Shown here piece after piece: positions 1-64,000 of a DNA stretch of 64,000 bases. A program made the translations under genes and the position numbers. The DNA comes from Styela clava. Lineage: Eukaryota > Chordata > Ascidiacea > Stolidobranchia > Styelidae. The notes beneath the pieces are model-generated. The model did no database searches, had not been told where the DNA came from, and saw nothing but the letters and a program-made list of their open reading frames with translations. The first letter of the stretch is position 1. Every line of letters starts with the position of its first letter. Location of the stretch: NCBI RefSeq assembly GCF_964204865.1, contig NC_135252.1, positions 1,364,001 to 1,428,000 on the forward strand. Reading direction: 5' to 3'.

Positions 1-420
1 AATATTATTTAAGAGAGGTCGTTGTCGATAAAAACGCCTCAGTAGCGTGGTTTTTGAAGTAGGCACTATTACCCATGTTCTTTTTCTCTTTTCCAAAACA
101 ATTGAGTTGGTTTTCACTTTAACGAAAATAAAACCAGTTACAGGTTCGAGTTAAATATTAAAATGAAAACGAAATTAATAACGCTTGTCGTGATCTTCGG
201 TCACGAATACCGGAAAGGGAAATGAACTTTGTCAATTTTCGATTATTTAGAAAGTTTAATGAAACCTTTTCATGTTTTCTTTCTTTTTTTCCAAATTCCA
301 AAGGTTTTCCAAATTTGATAATAGTCATAAGGTCTCATTCTATAATCAAACAGAAAACTTGATAAATGATAACATTATTTATTGCCAGGAATTATCAATT
401 GTAACACTTATTTTCTTTAG
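1..420 (+). other. Intron of the ZEB-like gene
   Basis: This AT-rich stretch ends in a pyrimidine-rich tract and the acceptor TTTTCTTTAG at 411-420, directly before the first coding exon in the window. I see no exon, RNA gene or transposon end in it. Confidence 0.6.
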
Positions 421-2844
421 ACGCCACAAACGATACCGGAAAAGACGACAGACGATATCAGTCGCGGATTCAAGGCGGATGTAGCATCGTTGCCGTTATC
501 AGCAAATGCGCAAAAGGAACCCCTAGACTTGACTACGCACAAGTCGCGCGAACGAAGTGAAATCACATTTGGACCTGACGTGACAAGAGCACAAACTGTC
601 AAACCACGTTCTCCCTCAAATCGTACATCTCCTTACCGCCCGCTAGCGGAGCCAGTTCCAGAAATGCCATCATTGTCCAGCACGGCAGCCATGATGTGCA
701 ATGTTCATCGGGTAAGACTATAAAATCTCGTCTGCCGTTACATACAAAAAGCTACTATAAAACTCCAACATTGTTTCAATATTTACTTACAATATTCCAA
801 GTTAATTAACGGTTCAGCTCCGCATTAGTGCATATGTTCTCAAAATTCCAAATAACATTTTTTTTTCAGTTGGTTCAGTCTGGAATTTTGCCACCTACAG
901 CACTCGCTGTTCTTATGGGAAATTTAGCTGCATACGACTTTTCGTCATCTGGAATCAAAGCTCATAATGCTGCATCCACGATTGCGCAGAATAACATGCC
1001 AATGGCCTTTGGTTCAGAATTGTAAGTGTCAAATGGATTAATTGAAATTTTCATCAATTTATTTTTTATTATGCGATCAATTAAAATGCTATCCAATGCA
1101 GAATCGGATTACAAGCATGCTACGTATCTCTCTGCATATACAGGCATGCACTGTTTTTTAAATATGAGATCAAGATTAAATTTCAATTTAATTTGCTGAA
1201 ATCGCAGGTCCGACAACAGAAGTCGACAACAGCATGCGGAACTGTTTTCAAGAACAAATATGAATCCGAATTTGAGCACCGCCATGGCTGCACGAGCGGC
1301 ATCAACTTATGCCAACCCATTGACAATGAGTCACTTCGGTTATAATGGATCATTTCCTCCTACTATGGTGCCTCCAGCAAATTATTCCTCAAGCATATAT
1401 TCTGGGCGCGGAAGACCAAAGAAAAGGACATCAGATCAATCTTCTCCGTGTGATTATGCAGGTACTTTACATTTACATATTAATATGTGAGTGTTGGTTC
1501 CTATAAAACGAAGATTCAAGTTATTATATAGTATATTTTTTATCATATTTTAGGACTTTACGGACAAATGGACTTGCTACACGAATCGGCCTTAAAATAT
1601 AGAAGATCTTCGGTACACGAAAATAACTCACATAGTGCATTTCAGAATGCTAGAACTGTAGATTTGTCTAGAATGCCTGACCGTCCAGCGACGACCGCAA
1701 TGTCGTACAAATGCGACATCTGTGACAAATCTTTCCAAAAGCAAAGTTCTCTAACTCGACACAAATATGAGCACACAGGTATTTATGAATATATTTATTT
1801 GTCATTTAATGTGTTTAAATGAATACCTCGAAGGAGGTATGAGACTTTGTTTTATGAGACCTCATTTAATCATCAATTATATTTACAGGTAAACGCCCAC
1901 ACCATTGCAATGTTTGTGGAAAATCTTTCAAGCACAAGCATCACTTAATTGAACACCAACGTTTGCACAGCGGTGAAAAACCATACCAATGTGATAAATG
2001 CGGCAAAAGGTTCTCTCATTCCGGTACGTGTGTATTTCTATGTATTTATTTTTCTATTCTGAATGCTGCTTCTTTCCAAACTTATTTATAACTAATCTCT
2101 CAATTTGCAGGCTCATACTCACAACACATGAACCATCGATATGCATACTGTAAGCCAGAAGATACGATGATGCAAGAATTGAGACAACAACTTAAGAAAT
2201 CGCACAACGAAAATAATAGCAATAAGATCAATGCTATCAACAAAAACTCCAACTTTGAGAACAAAATGCTGACTTCAACACCAAACAAAAGTTTGACCGA
2301 AACAGATGACAACTCATGGAAGATTCAATCCGAAACAAAGAAAGGCGATGAGCAGAAAACAATTGATCTTGCTCGCCAGGCTCTTTACTTTGGGGGACCA
2401 AATAGATTCCAAATGGCAGAATACGAGAAACAAAAATCTTCATTGATGCTAACGCCAAAGAGCCCTGAATCTGGAAACGACAAAGACCAGTCGATGAGCA
2501 TATCAAAATCATCACCTTTGTCCATTAAACAGCAAGATAGTCAAGACGAAATCACCGATCCCGGAAGATCCACGTCACGTGACTCAGCTGTTTACACTGG
2601 TACCACCGAAAGAGAAAGCGTTGGTTCAACTGAAGCCGTTTTTGGTCTCACCCCTATAAAGAAAGAATCGAGCCAAGAAAAAAGCGATGAGGATTTAGGA
2701 TTCCACGAAGCTTCCACAAAAACTCAAGACTTCAGATCACCATCCAGCAGCTCATCTATCGGATCTGCTATGTCTCCAAAAAGCAATCCGTTTCAACCTA
2801 ATGCGTCGTCGATGAGGATAGTCACCGTTGCATCTGAATCTTAA
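421..2844 (+). CDS. ZEB: ZEB-family zinc-finger transcription factor, C-terminal part
   Basis: Exons 421-711, 870-1021, 1208-1461, 1554-1778, 1889-2023 and 2111-2844 have GT/AG borders and compatible phases. They give 596 residues ending at TAA; the 5' part lies outside the window. Three adjacent C2H2-type fingers begin near residue 286 (CDICDKSF, then [17 protein letters not shown], then [17 protein letters not shown]). Their sequence and linkers (HTGKRPH, HSGEKPY) are those of the C-terminal finger cluster of ZEB1/ZEB2, which binds E-box DNA. Upstream is PLDLT, matching the PxDLS motif that recruits the CtBP corepressor in this family. GRGRPKKR resembles an AT-hook or nuclear signal, and IKKE in the tail fits a SUMO site. 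No homeodomain lies in these exons; in vertebrates it is further N-terminal. Role (known for the family): nuclear repressor in cell-fate and epithelial-mesenchymal programmes. Confidence 0.9.
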
Positions 2845-3410
2845 TATACTTTGGCTTTCAACGTCATCTATAGTATTCCACTGGCATCTTTCGAAAAAAT
2901 CAGCGAATTATACAATAACATTTCGTTTAGTTTGAAAATCCAGATCTAAACAACCTCACCGAAAGTGTGTTGTCGGTCCTACGGCAGATGCTGAGATATA
3001 TCTATAAATTAACTGTTGTTGTTCAGTTCTCCCAATGCGGCGGTGCCTATTCTTGCCACAAGAAAAGATACTCTTTCTTTCGTGTACACAACGTACGAGA
3101 AATTTCTTTATTACTTTGCTTTTGTGTCATCATGTTAAAAAGTTAATATTTTCAGTCTACAATTATGTTTTTTATATAATTTCTTTTTACTGCGCTTTAT
3201 TGCCATTACTTTCTGCCTTGCCACATACATTGCCGTCGCGCCCCATTATTGCTGCTTTCTCCATTGTCACTGCAACGCTTTTTATCAACTTCATCGCCTG
3301 ACGCTTTGTGATCAATTTGTTTGGGTGTGATTTCTTCAACGTATTACTCAATAGCATGGTTTTTCGGATTGTTCAAATGTAAATTTAATAAAAACCAATA
3401 AAAATGTACA
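2845..3410 (+). terminator. ZEB 3' UTR with two poly(A) signals
   Basis: Non-coding sequence follows the stop codon. Two AATAAA hexamers lie at 3387-3392 and 3397-3402, so cleavage is expected near 3415-3430. The position fits the end of the ZEB transcript. Confidence 0.6.
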
Positions 3411-6205
3411 AAATAGTTTAGAATGAATATCATAAAACAAAAAGATTTTATTTTAAAGGCGACTGGGCGCCAAATTTATATTGCATGTTTGATACTCGCA
3501 AGTCATTTTTTTGTGATTTTATTATGTCATTGTTTGTTTTGTTTTTTATTTTTATATTAGAAAAATAATTTGGAAGTGAATGACAAATAATTTCGATGAA
3601 TGATTAAACAAATTAATGACAAATAAAATTATTGGTACACGAGATTTCTTCAAAAGATTATACGATATTTTTTTGTATTTCAATTGTTTTGAGTTTTAAA
3701 GCGTAGTTTTCATTTTGACGTCAAATTTAAAAAGTCATAAAATTATTTGAAAGAGTCCATCAAGATTAGCCTTGGTATCTAACAAGTATTTTAAAATAGA
3801 AAGTAAAAATTTGATCAACTTCAATAAAGCAATTAATTGTTGTAGGCACATCCATATTGCGTATATATACAGTTCAATATTGACTCATAAAAAAGTTTGT
3901 CTGTTTCTTCAAAATCAAAAATGCAATATTTTCATTTAATTTTGTCAAATTTTTGTTTACATATTTGAAAAAATTCCCGATTTTTCTTCAGCGTACTTCT
4001 ATACTTCTTCAAAATCATAACCATTTTTTATTTCTACTGTGTATACGAACTGATTCCAAATCTTGCCATGACCAGAAAATTATGCCATATGTTGTTGTTG
4101 TTGTATTTTATTAAACAGAAGAAATTCTATTTGATTTTCACGCTTATTCCATTTTTATATCTTGGTATGTTTTAAGCATTTTAAACAATGTGGAATATAT
4201 TTTCCCAAAAATAAAACCTTTATTTTTATTGATGAAGATTACTAACCATCATACACTTTATATATATTATACGTACTAAAATGCGGTAACAATATTTCAA
4301 ACCCACTGATATTTTAAAGGAAGTCACAGCAATTTACACGATCAAATCCAGTCCGGAAGTAGAACTCTTTTTAGAAATTTTAGAACTTGAAATTTTATAT
4401 CTGATTTTTTGAGGTAATTATGCTATGTATGACTTCATTAATTTATATTTTGACTTGATACTTGTTACGATACAATTTTTTGCTTTTGAGGTATGAGTTT
4501 AGTCGATAGCTGTAATGAAAAATCAAATCCTTTACTTTGTTCAATTTCGTGTTGTACTTGTTACATTATTTTATCAATTTTTTGACCGTGATTATCGGGA
4601 ACACATACCCGAATATTTTTTATTTCTTGATTCCATTTTTTTAACTTTCTTTTCTCTTTCTTTTGAAACACAAGTAGCGTGCAATAAGAAAGATGAAAAC
4701 GAAATATGTTTAAGTGAATATTGGGAGTTCCAAACTATAGGGGGCTTGAATGCAGAAAGATATATAACATTTAAAAATAGGTTGTCAAGTATATGATATT
4801 GTGTGTATTGTAATTGAAACCAGTTTACACATGGATAGTATCGCTGGTTATTCTTAAACATCGCTTTCTCCTCAACAAATAAACCAAACGATTTGTTTTC
4901 TGTACTTCTGTACTAGATTTTGCGGAGACTATTGCTTTCGTTTCATTATTACTTTTGGGACATATGGGTGTCCGATATTTCACCCGACATTTCGCTGTTC
5001 TAGTTTAATTCCTGGGATGCATGTCAGTAATATTTGAGCACTGGCCTGGAGTGACATGGTGTCATTATATTAAACTAGAGGGCAAAAAATCAACACCTTA
5101 TAAAACGGTTTTTATTTATTTATTTAGCACTCCATTTCAGTAAATTTGGTAAGAATGGAGAGAGAATTCAACCAACACGAGGCCCTTGGATAAAACATTT
5201 GTTAACAAGCATTAATTATTAATTGGTATTCATAATAGTGTAATTAAAATAAGAGTAATTGAAGACAATATGCCATTCATGTGGTTCATGACCGGTATCT
5301 TTGACCAAAATCTTCATATGTTCTCCCGATCGAATGAATTTCAAGCAAAAATTGTCGGCAATCGGATTTGTTACCTTTTCATTCTCATTCTGTACTTGAT
5401 TTTTCTAAGTATATGTTTCTTGGGGCTATAGATAATTGCATTGAACTTCGCGTAATCCTAAGAAATTCTATTACGCGTTTAATTATGGTTAATTAAAATT
5501 AATTCTGATTTCTGTTAAAGAATACGTTCGACTGCTTGTCGTCGTATGTGAGAGGTGAATTCACGTGACGCAAATGACACGAACAAGCAACAATATATAA
5601 TCTATATTTTTCTGAAAAACATGATAATTTATTTTGGCTTTGTATAAGTATAAGTAAGTATTCAAGAACACAAGTATTTTGCAATTGTCATTAAAAAAAT
5701 GTTAATAATATCAAGAAAATAAAACTATTGGTCTTGAGACCGCGTCAATTATATGTAAAGAAATGGTACTTTTAAGAAATAAAGACTTTATTTACTACCA
5801 AATACATTACAAACCAAACAAATTCCCGGCAATGAAATAATTAAAAAAAAACGCCAAGTGAATACATTGCTTTTATTCTAACACCTTTGAGGAATTTAAT
5901 CTTCCAGGCACGTAATACATCAAAATGTGATATATTTCTAAAACGATATTTGGGCAATAAGTTTGTAGTATGCCAGACTTTAAGCAAAATACCATTCCTT
6001 GCTATCAGTATTAAAGTTGTTTAAAAAAATTGACATTTTAGGAATATCGAATATATCCTGTAATGAAGCACTAAAAGTTCGATCCAAGTTGGTTGAAAGA
6101 CTTAAACCTAAAACTATTTATCAACAAAGCTATCACAGTCAAATTTGCACGATATTTGAAACTTTATAACATCCAAATGTTAATTTAGATAATAGCCCAT
6201 CCGCC
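3411..6205. other. Intergenic AT-rich DNA
   Basis: I see no convincing exon. A 93-codon ORF at 4515-4796 (+) has no recognisable motif and low-complexity hydrophobic composition. An AATAAA on the - strand (5872-5877) could be the poly(A) signal of the peptide gene that starts at 7160. Confidence 0.5.
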
Positions 6206-7160
6206 TCAATCTGAGTCTGATTGCCCTCCAGAACTTGAATCCGAACCTAAAAATAAATGATTTCAAAATTACCAGGAATTACCAAAGATTACCAAAACAC
6301 TACATCGGCATTTTTTACGCTGGGAAACTATGAACAGATACTGGCGTGACTTTACAATATTCAGCCGCAGTGGATTCGAGTTTAGATTTCGAATCGTCAA
6401 CTTTGATTTGTGTGCGGATAAGTACGTATATAAACAATCGTTGCATCAAAAATAATTATTTAGTCTCAAGATGTTAAAATTCATGTTCATAATTCGTAAT
6501 AAATTTGTCTGAAACTACACTGTTTGTGTGGCCAGCATCCATGGTAGTTATCACCATGTCCGAAGTAAATTTTTATAATAGTGAGAATCATTTTGAACTT
6601 CATTTACAATTGCCTACTCACAACCTTTTCACCTCAACATATCAGGTTTTATTTATCATTCAGACAATTGAATACTCTGTTTAACTGGCTTTAACTCTGT
6701 AAAAATACTTACTGTTGCTCGACCCACGTGACATCGAAGGCTTTCGATCTAATGATCCATCACTACCGGACCGTATCCTTCGCGTAAAGAAACATCTCCT
6801 ACCCCAGCAAATGACGAAACGTAATCTAAAGTTAAAGTCAAAATAATACGAATGAAAAATTATTTATTTGTTCACAGAATACTATCTACACATATCAATA
6901 GATCCAAGCTGTGAGCGGTGTTCGGAATTATCCATTTACGTAAAAAACACGCAATACACCAACACATGGGCTGCATGTGCTCTACCCTCTCGTAAAACCA
7001 GTACATTTTATGTTTAAACAATATATTTTAATACTCACCTCGATTGTCTTGCTACAATTTTTGTATCATGTGTTAAATGCGTCGAATCTGAACTTGATAT
7101 CAAGAGTAAAAATATAAAAATTACTCCATAAACAGGTTTGTAACATACTACATCCAACAT
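6206..7160 (-). CDS. Small secreted cationic peptide precursor 1 (two-Cys core)
   Basis: I do not recognise this gene from a named family. Three exons, 7039-7160, 6713-6825 and 6206-6246 (- strand), join with GT/AG borders in phases 2 and 1 to give 91 residues. Residues 1-24 are a signal peptide with hydrophobic core GVIFIFLLLISSS. A short pro-segment ends ARQSR, an RxxR furin-type site. The next stretch, LRFVICWGRRCFFTRRI, has six Arg, no acidic residue and two Cys four residues apart, so a disulfide-closed hairpin is plausible. The last ~30 residues are Ser-rich and become acidic (ending GGQSDSD). Signal peptide, processing site, cationic core and anionic tail is the layout of many antimicrobial peptide precursors, including ascidian ones; that role is inference. 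A paralogue with the same layout lies 1.28 kb upstream. An AG just before the ATG suggests a 5' UTR intron or spliced-leader addition. Confidence 0.66.
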
Positions 7161-8440
7161 CTTTTAAATATCTGAAGAATCAACAATAAAATATCATGCA
7201 ACAACTATTCCCGTGAACACTATTTTATATATTGATTGAATTGTTGTTCAGATATTTTTTTTCAAATTAAAATCAAACCCTTTTTCTCAAAAATCTGTAC
7301 CATTGATAGGCTACTTTAAGGTTGTTACTATTGACATGGCGATGTAATTCATTATATATGTGGTACATTCATCTTAGATATCGTGTAAAATATTTAAATA
7401 CGTCAATTGTAGTCCTTAATCAACCGTAATTTACTTAATTTACGTAAGGTTCAATAATCACATTTCAAAAATGATTAATACTAAGAAGCAAAGCAAAGTA
7501 AATAATTTTGAATTACAACGAAGAAGACTTCCATGTAAGATTTTAGTCGATTAAATTTGGTGACGTCAAATTTGGTGACGGTATAGACGCCAATACTTTT
7601 ATATTAATTATTTGCTCTGAGAAAGGTTAAAAAAAATTGCTCAAAAGTGATGAGTACCGACTCAAAATTGAAATCATGGAGCAGGAATGCGACTGCTAAT
7701 AGATGTGTATCATCATCGCTGTTGGGAGAATTAACCTAATAAATATGATGATAAATTGACGCAAGACACAGAGAGGAACCATGATATGCAAACCCTTTCA
7801 AGCCTAATACTGTCTATAAGTCTTTGTCGGTAATGTCGCCTATTCCCAAATTAGGAGCTTTGATTCACTTTCATTGAATGAAAAGGTTTTAACAACCATA
7901 TGATGTATTTTTCACTAAATCTCCGAAAATATTTTTCCCAGATAAATTTATTTCCTGCAAAAATGCTATACCTATGCTTTACACTCTTTTATGCATTCTT
8001 TTCCGATATTAATTTTATTAAGCCACTATGATTTAATACAATATGCATTTCAGTAAAACAAACTTTATTGTTTATGAAAAATGCTCATAAAAAGGATTGC
8101 GCCAACACAACAGAAACATAACACTAAACGGAGTAGAAAGTTGGTTGCAAAGCATAAAATTTAATATGTAATTTAATGTATAAATCAAGAGGTCAAATAT
8201 TAAACTGTAAAACTAGAAACAAAAATAGTTAAAGTTTGGTAATTATTTAACTCAACTTTATTTCATTTTTGTTCATAGTTGTTGGAATTTAATTAATTAT
8301 GAGGTAGGCCAATGAAATACATTTCTTTACTGAATGCTCATGATTTCAAAATGACCAAATAATTGAAAACACATATATATATATATATACAGTCAAAAAT
8401 GCAGATAAATGTATTGTACATGGAGAAATGATATCTTCGT
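7161..8440. other. Spacer between the two peptide genes
   Basis: This holds the probable promoter and 5' UTR of precursor 1 (reading leftward) and the 3' UTR of precursor 2. A (TA)n tract lies at 8373-8390. I see no third paralogue and no transposon end. Confidence 0.5.
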
Positions 8441-9321
8441 TCAGCCAAATCTCCACTCGGAATCACTTGATGAATTTGATGATGATGATGATGATGATGA
8501 TGAATTTGATGAACCTGTAGCAAGTAAAATAATAATTGAATTTTGGATCATTTTGTCTAACACGAGCAATATTTCACATCGTTATCGTGATGGTTAAAAA
8601 ACAGGCATGATAAAGCCCAACTGTAAAATGCAGATCAATAAAAATTTCCAAAAATTACTGTTATGCATATAGTATAATGGTTTCATAATCGTTTCAGATA
8701 ATAGAAATTCAGTAGGATGTTTAATTTGACGCGGACCCAACGACCACTACCGTCCACCAGTTCGCCCCATCTGACTTTGCTTTGAGAAGATCTATGTGCG
8801 ATCAGCCACAGAAGATCCAAATATATAGTTTCTGTTTGCATGTAACTGTACTTTGCATTCTTGAGCTTGCAAACAAGCTTTAGCCTTTTATTTACAGCAA
8901 ATAAGACTGTATGTTTTCCGGTTTACATTTGTTTAATAAAATGGGCAAAATTAATTACTCACTGCTGTTACTAGATCTTCTTGGCTTCGTTTTCGTGTCT
9001 GAACCACTAGAAAACTTCTTTCTTAACCACCAAATTCTGAATCTGTACCTACAACAATGAAACAAACTGTTCATCTAAGTACAAATATAAAACCACATAA
9101 AGTTCTATTGACTTCAAAGTTGATAAAAGAGAAATTAAAGAATCACACCAGCTTTCAAAGCATTTGTCTTGTAGAACATGTACTTACCTCGATTGTCTCG
9201 CATAACTCAAAAGAGAGTCATCTTTCTTCACAAGTCGCGGGAACAGAAATGTGGCGTCAGATTTTGATATTATAACTAACAAAATAATTATAGCAAGTAT
9301 TTGCTTGTTTGTTGTAGACAT
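8441..9321 (-). CDS. Small secreted cationic peptide precursor 2 (Trp/Arg core, no Cys)
   Basis: Paralogue of the gene at 6206-7160, on the same strand. Exons 9188-9321, 8963-9048 and 8441-8514 join in phases 2 and 1, the same as the neighbour, giving 97 residues. Residues 1-24 form a signal peptide (core ILAIIILLVII). The pro-segment again ends ARQSR at the first splice junction. The core YRFRIWWLRKKF is strongly basic with paired Trp and no Cys. SSGSDTKTKPRRSSNS then aligns with RSGSDG...SSNS of precursor 1. The third exon encodes a serine tract with nine consecutive TCA codons, then SSSDSEWRFG and stop. A C-terminal Gly after RF could in principle be an amide donor, but no dibasic site precedes it. 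The conserved start, processing site and intron phases make chance ORFs unlikely. Antimicrobial or signalling function is inference. Confidence 0.64.
8474..8512 (-). repeat. TCA trinucleotide microsatellite inside precursor 2 exon 3
   Basis: Nine uninterrupted TCA codons (- strand), flanked by AAT and further TCA codons, encode a polyserine/Asn tract. Length variation between alleles would change the tail without shifting the frame. Confidence 0.85.
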
Positions 9322-12300
9322 TTTTCCTGAATATAGAGAAAATATTTAATAATAGGGAGGGAAAGATATTCAAAAGCCATTCATAGCTGGTGATGCTAAT
9401 TTAACGTACTTGTCGAACTTCTGCAACTTATTAAAAAATTTCCACTAATGATCTCACGCAATCTTCTTGAGGAATAATGGCATTTGAGACAACATGATAT
9501 TGGAGAACTTGCGCAAGTACTGTCTCGGGGTACGATTTTCGTACGGAAAGCTACTGTCATTCAGGAGTCAGTAAATTTAAAAGTTGTTAGCTTTCTAATT
9601 ATTTGTAAACTTTCACTATAAAAGAGATAATTCTTACGATTGCAGTTTTAATATTTTTCATTTGTGTCATATTTTCAATTGGGTCGCGTTCTACCAGCAA
9701 TCTCCCTTTGCGTTGTTCTCCAACTTATTCTCATACTGATTCATAGGCCAGTGAATAACAACTGTTGTACAAACGGAATAAATGATATAGTTGCTGAGAA
9801 AGTTTTCGTTACATGTTAATACTAACTTGTAATACTAACCACTTGTAATTGTGGAAGATTGGTTATAATTGTCAGTCTTACATCAAACCATCACATAATT
9901 GAATATCGAACAGTCTATGATAAACTTTAGCAAGTGGAACTATAGAATAGCAAGAGAGCAATGCTCAAATGTATGGACGCGAAGGCCAAATCGAAGTAGA
10001 ACGGTGAATAATCTTTTGCAGTACCGGTACTGTACCCACACAAATTTTTGAACCAAATAAAAGTAATAGCCTTCTAGCGACAACAACGATCTTTACCCTC
10101 CAAAAATTTCATAGCAATTGGTCAAGTAGAGAAAGGTCAAAGGGAAAGCGATTTTTAACAACGACAACTAGAAAAAAAAAAGAATACAAACAACAACATA
10201 ATAACAAAACGATCTATAGATCCATTCCGTGTCTAATAAATGATATTGTAGGCGATAAAGAACCGGTACAAACCGACGGGTGAAGACGATATTTTGATAT
10301 TATTGATTTTTAGTGTTAATTTATTGACGTCACAAGATTATGACCTAAATTCTGATGGGCATTTCCACAACGATAAGGAAATTATGTATATATCGCATGT
10401 TTGTGATAATAAATTCATTCTCACAATCCGTATATCCATGCCATAACTTATCAACTCGTTTGGGTTGTACGTCCTCGCCAGTAGTTAGAGCGTTGAATAT
10501 CGTTTGATCAACATTTCGTGTTAAACCTTGTCATAAACTTATAGCCCACTTGTTTTTGACCGTTAACCATTGGCACGAACTTCACGAAGACAAATCTCAG
10601 ACTGTTTGGTTCAATTCGCTGAGATTTCAGGTGCCTAATTGGCCATTTAGCTGCTAATTAATATTAACAAAATAGCGTATTGTCCCCTGAATAATACGTA
10701 TTAATGATAGGCTTTCAGGTATATGTTAAGCACAGCATGGTCAGAATTAGTAAATTGTACCTTGTTTGCATGGTTGTTCGGTGTTGGTGAGAAATGATAG
10801 GTTCTTCTTTGCCAAGCTTTGCAAGGGTGGTTTATGGAGAAAAGATTTACCTCAATGAATTCGGTTTTATATATATATTTTTTAAATTGTGGCGTTAGCC
10901 GTTTACATAAAATCGACTTAGTTTGCGAGACTCGAAGATTCAAAAATCAACTTAGCAAAAATCGACCGCATTCACCTTTTGTCTCTTGATAACGCTGTAA
11001 CGACAATTCATTTCGTATTATGTATAGATAGGACAGCATGATGGATGGAAAAATGATGGATCAAGTTTGTTCTGTTCAATTAGCTGAAGCACGCATTGAC
11101 CGCGACGAAGCAACACAGTATAGCCTATATATGTACAGTATATAAATATATACAAAATGTAGCATATGAGCATGAAACTAAATGGTCAATTAGTGCAAAC
11201 TATAGGCCAGTAATCTTTAGCGTATTATACGGTATTGTTTCAACTTAAATTTATTAATCTGAAATCGTTCTTGATCAGGATATAATTATTCGGGTTAACT
11301 TTATTTTAATGCTGTATACATGCTATATCACATTGAATCAAACCATTGCCACCTCACTCGTGTGTCAGGTTCATGCACGAATCCTACCAAAACACCATTT
11401 TAGTATATCCCGTGAGACGTGGTCTGATAATTTTTTACAAAATGTCATACTTTGGCAATAAAATATTTTTGAAATGAAGTCAATTTGAAATGAAGTATAA
11501 CCATCATCTAAGTTTTCCCAATACGTTAAAGTATATTTTTGAACATGAAATTATAGCATATTCGGGTTAATTTAACTAACTTTAGGTAACATTTGGACGA
11601 GTTTTAACCTAAAAATTCTCCAACTTGACTCCGAAATCATGCCCTCGCGTCGCGACGCCGAAACAAGTTTATAAATTACCAGTGGTTCGTAGAGGGAAGA
11701 ATAAGCTGAGAAACGGCAAAACTACGATTTGGCATGCGTACAGCGCAACGTGGATTTGGTCCGACTGGCAGTCAGTTTTAAACTGTTCACTTTGTATTCG
11801 AGAATGTTTACAATATCAATAAATGTCTTCGGAAACGGTGTAAGCAGTGTCGTTGTAAGATCAGAAATATCAACACAACAACACTTCAGCAAGCAAAACA
11901 ATTAGCAAACAATGAGAAATTTATTTTCAAACATAAAGAATATCAAATATCTTCTAAATTTAAAACAATCCAATTTAGAAAATTACAGCAATCTATATGT
12001 CTTTGCGTCGATCATATTTAAAATAACACAAATATTAAGATCATTTTTTTTTTTTCAATTTTGTTTTTGCATGCATTTGATGAACATATTTCTAAGACGT
12101 TGCGTAAGGAAGTTATGTTCTCTCTAGAATGTGTTCCATCTGACCTCCTTGGCGTTGGGAACAGACTTGCATCCGTTGCATTACTAAAAACGCTATCAAA
12201 TCGGATTTGATTTTAATTCGCCAATTCGTTTAAACCAAAAGCCAGACGTATGGGTGTTCCTTCGTTAAAAACAGATAAATTTACTAAAGTGGAACCGCTT

Positions 12301-12361
12301 TCATTTGGGGTCTGCGTTGTTTTTTTAATTGTGTACCACTCAAGACAAAATTCAGCAAATG
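9322..12361. other. Intergenic AT-rich DNA
   Basis: I see no supported exon; ORFs here are short and lack motifs. About 10050-10170 shares a block (around CCTTCTAGC) with about 60808-60900, so a dispersed repeat is present. The gene for precursor 2 must have its promoter in the right-hand neighbour of 9321. Confidence 0.45.
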
Positions 12362-12369
12362 GTTGTGCC

Positions 12370-14516
12370 CAGTGTTCCCTCTAAGAAAATTTCACACTGC
12401 GCAAATGTTGGTTTTACTGAGCAAGACTATTTTAACGCTGAGCAGAATCCTAATTTATTCCAACTTTGTGAAACGTTACAATAGTAGCCTATTATTTATT
12501 ATCGGAATGCGAAAAGAGCACACATTAAATTTAAATAGCTTCTTCTTGTTTTCGTGCTTTTCCAACGTTTATACACTTTGTCCATGTTTGTTGTGTTTTA
12601 TTGCTAAACCAAGCGACAATCATACGAAGTACAATACCTATACAATGTACAATCTCAACATTTATGTTGTTGAAATATCATTGCTTTAATCAACAATCAG
12701 GGTATGAAATTTTGTTTGTCTTGCGCTTAGTAAAATTTCTTTCCTGGCGACAAATTCTATGCTCTTCAAAAATTCAGAGCCGTAATTCTTGTTTCAACAT
12801 GAATGTGGCAATTTAGTCTATGACACACGACTATTTATCACCTCGTGACAATATTGATGAATTCAGCTTAACACGTGGTAGAACACTATCTATGTGAGGC
12901 TTTATTTCAAAACTTCACTCCCTTCAGCGGTTGATATTGCGGTGAGAAAGTTCGAACAACCTCCTCTTGCTTCCACGTTTCGCTTCCGAGTTAATGCATC
13001 TAGTGCAGTGGTTCCCGACCGTTCTACCCTCGCGGACCGGTTAAATTAAATAAAATGTATTCGCGGACCGGCAAAAAGGTGGAACATAAAATTATAACAT
13101 ATACTTGCATAACAACATGAAGTGCTGGGCACCGATTTCGCGTAAAAAATACACCATGAAAAACCTCACATAAATAACATGTACATGCCAAATCATGTAC
13201 AAACACAATTACCTCGAGCGAGAATTTGCTGCTGTTTCGTTGCCAATACAAGATTGCAAACGAGGCATAAAAAATGATTTTGCAACACCTATAGCTCTGC
13301 TGTGGCTCACAGTCTATTTCTTTGCTTCGTTTTAGTTAAAGCTAACAATGATAAAGTTTTTTTCGTACAAGTAACTGGTTGAATATTTGGACAACAGTTT
13401 GATTGTTCGATTACCTAGCGATAAGCATTCGTTATCGAGAGAGTTCAAATATTGTGACAGTGATTCTTTTATAAATCTGGACTGTAAACTAGTGGTTTCA
13501 TCATATCATCCCTCTGCATTTGATCGATGCCCCAGACAAATGAATTTATATTACAATGATGAAGTAGTTTCTAACTTGGCACCAGGGGGTCAAAATCCAG
13601 CTGTGCATCACCTAGAAAAGATCTTAATGTTTTTGTTGCGCGTCTCATGACCACCTGCTGGGCCTCAACAAGTTCATATCTTGCTGGTTCCCAAGGCATA
13701 CTCTGTAATATTATACAATTCTTGACTGTTTACTAGTTTAAACAAAGAAATGTTCATAACCTTACATTTGAATGGTAATATTAATGAAGAAAAGCACGCA
13801 GAACGGAAAAAGCACGCATGCTGATTTCCAGGTTCATCAATCTTGCGAGATTTGACGGAGCGATTTTGCGATGAATCGGAAACGAAAAGTGTGATAACAC
13901 GGCGCCAAGACGTTGCCAGGCGATTAATACCGCCCTCACCAAACAGTAATATGACGGCGGAAGAGAAATGCGTAATAAACCAACGTAAATCCTTCTTTTC
14001 GGATTCGATAAAGCGATCGAAACGGCAGAAAATCAACAAAACGAAATTTCTCACTGAACGGCAAAATAGCTTCGTGGACCGGCACCGGCGGTTGGGAACC
14101 ACTGATCTAGTGCGTCAATATGCTTTTCTCTGATTTGAATGGCGTCTTAGATAGTCAACTTCCCATCCAAGATTTGCCTTTTCCAAATCACTATTAGGTG
14201 CCACTTCCCGACAAATTTTGCAGATTATCAGATTCCTTAACGCGGAACAGCGATAAATTTGCGTTACCGGCATACAGAAATCAACGTACTTGAGCGTGAC
14301 ATACACGGGTGTGACTTCACACTGACCAGTGATCACCAAAATACGCGTGAAACATAGAACGAGCATTCTAGTTAAGCGTTAATAAATATGACATGTAAAA
14401 TATGAGCCAAGCTTTGATAACGAAATGTTGCAACTGCGCGAGAATGAGATTTTACTGCGCAAATGTTCTGGTGGCACTGCGCAATTGCGCAGTTGCGCAG
14501 CTTAGAGGGAACCTTG
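12370..14516. mobile_element. hAT element, outer member of a nest
   Basis: The ends are inverted: CAGTGTTCCCTCTAAG on the left and CTTAGAGGGAACCTTG on the right. The flanks are GTTGTGCC (12362-12369) and GTTATGCC (14517-14524), seven of eight bases alike, as expected for an old 8-bp hAT duplication. Near both ends lie GCGCA-rich subterminal motifs. About half its length is a second hAT inserted at 13006. No intact transposase is seen. Confidence 0.78.
13006..14104. mobile_element. hAT element nested in the 12370-14516 element
   Basis: The termini CAGTGGTTCCCGACCG and CGGTTGGGAACCACTG are inverted, with 'gcggaccgg'-type subterminal repeats. The 8-bp duplication ATCTAGTG is perfect (12998-13005 and 14105-14112). 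ORFs inside show no conserved transposase motif. Part of its interior (about 13940-14045) matches the interior of the element at 20430-22049. Confidence 0.88.
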
Positions 14517-14872
14517 GTTATGCCAATGAGCATATATACAATGAGTGGAAACTTGCAAAGATTTGCTCATTTTGGTATTGTTCCCTGCATTTTTTACGTC
14601 GTCCGGCTAAATGGTTCGTTGCATATTAAGAAAACGCATTGCTCGCTGCCAAAATCCCTTGCTTCAGCCGAGTCGGGTGCGAAATTGGCCGTATTGAGGT
14701 CTTTAATTCTTCAATACATATTTGGTTTTGGGTTTCGAAGTATGGTACGCTGAAAGCATACAACTATGAGCATATGCTTATTGGGAATGCATATCTATTA
14801 GACAGAAAACGTAGCTACAGTACAGAATATGAACCAGTCGCCCAGTGGGGTGCGGTTATTTATGTATTTATT

Positions 14873-15221
14873 AGGATAATGAGGATAAGGATAAGGATTT
14901 ACATATTTATCCAGGGGGAAAGGAAAGCCGATAAGACGACTTATCCATATGGCGAACCACGGCCTCTCGTCTGGTTACCATTCCAAGTCGGGCATGGGAT
15001 TAGTTATATTGTTTGTTTTCGGAAGCATGGACTTGTTAGTGGAGGAAGCCGTAACCGACCAGCGGTTACGTGAATCACCCAACGGCGGCGAGGAGTCCAG
15101 CAATCCTCTTGCACACAACCATCCCTGCATGGGATTCGAACCTGCGGACCCATGCAGAGTAATTAGAGGTGCGGTGGCGAGCGTATTCCTAACGCTTAGC
15201 CCGTTGAGCCACACCGCCGCG
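14873..15221 (-). mobile_element. tRNA-headed composite SINE
   Basis: Read on the - strand it starts with a tRNA-like head containing pol III boxes (A-box-like TGGCTCAACGGGC, B box GGTTCGAATCC). It continues through a body ending CCCGGATAAATATGTAAATCC-like sequence and finishes in ATCCT-type repeats. It is a near match to the copy at 40721-41072. It interrupts the left arm of the 14525-19066 element, since the right arm lacks it. Confidence 0.75.
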
Positions 15222-15445
15222 CATGGGATTTACATATTTATCCAAGGGTAGAGGAAAGCCGAGAAGAATGCCTAAATATATGGCAAACCACGGCCTCTCT
15301 CAATCATAGCTCTGTCCTCCATATGAATCACATGGCTCTGCGAGCTATTCGTTTACTTATTAGAAATACTGATTTTAACTATTTCTCTGGGATATCTTGC
15401 CATTGAAAACAAAAGCCAGAAATTGGAAGAATAGCAGAGAATGAA

Positions 15446-15628
15446 ATGTGTGTATTATGTAATGAAGAACCTGAGTTTGTTTCACATATTTTCATGTATT
15501 GTAAATTTACAAAAAATATTTATGAGGATTTTGTTTTAGATATATTAAAATTGATTAGAATACATTTTGTTATCAATATGATTCTTGCATATTATTTAAT
15601 TTCAACGATCCTTTATATAGTCATATAG
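15446..15628 (+). pseudogene. Reverse-transcriptase zinc-knuckle remnant (LINE)
   Basis: The reading CVLCNEEPEFVSHIFMYC has the C-x2-C ... H-x4-C spacing of the zinc-binding region after the reverse-transcriptase domain in several LINE clades. It sits in the left arm of the 14525-19066 element; an inverted, slightly deleted copy lies at about 18420-18490 on the - strand. No complete reverse transcriptase is present. Confidence 0.45.
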
Positions 15629-16365
15629 ATACTGTTGATTTGGATGCAATTATACTTTTGTAATCAATAGTGAGATATAAAATTTTGACCATGAGAAATT
15701 CTATTATATTCGAAAATGAAACACCTCATTTTGCCTTTCTCAAAAAGCAGATAAAAATGGCCATAATATGTAAAAAAATATAGAGAATTATAGAATAAAC
15801 AACCCATTTGAGAGGGAATTGAAAAATTTATGTAAAGCGTTATTTCAAAAAGAAAATTATATGTTTATGATATGTATTTTATATTTACTAATTTCATTTT
15901 TATTGTTTTATATCAATGCATTTATTAAAATAACCTAATTATGGTATGGATTACTACTGGAATTGAACAAAATAAATACTGAATCATGGATGCAACATGG
16001 AATATGAACTTATTTATATTAACCGTAATTAAAATCACTCATTGAGTGAACGAATGAGCATACTGTAATGCTTATTGGGAATACATACCATTTATTAGGC
16101 AGAAAACTTAACTACAGAACAGAATATGAACCAGCCAAGTGGTGACCTGGGATATTGTATTCATTGATATAGATAGTTTATTTTGAAAAGTCCACAATCT
16201 GACAAAACAAACAAATAAAAAATGGAGAGTTCTGGAGAGCGAGCAAAACCTTTAAAAAAGTTTAAAACACGATGAGTATCATGTGCCCGCCGTGTTATAG
16301 CAAGTAGTAATGTGTAATGAATTTAATTCACTGTGGTAAATGAATTGCTATCTTTTTATTTGTTA

Positions 16366-16815
16366 TGAGCACACTTGCTGGAACTCCATAATCTATTATT
16401 TTATTTGTTGGTAACACTTTTTATAAAAATATCAAATTGTTTATCATACTTGCATCCATATTTCGCCCTAAATTCTATGACACTTTCTCTGTATCCAAAT
16501 ATCTATGTACATGACCACATTATTTATTTTTTAGTAATACTTCGTTTAAAAGTATCTTAATGTTTATTATACTTGCTATTCTGGTGTTTAATCAATTTTT
16601 TGCCTTGAATTTTATTCTATGATACTTGCTCTGTATCCAAATATCTATAAGTATATGAGCACTTTATTTATTTTTTAGTACCGGTAATACTTATTTAAAA
16701 ATAACCTATTGTTTATCATTGCTATTTCAGTATATTATCAATATTTCGCCTTAAAATTCATTCTATGATACGTGCTCTGTAGCCGAATATAGATATGTAC
16801 ATGAGCACTTATATA
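16366..16815. repeat. Three tandem copies of a ~145-bp unit
   Basis: Each degenerate unit contains CTCTGTATCCAAATAT-like sequence, then TATGAGCAC and TTTATTTATTTTTTAGTA. The TATGAGCAC/CATGACCAC landmark recurs near 16366, 16510, 16653 and 16800. The repeat lies in the interior of the 4.5-kb element. Confidence 0.7.
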
Positions 16816-17859
16816 TATATATCTGCTGGAGAAGGGTCAAATCCTGATCATGTATTAATGTGTGTCACTATCCTCCAAATCACTTGCCAGTCATAATCAA
16901 GTATTATAATTTGATGTGTTCAAATTATAGTGTATAAAGAAATATACTCATGATTTCATAACTATTATCAAATGTTTATAATTAAAGTGCTATAATAATA
17001 GAATTTTCCTCATCTTTGCTCATAAAAAACCCATGTCCTATCACATTAATTTTTAGTAGACAAATTTTCCAAATAATAGGTATCCTTGCTAACCCATTTT
17101 TATGCAGTTGATATGCAATACATGTCAACTTATCAGCTGAATAAATGATGATCTTAGGACAAAACACGATTATTTAGTACTTTCCAAATCAAAAATTCTT
17201 GTGAATAATGTATATAGTGAATACGGTATATGAGAGCTATTGAAGAATTTAACACCGAACCTGTTAAATGACCCCAAATGTTGTAACGATGTCTCCCAGT
17301 CAAACACCTGAGCATCTGTTTTTTTTATTATAATTTATATATGTTCATGGTTTGACGAACGAAATAAACTCTCTCTCTCTATTAGTTTAAAATACTGACT
17401 TCTGGACTTGGCTAATTTTATACATATCAAAACTTGTAAATATTTGCATATCAAAACTTGTCATTTATTTCGTTCCATCCATGTATTTTCAACTGTTTTT
17501 CCAATAAAACGTACTTATGCCTTACTGTTATTTGTAGCTTAAACAGTAGCTTATTATTGTTAGCTAACTATTTTGAGGTGAGGCGCAAGACTTCACAAAT
17601 TCTAAAAAGGGGGTGCGGCTTGAAAAGTTTGGGAATGCTTGTATGTAGTAGACCCTAACCTGGTACACATGGTTCCGGTGTCTACCAACTGGGTTTACAT
17701 ACTTCAATTTGTATTACAGTTGTAAAACAGAAAAAAGCTGAATGTCGGTCTTATTCCATCTGTAAATTTACCAAAATCTCCACAAAGAATGAACAATGTG
17801 CCAGACCATGTGTATTATCGATGAAAAGAAAAGTGACATATGAAAAATACAGAAGCTGT

Positions 17860-18270
17860 AGAAAATATTTTGCATTCCAAAAAAATTAGTTCACATATTA
17901 AATATTTTACATTACAAAAAAAATAGTGCTCCAGAAGTATGTGTACCAATATGAAGGTAACTAATTTTGTTCGCCTATTTTATATCAAGTTGTGTAAATG
18001 GACTAAATTCTATCGGTAGGGGATATTCACTTGTGTAACACAGACAATTCCCGAACTTTTAATAGAACAAAAATAAGGAGAATCGTAACCTAACCTGGTA
18101 CACATACTACAAGAGTACCGAAAAAACAGCCCACATAGTAAAAGCAGTTATGGAAATACTTTACATTGCAGAAAAATTAATTCACATAGTAAATAGCAGA
18201 CGCAAGATGTATTTTGCATTGCAGAAAAAATAGCTCACATAGTTAATAGCAGTCATGAAATATTTCTCAC
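17860..18270. repeat. Degenerate short tandem repeats
   Basis: Motifs of the form ATTTTGCATTxCAxAAAAA followed by TTCACATAxTAAAT recur at least four times. Fragments of the AACCTGGTACACA foldback family (compare 37109-37219) are mixed in at about 17657 and 18088. Confidence 0.5.
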
Positions 18271-19075
18271 TATTGATAACAAAAGTATAATTGCATCCAA
18301 ATCAACAGTATCTATATGACTATATAAAGGATCGTTAAAATTAAATGATATGCAAGAATCATATTGATAACAAAATGTATTCTAATCAATTTTAATATAT
18401 CTAAAACAAATTCTTCATAAATATTTTTTGTAAGAAAATATGTGAAACAAACTCAGGTTCTCCATTACATAATACACACATTTCATTCCCTGATTTTCTT
18501 CCAATTTCTGGCTTTTGTTTTCAAAGGCAAGATATCCCAGAGTAATTTATAGTTAAAATCAGTATTTTTAATAGGTAAACGAATAGCTCGCAGAGCCATT
18601 TGATTCATATGGAGGACAGAGCTATGATTGTGAGAGGCCGTGGTTCGCCATATATTTAGGCATTCTTCTCGGCTTTCCTCTCCCATGGATAAATATGTAA
18701 ATCCCATGTTATATCAATGAATAAATACATAAATAACCGCACCCCTCTCGGCGACTGGTTCATATTCTGTTCTGTAGATACGTTTTCTGCCTAATAGATA
18801 TGCATTCCCAATAAGCATATGCTCATAGTTGTATGCTTTCAGCGTACCATACTTCGAAACCCAAAACCAAATATGTATTGAAGAATTACAGACCTCAATA
18901 CGGCCAATTTCGCACCCGACTCGGCTGAAGCAAGGGATTTTGGCAGCGAGCAATGCGTTTTCTTAATATGCAACGAACCATTTAGCTGGACGACGTAAAA
19001 ATGCAGGGAACAATACCAAAATGAGCAAATCTTTGCAAGTTTCCACTCATTGTATATATGCTCATTGGTTATGCC

Positions 19076-20421
19076 AATGGACCGTTCCCCGACCTTTGAC
19101 CTTCATTGTTTTGATTTTGATCGCTCAGACAAACATTGCAAATATTCAGGCTTGTATAGGGCGATAAAGTGGTACGTTGCTCGCTTTAAAGGCCTTCGAA
19201 TGGCATTTCACTGGTGATGGCGGTATTTTCGTGCTTCTAAAGTTATAAGATATTGATAAGTGATCTATTATTAACGTTATTCCGTCTTCACATTGCCGTT
19301 ACCGTACCTAACTTAGTTCCAAAAGCTTCGTTAACATACAAAAATGGAATCACTCAGAGATAGATGACTTTTCTATGACTTTGTTCTCCAAGAACTTTTC
19401 TTTCCACCAGCTGGAGGAGGATACAAAACTTTTCATTGAAAGGTGATATTCAAACTTATATGGTTGAAGAATGTCAGAGTACTGTGAGACCTGCGTGACT
19501 AGCGGTACCGTACCGGTATCCCATGGTTCATAGACTAATAGATAGCGTCCAAGTTGGGACTAAAGTGGTGGGTTTAGTATAGAAATGCAGGGGCAGTTTA
19601 AAAAGTCTTTTTTGCACAAACTACAGCAATCTGTAATTATGAACAGATGAATATTTTTTCAGATACGGTCATGATGGTTCAGTCGTCAATCTTGGTTCAA
19701 CGCTGGAGTTCAAAGCCAAGTGCTATAGATAAGTTCAGGAGGCTCTGCCACCACATCATCTTCAAAAAGGGGTGTCGCTGGATAGTCACCAAGTCTCTGA
19801 TGCAATTTGTACATGCTAGGCACGGTGAGGGCACTTAAGTTTATGTCGTATCATAGAAACACAGATTTATTAGCTCAGTAAGATGGGTGCAAATTATCGA
19901 AAGATTAGATTCAACAGGTTTATTGAGGTATTATGATCGATTACATACCACATAAAATTACAAGACTAATAATGTTATAGTGGTAAACATGGTTTGAAAA
20001 TTGTTACATATTCATCAGAACTACTGGTGCTTGTTGCCATATCGTTGAACTAACCAAGACTATCCAACAGATGAAATTGAGGGGATAAAAGATTTTACGC
20101 CGAGCCAAGCATGTACAAGCCTTTCCCAGCATTGGTAACAACCTATATGGAGGGAACAAAATAGATCCAACAGTTTTGTCGTCTGTAGTTGGTGCTAAGC
20201 CCACAAAGTTAGATCGAGCCAGAGTTCCAATCATACCGGTTCTACCAAAAACAGTCGGGTATCTGATAGGTTTCACAATATAGTTTATTCATCCAGTGTA
20301 GAAATAGAATATAACAGATTATAAAAAATATATGATGAAGGAACAAGCAAGAAAAAATATCCAAGAAAATTACTACAAATTATACAGTTTTCCAGATATT
20401 GTGTTGTATAGGATAAAAATA
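19076..20421. other. Unassigned stretch between two transposons
   Basis: Short open stretches occur on the - strand (about 19646-19850 and 20004-20290), but no splice chain or motif ties them together. They could be distant 3' exons of the broken THAP gene at 22553-23146; nothing proves it. Confidence 0.35.
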
Positions 20422-20429
20422 CACACCAG

Positions 20430-22049
20430 TAGGCTTGCACGTAATTTACGGAATTACGGAATTACGGAATTATTTCGAGTTACGGAAGCGAAGTTACGAA
20501 TTACGTAAAGTCGTAATTATTGGTCGAGCGCTTTCGCGATTGAAACGATCTCTTTTCAGAGCAGTCAATTCCGTCGATTGTAAAAAATTAAAGTTTAAGT
20601 AAAAGAAGTTAGAGTTCCGGTATTCGCAGCCGTTTTTCTCTCTCTTGTTAGGCAGATGGGGAGGGCATACCGCATCCTTTACTAACCTATTATCAACTTA
20701 TCTAGGATGGCCAATGTACATATTAACCGTAGTTAAGGAAAAGAATTGTGTTGAGGCCGATGAACGTCAACACACCTGGTTTCAACTTCTTCGGGTGAAA
20801 TGACTCTAAAGAATGTAAGAGATCAACTTATAAAACATGGTCTATTTGTAAATGCCGTGATAATTAATGTCGCGCTTATCAAACAGCAATATAAAGATGG
20901 AAGAGAAATTGCGTAATGAACCAACGCAACTTAGTCTTTTCGGCATCGGTAAAGCGATTGAGACGGCAGAGAAACAACAATACGACGGGATTTCCCGTGT
21001 TTATTCTGCGCGAGATCCATTTTCTATTACAAAATCTTGATGTTATGTTACCGATTTTATCGTTATATATCTGTCCGGACTTGGCATTGCTCAATATGTT
21101 TTTCACAATGCCTCGCAATATGTCGGCCAAATATGATTACCTGTCTTTACCAAATGCGGCAACTTATTTTGATTTATCATCGACTCGAATACCACCGGCA
21201 CTCAACCAAACTTGTGTCAATCTTGGCAAATAGGATTGTCGACTTGAGTTAGAAAAATAAATTAATATTTTCATGAGTGCAAAATAAATGTCACAAAATG
21301 CATTGTTTTGCGATATAACTTTGTATTTTCGGAGAAGGCATGTCATATAAGTACGGTATTTTGAATAATTCGCAAATAATTAATATTTGATTTAAATTTA
21401 TCGCAAATAATGTTATAACTTTTGGGCCGCGAAATGATTTAATGTAAAATGAAGCATGGAATTCGGAATATCGTCAATAAGTCGGCATCAATAATTATTA
21501 TAAAATGCTAACTAAGTAGTAAAGTCGGATATTGTAACAAACGGTGAAATAACAAGTCTTCGTCGCGAGGCAAGCGAAAGTATAATCAAACGAGAGAATA
21601 CGCTTGTAGTTGATTAATGAATTAGCAACCCGGAATTTTTATTCAATACGGAAGTCGTATTAATACGTTAAAATACGATTTTAAAAAAATGAACTATCGT
21701 TTCTTAAATATATTACCACTTACCAGTGTTGGTAATGATAAAATTGATCGCATAAAATTTGGTGGTAAAGTGGATAAAAAAATCAAAGCTAATACAAAAG
21801 ATAAAAATCAGAATAAAATTATTTTGAATTCACTCCTTGATATTTGTCTTGAACATCTGTCGCCGGCGTGTAGCACTGCCGGGAATATGAAAACCAAACT
21901 TCGATGTCCCATTCGGAATAGAAGTGGATTGAATTGGTTGTTATGATAGGTTTAAATGTGTAAAAAAAAATATCGCAATTACGGGGTCATTACGTAATCC
22001 ATTTGGCCGTAATTACGGAATTGATTTTTGTCAATTACGTGCAAGCCTA
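20430..22049. mobile_element. hAT element with TAGGCTTGCACGTAATT ends
   Basis: The termini TAGGCTTGCACGTAATT and AATTACGTGCAAGCCTA are perfect inverted copies, and CACACCAG flanks both (20422-20429 and 22050-22057). Subterminal regions are packed with ATTACGGAATTACGG repeats. No intact transposase. An internal block (about 20885-20990) is closely similar to part of the 13006-14104 element although the ends differ. Confidence 0.9.
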
Positions 22050-22552
22050 CACACCAGATATATGCTTTTAGGCACAACAAACTGAAACCATGGAAGCAAT
22101 GGAACGTCAAAAGAATAGAATTAAATTCATTTTACAATTCCATTCACAGACATAATGCATCACAAAGATTTTACTGCTGAGTTATTTTATTAAAGCTGCC
22201 TGGTTTCATCTTCTGATAATATGTGAGAAATGCTCTCACTGAGCATTTTTATACTCACTACCTCATTGTTATATAGTCAGCCCATAGCCAGATGAGCAAA
22301 CCCCCACCACTTGGTTCGGTTCTAAAGTTATCAGGGGATTATGAACAAGTTGTAATTTATATGACAGTGATGAATGCAAAACAACCTAACAAAATAAGGA
22401 TATTTATCAGTTATCACACACCACAGTTACTACTTTTTGAAATCTATTTTAAGTTATGCTCGACTTCCAGTTTTTTCTGCATTTTGTTTGTATGTTGACT
22501 TTTGTGTTGTTTTATGCCAGAGAACCAAAATAAAATGATGATGCTTGCTTAC

Positions 22553-23146
22553 ATTTTTCTGCTGTCTGACAAAGCACTGTCATTTTCATTAGCGGCACTT
22601 GAGGTAGTTTCAACTGAAGAGTCTGGGGGCAGATCTGTTTGGATCCCTGACAATCCTTTCTCACTTTCGTCAGATTCGCATGTCTCTGTATCAAATGAAG
22701 TATCTGGTGACAGATCCTGTTAAATTATGATTTAAATTATGGAATAAGTAATCCCCACCTCACTATTTGATAGTGCTTTGGGCGACAAGAATCTGATATA
22801 GGGTCAGGGTATTCATCAGTTGGTCCATGGCCTCCATGAAAATGCATGATGGAACGCATTGCTTGTATGAAAATTTATTTCATATAAAAATTAACATATT
22901 GAATATATCATAGGTATCGAAAACAATATTTATGTTGGCCTACCTTGGTACACACGTAAGTATTTCTGATGATTTTTCCCAGGTTGAATCGACTGTGAGG
23001 CCTTTTGCATTCCTTTATCCACCTCATTGCTTTTTGGTGGTCAATATGTGGCTTCGGAAGAGGCACAAATCTCACTCCATTTGAACGGCAGGGGTATCGT
23101 ACAGGTTGTCAGGCCGACAAATACCATATGCGCACCGTTTAAACAT
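22553..23146 (-). pseudogene. THAP-like domain gene, broken
   Basis: On the - strand, ATG at 23146 opens MFKRCAYGICRPDN; the frame then shifts near 23078 and continues as GVRFVPLPKPHIDHQKAMRW ... NTYVCTK to 22944 (donor GTAGGC). HFHGGHGPTDEYPDP follows at 22844-22764. Together these match the C2CH zinc layout and length of a THAP-like DNA-binding domain. Two lesions are visible: one base missing near 23078, and no AG before the HFHGG segment where the phase-0 join should be. A third exon (22716-22553, acceptor AACAG, donor GTAAGC) adds an acidic Ser/Glu-rich stretch starting DLSPDTSFDTETCESDES. No downstream exon was found. Such domains occur in host factors and in transposases, so its origin is open; a sequencing error at the frameshift is possible. 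Confidence 0.6.
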
Positions 23147-24069
23147 AGTTAGGCTAGTATACGAAAATAATTCACTAATAGATTCTGTTTGATAAAAATG
23201 CAACATTGTATCGAAGGCGAATTCTTCCGTACTGACATACGGTAGGCTACCGGTACCCTTGATTGCATCGGTACCGATATGACTGTCTACTATTTTTTGG
23301 TTCGAAATAGCAGTTGGTTGACCTGTACGGTACCTTAACTGTAAGGTGCCTGAAACGGGTACATCCTTTTAGTATAGATTGCGTGAACGTGATTTGCAAC
23401 AAGTAACATACAGTATTACAGCTTTCTAATTCTCGCAGACCTGTAGAGAAAACAAAAAGCGAAAAAAGGGACAAAGATCTGCCTAAATCGCCAGCAACCT
23501 GCGCGGAACGCGTCCAAAGTTGTCTGAGCGACTTTTCAGCGGAGAATGTTTGTTTATATCTGCTCGCTTGTGATTGGTTGAGAATACGGATGTTTTGGTG
23601 TCGGGGAAAGGTCCATTCATACCGAAAACCATGCGTTACCATGCATTCAAATTGGGCGTCGTATGCCCAAAACCGAGTATTGACATACGCAGGCGATTAA
23701 TCCGAGTTTTTTATGTAAAAGGGTTTTCAGTCAGCCCAACTTATACTGCGGTGCAGAAATGAATACTGCGATACAAGGTGTTAGATAGAGATTACCGGTT
23801 TTAACCCTAAGATAATAAACCCCATTATTGTTACCATAGTAAGCAAATACGATATTTATAATCCAGCAACTAATCCAACTACTGCGCTTCATCAGTGAGC
23901 TAGTGCATACACCGGTGTTTCTTCACCTTTGCGAGCCTGCCGAACTTTATTTTAGTTGCAGTAATCGAAAAATAAAATTAGCTACCAGTACCTGTAAGCG
24001 GCACGTGGTTGAATAATCGTAATAGAAATGATGGTCTCGAACATGTACACCAGTTTATAAGCGCCGGCA
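23147..24069. other. Unassigned
   Basis: This lies upstream of the THAP-like gene and may have held its promoter. A 131-codon - strand ORF (23247-23642) shows no motif or splice partner. I see nothing else supportable. Confidence 0.4.
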
Positions 24070-24078
24070 CCTAAAAAC

Positions 24079-24281
24079 GGTTCCATTACATTTGAACCCA
24101 CGTACATTTGAACCCACGACGATTGCACCTGCACACTATTGCACCTATGAAAAATTTTGTTGTTTTACGAATATTTGAACCCATACTAACCCTAACCCAT
24201 GGGTTTATCACCCGCATATAGATTGAACCCGCGAATATACACATGGGTTCAAATGTACGTGGGTTCAAATGTACGGTCACC
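24079..24281. mobile_element. 203-bp inverted-repeat MITE
   Basis: The left end holds two copies of an ACATTTGAACCCACG motif and the right end holds them inverted (CGTGGGTTCAAATGT twice). CCTAAAAAC (9 bp) flanks both sides at 24070-24078 and 24282-24290. It is non-coding and too short for a transposase. Confidence 0.8.
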
Positions 24282-24464
24282 CCTAAAAACACTTTGTTTT
24301 TGCAATAGTAAAGAATAAGGAGACTATTTATGGGGTCATGGGTTGGGAAAATTTTCATATAACATCTTTGAGAAACTACACAAGTTGAATTAAAAGGGAT
24401 ATCTGCTGTGAAATTTTGGTGTTACATAAAAGGCTGAGAAATAGAAAGACTGCATGACGTGAAA

Positions 24465-24545
24465 TTATTTCAGAGGACCTCTTGGAACCCCTGGAACATC
24501 TCCACCGAACCCTAGGGTTTCAATCGAACCAAGGTTAGGAAACAC
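24465..24545. mobile_element. Solo hAT terminus
   Basis: The sequence ends CCAAGGTTAGGAAACACTG, the inverted form of a CAGTGTTTCCTAACC hAT end. No matching opposite end is found nearby, so this is a truncated insertion. Confidence 0.5.
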
Positions 24546-25319
24546 TGGTCTAAAATAATGCTCTTCCCAAACTTTTTTGATTGTCCCGTTTATTTTTGTT
24601 TCAGATATATGGTGAGAGTACTTTGAATAGTTATTCCCACTCTTGCTACAGCATCCTTGCATTATATGCACATCCATCGACGCAAAAGCATAGTAGAGAG
24701 AGAAGTAAATACTAGATAGTCCGCAAAAACCCAATCGATACCACGATTTGAATATTTATTATATCGAACAGCCAAGTATTGGATGCGTTCGTTTTTCAAA
24801 GACAACATTATCACAGCGCTTCATGTTCAGATCGTGCAATGTTGTAATGTAGAGTGATCCATTTCCTCCAGCGAAGTCTAAATTTTTTGACTTTGAAACT
24901 GTAAATTTCTACTTTGTCTTCTAGTTTAGTTGAATATCGACTTCATGGGCTTGATACAGTCTCTGCTTTCAGCAAGAATTGCAAATGTTATTCCCAAGCA
25001 GATGCCAAAATCTAACGATCACCGAGATCATGGCGCGCGTTAATTATCAAAAAAGTCGCAGTAAATCTTGTTCTTTTACTGCCCATTAAACAACAACTGC
25101 GGCGACCAGTACTTATATGCCTGTACCACCCTGTTGTATATCATCTAATAAGGAAAATTCTTTCACAAAGACGAATTTACTCGACTTTCAATTGCACATC
25201 CCATCTTCAATTGTCCAAACCAAGACTCGTGATAGGCGAATGTCTATATAATGGTTGAAAGTTACGTAAACGAAATTGCACAAATTCAATATCTCTTGAT
25301 TCTCTCTCTCTCTCTTTAG
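24546..25319. other. Unassigned
   Basis: Mixed AT-rich sequence with no exon, transposon end or RNA gene that I can support. A CT microsatellite lies at about 25298-25318. Confidence 0.4.
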
Positions 25320-25735
25320 CGGAATTGATGTTGTCCAGCAGTCTTCGGCTTGTTCCAGTCAGCTTATACGAAGAAGTTTTTCAGTAGCACCACACAATTC
25401 AAAAGCATCAATTTTCCTTCTATCGACTTTCTTCATGACTCAACACTCTGCTCCGTATGTTGCTACCGATGTTCGCGGAAGTCATTTTTCTATGTGTTGT
25501 GAAATATATTTGCCTTTCAAGATATTGGTTGGCGCAATCATTGCTGACTTTGGCATTGTAATACGTCGCTTTACTCTTTGATATCATCTACTTTTTTTTG
25601 TGAAAACTGTACCCAGGTAGTTGAAATCGTGTAAATTTTTAACATTTCGATTGTCCACAATTTGATTTTCATCATTTGATGCCTGTGTTACTTCCTGCTG
25701 CTTTGCTGGAAGCTTTTACCGTGTTGGTCAAATCT
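25320..25735 (-). pseudogene. LINE reverse-transcriptase C-terminal remnant
   Basis: Reading the - strand across shifting frames gives pieces such as LHDFNYLGTVFTK, IGSNIRSRVLSHEES and a TSRRLLDNINS-like end. This order is typical of the region after the polymerase domain of non-LTR retrotransposons. Stops and frameshifts are frequent, so the copy is dead. Confidence 0.55.
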
Positions 25736-25936
25736 TGTAGTTCATGCATACGTGTTGCAGCTTATGATAATTTAAGGAAGACATGTCTGCATGTGGTTAC
25801 GGAATAGAATTAAAAATATAGACAGTTATTAATACATACGGACATATTTATTTTTTAAAATATATTCATCCTTCTGTTTATTTTTTAGTTTGGTAATAAT
25901 ACTGAGATGCTGAAATTAAAAATGTAGGCTGTAGAG

Positions 25937-26923
25937 CAGGGGTCTCCAACACGCGGCCCGCCAGGCAATTTTTTGCGGCCCGCGCCATGGTTAAGATTTC
26001 CAGAATAAACTAAATATTAGTAAATATGACATTACCTATGAATTTTATCGTGTTCGTATTTTATTCTGTTGTAATAAATTGTAAATTCAATTTAATTTCG
26101 CGTTTTTATCATGACAAAATAAAAAGTTTTGATCAGATCATTGAAGTGTGCAGTTGAATCATTAATTTTGTATGTGTGCAGTTAACGCAAAACTAGAATA
26201 TTATAAACTTTTTTTAAGTAGTAAACCCATACGCAATGCCCAAGAAGTGTAAATGTTCGGAAAAGCGCAGAATTCTGTGAAATTATAATATCAAGGTTGA
26301 GTGTCTTTGTGTAGTGTTGTGCAGTTATTGCTGTTCGAAAGAAATACAACATCCGGCGATATTGCGACTTATTACACAGGGGAAAATACTATGTCTATTC
26401 TAAAACAATTCGTCACGAAAAGGTATCGCAATTGAAACTTTCACTTTTGAAACAGAGATTTTTTTTTTCTCGGACGAACAAAACTTTGTGAAGCTTCGCT
26501 GAAAGCAATCTTTGCCATAAGTGAGATGATTTTAAAATCGTCGCGTTCTTTCGTTGAAGGAAGCTTTAATAAAGAATGTATGTTGAAGGCTTGTGAAGTA
26601 ACAGCAGCATATTTTCAACAATGAAAGTTAACAAATCAGCCTTTCGCACACGACTAACGAACGAGAGTTTGTATGCTGTCTCAAGACTATAGCAAACCAA
26701 CGCTAAATCGAGTCTCTCACCTCTACAAAATAGTGCCAAATGTCCATCACGACTGAATGAATATGTTTAATGTCTCGTTTGGTGAAAGATTTAAGTGAAA
26801 TTTCGACAAATATATTCCGATTTTCTTTGTTTTTTATGTGTACCTAATTTGCTGGTTTGCGGCCCGCGTCGTCAATAAATTTCAAAAAGTGGCCCGCGAC
26901 ATGTTTTGAGTTGGAGACCCCTG
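25937..26923. mobile_element. hAT element with decayed transposase
   Basis: The ends CAGGGGTCTCCAAC and GTTGGAGACCCCTG are perfect inverted copies, with GCGGCCCGC subterminal motifs on both sides. The flanks CTGTAGAG and CTGTTGTC agree at five of eight positions, fitting an old duplication. Inside, the + strand reads SSRSFVEGSFNKECMLKACE, like the N-terminal half of GTF2IRD2/ZBED-type hAT transposases, with later frameshifts and stops. Confidence 0.8.
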
Positions 26924-26931
26924 CTGTTGTC

Positions 26932-27753
26932 AAGGTTTACATTTAATACCGAAGATCTTCAGTTTATCGCAATATTACTGAGGGATGAGACAAAATAAAC
27001 ATAAGTTTTATTAACAACATATATACATATATATATATCTGTATATTGCTGTACATTGTAAGTTTCAAAAAGATTAAAAACTTAATTTATATTTTCATCC
27101 TTACGAGATATTTAAATTAAGGCACTGTACAAATTAAATTAGTCATTATTACTGTATTTGATTGAGTGTTTCAAAAGAATAACAGCCCGAAAGTTCAATA
27201 CATTCGCGTATCTTTTGTTCGTGTATATCTGTCCCAAGCCTCGTTTAACCAGGTTTTCCGTTATTTGTAATTTTTTTTGTGTGTGTGCTGGTGGGTTGGC
27301 ACATGATATTTCTCATGTTTTAAACTTTTTAAAAGTTTTGCTGGCTCTCCAGACTTTTCCATTTTCAATTTTGGTGTATTATGGAGTTTTCAAAAACCAT
27401 CTATCTACCGGTATCTGGTTTGCATTGCATTCACCAATTGCCCGCTGTCTGTCTTTCCGCAGCATTTTGTTCTTTGCACGCCGCCCTGTCTTCTGGTTTG
27501 GAGAGGCCGCATAATTTGATCGTCCTCCTTTTTTTTTTTACTTTTTTCAAGGTTTTGTTAGCAATCCATGAAAAAAAAAATTGGGGGGGGGGGGGGGGGG
27601 GTATTCGAGTATGACGATCTTTCCTGTTTCCCATATTTCACTTGTGGACTTCGCTTAAATACTGAGTTATATAAGCTACGATGAAACGAAATGATTCGCA
27701 TCACTTGTAGGCTAATTGTAAATATCCTTTTATGTGTCTTTTTTTTTGTATGT
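26932..27753. other. Unassigned, with a poly(A)-poly(G) tract
   Basis: A run of A (about 27570-27580) is followed by about 18 G (about 27584-27601). No exon is supported; ORFs spanning it lack motifs. Confidence 0.45.
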
Positions 27754-27761
27754 GTCTATGT

Positions 27762-29328
27762 CAGCATTTCTTAACCTGGGGGTAAATTTCTTCATTCTTT
27801 GGGGTAAATTTCGTTATTGTAAAAAACATTTTGAACAAACACAAAACATATCTATTTGCTTGTTTTGTTACGAGAAATCATTGCCAGCGTATTATTTATT
27901 AATAGTGGTCATATTTCAAACAAAATTGAAATCCAACACCCATAAATAAGTCGAGTTCTTTTCACTAAATTTTGACCCCCTTTCTTTAAAAGATTTGGAA
28001 GACTCAAAAAATCGTTAGTAACGTGTGCGATTGCAATTTACTATAATCGCCGATATTTTTCGTCAGCGTGGCTTGTTATTTTGGTCGTAAACACCTTAAC
28101 GTCGGTGTTTATTCTCGCTAAATCACATATTTCCTTCGACATAAGTATGTCGTATGTTCATCGGCGTATATCATTTAATTAGTAACGCTAATTTATTGGT
28201 TGACAGGCGGCAATATAAAATACTAAAAATAAAACCCAAAACAATAGAAGTTTCGTCATAGGAGGCAGGCGACGATTAAAAACGCCTCTATGTCCATTGT
28301 GAATCGCGAAAATTTGTGTGTCTATAGCACACATTATGTTCAGTCGGCGTTGGAATCCATAGCGTCAATGAAATTGAAATACAGTCAATTGTGCCTGCTG
28401 AGAAAGTGACGTATTCGCGGCGAAGGAACTTCAGTAGCCTTTCGGAGGGAATTTCGAGGCGAGGAATATGTATTTTTGATTTACTAATATATTTCATGTG
28501 TATTTTTATTTCCCTAAATTAAATTGTAGTTTATGTGAATTTATATCAGATCTTTTTTAACGGCGATAACGAATTCGCAAGATCGAAAAAAAAGGATCAA
28601 AGCTAAATATAATCGGGCAGTTCATCTCATATTTTCATGTTCACAGATTACCTTGGTAATTTAGACTTTAGAGTAGTGAAGTTTTTCTTTTGCCGCAAGA
28701 AGAAACAATTGCAAGTTACGTTGAACACAATTAAATTACTATAGAAAGACATTTTAGATTCTCATAATTGTCGGGGAATTGAGGAAAGGCTGCAAAAGTG
28801 GGGTTATTTAACGAGCGCGTAATCGCGACGACTGTTTCAGAAGGGATTGGATTTTAACCCTGTGTCTAAATCTTAGCTGTGCCCCTAATCAGAGCGATTT
28901 TTTATATTTTGAGTTGACGTATCTTATTCAGGATGACTTTATATTCCCCAGAGTGTTCTGTGCAAAAAGCACATACGATTGGAGAAATCATCTTGAAAGC
29001 TTTTTGTGATCGATGATTTCATTTTCCCACTCCGAACTATTTTCGCAACTCTCTATCACGTCAATATCCCCCCGCATACGTTTTCCCCCTCCCACACCAC
29101 TCTTTTCCCACCGAACCCCACTCTCTTATTTTTCACGCCGAACTGAAGCCCAATACAGAGGCGAAGACGGGGTATAAAAAAGAAAGAGAGAAATAGAGAC
29201 TTCGCGTCTAAATTTAGAGCTATTTATATTTTACCTGACGAATTTTTAATATCAGATGTATTGGGGGTAAATCTTGTAACCTTGTTTGATAAAGGGGTAA
29301 ATTATTCAAAAAAGGTTAAGAACCACTG
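27762..29328. mobile_element. hAT element, 1.57 kb, non-autonomous
   Basis: The ends CAGCATTTCTTAACCTGGGG and a GGTTAAGAACCACTG terminus are inverted, with GGGGTAAATT subterminal copies on both sides. GTCTATGT flanks both (27754-27761 and 29329-29336). The interior around 28450-28640 is closely similar to 43935-44150 in another hAT, and 28015-28125 is similar in inverse orientation to 40130-40250. Confidence 0.9.
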
Positions 29329-29397
29329 GTCTATGTTATGTAGTAGGCCTACTTCTTGTTTTGCACCAGTAGTTCGACGATCAGAAATTAAAAAATT

Positions 29398-29468
29398 TGC
29401 ATTGGCCGGGAATCGAACCCGGGCCTCCCGCGTGGCAGGCGAGAATTCTACCACTGAACCACCAATGC
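29398..29468 (-). tRNA. tRNA-Gly (anticodon GCC)
   Basis: On the - strand the 71-nt sequence begins GCATTGGTGGTTCAGTGG, has the loop CTGCCAC with anticodon GCC, B box GGTTCGATTCC and ends CCAATGC plus discriminator A. All stems pair. A run of T (pol III terminator) follows directly. It lies 131 bp from tRNA-Leu in divergent orientation. Confidence 0.96.
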
Positions 29469-29599
29469 GACAAGAGCGGCTGCCTTCATACTGCATACAA
29501 GACTACTAGTGGTATTTATCATCTCTCTTTTCAGAATTCATTGCAGGCTTACTATCGTAGTCTTGATTCACATAAGATATCTCGCACTTTCATCGTCGA

Positions 29600-29681
29600 G
29601 GTAGCGTGGCCGAGCGGTCTAAGGCGCTGGTTTTAGGCACCAGTCATTTCGATGGCGTGGGTTCGAATCCCACCGCTGCCA
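29600..29681 (+). tRNA. tRNA-Leu (anticodon UAG)
   Basis: The 82-nt sequence starts GGTAGCGTGGCCGAGCGG, carries the class II long variable arm (TCATTTCGATGG folds with a TTCG loop), B box GGTTCGAATCC and ends CCGCTGCCA. The anticodon stem CTGGT/ACCAG is fully paired around TTTAGGC, giving UAG. TTTT follows at 29684. It is a functional-looking gene. Confidence 0.96.
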
Positions 29682-29725
29682 GTGTTTTGATAATAGCAAT
29701 TGTCGAACAAATTACCGTTTTGTCG

Positions 29726-29868
29726 AACAAACAATACAGTAAAAACTAATCCCATACCCGACTTGGAATGGTAACCGGACGAGAGGCCGTGGTTCGCCAT
29801 ATGGATAAGCCGTCTTATCGGCTTTCCTCTCCCCCGGGATAAATATGTAAATCCTATCCTATCCTACC
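29726..29868 (+). mobile_element. 5'-truncated SINE tail downstream of tRNA-Leu
   Basis: From AACAAACAATACAG to the ATCCTATCCT end this copies the 3' part of the SINE at 40721-41072 almost base for base. It lacks the tRNA head and middle. It begins only about 45 bp after the tRNA-Leu gene. Confidence 0.8.
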
Positions 29869-30286
29869 CCATTTTTGTCACATTTTCATGTTTACATCTG
29901 CCTCCACCTTCGGTAGAGATCTACGATTTTATATTTAAAAATCACTCAGATTCTGAGTGCTACTGAATTCACTTATACTTTCCGGCGGTCTCTACCCTCC
30001 TATGCCGTACTTCGGTACGGCGTCAAAATATAACACTATTTCCGCATCGATTGGAATAACTATCTCGACTTTATCTTTCTGTTTGTTATTCAATAACCAA
30101 CTGCTGTTACCATGGCTACCTCGACCAGTGGTGTCGGGAGTCGCATTCTCATATTAACTAGAGTGACACCGTGATATCGGTCACTTAAATGTGTAAAAAG
30201 GCCGTCTTCAACTTTATTATTTTATTTATTATTCACGACTTTTGCTAGTATCCTGTTTGACTTTTTTCTCACTATGATTTAATTTT

Positions 30287-30440
30287 TTAGACTCACTCCC
30301 CCAGGGTGACGCTGCTCGATAACCTCTTCTGGTTTATCGCGCCTCCCTTCACACTGAAAGTATTGTTTTATATGTGATTCGTAGTTATTTTTGTCTATTG
30401 TGTACTTTTGGTATGTGATAAAATAAACTACTGACTGACT
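30287..30440 (+). mobile_element. Probable LINE 3' end
   Basis: A GC-rich stem-forming stretch (TCTGGTTTATCGCGCC) is followed by an AATAAA-containing tail ending in CTACTGACTGACTG. Short tandem tails of this kind are usual for CR1/L2-type LINE 3' ends. No coding part is recognised. Confidence 0.4.
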
Positions 30441-30539
30441 GTAATGCTATCTAAATGTCGCAGTGAAAGAAACAGATGCTCCATACAACTAATGAAAAAG
30501 GAGCTTTTAATATATATACTAAAATTATAAACTCATGCA

Positions 30540-30727
30540 ACCGCAAAATTAGAGCTTGTTTGGGTCAATGTTAAATAAACATTACATGAAAAACGTGTAA
30601 AGATTTTTTTAATATATCTTTTTGGCTTGTAAATATATAATTTGTATTTCATTGTTTTATATTGTTCTTTCCTGCAATATACAAAATGAATGATGACGGT
30701 AATCTACCGTATGTCCTTTATTGAATA
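30540..30727 (-). mobile_element. Fragment of the TAGGGTTGCCAAC element family
   Basis: Read on the - strand this matches about 32135-32290 inside the complete element at 32107-32907 (for example ATTACCGTCATCATT and TTAACATTGACCCAA). It is a truncated second copy in the opposite orientation. Confidence 0.7.
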
Positions 30728-30737
30728 ATGATCAATG

Positions 30738-30900
30738 GTGCGGTGGCGAGCGTATTCCTAATGCTGACGACGTCCAGGAGTCCAGCAATTCTCTCGAACA
30801 TTATCATCCCCACCGGATTCGAACCCAGGCAGGATAATCAGTGTTGCGGTGGCGAGCGTATTCTTACGCTTTGCACGATGCGCCACACTGCCGAGCCTAT
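30738..30900 (-). mobile_element. SINE head fragment, related tRNA-like family
   Basis: On the - strand it holds a GTGTGGCGC A-box-like stretch, AATACGCTCGCCACCGCA shared with the main SINE, and GGGTTCGAATCC. Part of the head (GCGGTGGCGAGCGTATTC) occurs twice, so the copy is rearranged. Confidence 0.6.
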
Positions 30901-31551
30901 CTGTGTCAAACTCAAATGCACAAAGCTGACTGAAGCAGTAAGGATTAGGCAACAGCGGGTTGGCTGAAGTTTAAATACTGGTGAATCAAATACATGACGA
31001 GCCAATTGTCGACAAACTTGTGAAACAGTGTAAATAGCGTTTCGACAAAAAAGAGAAATAATAATAACGTTATATCGCTTTTATGTACACCTACTTCTAT
31101 CAATCCACCTTGAACCAACAAACTTCAAAATCAAGCATAAAAATGCGTCGCTACGGGCGAAAAAAGGAACACTTGCATTTAGTTACTCTGCTGCACACCA
31201 TCGGCCTTGAATCAATCAACTTCTCTGATTGATTCGAATCAAACATCAATAAGGCGTTGTTTGCTTCACCTCCTCTTTTGACTCTTTCGGCGGTCGCTGA
31301 ACACAATACCAAAACTTTGCCCGCAATGTTTTCAAAGTTCTTAAATAACGTTTGCTCCTCTTACCTTATTTCCAGAGAACGTACCAGAATTCTGAAAAAA
31401 TTTCCAAAATAGCAAGTTAAATTTTGAACTGGAAAACTCATCAACTTGTTTTTACAGTAAATTCATAAACTCCATTCTCACATCTCAACTAGATCACAAG
31501 TGTTTTAAGATATTGCAAATGTAGGAAGGAGATGGGTATGAACCTATCACC
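30901..31551. other. Unassigned
   Basis: No exon, RNA gene or element end that I can support is visible here. Confidence 0.4.
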
Positions 31552-31737
31552 CAGTGGTGGGATTAAAATTTTTTGTCAGCCGATTCCTTTACAAAAGTCA
31601 TATTTTTCAGCCGGTTCTGTTACAAACAGAACATTGACAGTCCCAATAATGCTAATTGCTAACCGGTTCGCTGATCTTATGAAATTCCGTGAGACGGTTC
31701 TATAGAACCGGTGCGAACCGGCTGAATCCCACCACTG
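31552..31737. mobile_element. 186-bp hAT MITE (CAGTGGTGGGATT family)
   Basis: CAGTGGTGGGATT and AATCCCACCACTG (the left A/T varies) face each other, with GGTTC/ACCGG motifs inside. TATCACC flanks both ends (31545-31551 and 31738-31744). Non-coding. Confidence 0.82.
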
Positions 31738-32106
31738 TATCACCCATGTGAAACATCTGACAGAATATAATAAGTTTCTCATCTTCTGAAGATATTCGCA
31801 AGAAACACTCGCCACAGTATGATGTTGCTTCAATTTCAGAAGAATTAAAGTTTCTTTGTGATCTATATCTGAGCCCGGGGTCGGCAACCTTTATTTCTCT
31901 CCGAACAGAACCGAAGATGGCCGATGAATCACAATTTTTTCACACAGATCAGAAGTTGAAATTAAGAAGACTGCGACAACTCGTGAACTCAACTTAGTCG
32001 TCTTGATAAAAGAAAAAAGAAATACAAATGACACGAATGTGACATTTTTTGTTGCATCACGCTTGATAGCTTTTTGATATCAGTCAGCATATATATATAT
32101 ATAGGG

Positions 32107-32907
32107 TAGGGTTGCCAACTATGAAAAGTCTCAATAAAGGACATAGATTACCGTCATCATTTATTTTGTAACTTGCAGAAAAGAACAATATAAAACAATG
32201 AACTACAAATTATATACAAGCTAAAAAGATATATTAAAAAATCTTCATGTATTTTTCATTCAATGTTTATTTAACATTGACCCAATCAATCTGCATTCTG
32301 TGAACAGTTTAGTGCTTTGAATCGTGCCAAATTTTTTTTGATCAAGAAGGTTAAACATATTCAAATTAAGTTTGTCTTTTAGCTTCAAATGCTCTACAAT
32401 TTTTACAAATGTCTGATATTTTGGAGAAAGATTATCCAAAAGAGATTGTTTTCCAAATGTTGAATTTTCATCAAAGTCAAATCTTTTTTCCAAATACGTT
32501 ATCGCAGAGTTGAGAAATAATCTAAAATCTTAGAGACCAATTATATTCTAGTTAAAATTCTAGTTATAGGTTATTCTAGTTATTGAACTAGAATTCACTT
32601 TAATCTTGGAGTGTTGCCACTTGTCATCTTCGGAAAATTAATGCAAAATATTTGAAATTGTTAATAAAATTGGTATTTCTTTGGCTATTTGAGCCGTGCC
32701 GAAGCGAAATTAAATAGAATAATTAAAAGCTTGCAAATACATAAACGGAGGCGATTTAAGAACAAAACAATATCAAGCACAGTACTATAACTATCGGGCA
32801 AAACGACGTTGGAAAAAATAAAGGACAATTATCATCTTAAAAAGGACAAGGACAAAAATCTCAAATAAAGGATTGTCCTTTGAAATAAAGGACGGTTGGC
32901 AACCCTA
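32107..32907. mobile_element. hAT-type element with TAGGGTTGCCAAC ends
   Basis: TAGGGTTGCCAAC and GTTGGCAACCCTA are perfect inverted ends, and the 8-bp ATATAGGG flanks both sides (32099-32106 and 32908-32915). GTCCTTTA/TAAAGGAC motifs lie inside both ends. A - strand reading (32260-32493, LEKRFDFDENSTF...) may be the last part of a transposase; it is too short to classify. Confidence 0.82.
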
Positions 32908-33589
32908 ATATAGGGTTACCATATTTTTGTGTCTTCCAAGGGAGACACCTCCAAAGACCCCCTAGCTGTGCTTTTTTCAACTTTACGTTTTCCGTTTTTA
33001 CTACATATGGGTACATTTAAAGCCATCCCGACTGTCTTCATTGATTATATTGTCATCGAGAGTTCATGCGCATATCCTCTGTCGAAATATCGGGTTCAGG
33101 AATTGACATTAACGATATAAAAATAATTCATACTCAGATTTTTCATGTACAGCGAAAGGAAGAAAGAATAATATAAAAGCCTGCCGTTTCCAATCATTTA
33201 GAATTTACTTTTTTGCAAGCCTACAGCACCGCATGCCTAATTTGATAAAAGATTATCCTGTACTGTACAACTTCCAGGCTACCGGCTACTGCAAAAGTTG
33301 CTGACCAGCACCCTCTTGACGTTCAGGGCTTACATGTAACAAATTGTATCAATTATCCACTGACAATGTTAGCAGAAAACAACGAACTTTCTATAAGTAG
33401 CCTACGCTACACACCAACGAGAACATGCTAATTGGTAATGTTCGTGTATCATGCTGGCTGGCTCAGCGCCAAAGCGGAACTTTCGGCTTACAGGCCGGGA
33501 CAAAACGTTGAAATGTGGGATTGTCCCGCATAAAACGGGTCGTTCTCTCGTGATAGTTGTATATTTATTTTGTTAAATAATCTGCACAG

Positions 33590-33815
33590 TAGTCTCAATT
33601 ATGTATACTGCCACAACTACTGATATCCAGTAGTTGTGTCTCATTTGGTTACTTTTTTATACTGACCTGAATCAGCTAGGTGTCGCTGCGTGAAGACCTC
33701 TGTAGGTCCCTCGCGACTCCGGTCACACAATTAATATGATCAGTGTATTTCTTTTGTTGTAACAGTTTTCTATATGCTTGTTTTTTGTGATGACAAATAA
33801 AAGATTGATTGATTG
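33590..33815 (+). mobile_element. Probable LINE 3' end
   Basis: The stretch CTGTAGGTCCCTCGCGAC can form a hairpin and is followed by ACAAATAAAAGATTGATTGATTG, an AATAAA plus GATT-repeat tail. This resembles CR1-like 3' ends. No coding part is attached. Confidence 0.45.
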
Positions 33816-34510
33816 TATGGTAAAAGCCTACACATATTTCACAGGTATTTCCAATCATCGATGTGAACTTTTTCGCACGGTTTGTTAAATTTGAATAGAG
33901 TTTTTCTTCAAGAAGATACTCGTCATAAAAATCAAGCAGTGATACACCTCTCGAATAGAATATGGATTATATTTCCTCATTGCATTGAATATTTTCTGCG
34001 CCATTGAACCCGCTGCATTCAGCATCAACTATTCTGCGTTTTGTTGAAATTTGTCTAATTATAATTACAGTGTAAGCTCTTTGAACGAGTAGCTTGTTCA
34101 TTAAATTGTTAGGTTATAAGATAGTCTACACGTATCTCACAAAAAAATTCTGTCACCTGAAGAATATAATCGTGGAAACAGCCATTTTGTCGTTATAATT
34201 CAGTGAAGCATCGCAGGCTGGGCCGGATCTGGCACGCGGCCGTAGGTTGCCCACCCCCGATCTAATTAAACAATCGCTTTCGTAAGTACTATTGAAATTG
34301 ATTATCAGCTAACATCATGCATATTATTGTTGAATGTTTGTAGTATGAAATGAATTGTATCAATTAAAAATGTGCATAGGCAGATTATTTTCAGTTTCCA
34401 TAAAAAGTGGAAATATGAATGAATTAAAAAAAGTGAAACTTAATATATGAATGAATTGAAGAAAAATGAAGAATTGAATGATTTAATATATATATATAAA
34501 ATTTGAGGAA

Positions 34511-37500
34511 CTACAATGATTTTCTCTTGGAATCAGCACTACTGAGCATCCTCACTATCCACATGACTGCCGACAAAAGGAATAGACCGATGACCGCTGC
34601 CAGGATGATTTCCGGAATCCTCATGTTTTTCGACACATCAAAGAAATACATGATCATAAAAGAAGATGACAGTACACATCTTGACAATTCCGTAAACAGC
34701 GCAAATGGTCTACAGGAAAATACGAATAAGTCTATGAAAGCGGCTTTAAGTATAGCCATCAGCCACATGAAATGCAAATGATAACATTTTCCTGTCTGTC
34801 CTAAGATAAACCAAATTTTTTGAAAAACTCGACAGGTTTAATCGTAATGCTAATCAACAATCAAATATGGCCAAAACCAAATAGCCCACTATTCACAATA
34901 CATTCAAACTGTGAGATCTAAATCTAATGAATGTTCAGATGAAACTGTTCGATGGAATAGCTGAATTTCTCACGGTTACATTACAACTCAGCAAAAAGCA
35001 AACTCCGGGTATGACTTATAATAAATAATAAGGGTGCAAACAAATACCAAAGTAAGAATACTAAATTACCTCTTATCAAATAAGTATCCAAAGCAAGTTA
35101 AACTTGATAAAATGAATATTGACGAACTAATAATAGCTGATGTTGGCAAAGATGAGTGAAGAAACGTTGCCTGACTGAAGATAGACACAGCAACCAGAAA
35201 ATGCAGCATAGTATATGCACTTAACCAGTCACTAACATCTGGGTTATAAACTTTCACAGGATACACAATCTGTTACAAAAATTTATCATCTATCTCAGCA
35301 TGTTCAAAACTCAATAGCTAGATTATAATTTTATGACACTGCCGCGAATCAAAGATGGTTGGTCAGTGAGTAATCACAGCCTCCATGCAATTGAATCGCA
35401 TATCTTTAACTGATTCAAATCTTACGGACAGGACAAACACAGTTCCGAGCAACAAAGAAATTAAATCTGGATGCTATAAATATTCAACTCATACCTTTGG
35501 TAAATCTTCGGGGTTACCAAGCCGAGGTGTTCCAGGACTCCAACCAGGTCCACAGAAAATAAATCTCAATTTATTTCCAATAGTTTCATGCTGTTGCAAT
35601 CTTTTCCAGAAACTCATGTAATGGGAAACCTTTATTGAAAGAGTGAATGGATGTTCTAATTAAGTAGGATATAGCCATTGATAAATGAGAACTGTCATTG
35701 GATACCCATGGTTGAATCTATGATTACACGTCGATTTTGTTATAATGCTTCAAATTGAATAAAAACTTTTTAGAATAAGTATTTCTTAATTGGTATAAAT
35801 TTAACATTATTAGAAATTGCGTTTACCCACGAGAATTTCCATGAATCCATAATTTTTTCATAAGAACTGTTAGTTTATAAATATAACATCCCTTTGGTCA
35901 AAATTTTCAAATATAAACTGCAATATTCACCACATGAAATACTAAGCACCTGAATGGCATTGCTGTCAAATGTATCAATGGGATGCACTAGCCCATATAC
36001 AACTTTCTCATCCTTTTTTTCAGGCTGAAAAGTACCTGTCAATTAATTTAGCAGTATTACACAACTCAGTATTTAGATCGCTAGCCACAGTGGGAAGTTA
36101 TTATATATGTGATCTTATTATATATGTTTGAAATAGTTCATCATGAACTTGAAGTCAGACAAAATAAAAAGAACTACATAATAAATTCAACACAAAATCT
36201 GTAATCGATTGAAGCATGCAAATCTCTTGCAATACATGAATTTTAATTCATTTCCAAATGAAAGCAATATAAAGTATGACAACATTGTCTTTGGCTACGT
36301 CTGATAAGCTAAAATAAATTCATTGCAACAAAATCAAGCTATTGTTTGATACATTTTAAAAATTGAACTTTATCCACACTCCACAGCTTTGAATTTGTTT
36401 GCGTTCATTGCTGTAATATGATGTGTTGTGGCATTGTGTAATTTACAGTATGACCCTAATACGTTATGTTTCATTCTTGTATGTACCTATCCTTTACAAG
36501 CTAGTCGGTAAGTAAACAAGGCTTTATATAAATTCATTATATCAGATTTATGAGAATATTGTGATACATGTTTGCTAACCAAACACATATAAGCTCAATT
36601 GCTATAAAATCCATATATATTACATACCAAACATCCTGTCCCATATGATAAGAACAGCAGCATAATTTTTATCAATGCAGTATGGGTTCCTACCATGATG
36701 CACTCGGTGATGACTTGGCGTGTTCAAGATATATTCCAGAGGTCCTGAATATATTAATTCAATATTACTAGAGATTAGAGAATCTACACTGTTTGAACAA
36801 CACTGAACCATTTTATCTCAAAACCATCTTGATACATTAGACTGATTAGAGTGAGAATATTTGTGAAGTTATGTGAAAATTTTTACAACATATTCAATTA
36901 AAGTCGTTTTCTGACCAATTCCAATTGACGTAGTATAAGTATTTGGTTTTTGTACATGCACTACCCTATCATTTTCAAATCTTCATGGTTATGTTGTCTA
37001 TATCTCAAACATCAAAAAATAGCTAATAACATAAAAATACTCAAAACAAAAAACCTTTCCATTATAAACCAAGATTTCTAAAAAGGCACCTGAATGAACA
37101 ATTCTACTGGTACTTCTGAAGTATGCGCACCAAGATGTCGCACAACCTGAACCCTAAACTGGTACACAACCTGAGTTCAGGTTGTGTGCCATCTTGGTGC
37201 GCATACTTCAGGAGGTCCGTTCTACTTACCAAGTGAATCAACAAGTTCTGTGTGAATCCAAAATTGATATAGCAGATTCAATTGTCTGTGCACCATGAAA
37301 GAACTGGGTGGTATAAGCAATGCTGCTGGAAGGTAGAAGCTCTGCATATTAAATAATGATAAATGTCAATGAAGAATATTAAGAATGACTAGGAAAAAGA
37401 AATAAAAAAGTAAACACCAAAATAATAGTTTGAGATAATATCTGAACCTTTTATTTTCTCTGAGTAGTAATTACTCACAAATGAAGCATATGTTTGGAAA

Positions 37501-38935
37501 GCAGATTGACGTAACGCTGTTGTCAACACATAATCTTCAGAGCTGTGATGTGTTTGATGGGTGTTCCAAAGAATATTCACTTCTGTATAAGCAGAACAAT
37601 AATAACAGAGAATATAATAAAAATGATGGAAATTATATCAAATGGGAATTGTGTAGTGAATGTTGCATCATATTGTCAATGAAATATTGACCACAAATGA
37701 TTTGCAAAGATAACGAAATCAATCATAACAATATGCTACCATTTTATATTGTCATCTGAGGGTACGGTTACGCCAACAATAGCTTTTTATTATTTTTAAT
37801 ATACGCTATTCAGAAGTAGAACAAGGTCCTAAGAACCGGAATGTTGTAAAATTAAAAAAAATTAGCTTAAAACAAATTAGACCACCCTGTTTACAGGCAC
37901 AACAATGTCTTGAATGACTGTATTTGCAATATATCGGATTTCTAAAAATTCTTTACTTCTTACCATGAGCTAGTCTGTGAAACCAATAATATAGACAGTC
38001 ATATGCCAATGCCATGAAAATCCAAGTCCAAATAGAATTCCACTCCATCTCATACACACGATAATGGTTATAAATGTAAACATATAAAGTAAACTCAATC
38101 GACTTCAAACCAGCAAGTCTGAAAACAATGGGCATGATTGAGAATGGAGATAAAAGCTCAATAAGTGTTAATATATAGAATCATTTGCCTTTAATTCAAT
38201 GATTGGGAAAAATATAAAACTGAAATTTTGCATAACAACTTGAACATATCGAACAATAGGAAAGTGAAACATTGTAACATAGTCACAAAATGATTAATTG
38301 AAGGCTTACTCCAACACTTGACTGTACATACCAGCCCCAATGCTGGTTATTTTATCATTTATACGAAGTTCGTTTCCTTTCTGGTACAAAATCATCATCT
38401 CCAAAGAGATAAGAATGAAAAAATGAGGAATCGCCTGAAATATAAATAGGGAAAGATGATGAGCAACAGATTAACCTTATTATAATGGCCGAGAAGAACA
38501 ATACCTATTTGAAATTTCTCCTAGCCTTTTTTTTTTTTAAAATAGTCCAATTCAAACTAAAGGAAATCTCGGATTACAAAAAACGTGTATGAATAATACA
38601 TACACCAGGTATTGAAAAGTGAACTTTTGTTTCAGTATTCCGAACTGATTTTCTAGTAGCAATTTGAGTCAATAATGCAATATGTGTGTTCAAGTATAGG
38701 AGTGTATATAGCATGGCAATGCCTGCTCAAATTACTTAAGACAATTGTTTCGCAAAAACAGCTACCAAAACTATAAACTACATTTACAGATATAACTTAC
38801 AGCAGTAATATAATTCGGAACTTCACTCATTTTTTCAAAATATGTTTCTGAAGGCGTAACAACATAGAATGTTGCGCGAAATCCCTCTAGAAATGTCAAC
38901 TCAGATGAATTCGTATGTGGGCCATCAACCTCCAT
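34511..38935 (-). CDS. AGMO: Alkylglycerol monooxygenase (TMEM195)
   Basis: Ten exons on the - strand: 38801-38935, 38310-38434, 37964-38118, 37479-37582, 37230-37341, 36628-36744, 35950-36035, 35495-35629, 35070-35269 and 34511-34709. All borders are GT/AG, phases agree, and the product is 455 residues, close to the ~445 of vertebrates. The enzyme is a membrane, non-haem di-iron, tetrahydrobiopterin-dependent monooxygenase that cleaves the ether bond of alkylglycerols. The histidine motifs of the fatty-acid-hydroxylase superfamily are intact: HRLAH (134-138), HQTHH (147-151) and HHRVHH (222-227). The N-terminus keeps [14 protein letters not shown] and the C-terminal third keeps several hydrophobic segments. 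ATG 38935 aligns with the family start. The AG just before it could accept a spliced leader. A foldback MITE lies in intron 5 beside its donor, and a hAT element starts 97 bp upstream. Confidence 0.95.
37109..37219. mobile_element. Foldback MITE in AGMO intron 5
   Basis: Arms of about 38 bp (TCTGAAGTATGCGCACCAAG and CTTGGTGCGCATACTTCAG at the tips) face each other around a ~22-bp loop. TTCTACT occurs on both sides (37102-37108 and 37220-37226). The right copy overlaps the exon 5 splice donor (37224-37229). Confidence 0.82.
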
Positions 38936-39031
38936 CTTTACAGCATCAAGGTCTTTTTGTCTTTTTCAATACTTTTAGTATACACAAAAAAGTTCTATAA
39001 ATCCAACATTACATATAAATATAGCCTAGAC

Positions 39032-40527
39032 CATAGGTTCTCAAAGTGCTCCGTACGGAGCCCCAGGGCTCCGCGAGAGAAACCCAGGGGCTCCGCGAGC
39101 TATTCGATTACTCTTCGCAATACTGACTCAAAATTTTGTAACTGTTGAAAGAAGCAATAACAGCGTTGATAAAATCTGACAACAATACAGCCTCGAAATA
39201 TGGTAAAGAGGCTGAATTAAAAATGACATTATTTATAAGCAGGAGCGCAGCCAGGATTCTTAAGAGGGAGGTGGTTCAAAATTGGAATCGGAAATTTCCG
39301 CGCAACATTCTTCGCCATTAAAAAAACGGATAACGAGATTTCTGTTGCGTAAAATATTCAATCCATGACCGATGCGAGCATTCAACGTGTCTCTTCGTTA
39401 TAATGTAATTGTGATCATCGTTACTCAAGTTTGATTCGAGATTAGTATTAGTATTACTTAAATGAAAGAATACTATTCTAAAATAACATAAAATATGTAA
39501 TAAACTGCCAACAATAAATAAAGTGGAGTCGTATTTTCGCGATCTTGGGATTTGTCAATCTTGATTTGTTCTTTCGCACCTGAGATTATTTTTAAGCAGG
39601 ATATTGCCGTTTAAAAAATCACAATGTCTGGGCAAAATACGAACAATTAGAATTTATTTTATTGCATTCGGCTCCGTCGGTAGTTTCAGAATGAAAAAAG
39701 GTACATCGTGGATCGCGTGCACAATTGATTGCGTGCGGCTTCGTCGGTAGTTTCAGAATGGGAAAAAAGGTACATCGCGCGCACAATTGACTGTGTTTCG
39801 ATTTCGCAGTTATTACGACGAAAACCTAACATAACACCAAATTTTGTGATTTACAATGTCTATAAAAGCGTTTTCAATCTGAGGTGAGTCTGCTGAAGCC
39901 AAACGTGTGATCTTCCATTTTAAGTTTCAATTTTAATATTTTAGAATGCCGTTTTTCAATCAAGAAATTTGAGTTGCGGATTTATCTCTTTATTAATTAT
40001 AATTTTTAACATTTCGTCGCAGATGACTATTATATGGTAACATGTTTTTCACATTGAACTCATAATTTCCCACGAGAACAAAAAAGGAATTAACGTCGTC
40101 ATTGTGTAACAATACATGTATATGCCGAGGGAAATTTTTGATTTAAGGAGAATAAACACCGGCGTAAAGATGTTCAAAACACGCCATGCTGACGAAAAAA
40201 ATCGGCGATTGTAACAAAATAAAATCGCGCACGTTATTAGCGGCCTGTTAAGTCTTCCAAAAATGTCAAAAGAGAAAAGATTCGACCCCTAATTTATTAA
40301 TATGTTCGTCAAGTGTCAAATTTACAGCTTTAGTATGAAATTCAGATTCATTTATGGCTTGTGTTAATCCTATTAAAAAAGGTTCAGCATTTTAAATAAG
40401 TAAAGTACTTTTAACTTGCCCAGGAATATTAATCTGAAAGTAACAATTTTAACATTTATTTTGGGGCTCCGCGAATAATATTCAACTTTTCAAGGGCTCC
40501 GCAACACCAAAAGTTTGAGAACCCCTG
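39032..40527. mobile_element. hAT element upstream of AGMO
   Basis: CATAGGTTCTCAAA and TTTGAGAACCCCTG are inverted ends with GGGCTCCGCGA-type subterminal repeats at both sides. GCCTAGAC flanks both (39024-39031 and 40528-40535). It begins 97 bp from the AGMO start codon. No intact transposase. Its interior is related to those of the 27762 and 43578 elements. Confidence 0.9.
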
Positions 40528-40720
40528 GCCTAGACTATATCCCAATTTTGCTACAAATAAGAAATGCCCGAACATTGTTCCGCAACATTCACATCACAGT
40601 TCCGTCAAACTTCAGTTTAGTACTGTAGTACAGTAGTACCTAAACTAGTCAAGTAACTTTACAATCAGGAGATTTTCAGTTACCATCAATGACGAACAAA
40701 TTAGGTCTACCAGGGATGGG

Positions 40721-41072
40721 CGCGGCGGTGTGGCTCAACGGGCTAAGCGTTAGGAATACGCTCGCCACCGCACCTCTAATTACTCTGCGTGGGTTCGCAG
40801 GTTCGAATCCCATGCAGGGATGGTTATGTGCGAGAGGATTGCTGGACTCCTCGCCGTCGTTGGGTGGTTCACGTAACCGCTGGTCGGTTACTGCCTCCTC
40901 CACCACCAAGTCCATGCTTCCGAAAAAAACAAACAATACAGTAAAAACTAATCCCATACCCGACTTGGAATGGTAACCGGACGAGAGGCCGTGGTTCGCC
41001 ATATGGATAAGCCGTCTTATCGGCTTTCCTCTCCCCCGGGATAAATATGTAAATCCTATCCTCCTATCCTAT
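40721..41072 (+). mobile_element. Full-length tRNA-headed composite SINE
   Basis: The tRNA-like head has an A-box-like TGGCTCAACGGGC (40731) and B box GGTTCGAATCC (40800-40810). An unrelated body follows (CGTAACCGCTGGTCGGTTAC, CGGACGAGAGGCCGTGG) and the end is an ATCCT repeat. Copies occur at 14873-15221 (-) and 29726-29868 (truncated). Composite tRNA-derived SINEs are known from Ciona; identity with them is not checked. Confidence 0.8.
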
Positions 41073-41115
41073 ATCTGAATATTGACATTTCTATTCTATG
41101 CAATTCAAGAGTCCT

Positions 41116-41318
41116 GCTGTACCGGTACGCTAACACGAATGTATTTCTGTAACGTTTCGTCTGACCAAAATCAGACCTCCTCAGGACAAGCAGTTTACAA
41201 CAATGAATGCTGGAATGTGTGAGTGCATCAGGACCGGTACCGGTACCGTGTTTCATCATTTTTATTTCTGCTACAGCCTCCTTGCATTATACGCATACCG
41301 GTACCAGTACCGGTAGGG
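41116..41318. repeat. ACCGGT/GTACCG-rich palindromic tracts
   Basis: Three clusters (about 41119, 41233 and 41298) repeat ACCGGTACCGGTACCG-like palindromes. Similar single motifs are scattered through the window (for example 19505, 23258). Role unknown. Confidence 0.5.
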
Positions 41319-42926
41319 ATCCACTAGCGCAAAGGCATTGAGAAATGATTGGGAGCTAGTCTCGCGCAACCTCTCCTGATAGTTATAAATGAATTTGTTT
41401 GCATACCTACTATTCCATTTGCTATTCTGCATTTCTGATGCACCCATGCGTAAACGACTGTTACCAGACAACGAAAATTTTAAGTTGATATTGATGGTTT
41501 TCACCTCACTAGCGCCTCCGCTGGAGAGACAGCTTAATAACAGACGATGACTTCGCGATTGGTTATGTCCGGTATGTTATCGTTGGTTATGTCTATAATC
41601 TATATATTTACGGTTAAAGGCATGTTGGAAATGGAAATAGCGCAAAAAGAAGGAGTCGTTCATCCACGAATAAAAAGGTGGGCGGGTTTAAGCGTGGATT
41701 TTTGAGTGGAATAAGCATCTTCTGTTAAAATTTTAAACATGAGCCCCAGTTAATAATGGCTTGTGATATATTTATCATTAATATGCATTGATATTTTAAC
41801 GGTTTTCCACGATGGCCAAAGCTTTTCAATAAAGGCGAGATGCCATCGGTCACAAAGAAAAAATGAGCCACCCCATTCGTTGTTTTTAACTTCGCGGCGG
41901 AACTATATAGTGAATGCTACTTGCTCTTGTACAGAGGGGAAAACAATTTGCCACCATTCGTTAGCATGCCTGCACTACACATTTGAGTAATCTGCAACTG
42001 CGAAAAGTACCTCCAGCCATCCCTGGCACTATGCAGTTGCAGTCTTGGCATCATCAAAGAAGCGAAGGATTTAAACAGCTGCCTATCCAGAAAATTGTTA
42101 TCTAAAACAATTCTGAAAGAATACCGAATAGCCATTTACTGAAAATGATGCCTGATGTATGACCTAATTAACCTTACACCTAACTTTGAAAATAATTCGA
42201 TGGATAAACAAATTATAAAGGTTGTTATACATGGGAATGAAAAAATCAAGTAAGAGTGAAATGTTTGTATTATTGGACACGAAATGTACATATGGATCGA
42301 TTTTGGATACGAAGTTGAAGCCTTTTTCATTGATTAAAGATTGTATTTTTCGCTAGAGAAGGCTATTACTTTTATTTATTTCAAGACTTTTTGTGGGCTC
42401 TATGTGAATTGTTTTCACTTCAAAATTTTGTGTGATGAATTCTTCAAATTTGATGAAAAATATTTGTGGCGGCTCGACGATCCCTCTCGTGCTTCGCGAA
42501 AGTCTGAAGTTTTTTTTTTACCGTGGCGTAGAGTAGTAGACAAAGTAAGGTAATTTATAAAAGGTAGGGTAGACCGGTAGAGTACTGCTTCGCTCCGTCT
42601 TTCGTGTCCATATATTTGAGCATCGCTCACATATTAATTAAATTGTCAAACTAAGCAAGAAATTCAGACGTATAAGATCAAACTCAAATGCTCCATTCCG
42701 ATAGCAACAACTTATCTCATGGGGATACTGATTTTCGTCCAGATCGAGCGTTCAAAAAGAAAGATCATTGTGTTGAGGCAGCAAGGCGTGGTCGCCTCCA
42801 TTTTCACAAACTTTAAATATTTCGATTGTAATATTAAAAACTGTTCCTACCTAAATACGTTATAAAATCTTTTAGAAGATGTTTGTCTTGCGTACACTGG
42901 ACTCGGGTTTCCTACAGACCAGCGTT
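41319..42926. other. Unassigned
   Basis: No gene or transposon boundary is supported here. ORFs are short and lack motifs. Confidence 0.4.
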
Positions 42927-43060
42927 ACCCAAACTTTTTCGGCCACGGAACACTTACACTTTTTATCTCGCCTCGCGGAACATCAAAAAATGAAAGGGTG
43001 AAATTGATAAAGGAAAAGGGTGTAATGTAGCGGTTCCCAATGGGTTCGCCGTGGCGAGTC
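42927..43060. mobile_element. Two unpaired hAT termini
   Basis: CAGCGTTACCCAAACTTTTT (42930) and TAGCGGTTCCCAATGGG (43027), each followed by GC-rich 'cggccacgg' or 'gccgtggcg' motifs, look like left ends of two hAT elements. No right partners were found. Confidence 0.4.
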
Positions 43061-43509
43061 GCCAAATGTGCCGCGAAAACAAGATTGTGTTAATATATAT
43101 ATATCATAATATACAACATATTATTGATTGCATTTTGCAAACTTGTTCTAGCTCAACTTGGCGATTGCACTATAAAAATTCTACTTTGCGAATCAGAGTT
43201 TTGGTCCAGCATATTTTCATTTCAAATTCCAGACTTTTCAGGTTGTTTAAAATTGAAGTGGGAAATTTCTACAGAAAAAAGTTGACTAAACAATCTTTAG
43301 TAGGGTAGGGTATTAACTTAAATTTTTATTGCCCGGATTCTATATGCAGTGCACAACCTAAAATCATATATCCTAAATATGAGTGCAATAACAAAATACT
43401 ATAAATAAATAATAATAACATAATCTCATTCTACGTAATACCAAGTTCACTTGTTATCTCATAGTCTAATTATGGATCCCAGTCTTTCTATTCTTGCAAA
43501 TTTGACAAA
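43061..43509. other. Unassigned AT-rich stretch
   Basis: A short TA tract lies near 43095. No gene is visible. It may be the interior of a truncated hAT element. Confidence 0.35.
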
Positions 43510-43577
43510 TTTGAGATTTGCCAAATTGAGGGTCACCCAAACCTATTTTTGTTTGATGTTAGCCCAAGGGTCTAAGC
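43510..43577 (+). repeat. Detached first unit of the 67-bp array
   Basis: AACCTATTTTTGTTTGAT, then TAGCCCAAGGGTCTAAGC, match the array unit of 44381-48320. The unit is cut at 43577 by the hAT element that follows. Confidence 0.8.
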
Positions 43578-44372
43578 CAGTGGTTCTCAAACTTTTTGAG
43601 CGCGCCACCGTTTGAAAATTTTTACAAACTTCGCGCTCTCCTCCCTTTTGCATTGAAAAAATGCTTTTGTGATGAGCATGTTGCTTTATATTAAGATGGC
43701 GCTGTAAGAGTGTTGGTCTCACAGCGTTATTGCTCTGATTGTTTAGGCATAAAACTTATAGAGTACGACTTCGCCATTCACAGTCGTATGTATATTTTAT
43801 CGACACAATCGCAGATTTAGTTTATCACAAATAATAACGAAACCATTTTAAATATGTATATCGATCATGAATTGACAGAAAAACCATTAAATAATAATAT
43901 CTGTTGAAAAAGTCGGCTCTTTTAACAAGTTGCGTAATCTCGACAACTGACTCAAGAGCGTGTGAAGAATATGTATTTTTGATTTACCAATATACTTTAT
44001 ATTATTTTCTTTGCTCTAAATTAAATATTCTTTCCGTGACTTTATACCAGATCTTTTTAACGACGATAACGAATTCGCGTGAGCGCAATACATATCAAAA
44101 CTTAATATAATTGGGCGGTTGATCTCGCATTATTATGTCCGCGGATTGGAGTGGTATTTTAGATCGGTAATGAGTTTATTTTGTCATGAGTCGCCGCAAA
44201 GGCGAGTTACCTTGAACACAAATGTAGTAAAATAGAGATTAATAGATTGAAAATTTGGGGGCAGAAAATTTTATTATTAGAAAAAGCCGGCATTTTGAAC
44301 AAACGCGATCGTTTCAGAAGAATTTGCATGAAAATTTTCGATGCAATCTTGTGTCCTCTCGCGCCCCCCCTG
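43578..44372. mobile_element. hAT element inserted in the tandem array, right end damaged
   Basis: The left end CAGTGGTTCTCAAACTTTTT is followed by GCGCGCC. The right side keeps only CTCTCGCGCCCCCCCTG before array sequence resumes, so most of the right inverted repeat and any duplication are lost. The interior matches that of the 27762-29328 element over about 200 bp. Confidence 0.72.
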
Positions 44373-44380
44373 ATAGCATC

Positions 44381-47300
44381 TATTTCTGTTGGGTCTAGAC
44401 CAAACTTATTTTTGTTTGATCCTAGCCCAAGGGTCTAAGCCAAAACTTATTGCTGTTAGGTCTAGCCCAGACTTATTTTTGTTTGATCCTAGCCCATGGG
44501 TCTAAGCCAAAACTTATTTCTGTTGGGTCTAGCCCAAACATATTTTTGTTTGATCCTAGCCCAAGGGTCTAAGCCAAAACTTATTGCTGTTGGGTCTAGC
44601 CCAAACATATTTTTGACTGATCCTAGCCCAAGGGTCTAAGCCAAAATTTATTTATTTCGGGTCTAGCCCAAACTTATTTTTGTTTGATCCTAGCCCAAGG
44701 GTCTAAGCCAAAACTTATTGCTGTTGGGTCTAGCCCAAACCTATTTTTGTTTGATCCTAGCCCAAGGGTCTAAGCCAAAACTTATTTCTGTTGGGTCTAG
44801 CCCAAATTTATTTTTGTTTGATCCTAGCCCAAGGGTCTAAGCCAAAACTTATTGCTGTTGGATTTAGCCCAAACTTATTTTTGTTTGATCCTAGCCCAAG
44901 GGTCTAAGCCAAAACTTATTGCTGTTGGATCTAGCCCAAACTTATTTTTGTTTGATCCTAGCCCAAGGGTCTAAGCCAAAACTTATTGCTGTTGGGTCTA
45001 GCCCAAACTTATTTTGTTTGATCCTAGCCCAAGGGTCTAAGCCAAAACTTATTGCTGTTGGGTCTAGCCCAAACTTATTTTTGTTTGATCCTAGCCCAAG
45101 GGTCTAAGCCAAAACTTTTTTGTTGGGTCTAGCCCAAACTTATTTTTGTTTGATCCTAGCCCAAGGGTCTAAGCCAAAACTTATTGCTGTTGGGTCTAGC
45201 CCAAACTTATTTTTGTTTGATCCTAGCCCAAGGGTCTAAGCCAAAACTTATTGCTGTTGGGTCTAGCCCAAACATATTTTTGTCTGATCCTAGCCCAAGG
45301 GTCTAAGCCAAAATTTATTTATTTCGGGTCTAGCCCAAACTTATTTTTGTTTGATCCTAGCCCAAGGGTCTAAGCCAAAACTTATTGCTGTTGGATCTAG
45401 CCCAAACTTATTTTTGTTTGATCCTAGCCCAAGGGTCTAAGCCAAACTTATTGCTGTTGGATCTAGCCCAAACCTATTTTTGTTTGATCCTAGCCCAAGG
45501 GTCTAAGCCAAAACTTATTTCTGTTGGATCTAGCCCAAACTTATTTTTGTTTGATCCTAGCCCAAGGGTCTAAGCCAAAACTTATTGCTGTTGGATCTAG
45601 CCCAAACTTATTTTTGTTTGATCCTAGCCCAAGGGTCTAAGCCAAAACTTATTGCTGTTGGATCCAGCCCAAACTTATTTTGTTTGATCCTAGCCCAAGG
45701 GTCTAAGCCAAAACTTATTGCTGTTGGGTCTAGCCCAAACTTATTTTTGTTTGATCCTAGCCCAAGGGTCTAAGCCAAAACTTATTTCTGTTGGGTCTAG
45801 CCCAAACTTTTTTGTTTGATCCTAGCCCAAGGGTCTAAGCCAAAACTTATTGCTGTTGGGTCTAGCCCAAACTTACTTTTGTTCGATCCTAGCCCAACTT
45901 ATTTATGTTGATCCTAGCCCAAGGGTCTAAGCCAAAACTTATTGCTGTTGGGTCTAGCCCAAATTTATTTTTGTTTGATCCTAGCCCAGGGGTCCAAGCC
46001 AAAACTTATTGCTGTTGGGTCTAGCCCAAACTTATTTTGTTTGATCCTAGCCCAAGGGTCTAAGCCAAAACTTATTGCTGTTGGGTCTAGCCCAAACTTA
46101 TTTTTGTTTGATCCTAGCCCAAGGGTCTAAGCCAAAACTTATTGCTGTTGGGTCTAGCCCAAACATATTTTTGTCTGATCCTAGTCCAAGGGTCTAAGCC
46201 AAAATTTATTTATTTCGGGTCTAGCCCAAATTATTTTTGTTTGATCCTAGCCCAAGGGTCTAAGCCAAAACTTATTGCTGTTGGATCTAGCCCAAACTTA
46301 TTTTTGTTCGATCCTAGCCCAAGGGTCTAAGCCAAAACTTATTGCTGTTGGATCTAGCCCAAACTTATTTTTGTTTGATCCTAGCCCAAGGGTCTAAGCC
46401 AAAACTTATTTCTGTTGGATCTAGCCCAAACTTATTTTTGTTTGATCCTAGCCCAAGGGTCTAAGCCAAAACTTATTGCTGTTGGATCTAGCCCAAACTT
46501 ATTTTTGTTTGATCCTAGCCCAAGGGTCTAAGCCAAAACTTATTGCTGTTGGATCTAGCCCAAACTTATTTTGTTTGATCCTAGCCCAAGAGTCTAAGCC
46601 AAAACTTATTGCTGTTGGGTCTAGCCCAAACTTATTTTTGTTTGATCCTAGCCCAAGGGTCTAAGCCAAAACTTATTTCTGTTGGGTCTAGCCCAAACTT
46701 TTTTGTTTGATCCTAGCCCAAGGGTCTAAGCCAAAACTTATTGCTGTTGGGTCTAGCCCAAACTTACTTTTGTTCGATCCTAGCCCAACTTATTTATGTT
46801 GATCCTAGCCCAAGGGTCTAAGCCAAAACTTATTGCTGTTGGGTCTAGCCCAAATTTATTTTTGTTTGATCCTAGCCCAGGGATCCAAGCCAAAACTTAT
46901 TGCTGTTGGGTCTAGCCCAAACTTATTTTGTTTGATCCTAGCCCAAGGGTCTAAGCCAAAACTTATTGCTGTTGGGTCTAGCCCAAACTTATTTTTGTTT
47001 GATCCTAGCCCAAGGGTCTAAGCCAAAACTTATTGCTGTTGGGTCTAGCCCAAACTTATTTTTGTTTGATCCTAGCCCAAGGGTCTAAGCCAAAACTTAT
47101 TGCTGTTGGGTCTAGCCCAAACATATTTTTGTCTGATCCTAGCCCAAGGGTCTAAGCCAAAATTTATTTATTTCGGGTCTAGCCCAAACTTATTTTTGTT
47201 TGATCCTAGCCCAAGGGTCTAAGCCAAAACTTATTGCTGTTGGATCTAGCCCAAACTTATTTTTGTTTGATCCTAGCCCAAGGGTCTAAGCCAAAACTTA

Positions 47301-48320
47301 TTGCTGTTGGATCTAGCCCAAACTTATTTTTGTTTGATCCTAGCCCAAGGGTCTAAGCCAAAACTTATTTCTGTTGGATCTAGCCCAAACTTATTTTTGT
47401 TTGATCCTAGCCCAAGGGTCTAAGCCAAAACTTATTGCTGTTGGATCTAGCCCAAACTTATTTTTGTTTGATCCTAGCCCAAGGGTCTAAGCCAAAACTT
47501 ATTGCTGTTGGATCTAGCCCAAACTTATTTTGTTTGATCCTAGCCCAAGGGTCTAAGCCAAAACTTATTGCTGTTGGGTCTAGCCCAAACTTATTTTTGT
47601 TTGATCCTAGCCCAAGGGTCTAAGCCAAAACTTATTTCTGTTGGGTCTAGCCCAAACTTTTTTGTTTGATCCTAGCCCAAGGGTCTAAGCCAAAACTTAT
47701 TGCTGTTGGGTCTAGCCCAAACTTACTTTTGTTCGATCCTAGCCCAACTTATTTATGTTGATCCTAGCCCAAGGGTCTAAGCCAAAACTTATTGCTGTTG
47801 GGGTAGCCCAGACTTATTTTTGTTTGATCCTAGCCCAAGGGTCTAAGCCAAAACCTATTTTTGTTGGGTCTAGCCCAAACTTATTTTTGTTTGATCCTAG
47901 CCCAAAGATCTAAGCCAAAACTTACTGCTGTTGGGTCTAGCCCAGACTTGTTTTTGTTTGATCCTAGCCCAAGGGTCTAAGCCAAAACTTATTTCTGTTG
48001 GGTCTAGCCCAAGGGTCTAGCACAGACTTATTTTTGTTTGATCCTAGCCCAAGGGTCTAAGCCAAAACTTATTACTGTTGGGTCTAGCCCAAACTTATTT
48101 TTGTTTGATCCTAGCCCAAGGGTCTAAGCCAAAACTTATTGCTGTTGGGTCTAGCCCAAACTTACTTTTGTTTGATCCTAGCCCAAGGGTCTAAGCCCAA
48201 ACTTATTTTTGTTTGATCCTAGCCCAAGGGTCTAAAGCCAAAACTTATTGCTGTTGGGTCAAGCTTAAACTTATTTTTGTTTGATTCTAGCCCAAGGGTC
48301 GAAGCCAAAACTTATTTCTG
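44381..48320 (+). repeat. Tandem array, 67-bp unit, about 59 copies
   Basis: The unit consists of two 27-bp monomers and a 13-bp partial one, all beginning GGTCTA or ATCCTA plus AGCC/GCCCAA (for example GGTCTAAGCCAAAACTTATT and GGTCTAGCCCAAACTTATTT). Since 67 is not a multiple of 3, the 62-codon ORFs recurring every 201 bp are by-products. Variant landmarks (TTTATTTATTTCGGGTC near 44645, 45312, 46205 and 47160; CAACTTATTTATGTTGATCC near 45896, 46786 and 47747) show higher-order blocks of about 890-960 bp. Edge units are more diverged. Confidence 0.95.
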
Positions 48321-50412
48321 TATATAGTTAATATTTCATACAGGTCAACTATAATCTAAGAAATGTGGAATGAGATTATGATACTTTCTCGTTCAAGTAT
48401 CCTTGTGGCTACTGCAATATAGATTATTAGACGAGGAGAAAGGAAAGGCAGCTTAATATACAATAAACCAGTACTTGAAAATAATATGTAGGATATTCGT
48501 CACGACACTAAAGCAACTATAAAATGGGACATATTTCTATACAAAACTAGAAATAGGTATAATTTGAGATAAATGGATGTTTTTAAAGCAGTTTTTTAAT
48601 AATCAAGAACTTTTCAAAAAAAAATATATATACTTCATCTCATTTGAACAGAGATATAAGCAGGTAAGGAAGTGCATTTCCCATTGGAAATGCACAAATT
48701 TGAACGGATATAAAAAAGAGAAACAAAAACACCTCAACCTCATAAGCAGTGAAATAAAAAAATTATAAAAAATGTCACATAGACAGAGGTGACGGAGTCG
48801 AGCAAATATACCCAAATTAAATCATTGGTCAAACCGCAGCTTCCACAAACCCCTGCACATAATACAATTGCAATAAATGAAACAATAAAAAAGAACCAAA
48901 TTTAGTCCCGGCACAATACCCGATTTTTCACAGGAAGTATACCCAAAAATTTACTCTAAAATAAAAAAAATGCCTACCGGTAACTACAAATCTATAACAG
49001 TATAAATCCCAGCTAAGACATATAACACGTAAATGACAAAAATCCCATCGGAGTTATAATCAATTGTACAAATATAAAAAATCATATATAAAATATTTAA
49101 AATAAAAAAACAGTTACACGATAAGCTTATAAATAAAACAATATGAAATCACAATGGAAATAAATCAAGTGGCAGGACTACGCTACACCTGCATAGCAAC
49201 GAATGATTCCGTGGTCATATTTAACAGGTTATTCTGGTCCTCTTAGTACGAACCCCAGGGTTAAAATATTAATATCATTACATCCATAATGTCATTACTA
49301 TCAACAATATTGTCATTCTCAAAGCCAAAATCAAGCAAATTAATACCATCTAAGATGATCAACATAAGTTATCCTATATTTTCCACTCCAGAGATGGCCA
49401 ATACCTAATGGCGAATAGTTCACATTTTCAATACATTTGGAATTATTATTTTCGAATATGAAATATCGGATACATTCGAAAAAAAATTCAGATAAAAGAA
49501 AGCATATTTTAGTGTATAAAGAAGTTTGCATACAATAAACAATGGAATAACTGTTATCTACAACCTGGCTATTCACCAGACATTTTATGTCCGCATATCG
49601 CCGTGATATTTTAGAGTAGTTTTGTTTTTCACATTGTAGTAGGTACAAAAATACAAATTAAAAATTAATTATAATCAGGCAGTTTAAAACTATTCATGTT
49701 GATTGCCGTGGCATTCATTTTTAGTTATTTTACGCAACCATGAGATAAGTTGAACAAAATCAGAATAATACAGCGAGGCATTTTAGATGCTGGTATCTAA
49801 ACATTTTGCGCAACAGAAAATCATCCTAGTGAAAAGTCATTATCAAAATTATTTGCAGAAAAGAGAGAAAAAGTATGAATTATATTTCCCAATAATTCCG
49901 ACTTGCGACAATTTATTGGGTATCGTAACACTTGTGGCATTACATACCGTAAGTTTAAATTTTTCGACGTCATCGAAATGAATGTGTAAATTAGAAGCCT
50001 TGCAGGGGAATAGCGGCTATGTCAATCACTCAATCGTGCAACAATATGAGGCGCACGTTCACATCGAAGATAACAAACAATCAAAGTGCCAGGTCTATTT
50101 CATCGTCAGTACAATACAAAGCGCAGAAAACTGTTCGAAGATTTCACTTAGGAGGCAAGACACCTCACTGACAGCTGAATGCGGCTACTATAAGTCATTA
50201 CAAATTTGAACTGAATTATACGATTTACTGATCAAACTCTCTACAAAAATACGATTCGGATCACAGAGACAAACAACAGACAAAAACAAATTGTCATTAG
50301 GTTGAAAGCAAGAGCGCAAAAATGATAAACCTCATGAAAAAAAGTAAAATTTCAATTAAGTAGTTGAGTGAGTAGAGTAGTTGAAAAAACATCTATAAAA
50401 TTTAAGTTTAGA
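48321..50412. other. Decayed transposon interior and unassigned DNA
   Basis: About 49540-49860 is an inverted match to about 55980-56310 (for example CTGGTGAATAGCCAGGTTGT and TTGCGCAACAGAAAATCATC). Both are interiors of the same old hAT-like family, ends not found. No gene is visible in the rest. Confidence 0.5.
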
Positions 50413-50560
50413 GCAGTGGTTTTTCACCTTTTTGGTGGAGCGGGTCTATAGAAACATTGCTGATTGAAGCTTTTTTCCACTAGTGCTCTGATATGAGGCG
50501 AACTACAGCTCACTTGTCAGATATAGCAATGGTTCCTGGACCTTTTTTCACACGACCCAA
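50413..50560. mobile_element. hAT-like terminus fragments
   Basis: CAGTGGTTTTTCACCTTTTT (50413), and about 120 bp later CAATGGTTCCTGGACC, resemble hAT ends without partners. The piece TTTTTCCACTAGTGCTCTGA recurs in similar form near 54213. Confidence 0.4.
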
Positions 50561-51120
50561 ATTTTTATACCATCTAAGACTACAAGTACTCCTGTATATT
50601 GACTGCAAGTGGATGTGGACGGTACACATTAGTCCAAAAATATATGACCGAGTACGGCAATGCATACGCGTATCCACAAAATATTTTATGGTGTTTTTCG
50701 CTAAAATATGATTTTACAGACTTTGGGCTTTTATTTTATGCAAATTACTTAATTATTATATTACTTAATTTTATTTCAGAATGTATTGGAAATAGTAGAT
50801 TATTCAGGTATATGAATTGATTTCAAAGAGTCTGAAGATACTATACTAACCTTTACTATGAATATGATGACTAGAAAATATGGCATCAACATTGAATCTT
50901 GTACATTTCCGACAACATATTTTGTAAAAATAGTCGAAACGTGAGCACAGTATACATGAGTAATGTGATGTTATGTGAACTCAGAAGTTTAAGGCTGATG
51001 ACTATCAGTAACTGGCACCAGAGTCTGCAATATGTATCGAATATAAATTGTTTTGGTATGGCATTAATGAAATAAGGCAATAAGGCGTCAATTTACAGAC
51101 AGTTCGCCATGCTTTTATGG

Positions 51121-52116
51121 TCAAAACCATATTATTGTGTTTGTTATCACCTTAATATCACCACCAACATAATTTACCACAGTCATACTTTCAATCATGT
51201 TTAGGATACTTGATTGAAGTTGGTCAGTGCTGATAATAATGCTCATTTCTGTATAGATTCGGTATAATTGAGATATGTAAATAGAACTAGACAAAATGAA
51301 ATATTTAAAATACATGATTTGTTGCTGGTAATAAAGACTTGCCAATTGTGGTAGCGTTGAAAAAATGCGGCATAGTGATATATCAGACTGATATTCATTC
51401 TTCGACTGAAGGAAACTATCAGTAGCGAATGCTGCATTTATGCAAGAAAACTGTAGATTGTAATCCAATGAGATTGGAACGTATTTTCTTTTATCACTCA
51501 AGCCCCTTATGAAATAAAACTTCATTTACATTCTTATTGAAAGTCAAACACTCCATTTTAGGAGAAAATCAACTTCGGCGTATGCAAGTCTCCTTTAATT
51601 AGTAGTGCTTAAAATAATCAACTAAGTGCATTATACACGTGTCAGAAATTTTAAATTTTAAATTCCAACTCCCAACTCTAGAAAATTCAAAACCGGACTC
51701 TGTTTAAAAATTTTGAGAATACGAGTCAACTACACAGCCCTATTGAATACTATAGTCCAGAAATTTTGGGTCCAAGACAAATATTATCTGCAGTGTAAAA
51801 AATTTGGAGACTAAACTATATCATCAATATTAAATTCACACCAATTCAAACATAATTCTATGTTTAAGTGGCTTTTCATACAGAATCTTTTTTGAAGCAA
51901 GAGATGCAATGTATCCTAAACAACTTTCCAGCTTTATAAATGTTTGGATAGAAGAATAGTTTGGTCACAGAAGTATCAGATAGACAGATATCAAACAGAG
52001 AGTAATACATAAATAATCAAACAAAGAAAAGTTATTTTAGTTACCTGTAATTCAAGAAATGCTGTACTGTAATGTATTGCAAACAGAAATATTGCAATTA
52101 CTGGATAGACAATCAT
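51121..52116 (-). CDS. Tentative secreted protein, two exons
   Basis: I do not recognise this protein. On the - strand, ATG 52116 opens a 24-codon exon (to 52045) with a signal-peptide-like start, MIVYPVIAIFLFAIHYSTAF, ending in donor CAG|GTAACT. A phase-compatible acceptor (CAATCTACAG) leads into an open stretch 51450-51121 of 109 codons ending TGA, giving 133 residues in total. The stretch has two Cys and no known motif. A donor-like GTGATA inside it means the real chain could continue elsewhere. An acceptor-like TATTTTTAG precedes the ATG. The open frame is long for this AT content but conservation is unknown, so the second exon in particular is uncertain. Confidence 0.3.
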
Positions 52117-52390
52117 GTCTGACTGAAGACGTTCTCACTAAAAATACGAAAAAATGAAGTTTTAAATAGGCTTTAAAAATCCAAAACGGAATCTTATATT
52201 GTACGAAAATGATTCCCGTTTATAATAACATTTGTCACGATAAATCAATGTTTCCTAAAGCATTATTATTCATCCGTATACATTAAGAACTACAGGCAGT
52301 AATAAAATAATAACAATATCAACATTAAGATTAAGGTTACTAAGAGTTGCATATCTGACGATATTGGACATTTAACTGGTGTATAATTGT

Positions 52391-53521
52391 CAGTGGTTCC
52401 CAACCTGGGTGTCGCATTTTTTGAGGAATTTAATGTGCAACTTTTTTCTATAAAATCTTGATGAAAAAAATAAATTTGTATATAACCGGAAAAATTATAA
52501 ACGAGAAACAATGGAAACCAATATTTGAGGCTTTGGGTTGACTAATTCCAAACTAAGGTCTCCCACTTCAGAACACTCTTACCAATGTGATATATTATCT
52601 GTTGACACTACAGCATGCATTTTAATTTTGACTATGAGTTTGTGGTTCAGTACCCTTTCATTGACTTCCCCATTTACCTATTTTGGAACCCGCCCTCTCT
52701 CTCTACGAATTCTATATTATTTATTGAATCTATAATGAGCCGCTTTCCAGTCCCATTTTTGTACAGTTTAGGTGATTTATCATAATAAACTGAATATTTG
52801 TGCTACACAATTCGAAGTGCTTACTATATATATAAAAAAGCAAATTTCGTCCCTTGGGCAGAATTCTTCCCCGATTGGGAAGCATTGCGATAGGTGTCTC
52901 ATTTTACCACTTGTGCGTTGGAGTATTATTCGACAAGAAACTTAGCAGTCGCGACAAAAAAATTTTGTAGACATGGCAGCGTCAAAAATTGAGTATGTTC
53001 ATCATTTTTTTTTTCAATTTCAAGTGTTGCGTGGAAATTGCGCAACTGTAAAGGCCCTCTCGTTCATCTTCTACTATCAAGTCAGGCAAACTTTCTATGA
53101 AATGAGTAACAAGAAAGTACAGAGTTATGCATTTTCATGAGCGTATTTTTAGCTACCACTCTGGTCAATTTTGACTCCCGTTATTTTCAGTTTTCAGTAA
53201 ATCAGTTTGATAAATTAGGTACCGGTAGGTCTTGAAAATTGCCCTAATATCCTGAAATACTGTACTCATCAAATAGTACTGATGGTGCAATTTCTATTTT
53301 GGGGATAATGGGGATAACAGGGTAATTCAATAAATGATAGTATTTGAATTGATTTGAGGATAACTATTTTGCAGAAAACAATAAAGCTTAACATCCTCTC
53401 TTTTGTATGGCATACTAATTTAAAATCAGCATATATTGTGAAAGGGTGCGGTAAGCTAAAAAACATGAGTTTTTTCCTGAAAAATTTGGTGCCGCACGAA
53501 CAAAAAGTTTGGAAACCGCTG
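52391..53521. mobile_element. Candidate hAT element, about 1.1 kb
   Basis: The left end CAGTGGTTCCCAACCTGGG with GTGTCGC and the right end AAAAGTTTGGAAACCGCTG preceded by GGTGCCGCAC are roughly inverted. The flanking octamers do not match well, so the two ends may belong to different insertions. Confidence 0.45.
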
Positions 53522-53639
53522 ATATAAACAGTAAATAGGCAATTATAAAACTGGCAAAACAAAATGGTCTTCGAGGTGTAGTAGCAAACCTAATGTATAT
53601 TTGATAATTTATAAGCAAGATACATATATTAATTTAGAC

Positions 53640-53730
53640 TCTCGGATTTGAAATTAAACTTGCGGACCCTCGCGGACTGTATTGGCAGAATCTTTGAGTG
53701 CCACGGAGCTAATGTGGAGAACCATTGCTC
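53640..53730. mobile_element. Solo hAT right end
   Basis: CTCGCGGACTG ... GCCACGGAG ... GTGGAGAACCATTG has the usual GC-rich subterminal part and inverted CAATGGTTCTCCAC end. No left partner. Confidence 0.45.
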
Positions 53731-53992
53731 TATTAATTATGCCGGCACCATAGGTTGTAGACCTCTGGTTCGAACCCATCCGCGTTTGAATTAAATTAGA
53801 ACTTACTTTGGCTCTCAATTACAAATTTATTGTCTATCAAATAATGACTGTGGATTCAATGCTTTTTCAGTTTCTTTCAGAAATCACAAATTCATGTCTT
53901 CACCAAAAGTTTGAAATTTTGACTCTTTACTCCAATATCAGTAAAATCATGTCACTCTCTAGAATCCGTCATCAAATACTAAATATAAATTA

Positions 53993-54082
<90 letters not shown>

Positions 54083-54325
54083 TCATGGTCTTCTGTCTAT
54101 CTGGGCTGCTAATCTTCTGTTAGAATGGCCCACTCTCTTTGTACTAAAAAATAGATCAACTGTGAGCATAAAATGTAGAAGGGTAATGAGATCTTGAGTA
54201 ATAGTGAAGACTTTTTCAGCTAGTGCTCTGAAATGAAGCGATAACTACTGCCCACTTGTCATATATGACCGATACCAGCACCTAGGTATTGCATTATCGT
54301 GTCTTGCATTAATAAGACTCTAAAA

Positions 54326-55211
54326 CATTGGTTCTCAAACCTTTGAAATCGCACCTCATTTATAAAATTCGTCAAGTCTTGTGTCAAACTCAAAAATAAC
54401 AAGATAACACATTGAAAATATGTGGATAGAACGTAAATATCGAAATCTAACAAATATACTCATTTTTAATTACCGTATATAATTGCATATAAGCCGAGTT
54501 ACTTTTCATAAACTAATACCGCAAACCTAAACTGAACGATATTATCATCAATGGCGCCAGGCTAACAAATAACATCGGCCATAGATATTAAATAATATTT
54601 AAGAGCTATTTCATAGGCTGAAAATGCAAAGATTTCCCGGTATGCTCGGTCACTATTGATGAAAACAATGAATTACGACACAATTTGCTTCTAAATTTAT
54701 TGTCATGGTCACCCATGATATCTTGACTATGTTAAAAATACAAAAATAATTGTAAAATATTTTCAATCAAAAACATCCTCGATGTGTTGTAAGTACTTCA
54801 AGTCGGTGCTCATTTAAATCCTCTCATGTCGACAGTAATTTAGTCGTGCCGTAAGGGGCTGTCTTCGAATACGAATACGATTAAACATAAAAATCGAAAA
54901 ATGTTCTCAATCAAAATGTGTGTACAATATGCCCTATTAATATAAACACTGAAAACGATACTAGAAGATAGCGAATAGCAATATTTGAATATTAAATTTG
55001 AATTGAACATCATCGACTGTAATAGTTGCTTACAGCATGTTACGATTTGGAGAGTCGGCTTATACGCAAATTTTTATAAATTTACTATTTTAATAAAGTC
55101 GTTATTAGAAGGTCGGCTTATACGTGAGATTGGCTCATAAGTGAGGCTATACAGTAGCTGCACTCCAACTAACCTCTAGCGGGGCACACCCAACTGTTTG
55201 AGAACCACTGC
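54326..55211. mobile_element. hAT element
   Basis: The ends CATTGGTTCTCAAACC and GTTTGAGAACCACTG are inverted. The flanks CTCTAAAA and CTTTTAAA match at six of eight positions. A second element fills most of its interior. Confidence 0.7.
54471..55156. mobile_element. Possible nested element with GCTTATAC motifs
   Basis: TACCGTATATAATTGC with ATAAGCCGAG on the left, and CGGCTTATACG then CTATACAGTA on the right, form imperfect inverted ends. The CGGCTTATAC motif occurs twice near the right end. No duplication seen and no coding. Confidence 0.4.
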
Positions 55212-55979
55212 TTTTAAATACCATAGCAATCTACGGACATAATATGTGTGGTAAACTGCCCGATTATAATTAATTTTTCATGCATATTTTTGCCATTCTG
55301 CGAAGTTATTATTTATTAATGAGCTACAAAGATCCGTGAAGAATCCCAAGAAATGTTTTTCATTCAATTAAGTATGATAATAATTGATTGAATATACTTA
55401 ATAACATTGGTTAGCTTAATAATATGTCCATCATAGTTAGGGATGGGTAATTCAGAATACCGAATCCGGAGGATTAGAATTTAGCAGGATCTGACAATAG
55501 GTTGCGGTTTCTGCCTCTTCGTCGCCACGCGTCAATTTTTTTATTTCAGGCTTCTAATTTAATATTCAAATATGAGCGTTTTCTCCCACGTGGAAATCTC
55601 ACTGGTTTAATATTACTTGCATACCTTTGCGAAAAAAAAAAAATGTGAAATCAGCAAACATGGTAATCTCAAGTGGCATATTCAGAACAGCAGCGACTTA
55701 GTGGCGATATTCTGATAACGTGATTGCAGCAATCTTTATTAATATTTTATAGAAATGCCTTGCTTTATTTTACATTATATTATGTTTTGCGACCTGTGAG
55801 TTTTCCCAAAAAATGATGTAAACCAAAAGCCAGGCGGTAAATGTTACAATATTATTTGCGATTAGTTTAGATCAAATATTAAATATTATTATTACTTTCA
55901 GGACACCAATTTCCAAGATACAAATTCCAAAGTTGTATAGCAAAACATGGCAATCTGTCAAATTTATTCTTCATTAAAT

Positions 55980-56310
55980 AAATATAATTTATACCTTTTC
56001 TTGCTTTGTGGCAAATAATTTTGATAATGATAGTTAAAAGTATCGAATTTTACTAGGATGATTTTCTGTTGCGCAAAATATTCAAATCCGTGAACAATAT
56101 CAGCATTCAAAATGCCTTACCATATTAATTTATTTAACGTAACCCATGGCTGAGTCGGCATAGAAAAAAATAAAATCATTTGGCCTACTAGCATACTTTA
56201 TTAAAATACCACGGATATATAATGCATATAAAATGTGTGGGCAATCTGCGGAGATAAAATGTCTGGTAAATAGCCAGGTTGTGGATAACAATTATTCCAT
56301 TGATTTTAAA
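55980..56310. mobile_element. Old hAT-like interior, inverted to 49540-49860
   Basis: GATGATTTTCTGTTGCGCAA and GGTAAATAGCCAGGTTGT are the reverse of the blocks near 49800 and 49570. A related piece also lies at 39343-39400 in the AGMO-upstream hAT. Ends are not recognisable. Confidence 0.55.
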
Positions 56311-56700
56311 AACAATTTCAAAATGAAAATATTGCAACGAATATGGTTCTCTTTCTGTTTCACAGTTAATAAATTAAAAATTACGCCAAATTTGGCATTT
56401 GAAACTTTTGACATAAATCCTGATTTTATCTAGTGAACTAAATTTGATAAAATTTGTAGGCTATTTGTGATTGCACAACACAATAGTTTTAAAATGAAGT
56501 AATCTCTTGGCTTAAATATAAGCAGAAGAAGGTAATTTCTGCCTATTATTAAAACCAATAACCTAACTGACAAAAAGTCTCGCGAGGATGTTTTAGAAGA
56601 TTCAGCTTGTGTAAAAGTTCCGCTCAAATTCAATTTTCTCAAGAAATTGGGCAATTTATGTCTTCATGTCCTTGAGTAAGATTAGACTAGGGCCTATAGT

Positions 56701-57246
56701 TAGACCAACCATACATCCCGGTTTAAACGTCTGTCCCGGTGTCCCGTCCCGGTTAGCAAAATGTCCCGGAATTTTACTTTAGTGAAATTTTCAAAATTAA
56801 CTCCGACCTTATGCAAAATTATGAATAATTCCGTCCCAAAAGGCATAACTTTAACTCAAGCTTATATCTTAATTTTTTAGCTTATTAGGTTGAGTAAAAT
56901 ATCGCGCATAGCTTGAGAAATCCTTTGGCTAGGGAATAATGAGTGACGTTCATTTCGTCATTATTCTATTGACTCCAATGAAACTACAGCAATTGCTGCA
57001 TCAGAAGCCTTATTATGCTTGGAGTTGGAGAAGGCATAATAACTTTCATTTGGTTTTGTTTGAGTCATATTATGCTGAAAGTAATCTAGAACTTGAGATT
57101 CTGTAGAGTAATGCAATATTAAAGCTTATAGATATAAATATGGAATAAAAATTTGCAAAGCTCAGGCCGCCGGCCTTTCGTTCAGTTATTTCATTCATAG
57201 TTTTGAGTTTGTCCCGGATTATGCCCAAGAAATTATGGTAAGTCTA
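56701..57246. mobile_element. 546-bp element with CCTATAGT duplication
   Basis: The ends TAGACCAACCATA and (inverse) TAGACTTACCATA resemble each other. GTCCCGG motifs lie inside both. CCTATAGT flanks both sides exactly (56693-56700 and 57247-57254). Non-coding, hAT-like by duplication length. Confidence 0.75.
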
Positions 57247-57271
57247 CCTATAGTGCTAGTATTGGTACATC

Positions 57272-57725
57272 GGGTCTGGTATAGTTTAGTACCACATGTA
57301 CTTCTAGTTGACCTGGCTCAACAATTTTTGCATATGTCAATCCTAACCCCCACCTGACTAAGTCACCGAAAAATTACGTCATTTCGACGTCACAGTGGCG
57401 TAAAAAGACCCACCGAAGTATGCGAATGGTCGTCCAAAACGCGCAGACGATCACCCGAAATCGAGCAAGCAATTTCTCCCGTTTTCTTGTCACAACGATC
57501 ACGTTAGGAGAGAGATCGCCGGCTTTAGCAAGTTCGTTATCGGCGGCGCAGATGACATTTCGGGCGATCGTAATTATACTTTGGCAATCCCTATGACGTG
57601 ATGGTGACGTCGTAGTGACGTAATTTTTGGATGGCATAGTCAGGTGGGGGTTAGGAATAGCATATGCAAAATTCGTTATGCTACGCCCACCGGAAGTACT
57701 TGTGGTACTAAAATATACTAGACCC
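57272..57725. mobile_element. Foldback element with ~130-bp arms
   Basis: Left GGGTCTGGTATAGTTTAGTA and right TACTAAAATATACTAGACCC begin arms that stay alike inward, including CCTAACCCCCACCTGACTA and AAAAATTACGTCA. GGTACATC flanks both (57264-57271 and 57726-57733). The middle holds a 126-codon - strand ORF with no motif, probably fortuitous. Confidence 0.85.
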
Positions 57726-58182
57726 GGTACATCTTGGAGGTATTTGTAGACCATTAGCTTGTCTTCGCTGGTATCAGCCTGATATTAGGCCATTCGTTTG
57801 ACTAACCTGGCTCAAGGAATCCATATTTCCAGTCTCGACGTCGCCTACAATTATTTTCCCATTTGTTTCTTCTGCCGGCATACCGTATGTTGATAGCTTC
57901 AATAGTTGCACTGTTTTGCCATTCCCGAGCCGAGCGACCCTTCATTTATTAGCAGAAGGCAACAGCCTAGCCGAGGGCGAGGATCACGCAGAACCGCTGT
58001 AAGATCGCAGGCGACGTTGATCGAAAATGGCGCCAATTTACATCGTTGCGCAATCTAGGTATAGAGGACTTGCACGGGTCACGTGACTTTGTTTACTGGA
58101 CGGCAAAAAAAACAAAAAAGTTCATTTGGCTCCTGTCAGTTGCAAGTCGGATTATACGTTTCCGTTTTGTTTGGCTGTTGAA

Positions 58183-58380
58183 AATGGTTATTTCGTATTG
58201 TTCCGTTGGCTGTACGTATAGTATAGACAACGAAATGGATCTTCAGTTATATTCCACTGTTTTGAAAAGATCCGGAACGTCGCGCAATGTAGATATCATC
58301 TATTGGCAGGACTGCTTGGTGTCAAGTCCAGAAGTCATCTCGATTGTGTGTCACTGTTTGCGGACAGCACTTCGGTGATG
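58183..58380 (+). pseudogene. Decayed THAP-domain exon
   Basis: ATG 58183 opens MVISYCSVGCT, like a THAP start (C-x3-C). After a frame change the + strand reads KDPERRAM, stop, ISSIGRTAWCQVQKSSRLCV, then CGQHFGD before the donor GTGAGT at 58381. Order and spacing are those of a C2CH THAP domain. At least two stop codons (TGA before KDPERR and TAG where Trp is expected) plus the frame change make it dead. A transposon begins 12 bp after it. Confidence 0.6.
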
Positions 58381-58392
58381 GTGAGTGATAAT

Positions 58393-60497
58393 TAGGGTTG
58401 GATTATCCGGATAGCGGTTAACCGGATAACCGATTAACCAAGAGGTATTTTGCTATCTGATAACCGGATATTATTGTAACGGTTAACCGGATAATAGAGC
58501 AGTATAAATAATGCATATGCGCATTAGTGATTTTTATATTTTTTGTTGAGTGGCCAATGACATCTCTCAGAGCATATAATATTCACTTATATCCACACCA
58601 CTCTGCATATTTTAGTCATCCGTGTAATGCTGGAGTGAACTTGACTATAGTATTACATCACAAAACACGCAGAAAAATGTGATTATTGCGTATTTGCGGT
58701 ATAGAAGAGCCCGACTTACCTTAAAATAAAAGCATTTCTACTCTAGATATGAAAATAAATGGTAAGCTGCACGAACAAATCCAATTTCCTATTTTTGCTA
58801 TCTTGAAAATTCATCAAATTTGAGCTATTATTGCAATTCCAATGAGTATAATTTATTTATTACAATAAATGCAGATATTAATTAGCTTATAGTTATATAT
58901 CAACATTTTCGGGAGAAAAGTCGGGTTCAGTTTCGTCGGTATATAACGCCGATAATTGTTTTATTTCGCCCGGAACTGAAATGGCCGCAGTATGTTATCT
59001 ATCGTCGTATCTATCTATCGTTAAGAGAGTAGATCTGAAACACACATTTTTGACTGACAATAAGGAATTGAATGCTAACGAAAATACCACGACTCTTGAT
59101 TTATGAGCCAGTGATAGATAAAACAAGACTCTATTTTAGGCGCTGTTGAATCGCCAAAATTTCGTAATAATCGTATTTACTGAATTTACAACAAGGGTAA
59201 CTTTTCACGGGATGTAACTTCTTTTCAAATTAAAACTGGCATAATGCCGATGTTAATTCCCCAAATAATAACGCGATGCGGAAGAAAACGATCGGCGATG
59301 ATAATACAATTAGCCTGTAAAATTCGACCGCCTTTATTAGTGACGTTTTCGAAAACTTCAAAATGAGGAGGAAAGGCTGTTATTACATTTATGGTTTTCA
59401 TGGAACTTTCACAAACAAATTTGTTTGCAAAATAGTCTATAATATTTCAGAAAAGTTTAATGTGACAGACTCTGTATCGTGTCATGTTTTTCGTTTACTC
59501 ATTTAGGGTGGTAAGTAAAGTTGTTCAAAAACTGGCGCAGCATTGTTTTGGCTCTGTTAATTTAGTTTAAAAGGTATTCGAATGGAAATAGATTTAAAGT
59601 TGTGGCCTAATTAGTACAAACGTGAGAATATTTACAGTGACATGTTAAATAAGTGAAGTTTTCAAAATAGAATAAATTTCTGACCACTTCGGTTTTTTCA
59701 TAATCATCAATTTGCTTTGTTATTAAAATTTTTGTTCAAATGACTTATATTTTCCTATACACTTCACGGAATTTGTTCCCCCTATATTCTATTTTTTGGA
59801 TACTTGGATACTTGGATACTGAAATGTTCGAAATGCACGATTTTTTGTGTTCATGATTTCATTTATATGTATGCTCTTGTGGTATATATTAACAAAGTTT
59901 ATTTTGTCGTGCAAGAAATCACCAAATATTATAGAAAACAAAATACTATACATGACAATATTAAATTTCATTGCAATTGTTAGGAAGGTGCGGATGATCA
60001 GAAATGATCATTGTGAGTCTGCGACACTAAAATTTAGTACGAGTCAAAATTTAAAGAAAAGAGGCTCTAGACACAAAAAGAAACTTTTAAAAAACTTAAC
60101 AATAAAGTAGAAATAATATAAATCTTTACATATTATTTGAATAGGGAAAATAACTTAGCAGTTGGGGGAAAAAAAATTAGGACACAATATTTTCAAAAAA
60201 TGTTTCATTTTAATATTCCGCTGTACATCGGTACGACTACTGAGCTTAAATTATTATTTATTGACACATGCAATATTAAAATGCACAATAATTCATATTC
60301 AAGAAAAATAATACATATGTGAGTATTTACAACAGAACTGTGTGGTGTTATTCGTTCAATTCACCGCGAAAATCCTGCGAAATCGGTTCTCTAAAATTAG
60401 CAGTAACTACCCGGTTAACCGTATATTTAAAATACGGAATACCCGGATATATCCGTTATCCGGATAGTGAAAATTATAGGTATCCGAACTAACCCTA
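58393..60497. mobile_element. 2.1-kb hAT-type element with TAGGGTTGG ends
   Basis: The ends TAGGGTTGGATTATCCGGAT and (inverse) TAGGGTTAGTTCGGATACC carry repeated CCGGATA and GGTTAACCGG motifs. The flanks GTGATAAT (58385-58392) and GCGATAAT (60498-60505) match at seven of eight. ORFs inside (for example 59847-60110) lack transposase motifs. Confidence 0.75.
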
Positions 60498-60505
60498 GCG
60501 ATAAT

Positions 60506-61144
60506 AGGATAAAAAAATTTTGGCTCGCCAAAAGGGAGAACCGGAAAAATCGCGAAAAAACAAAACAGCAATGCTCAATAATGTGAGGACAAACATTAAA
60601 ACGAAGTGGTATCAAATCTTCCACAGTAACGGTAATCTCATTTAATAAAAAAAACTCCCGATTTCGCTGACCGCCAGATCGCCTAAATGTGATCGCCGAA
60701 CCACCATGCTACGATGCGCAATTTTTTAATTTTGATGACGTCATCATATATAACTTTGAAGTGAAAAACAAATCTCGTAGGGCCTACATAAATGTTTGAA
60801 ATAAATGAAAGTAATAACCTTCTAGCAGTAGCAACACTCTTTAATCATTGAAAATTTCAGAGCAAATGATTATGTATTTAAAAAGAGAAAAGCTATTGAA
60901 AAAATTTGGAGATGGAGATTGCAAAATCATTTCTATAATTTTCCTCAGCGCCTCGTCGCCAATGATCGCACAGTAGTTTTCAAATTTGTCAAACAGAACG
61001 CGCAGTTCTGCAATAAATTAAAAAAGAAAATTAAACATCGATATCCACCAGAGCGCAAGACTTGATACACGCGTGATTGAAAGAACCGACATTTGTATGT
61101 GGAATGCCGAAATAATCACGCCATAATCGTGAAACATACTTTAG
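60506..61144. other. Unassigned
   Basis: A block at about 60808-60900 repeats sequence from about 10050-10170. TGACGTCA lies near 60735. No gene is visible. Confidence 0.4.
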
Positions 61145-61890
61145 CGGAAGTGGTTCCCAAACTTTTTAGAGTTGGGACCCACTATTTATTACCAAAGCTT
61201 ATGGCGACCCACTTAACTTTAATTCAATTTTAATTTAACAGAACACAGCAATGGCTAATCATCGCAAAACTACCGTGTTTCCTCGAAATGAAGACCTGGC
61301 CTGAAAATAAGATAATAATTTGAATTTTTAAAATGATTTCAGAATGACCCTACCCTTAATATAAATTTAAAATGTGTGGAAGAAGAAAGGTTCATTAACC
61401 TGAAGTAAGGTGAAGATCACACCACTATTAAAGATGGTGTGATATCACAATTAAGATATTTGTCACTTGATTTTTGTATAGAAAATACAAATAGAAACTA
61501 TGGATGTCGGTTTTTATATAATATTTAGTAAAAAATCTTGTGATTTACTACAATGTAATTTTATTTTTGATAAATGAACACAAAAGACCTATTCCAAAAA
61601 AACCATAGTGTTATTTTTCAAAAGAAATAAATCTATATCCTGTCTAAATTTCGGGGAAACACGGTAAGAAGTGCTGTACAGTGTACAAAACTGCTACGCG
61701 TAAAAAAGCCACATGGTCATTCTTTGTGTAGCAAATTTTTGTTCTTTTGAGAAGATCGTAAAAAAGAACCAATCACAGATTCGAATTTAAATCCAGTATA
61801 ATTAACCAAAGCTCTCTACATCTTTTCACGACCAACTAAGATTCCTTTTGCGACCCACCACTGGTTCGCGACCCATAGTTTGGGAACCGC
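61145..61890. mobile_element. hAT element with nested MITE
   Basis: AAGTGGTTCCCAAACTTTTT and AGTTTGGGAACCGCTA are inverted, with GGGACCCACT / GCGACCCA repeats inside. The flanks both contain a TTTAGC-like piece, a degenerate duplication at best. Confidence 0.68.
61271..61666. mobile_element. 396-bp MITE with TACCGTGTTTCC ends
   Basis: TACCGTGTTTCCTCGAAA and TTTCGGGGAAACACGGTA differ at one base and face each other. GAAGACCTGG / CCTGTCTAAATT follow inward. It lies wholly inside the 61145-61890 hAT, so it is the younger insertion. No clear duplication. Confidence 0.7.
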
Positions 61891-62899
61891 TAAAGTTTAG
61901 CCTATATAAAATACGGTACTAAAATTTAAACATTTAAAAATGTTTGCTTATGAACTCATTTAAGTGCGGGCTGAACGCGGCCCGTGCATGGGGCGTTGGT
62001 TGGACAGCCCAAACTATGTTTTTTTATTCCTCTTCGTTTTCTTTTAGATATATTCTATATGCGGTTATAATTTCGCAATTTTTAGCGTTTGCTGAGACAT
62101 AGGTTTGGTATGACGTCATAATGATTCTAACAAAACATATGAATTGTGTTCTTTTATTCAGATAACAAGCGATTCACGCTCATTTACAAACATTCCTTAA
62201 AATGTGGAGCATGAGAAATTGACACGAAACTCAAATACCTTTAGTTTAGAGAGAAGAAAACCAGAAATTGAAAGGTTAATGGAAGATGTGAGTTTAGCTT
62301 TCTGTGTAGACTTTCGTAAGGGTGATGAAGGAAGCTTTTGATCCTTCTCTAGAAACATTAGTAATGTTTCATTTCATTTGGAATACTTGAACACTTGCTC
62401 ATTCTTCTGTTTTGCACGTTAGTATATTCTTCAGATTCAATATTCTAGAAATGTTTCCGACTATTCAAAAGAAAAAGGAAAATTTACATTCGTAGCTGAT
62501 TATTATTAGTTGGAGATCTTTGACAACGCCCCACAATAAACAACAAGTCCTGTCACGAAGTTAACGATTCGTTTCTGAATCAGTTACCAGTGTTTGATAT
62601 TAGAGAGCAAAGTGCATATTGCCTGTGCCTTAATGAAATTCATCTTAGAATCGGTGTAGTTTGTTCAGAACAGTCAACACGATGGAACTTGGAATAGAAT
62701 CAGGAACATGGCATCTGCTGAAAACAATGAACATAAACTAAATATTCCATACGGCAAGACAATTTTGCAATATCATAATATCACAACTCTCTAATTTTTA
62801 AATCAATCAGCACGATATAGATTAAAAACATACAAAATTTAACAGTATATATATACCCAATGTTTCGACTTTCTAAGTAACACAATCAAATGAAATATT
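61891..62899. other. Unassigned
   Basis: AT-rich sequence without a supportable exon, RNA gene or element end. Confidence 0.4.
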
Positions 62900-62907
62900 C
62901 TCTAAAG

Positions 62908-63743
62908 CAGGGTCGGCCAACCTTTTTCGTCAAAGGGCCACATGTAGTTCCATGGTAGTTATGTTCTGGTTTTGCTACACAAACTACAGGTTAATGAACA
63001 AACAAACAATACCCTCACACCAAACTTTCACAATTATTAGAATAATGAAACTGTTGTTTCCCAACCATTGATGGGGCGCCATCAGTGGTTATTCCCGAAA
63101 GTTTCGCCAAAGGCAAGCGAAGATGCTTGATCATTTTTATCATAGCTCCCAACAAATCAATGCCTCCAGTCGTGGCTTAATAGGGACAATGACTGCGAGC
63201 TCTTTGGTAATTTAAAATCATCATTAACTCCCCGCAAGAAGATCGCCAAGTTGTCAACTCAGCAGGAAACTTGATGTCAGTGCTTTTGCCAAGCGCCAAG
63301 GAATACGATGAAAATTTTCCCGCTTTTGCAATTAAAGTTTCCGCTATAGATTTCCCAGGCTCTTCAACACGACGAGTTATGGTCTGTCTTGACAGGCTAT
63401 TTTTGCAAAAACCTCTTTTATTTCTGGACGTAAAACATTGACAACCCAAACAATACATAATATATATACATTCCTTAGATTGTTTTGCCATATCATCATA
63501 TAGAGTAGTAAAAGACCAAGAGTGTAAGCGACTATGGCACCTTTATGTATCGATATCTCCTCCCAGTTGGTTTCGATTCAAAATGACACTCATGGCACGT
63601 TTGAAAGGACTGGCAGAGCGCATTTTAGAAAAATAAAAAAATCGTTTGTATCACATCTTCACTCAATATTTTTTATTCAATTCTGGAAAATACAGCGCGG
63701 GTCATTCTAAATGCTACCGCGGGCCACGGGTTGGACGACCCTG
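62908..63743 (-). mobile_element. hAT element with decayed GTF2IRD2/ZBED-type transposase
   Basis: CAGGGTCGGCCAACC and GGTTGGACGACCCTG are inverted ends with GGGCCACATG / CGGGCCACG subterminal parts. CTCTAAAG flanks both exactly (62900-62907 and 63744-63751). The - strand (63491-63177) reads NKRGFCKNSLSRQTITRRVE, then FSSYSLALGKSTDI. This is the hAT catalytic region in which Asp normally follows SLAL; here it is Gly. The copy is truncated and inactive. Confidence 0.88.
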
Positions 63744-63751
63744 CTCTAAAG

Positions 63752-64000
63752 TAACTAAAATCCTATTTTTATGACTATAATATTAAAGCAGTAGTCATCG
63801 TGCTAATTTGACAGTAATACTGCCACAAACTATATTTATATTACACTTGAGAACCTCAATTCTTATTGTTATTTCCAACAGATACATAACGAGTACTACC
63901 AACAATACAGAACCTGTAAACACTGATTCACACCGAATACTGAGCTAGACTGAGACAAGACATCCAACCATTGCGCTTCCAATTTACTGATTATCTTAAT
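63752..64000. other. Unassigned window end
   Basis: Nothing supportable is visible. Confidence 0.35.

Follow-up and report, generated by a model that had tools for sequence, protein, structure and literature searches.

Two small genes, arranged head-to-tail on the minus strand of the 64-kb stretch of DNA analyzed (as a whole, the window), are predicted to encode secreted, cationic, aromatic peptide precursors. A and B are almost certainly real genes, and we consider it probable that they are paralogous genes from an old tandem duplication, encoding host-defence pre-pro-peptides. Gene B, which lies upstream of gene A, runs from 9321 to 8441 and encodes 97 amino acids; gene A runs from 7160 to 6206 and encodes 91. 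Their parts are as follows.

Gene B exon 1, 9188..9321, minus strand: leader, short propiece, and ARQSR; intron 1 (phase 2) interrupts the codon of the final Arg.
Gene B intron 1, 9049..9187, minus strand: 139 bp, GTAAGT..TAG.
Gene B exon 2, 8963..9048, minus strand: cationic aromatic core YRFRIWWLRKKF and SGSD..SSNS linker; similar to A.
Gene B intron 2, 8515..8962, minus strand: 448 bp, phase 1, GTGAGT..CAG.
Gene B exon 3, 8441..8514, minus strand: poly-Ser tail, final SDSEWRFG, and stop.
Gene A exon 1, 7039..7160, minus strand: leader, short propiece, and ARQSR; intron 1 (phase 2) interrupts the codon of the final Arg.
Gene A intron 1, 6826..7038, minus strand: 213 bp, GTGAGT..TAG.
Gene A exon 2, 6713..6825, minus strand: core LRFVICWGRRCFFTRRIR with Cys-x4-Cys, RxxR (RRIR) before SGSD, and linker.
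Gene A intron 2, 6247..6712, minus strand: 466 bp, phase 1, GTAAGT..TAG.
Gene A exon 3, 6206..6246, minus strand: Ser/Gly/Asp tail and stop.

The original prediction had described two head-to-tail genes of one three-exon design, and each detail that it gave (exons, introns, phases, leaders, and motifs) is reproduced from the sequence. The order was right; the strand, which it had left out, is minus for both genes. The intron sizes are exact with 213 and 466 bp in A and 139 and 448 bp in B, all four introns show GT..AG ends, and the intron phases are 2 and then 1 in both three-exon genes. Likewise, the hydrophobic leader, the ARQSR across the first splice junction, and the GSD..SSNS stretch are present in A and in B. 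The Ser/Asp tail ascribed to both genes is found in A, whereas the tail of B is almost pure Ser.

Both precursors are laid out in the same order: leader, short propiece, ARQSR, core, SGSD, linker, SSNS, and Ser-rich tail. The leaders of the two genes are MLDVVCYKPVYGVIFIFLLLISSSDS and MSTTNKQILAIIILLVIISKSDA, with the starts MLDVVCYKP.. and MSTTNKQIL.., and their small residues at −3 and −1 would suit signal peptidase. RxxR is the minimal furin pattern, and RQSR fits it. A scan for this motif returns positions 38 and 56 in A and position 42 in B; RQSR stands immediately N-terminal to the core in both, and RRIR forms the C-terminal end of core A only. Core A, LRFVICWGRRCFFTRRIR, has a net charge of +6, four aromatic residues among its 18, and two Cys spaced by four residues. 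Core B, YRFRIWWLRKKF, has a net charge of +5, is aromatic at five of 12 positions, and contains no Cys. The tail of A, SDSSSGGQSDSD, is composed of Ser, Gly, and Asp and ends in SDSD, and the tail of B is a poly-Ser run from a TCA-type repeat that ends in SDSEWRFG. From SGSD onward, the net charge is −2 in A and +2 in B, this part being rich in Ser and devoid of a Glu run; the whole precursors carry +4.7 (A) and +10.5 (B). Gene models, leaders, shuffle tests, and a blind scan give good support, at the level of sequence, to the original description of tandem secreted cationic peptide precursors.

The open frames are short and one tail is a simple repeat, as would be expected if A and B were no genes at all, their open frames and splice sites having arisen by chance. 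We hold this reading to be very improbable and have dropped it, since the shuffle tests, the blind scan, and the codon pattern speak against it. For the blind scan, both strands of the 64-kb window were searched for an ATG followed by a ten-residue stretch with a mean hydropathy of at least 3 and an in-frame GTRAGT donor, and the first exons of A and B were the sole output. A set of 100 first-order Markov sequences, each 64 kb long, gave a mean of 0.16 hits; two or more hits occurred in 3 of the 100 and RQSR in none. A looser donor (GTRAG), applied to 244 kb around the locus, returned two extra rows; both are starts of a single frame, at about 34.65 kb in the window. In four separate tests, none of 5000 shuffles of A scores as high as the alignment of the A and B proteins: the whole proteins (110 versus 50.2 ± 7.4 in shuffles), the proteins without tails (79 versus 25.1 ± 5.3), the segment ARQSR..SSNS (58 versus 21.8 ± 4.4), and the segment before ARQSR (42 versus 20.1 ± 4.2). 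Herein, means and spreads are taken from 500 shuffles and the count of 0/5000 from the larger set. The two gene models furthermore match each other in intron phases, in the motif at the junction, and in segments of the protein, and a synonymous codon pattern (see below) stands beside unlike introns. What favors chance frames is tblastn on the window, in which the sister exons are matched weakly (A on exon 2 of B with E 0.51; B on exons 1 and 2 of A with E 1.1 and 1.3) and are outscored by two unrelated places (E 0.18 and 0.30). By itself, this search is weak. Because of these sister values of 0.51 to 1.3, the kinship of A and B rests on the shuffle tests of the spliced proteins, the matching intron phases, and the motif at the junction, and not on BLAST.

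The simplest reading of this kinship is an old tandem duplication after which protein segments were kept, so that A and B look like old paralogues. The alignment up to SSNS contains 33 columns with identical residues; the codon is the same in 14 of them and differs in 19. Five of these 19 differences are switches between codon boxes, namely Leu TTA/CTG, Arg CGT/AGA (twice), and Ser TCC/AGT and AGT/TCA. Similarity of the introns and of the upstream DNA is that of shuffled sequence: the score is reached by 275 of 300 shuffles for intron 1, by 92 of 300 for intron 2, and by 170 of 300 for the 600 bp upstream. The codon pattern points to selection on the protein. The residues common to A and B are located in the leader, in ARQSR, at the start of the core (R-x-R-F-x-I-x-W), in SGSD, and in SSNS; beyond SSNS, the short tails are unlike in both length and composition. 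A shared promoter was considered and rejected because the upstream DNA is without similarity (600 bp, shuffle test). GATA, C/EBP, and TATA words occur in both upstream regions, as returned by the same script that was used to scan for NF-κB sites.

The design of leader, basic site, short cationic aromatic core, and Ser-rich tail most resembles that of secreted defence peptides. In such a host-defence role, signal peptidase would cut after SDS in A or SDA in B, and a furin-like convertase would then cut after RQSR, freeing the N terminus of the core. In A, the second RxxR (RRIR) before SGSD would release LRFVICWGRRCFFTRRIR (net +6) as a small hairpin with one disulfide staple. In B, either the short Trp/Arg-rich core YRFRIWWLRKKF (net +5) would be released, or the Ser-rich tail would be retained. 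The cationic aromatic peptides would bind and damage microbial membranes, and storage in blood-cell granules would probably precede this attack. Precedents for parts of this scheme come from other ascidians. Two Ciona peptides, WWLSRRRSSLFYWR and TINKKFRWHGKRKWWLRFVKQ, are described in excerpts of PMC7387483 as inhibiting Escherichia coli and Staphylococcus aureus (MIC <3.125 μM) and not Pseudomonas aeruginosa. For Botryllus, furin is reported in the granules of morula cells, which also store the botryllin propeptide (PMC9966394, in excerpt).

The role, which the original prediction had worded as host defence or signalling, is still one that we infer. Host defence is rated the likelier of the two, and an anionic C-terminal region, a good hydrophobic moment, and NF-κB sites were all looked for and not found. 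Defence-peptide genes often occur in larger sets. Points against host defence are tails that are not strongly acidic, poor core moments, the lack of an NF-κB-like site, and the finding of only two copies in searches of limited sensitivity. Herein, the NF-κB scan covered 600 bp upstream with two patterns and returned no site; in the excerpts of PMC7387483, such sites are reported for two of five Ciona peptides tested.

One close comparison is with the linear cationic α-helical antimicrobial peptides (LCAMPs) of Ciona (Ci-MAM, Ci-PAP, and others). As far as excerpts of PMC7387483 describe them, their precursors are small and combine a signal peptide with a short, cationic, sometimes Trp/Arg-rich core, several of these cores being alike in kind to those of A and B. 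A leader and a cationic segment within a precursor of 50 to 100 residues are predicted here as well (B 97 and A 91 residues; cores +5 in B and +6 in A). Differences are the RQSR propiece before the core and the tail that is not strongly acidic, to which A adds RRIR and two core Cys. According to the same excerpts, the Ciona precursors consist of a signal peptide and a cationic region, followed in 17 of 22 candidates by an anionic C-terminal region. This anionic helical region, frequent and not universal in Ciona, is absent from A and B. The leaders, compared by eye with both consensus strings of the family signal peptides (MDRKIVFAL.. and MNKSALL..), agree with neither. Membership among the Ciona LCAMPs is therefore a poor fit, as both the anionic C-terminal region and the family leader are missing. 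The Ciona candidates were, moreover, screened to remove Cys-holding sequences, and, in contrast to frog precursors, they are described in the excerpts as lacking a basic processing motif where core and proregion meet (PMC7387483). In this respect, A and B resemble the frog type (frog motifs as excerpted from PMC7387483), since a putative convertase motif (RQSR) stands between proregion and core in both.

The cores were modelled with AlphaFold2 in single-sequence mode, using 38 residues from the core onward for A and the 30 residues of exon 2 for B. The model of A is a two-stranded hairpin (strands 3–7 and 10–14, with Cys 6 and Cys 11), a weak model with a mean pLDDT of 64.3 that rises to 77 over the first ten residues. 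According to this model, core A could be stapled by one disulfide. The model of B, likewise weak with a mean pLDDT of 65.4, shows a helix at 6–13. The hydrophobic moments of the whole cores (Eisenberg) give P values against shuffles of 0.89 (A) and 0.93 (B) at 100° and of 0.93 (A) and 0.22 (B) at 170°; the lowest P among the ten moment values computed is 0.07, for the first strand of A at 170°. Hence, the moments, which are no better than those of shuffles, lend no support to an amphipathic α-helix or strand across the whole cores. Compared with the helix of the LCAMPs, for which the criteria of the paper are HeliQuest and PROTEUS and not the Eisenberg moments used here, A is modelled as strands with two Cys and B as a short helix of low confidence. 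Such poor moments leave room for activity, because low moments, given in excerpts of PMC7387483 as 0.170 and 0.151 on a different scale, are also found for the active Trp/Arg-rich peptides of Ciona.

Arenicin, bactenecin, and thanatin are single-disulfide β-hairpin antimicrobial peptides. Core A is similarly modelled with one Cys on each strand (mean pLDDT 64.3); the ring here, in contrast, is just Cys-x4-Cys, and the core of the paralogue B is without Cys. No BRICHOS or cathelin domain was seen in A or B, as no Pfam domain reached its cut-off. Further ascidian peptides are compared by description, from excerpts of the respective papers. Styelins, botryllin, and clavanins are likewise made from secreted peptide precursors, with furin reported in Botryllus morula-cell granules (PMC9966394). 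Botryllin is a pre-propeptide of 158 amino acids with a mature peptide of 37 (PMC9966394), compared with 97 and 91 amino acids for the precursors described here, and styelins and clavanins are set apart by cleavage N-terminal to D and DD (PMC7387483). Turgencins and St-CRPs are also small disulfide peptides of ascidians; they possess six cysteines and an amidated C terminus, whereas the cores described here have two Cys (A) or none (B) (PMC7024374, PMC13208793).

C-terminal amidation is at the center of another reading, in which A and B are peptide hormone or neuropeptide precursors that a convertase cuts at RQSR and at dibasic sites to yield small amidated signalling peptides. The products would be LRFVICW-amide from ..CWGRR.. 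in A and a C-terminal ..WRF-amide from the final Gly in B. A does carry Gly-Arg-Arg (WGRRC), which is the pattern of amidation plus a dibasic site, and the frame of B ends in WRFG-stop (8441-8514, minus strand), whose terminal Gly could be amidated. The blood cells of Ciona offer a precedent, since their products include an amidated signalling peptide, CiEMa (PMC10888236, in excerpt). We nevertheless find this reading unlikely: a Gly before a basic site or at the C terminus is not shared by the two precursors, as WGRR occurs in A only and WRFG in B only, B having no Gly before a basic residue and A ending in SDSD. Each precursor contains a single core without repeats, and the shared R-x-R-F-x-I-x-W, SGSD, and SSNS do not border a common amidation site.

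The low-complexity, Ser-rich tail at the end of both proteins would, in turn, suit small secreted proteins with a structural or adhesive role, such as in tunic or mucus. The tails, which may carry phosphate or glycans, would then be the working part, and polyanions would be bound by the basic part. This is improbable in our view, because the tails differ, and the residues common to A and B sit elsewhere, namely in the leader, ARQSR, the core start, SGSD, and SSNS.

As a more specific form of the host-defence reading, we tentatively propose, and hold to be rather doubtful, that A and B are the founding pair of a tunicate defence-peptide family. The convertase site would span the exon border and exon 2 would serve as a cassette for the core; following the duplication, a Cys-stapled hairpin would have arisen in one copy and a linear Trp/Arg-rich peptide in the other, with leader, cleavage site, and linker under selection. 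If the cores are active, the precursor design is one unreported for the Ciona peptides, with frog-like activation at a basic site before the core and not by removal of an anionic C terminus. If the proposal is true, one duplication gave two core architectures, which makes the pair a direct test case for fold change in defence peptides. Being small marine peptides, they may tolerate salt, a property of practical interest; as a class, small cationic precursors are to be expected in ascidians.

Within the scope of the searches made, the two sequences may still be called undescribed, as the original prediction had it: no Pfam family reaches its cut-off, no convincing relative is found in the PDB, and six core strings are absent from the open-licence papers searched. 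In Pfam, A has no match up to E 1 and B has three below cut-off (E 0.026 to 0.057). In the PDB, A has no match and B has three weak ones (E 0.41 to 1.2), all of which extend into the Ser run. The strings RFRIWW, FVICWGRR, CWGRRCFF, IWWLRKKF, RQSRYRF, and RQSRLRF were not found in those papers. The genome searched has 379 contigs and a total of 376.6 Mb. When the entire locus was used as a DNA query, it matched itself alone, and protein searches with A and with residues 1–72 of B returned their own exons only. Distant copies would escape these protein searches, since neither returned the sister gene. Across 244 kb around the locus, the best tblastn match other than the genes' own exons has E 0.60, and the sister lies at chance level there. 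The junction pattern GCNMGNCARWSNMGGTRAG has 41 matches in the genome versus one in the control, and two of the 41 are A and B themselves. Of the other 39, three were fetched, and none of the three looks like a third gene. One of these has in-frame upstream stop codons, and two resemble, by eye, copies of a dispersed repeat, their gapless identity around the motif being only 99/216. The sequence GCCCGCCAGTCTAGGTGAG occurs at 38 places in the genome (22 exact and 16 close variants, e.g., G000 C1:3735560-3735578 and C2:12980907-12980925), and the two that were fetched look repeat-like by eye.

Several features of the surroundings were noted in addition. To the left of the pair, a C2H2 zinc-finger gene comes to its end, with frames at 421-2844 (plus strand) and a C2H2 Pfam match at 1532-1822; the gene resembles ZEB/zfh1, as does a 15-residue stretch near 2.1 kb of the window, which is ZEB-like. 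About 3.7 kb past the right end of the window is a frame that resembles SNRPG. Elsewhere in the genome, a partial match to glycoside hydrolase 6 covers positions 136–253 of 305 (E 1.5e-6, 35.4 bits versus a cut-off of 27) and has no counterpart in 14 control genomes; a QxxRW motif of cellulose synthases is absent within 3270 bases at this locus. Among animals, GH6 is known as a tunicate feature, and the partial match is consistent with an ascidian origin of the genome. A search for COX1, through which the mitochondrial code would have served as a further test of this origin, gave no match. A tRNA-Gly (GCC) at 29398-29468 (minus strand) and a tRNA-Leu (TAG) at 29600-29681 (plus strand) are arranged divergently with 131 bp between them. 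A repeat encoding ..GKPIRRLIHMANHGLSSGYHSKSGMGLV.. has two copies in the window in opposite orientations, at 14895-15248 (plus strand) and 40679-41068 (minus strand). Finally, a minisatellite-like stretch 80 kb left of the window (L012, ~9227-9760) is open in several frames and encodes repeats such as GANVRGCKCTWVQM, and a similarly worded fragment lies within the window at 24089-24421 (minus strand).
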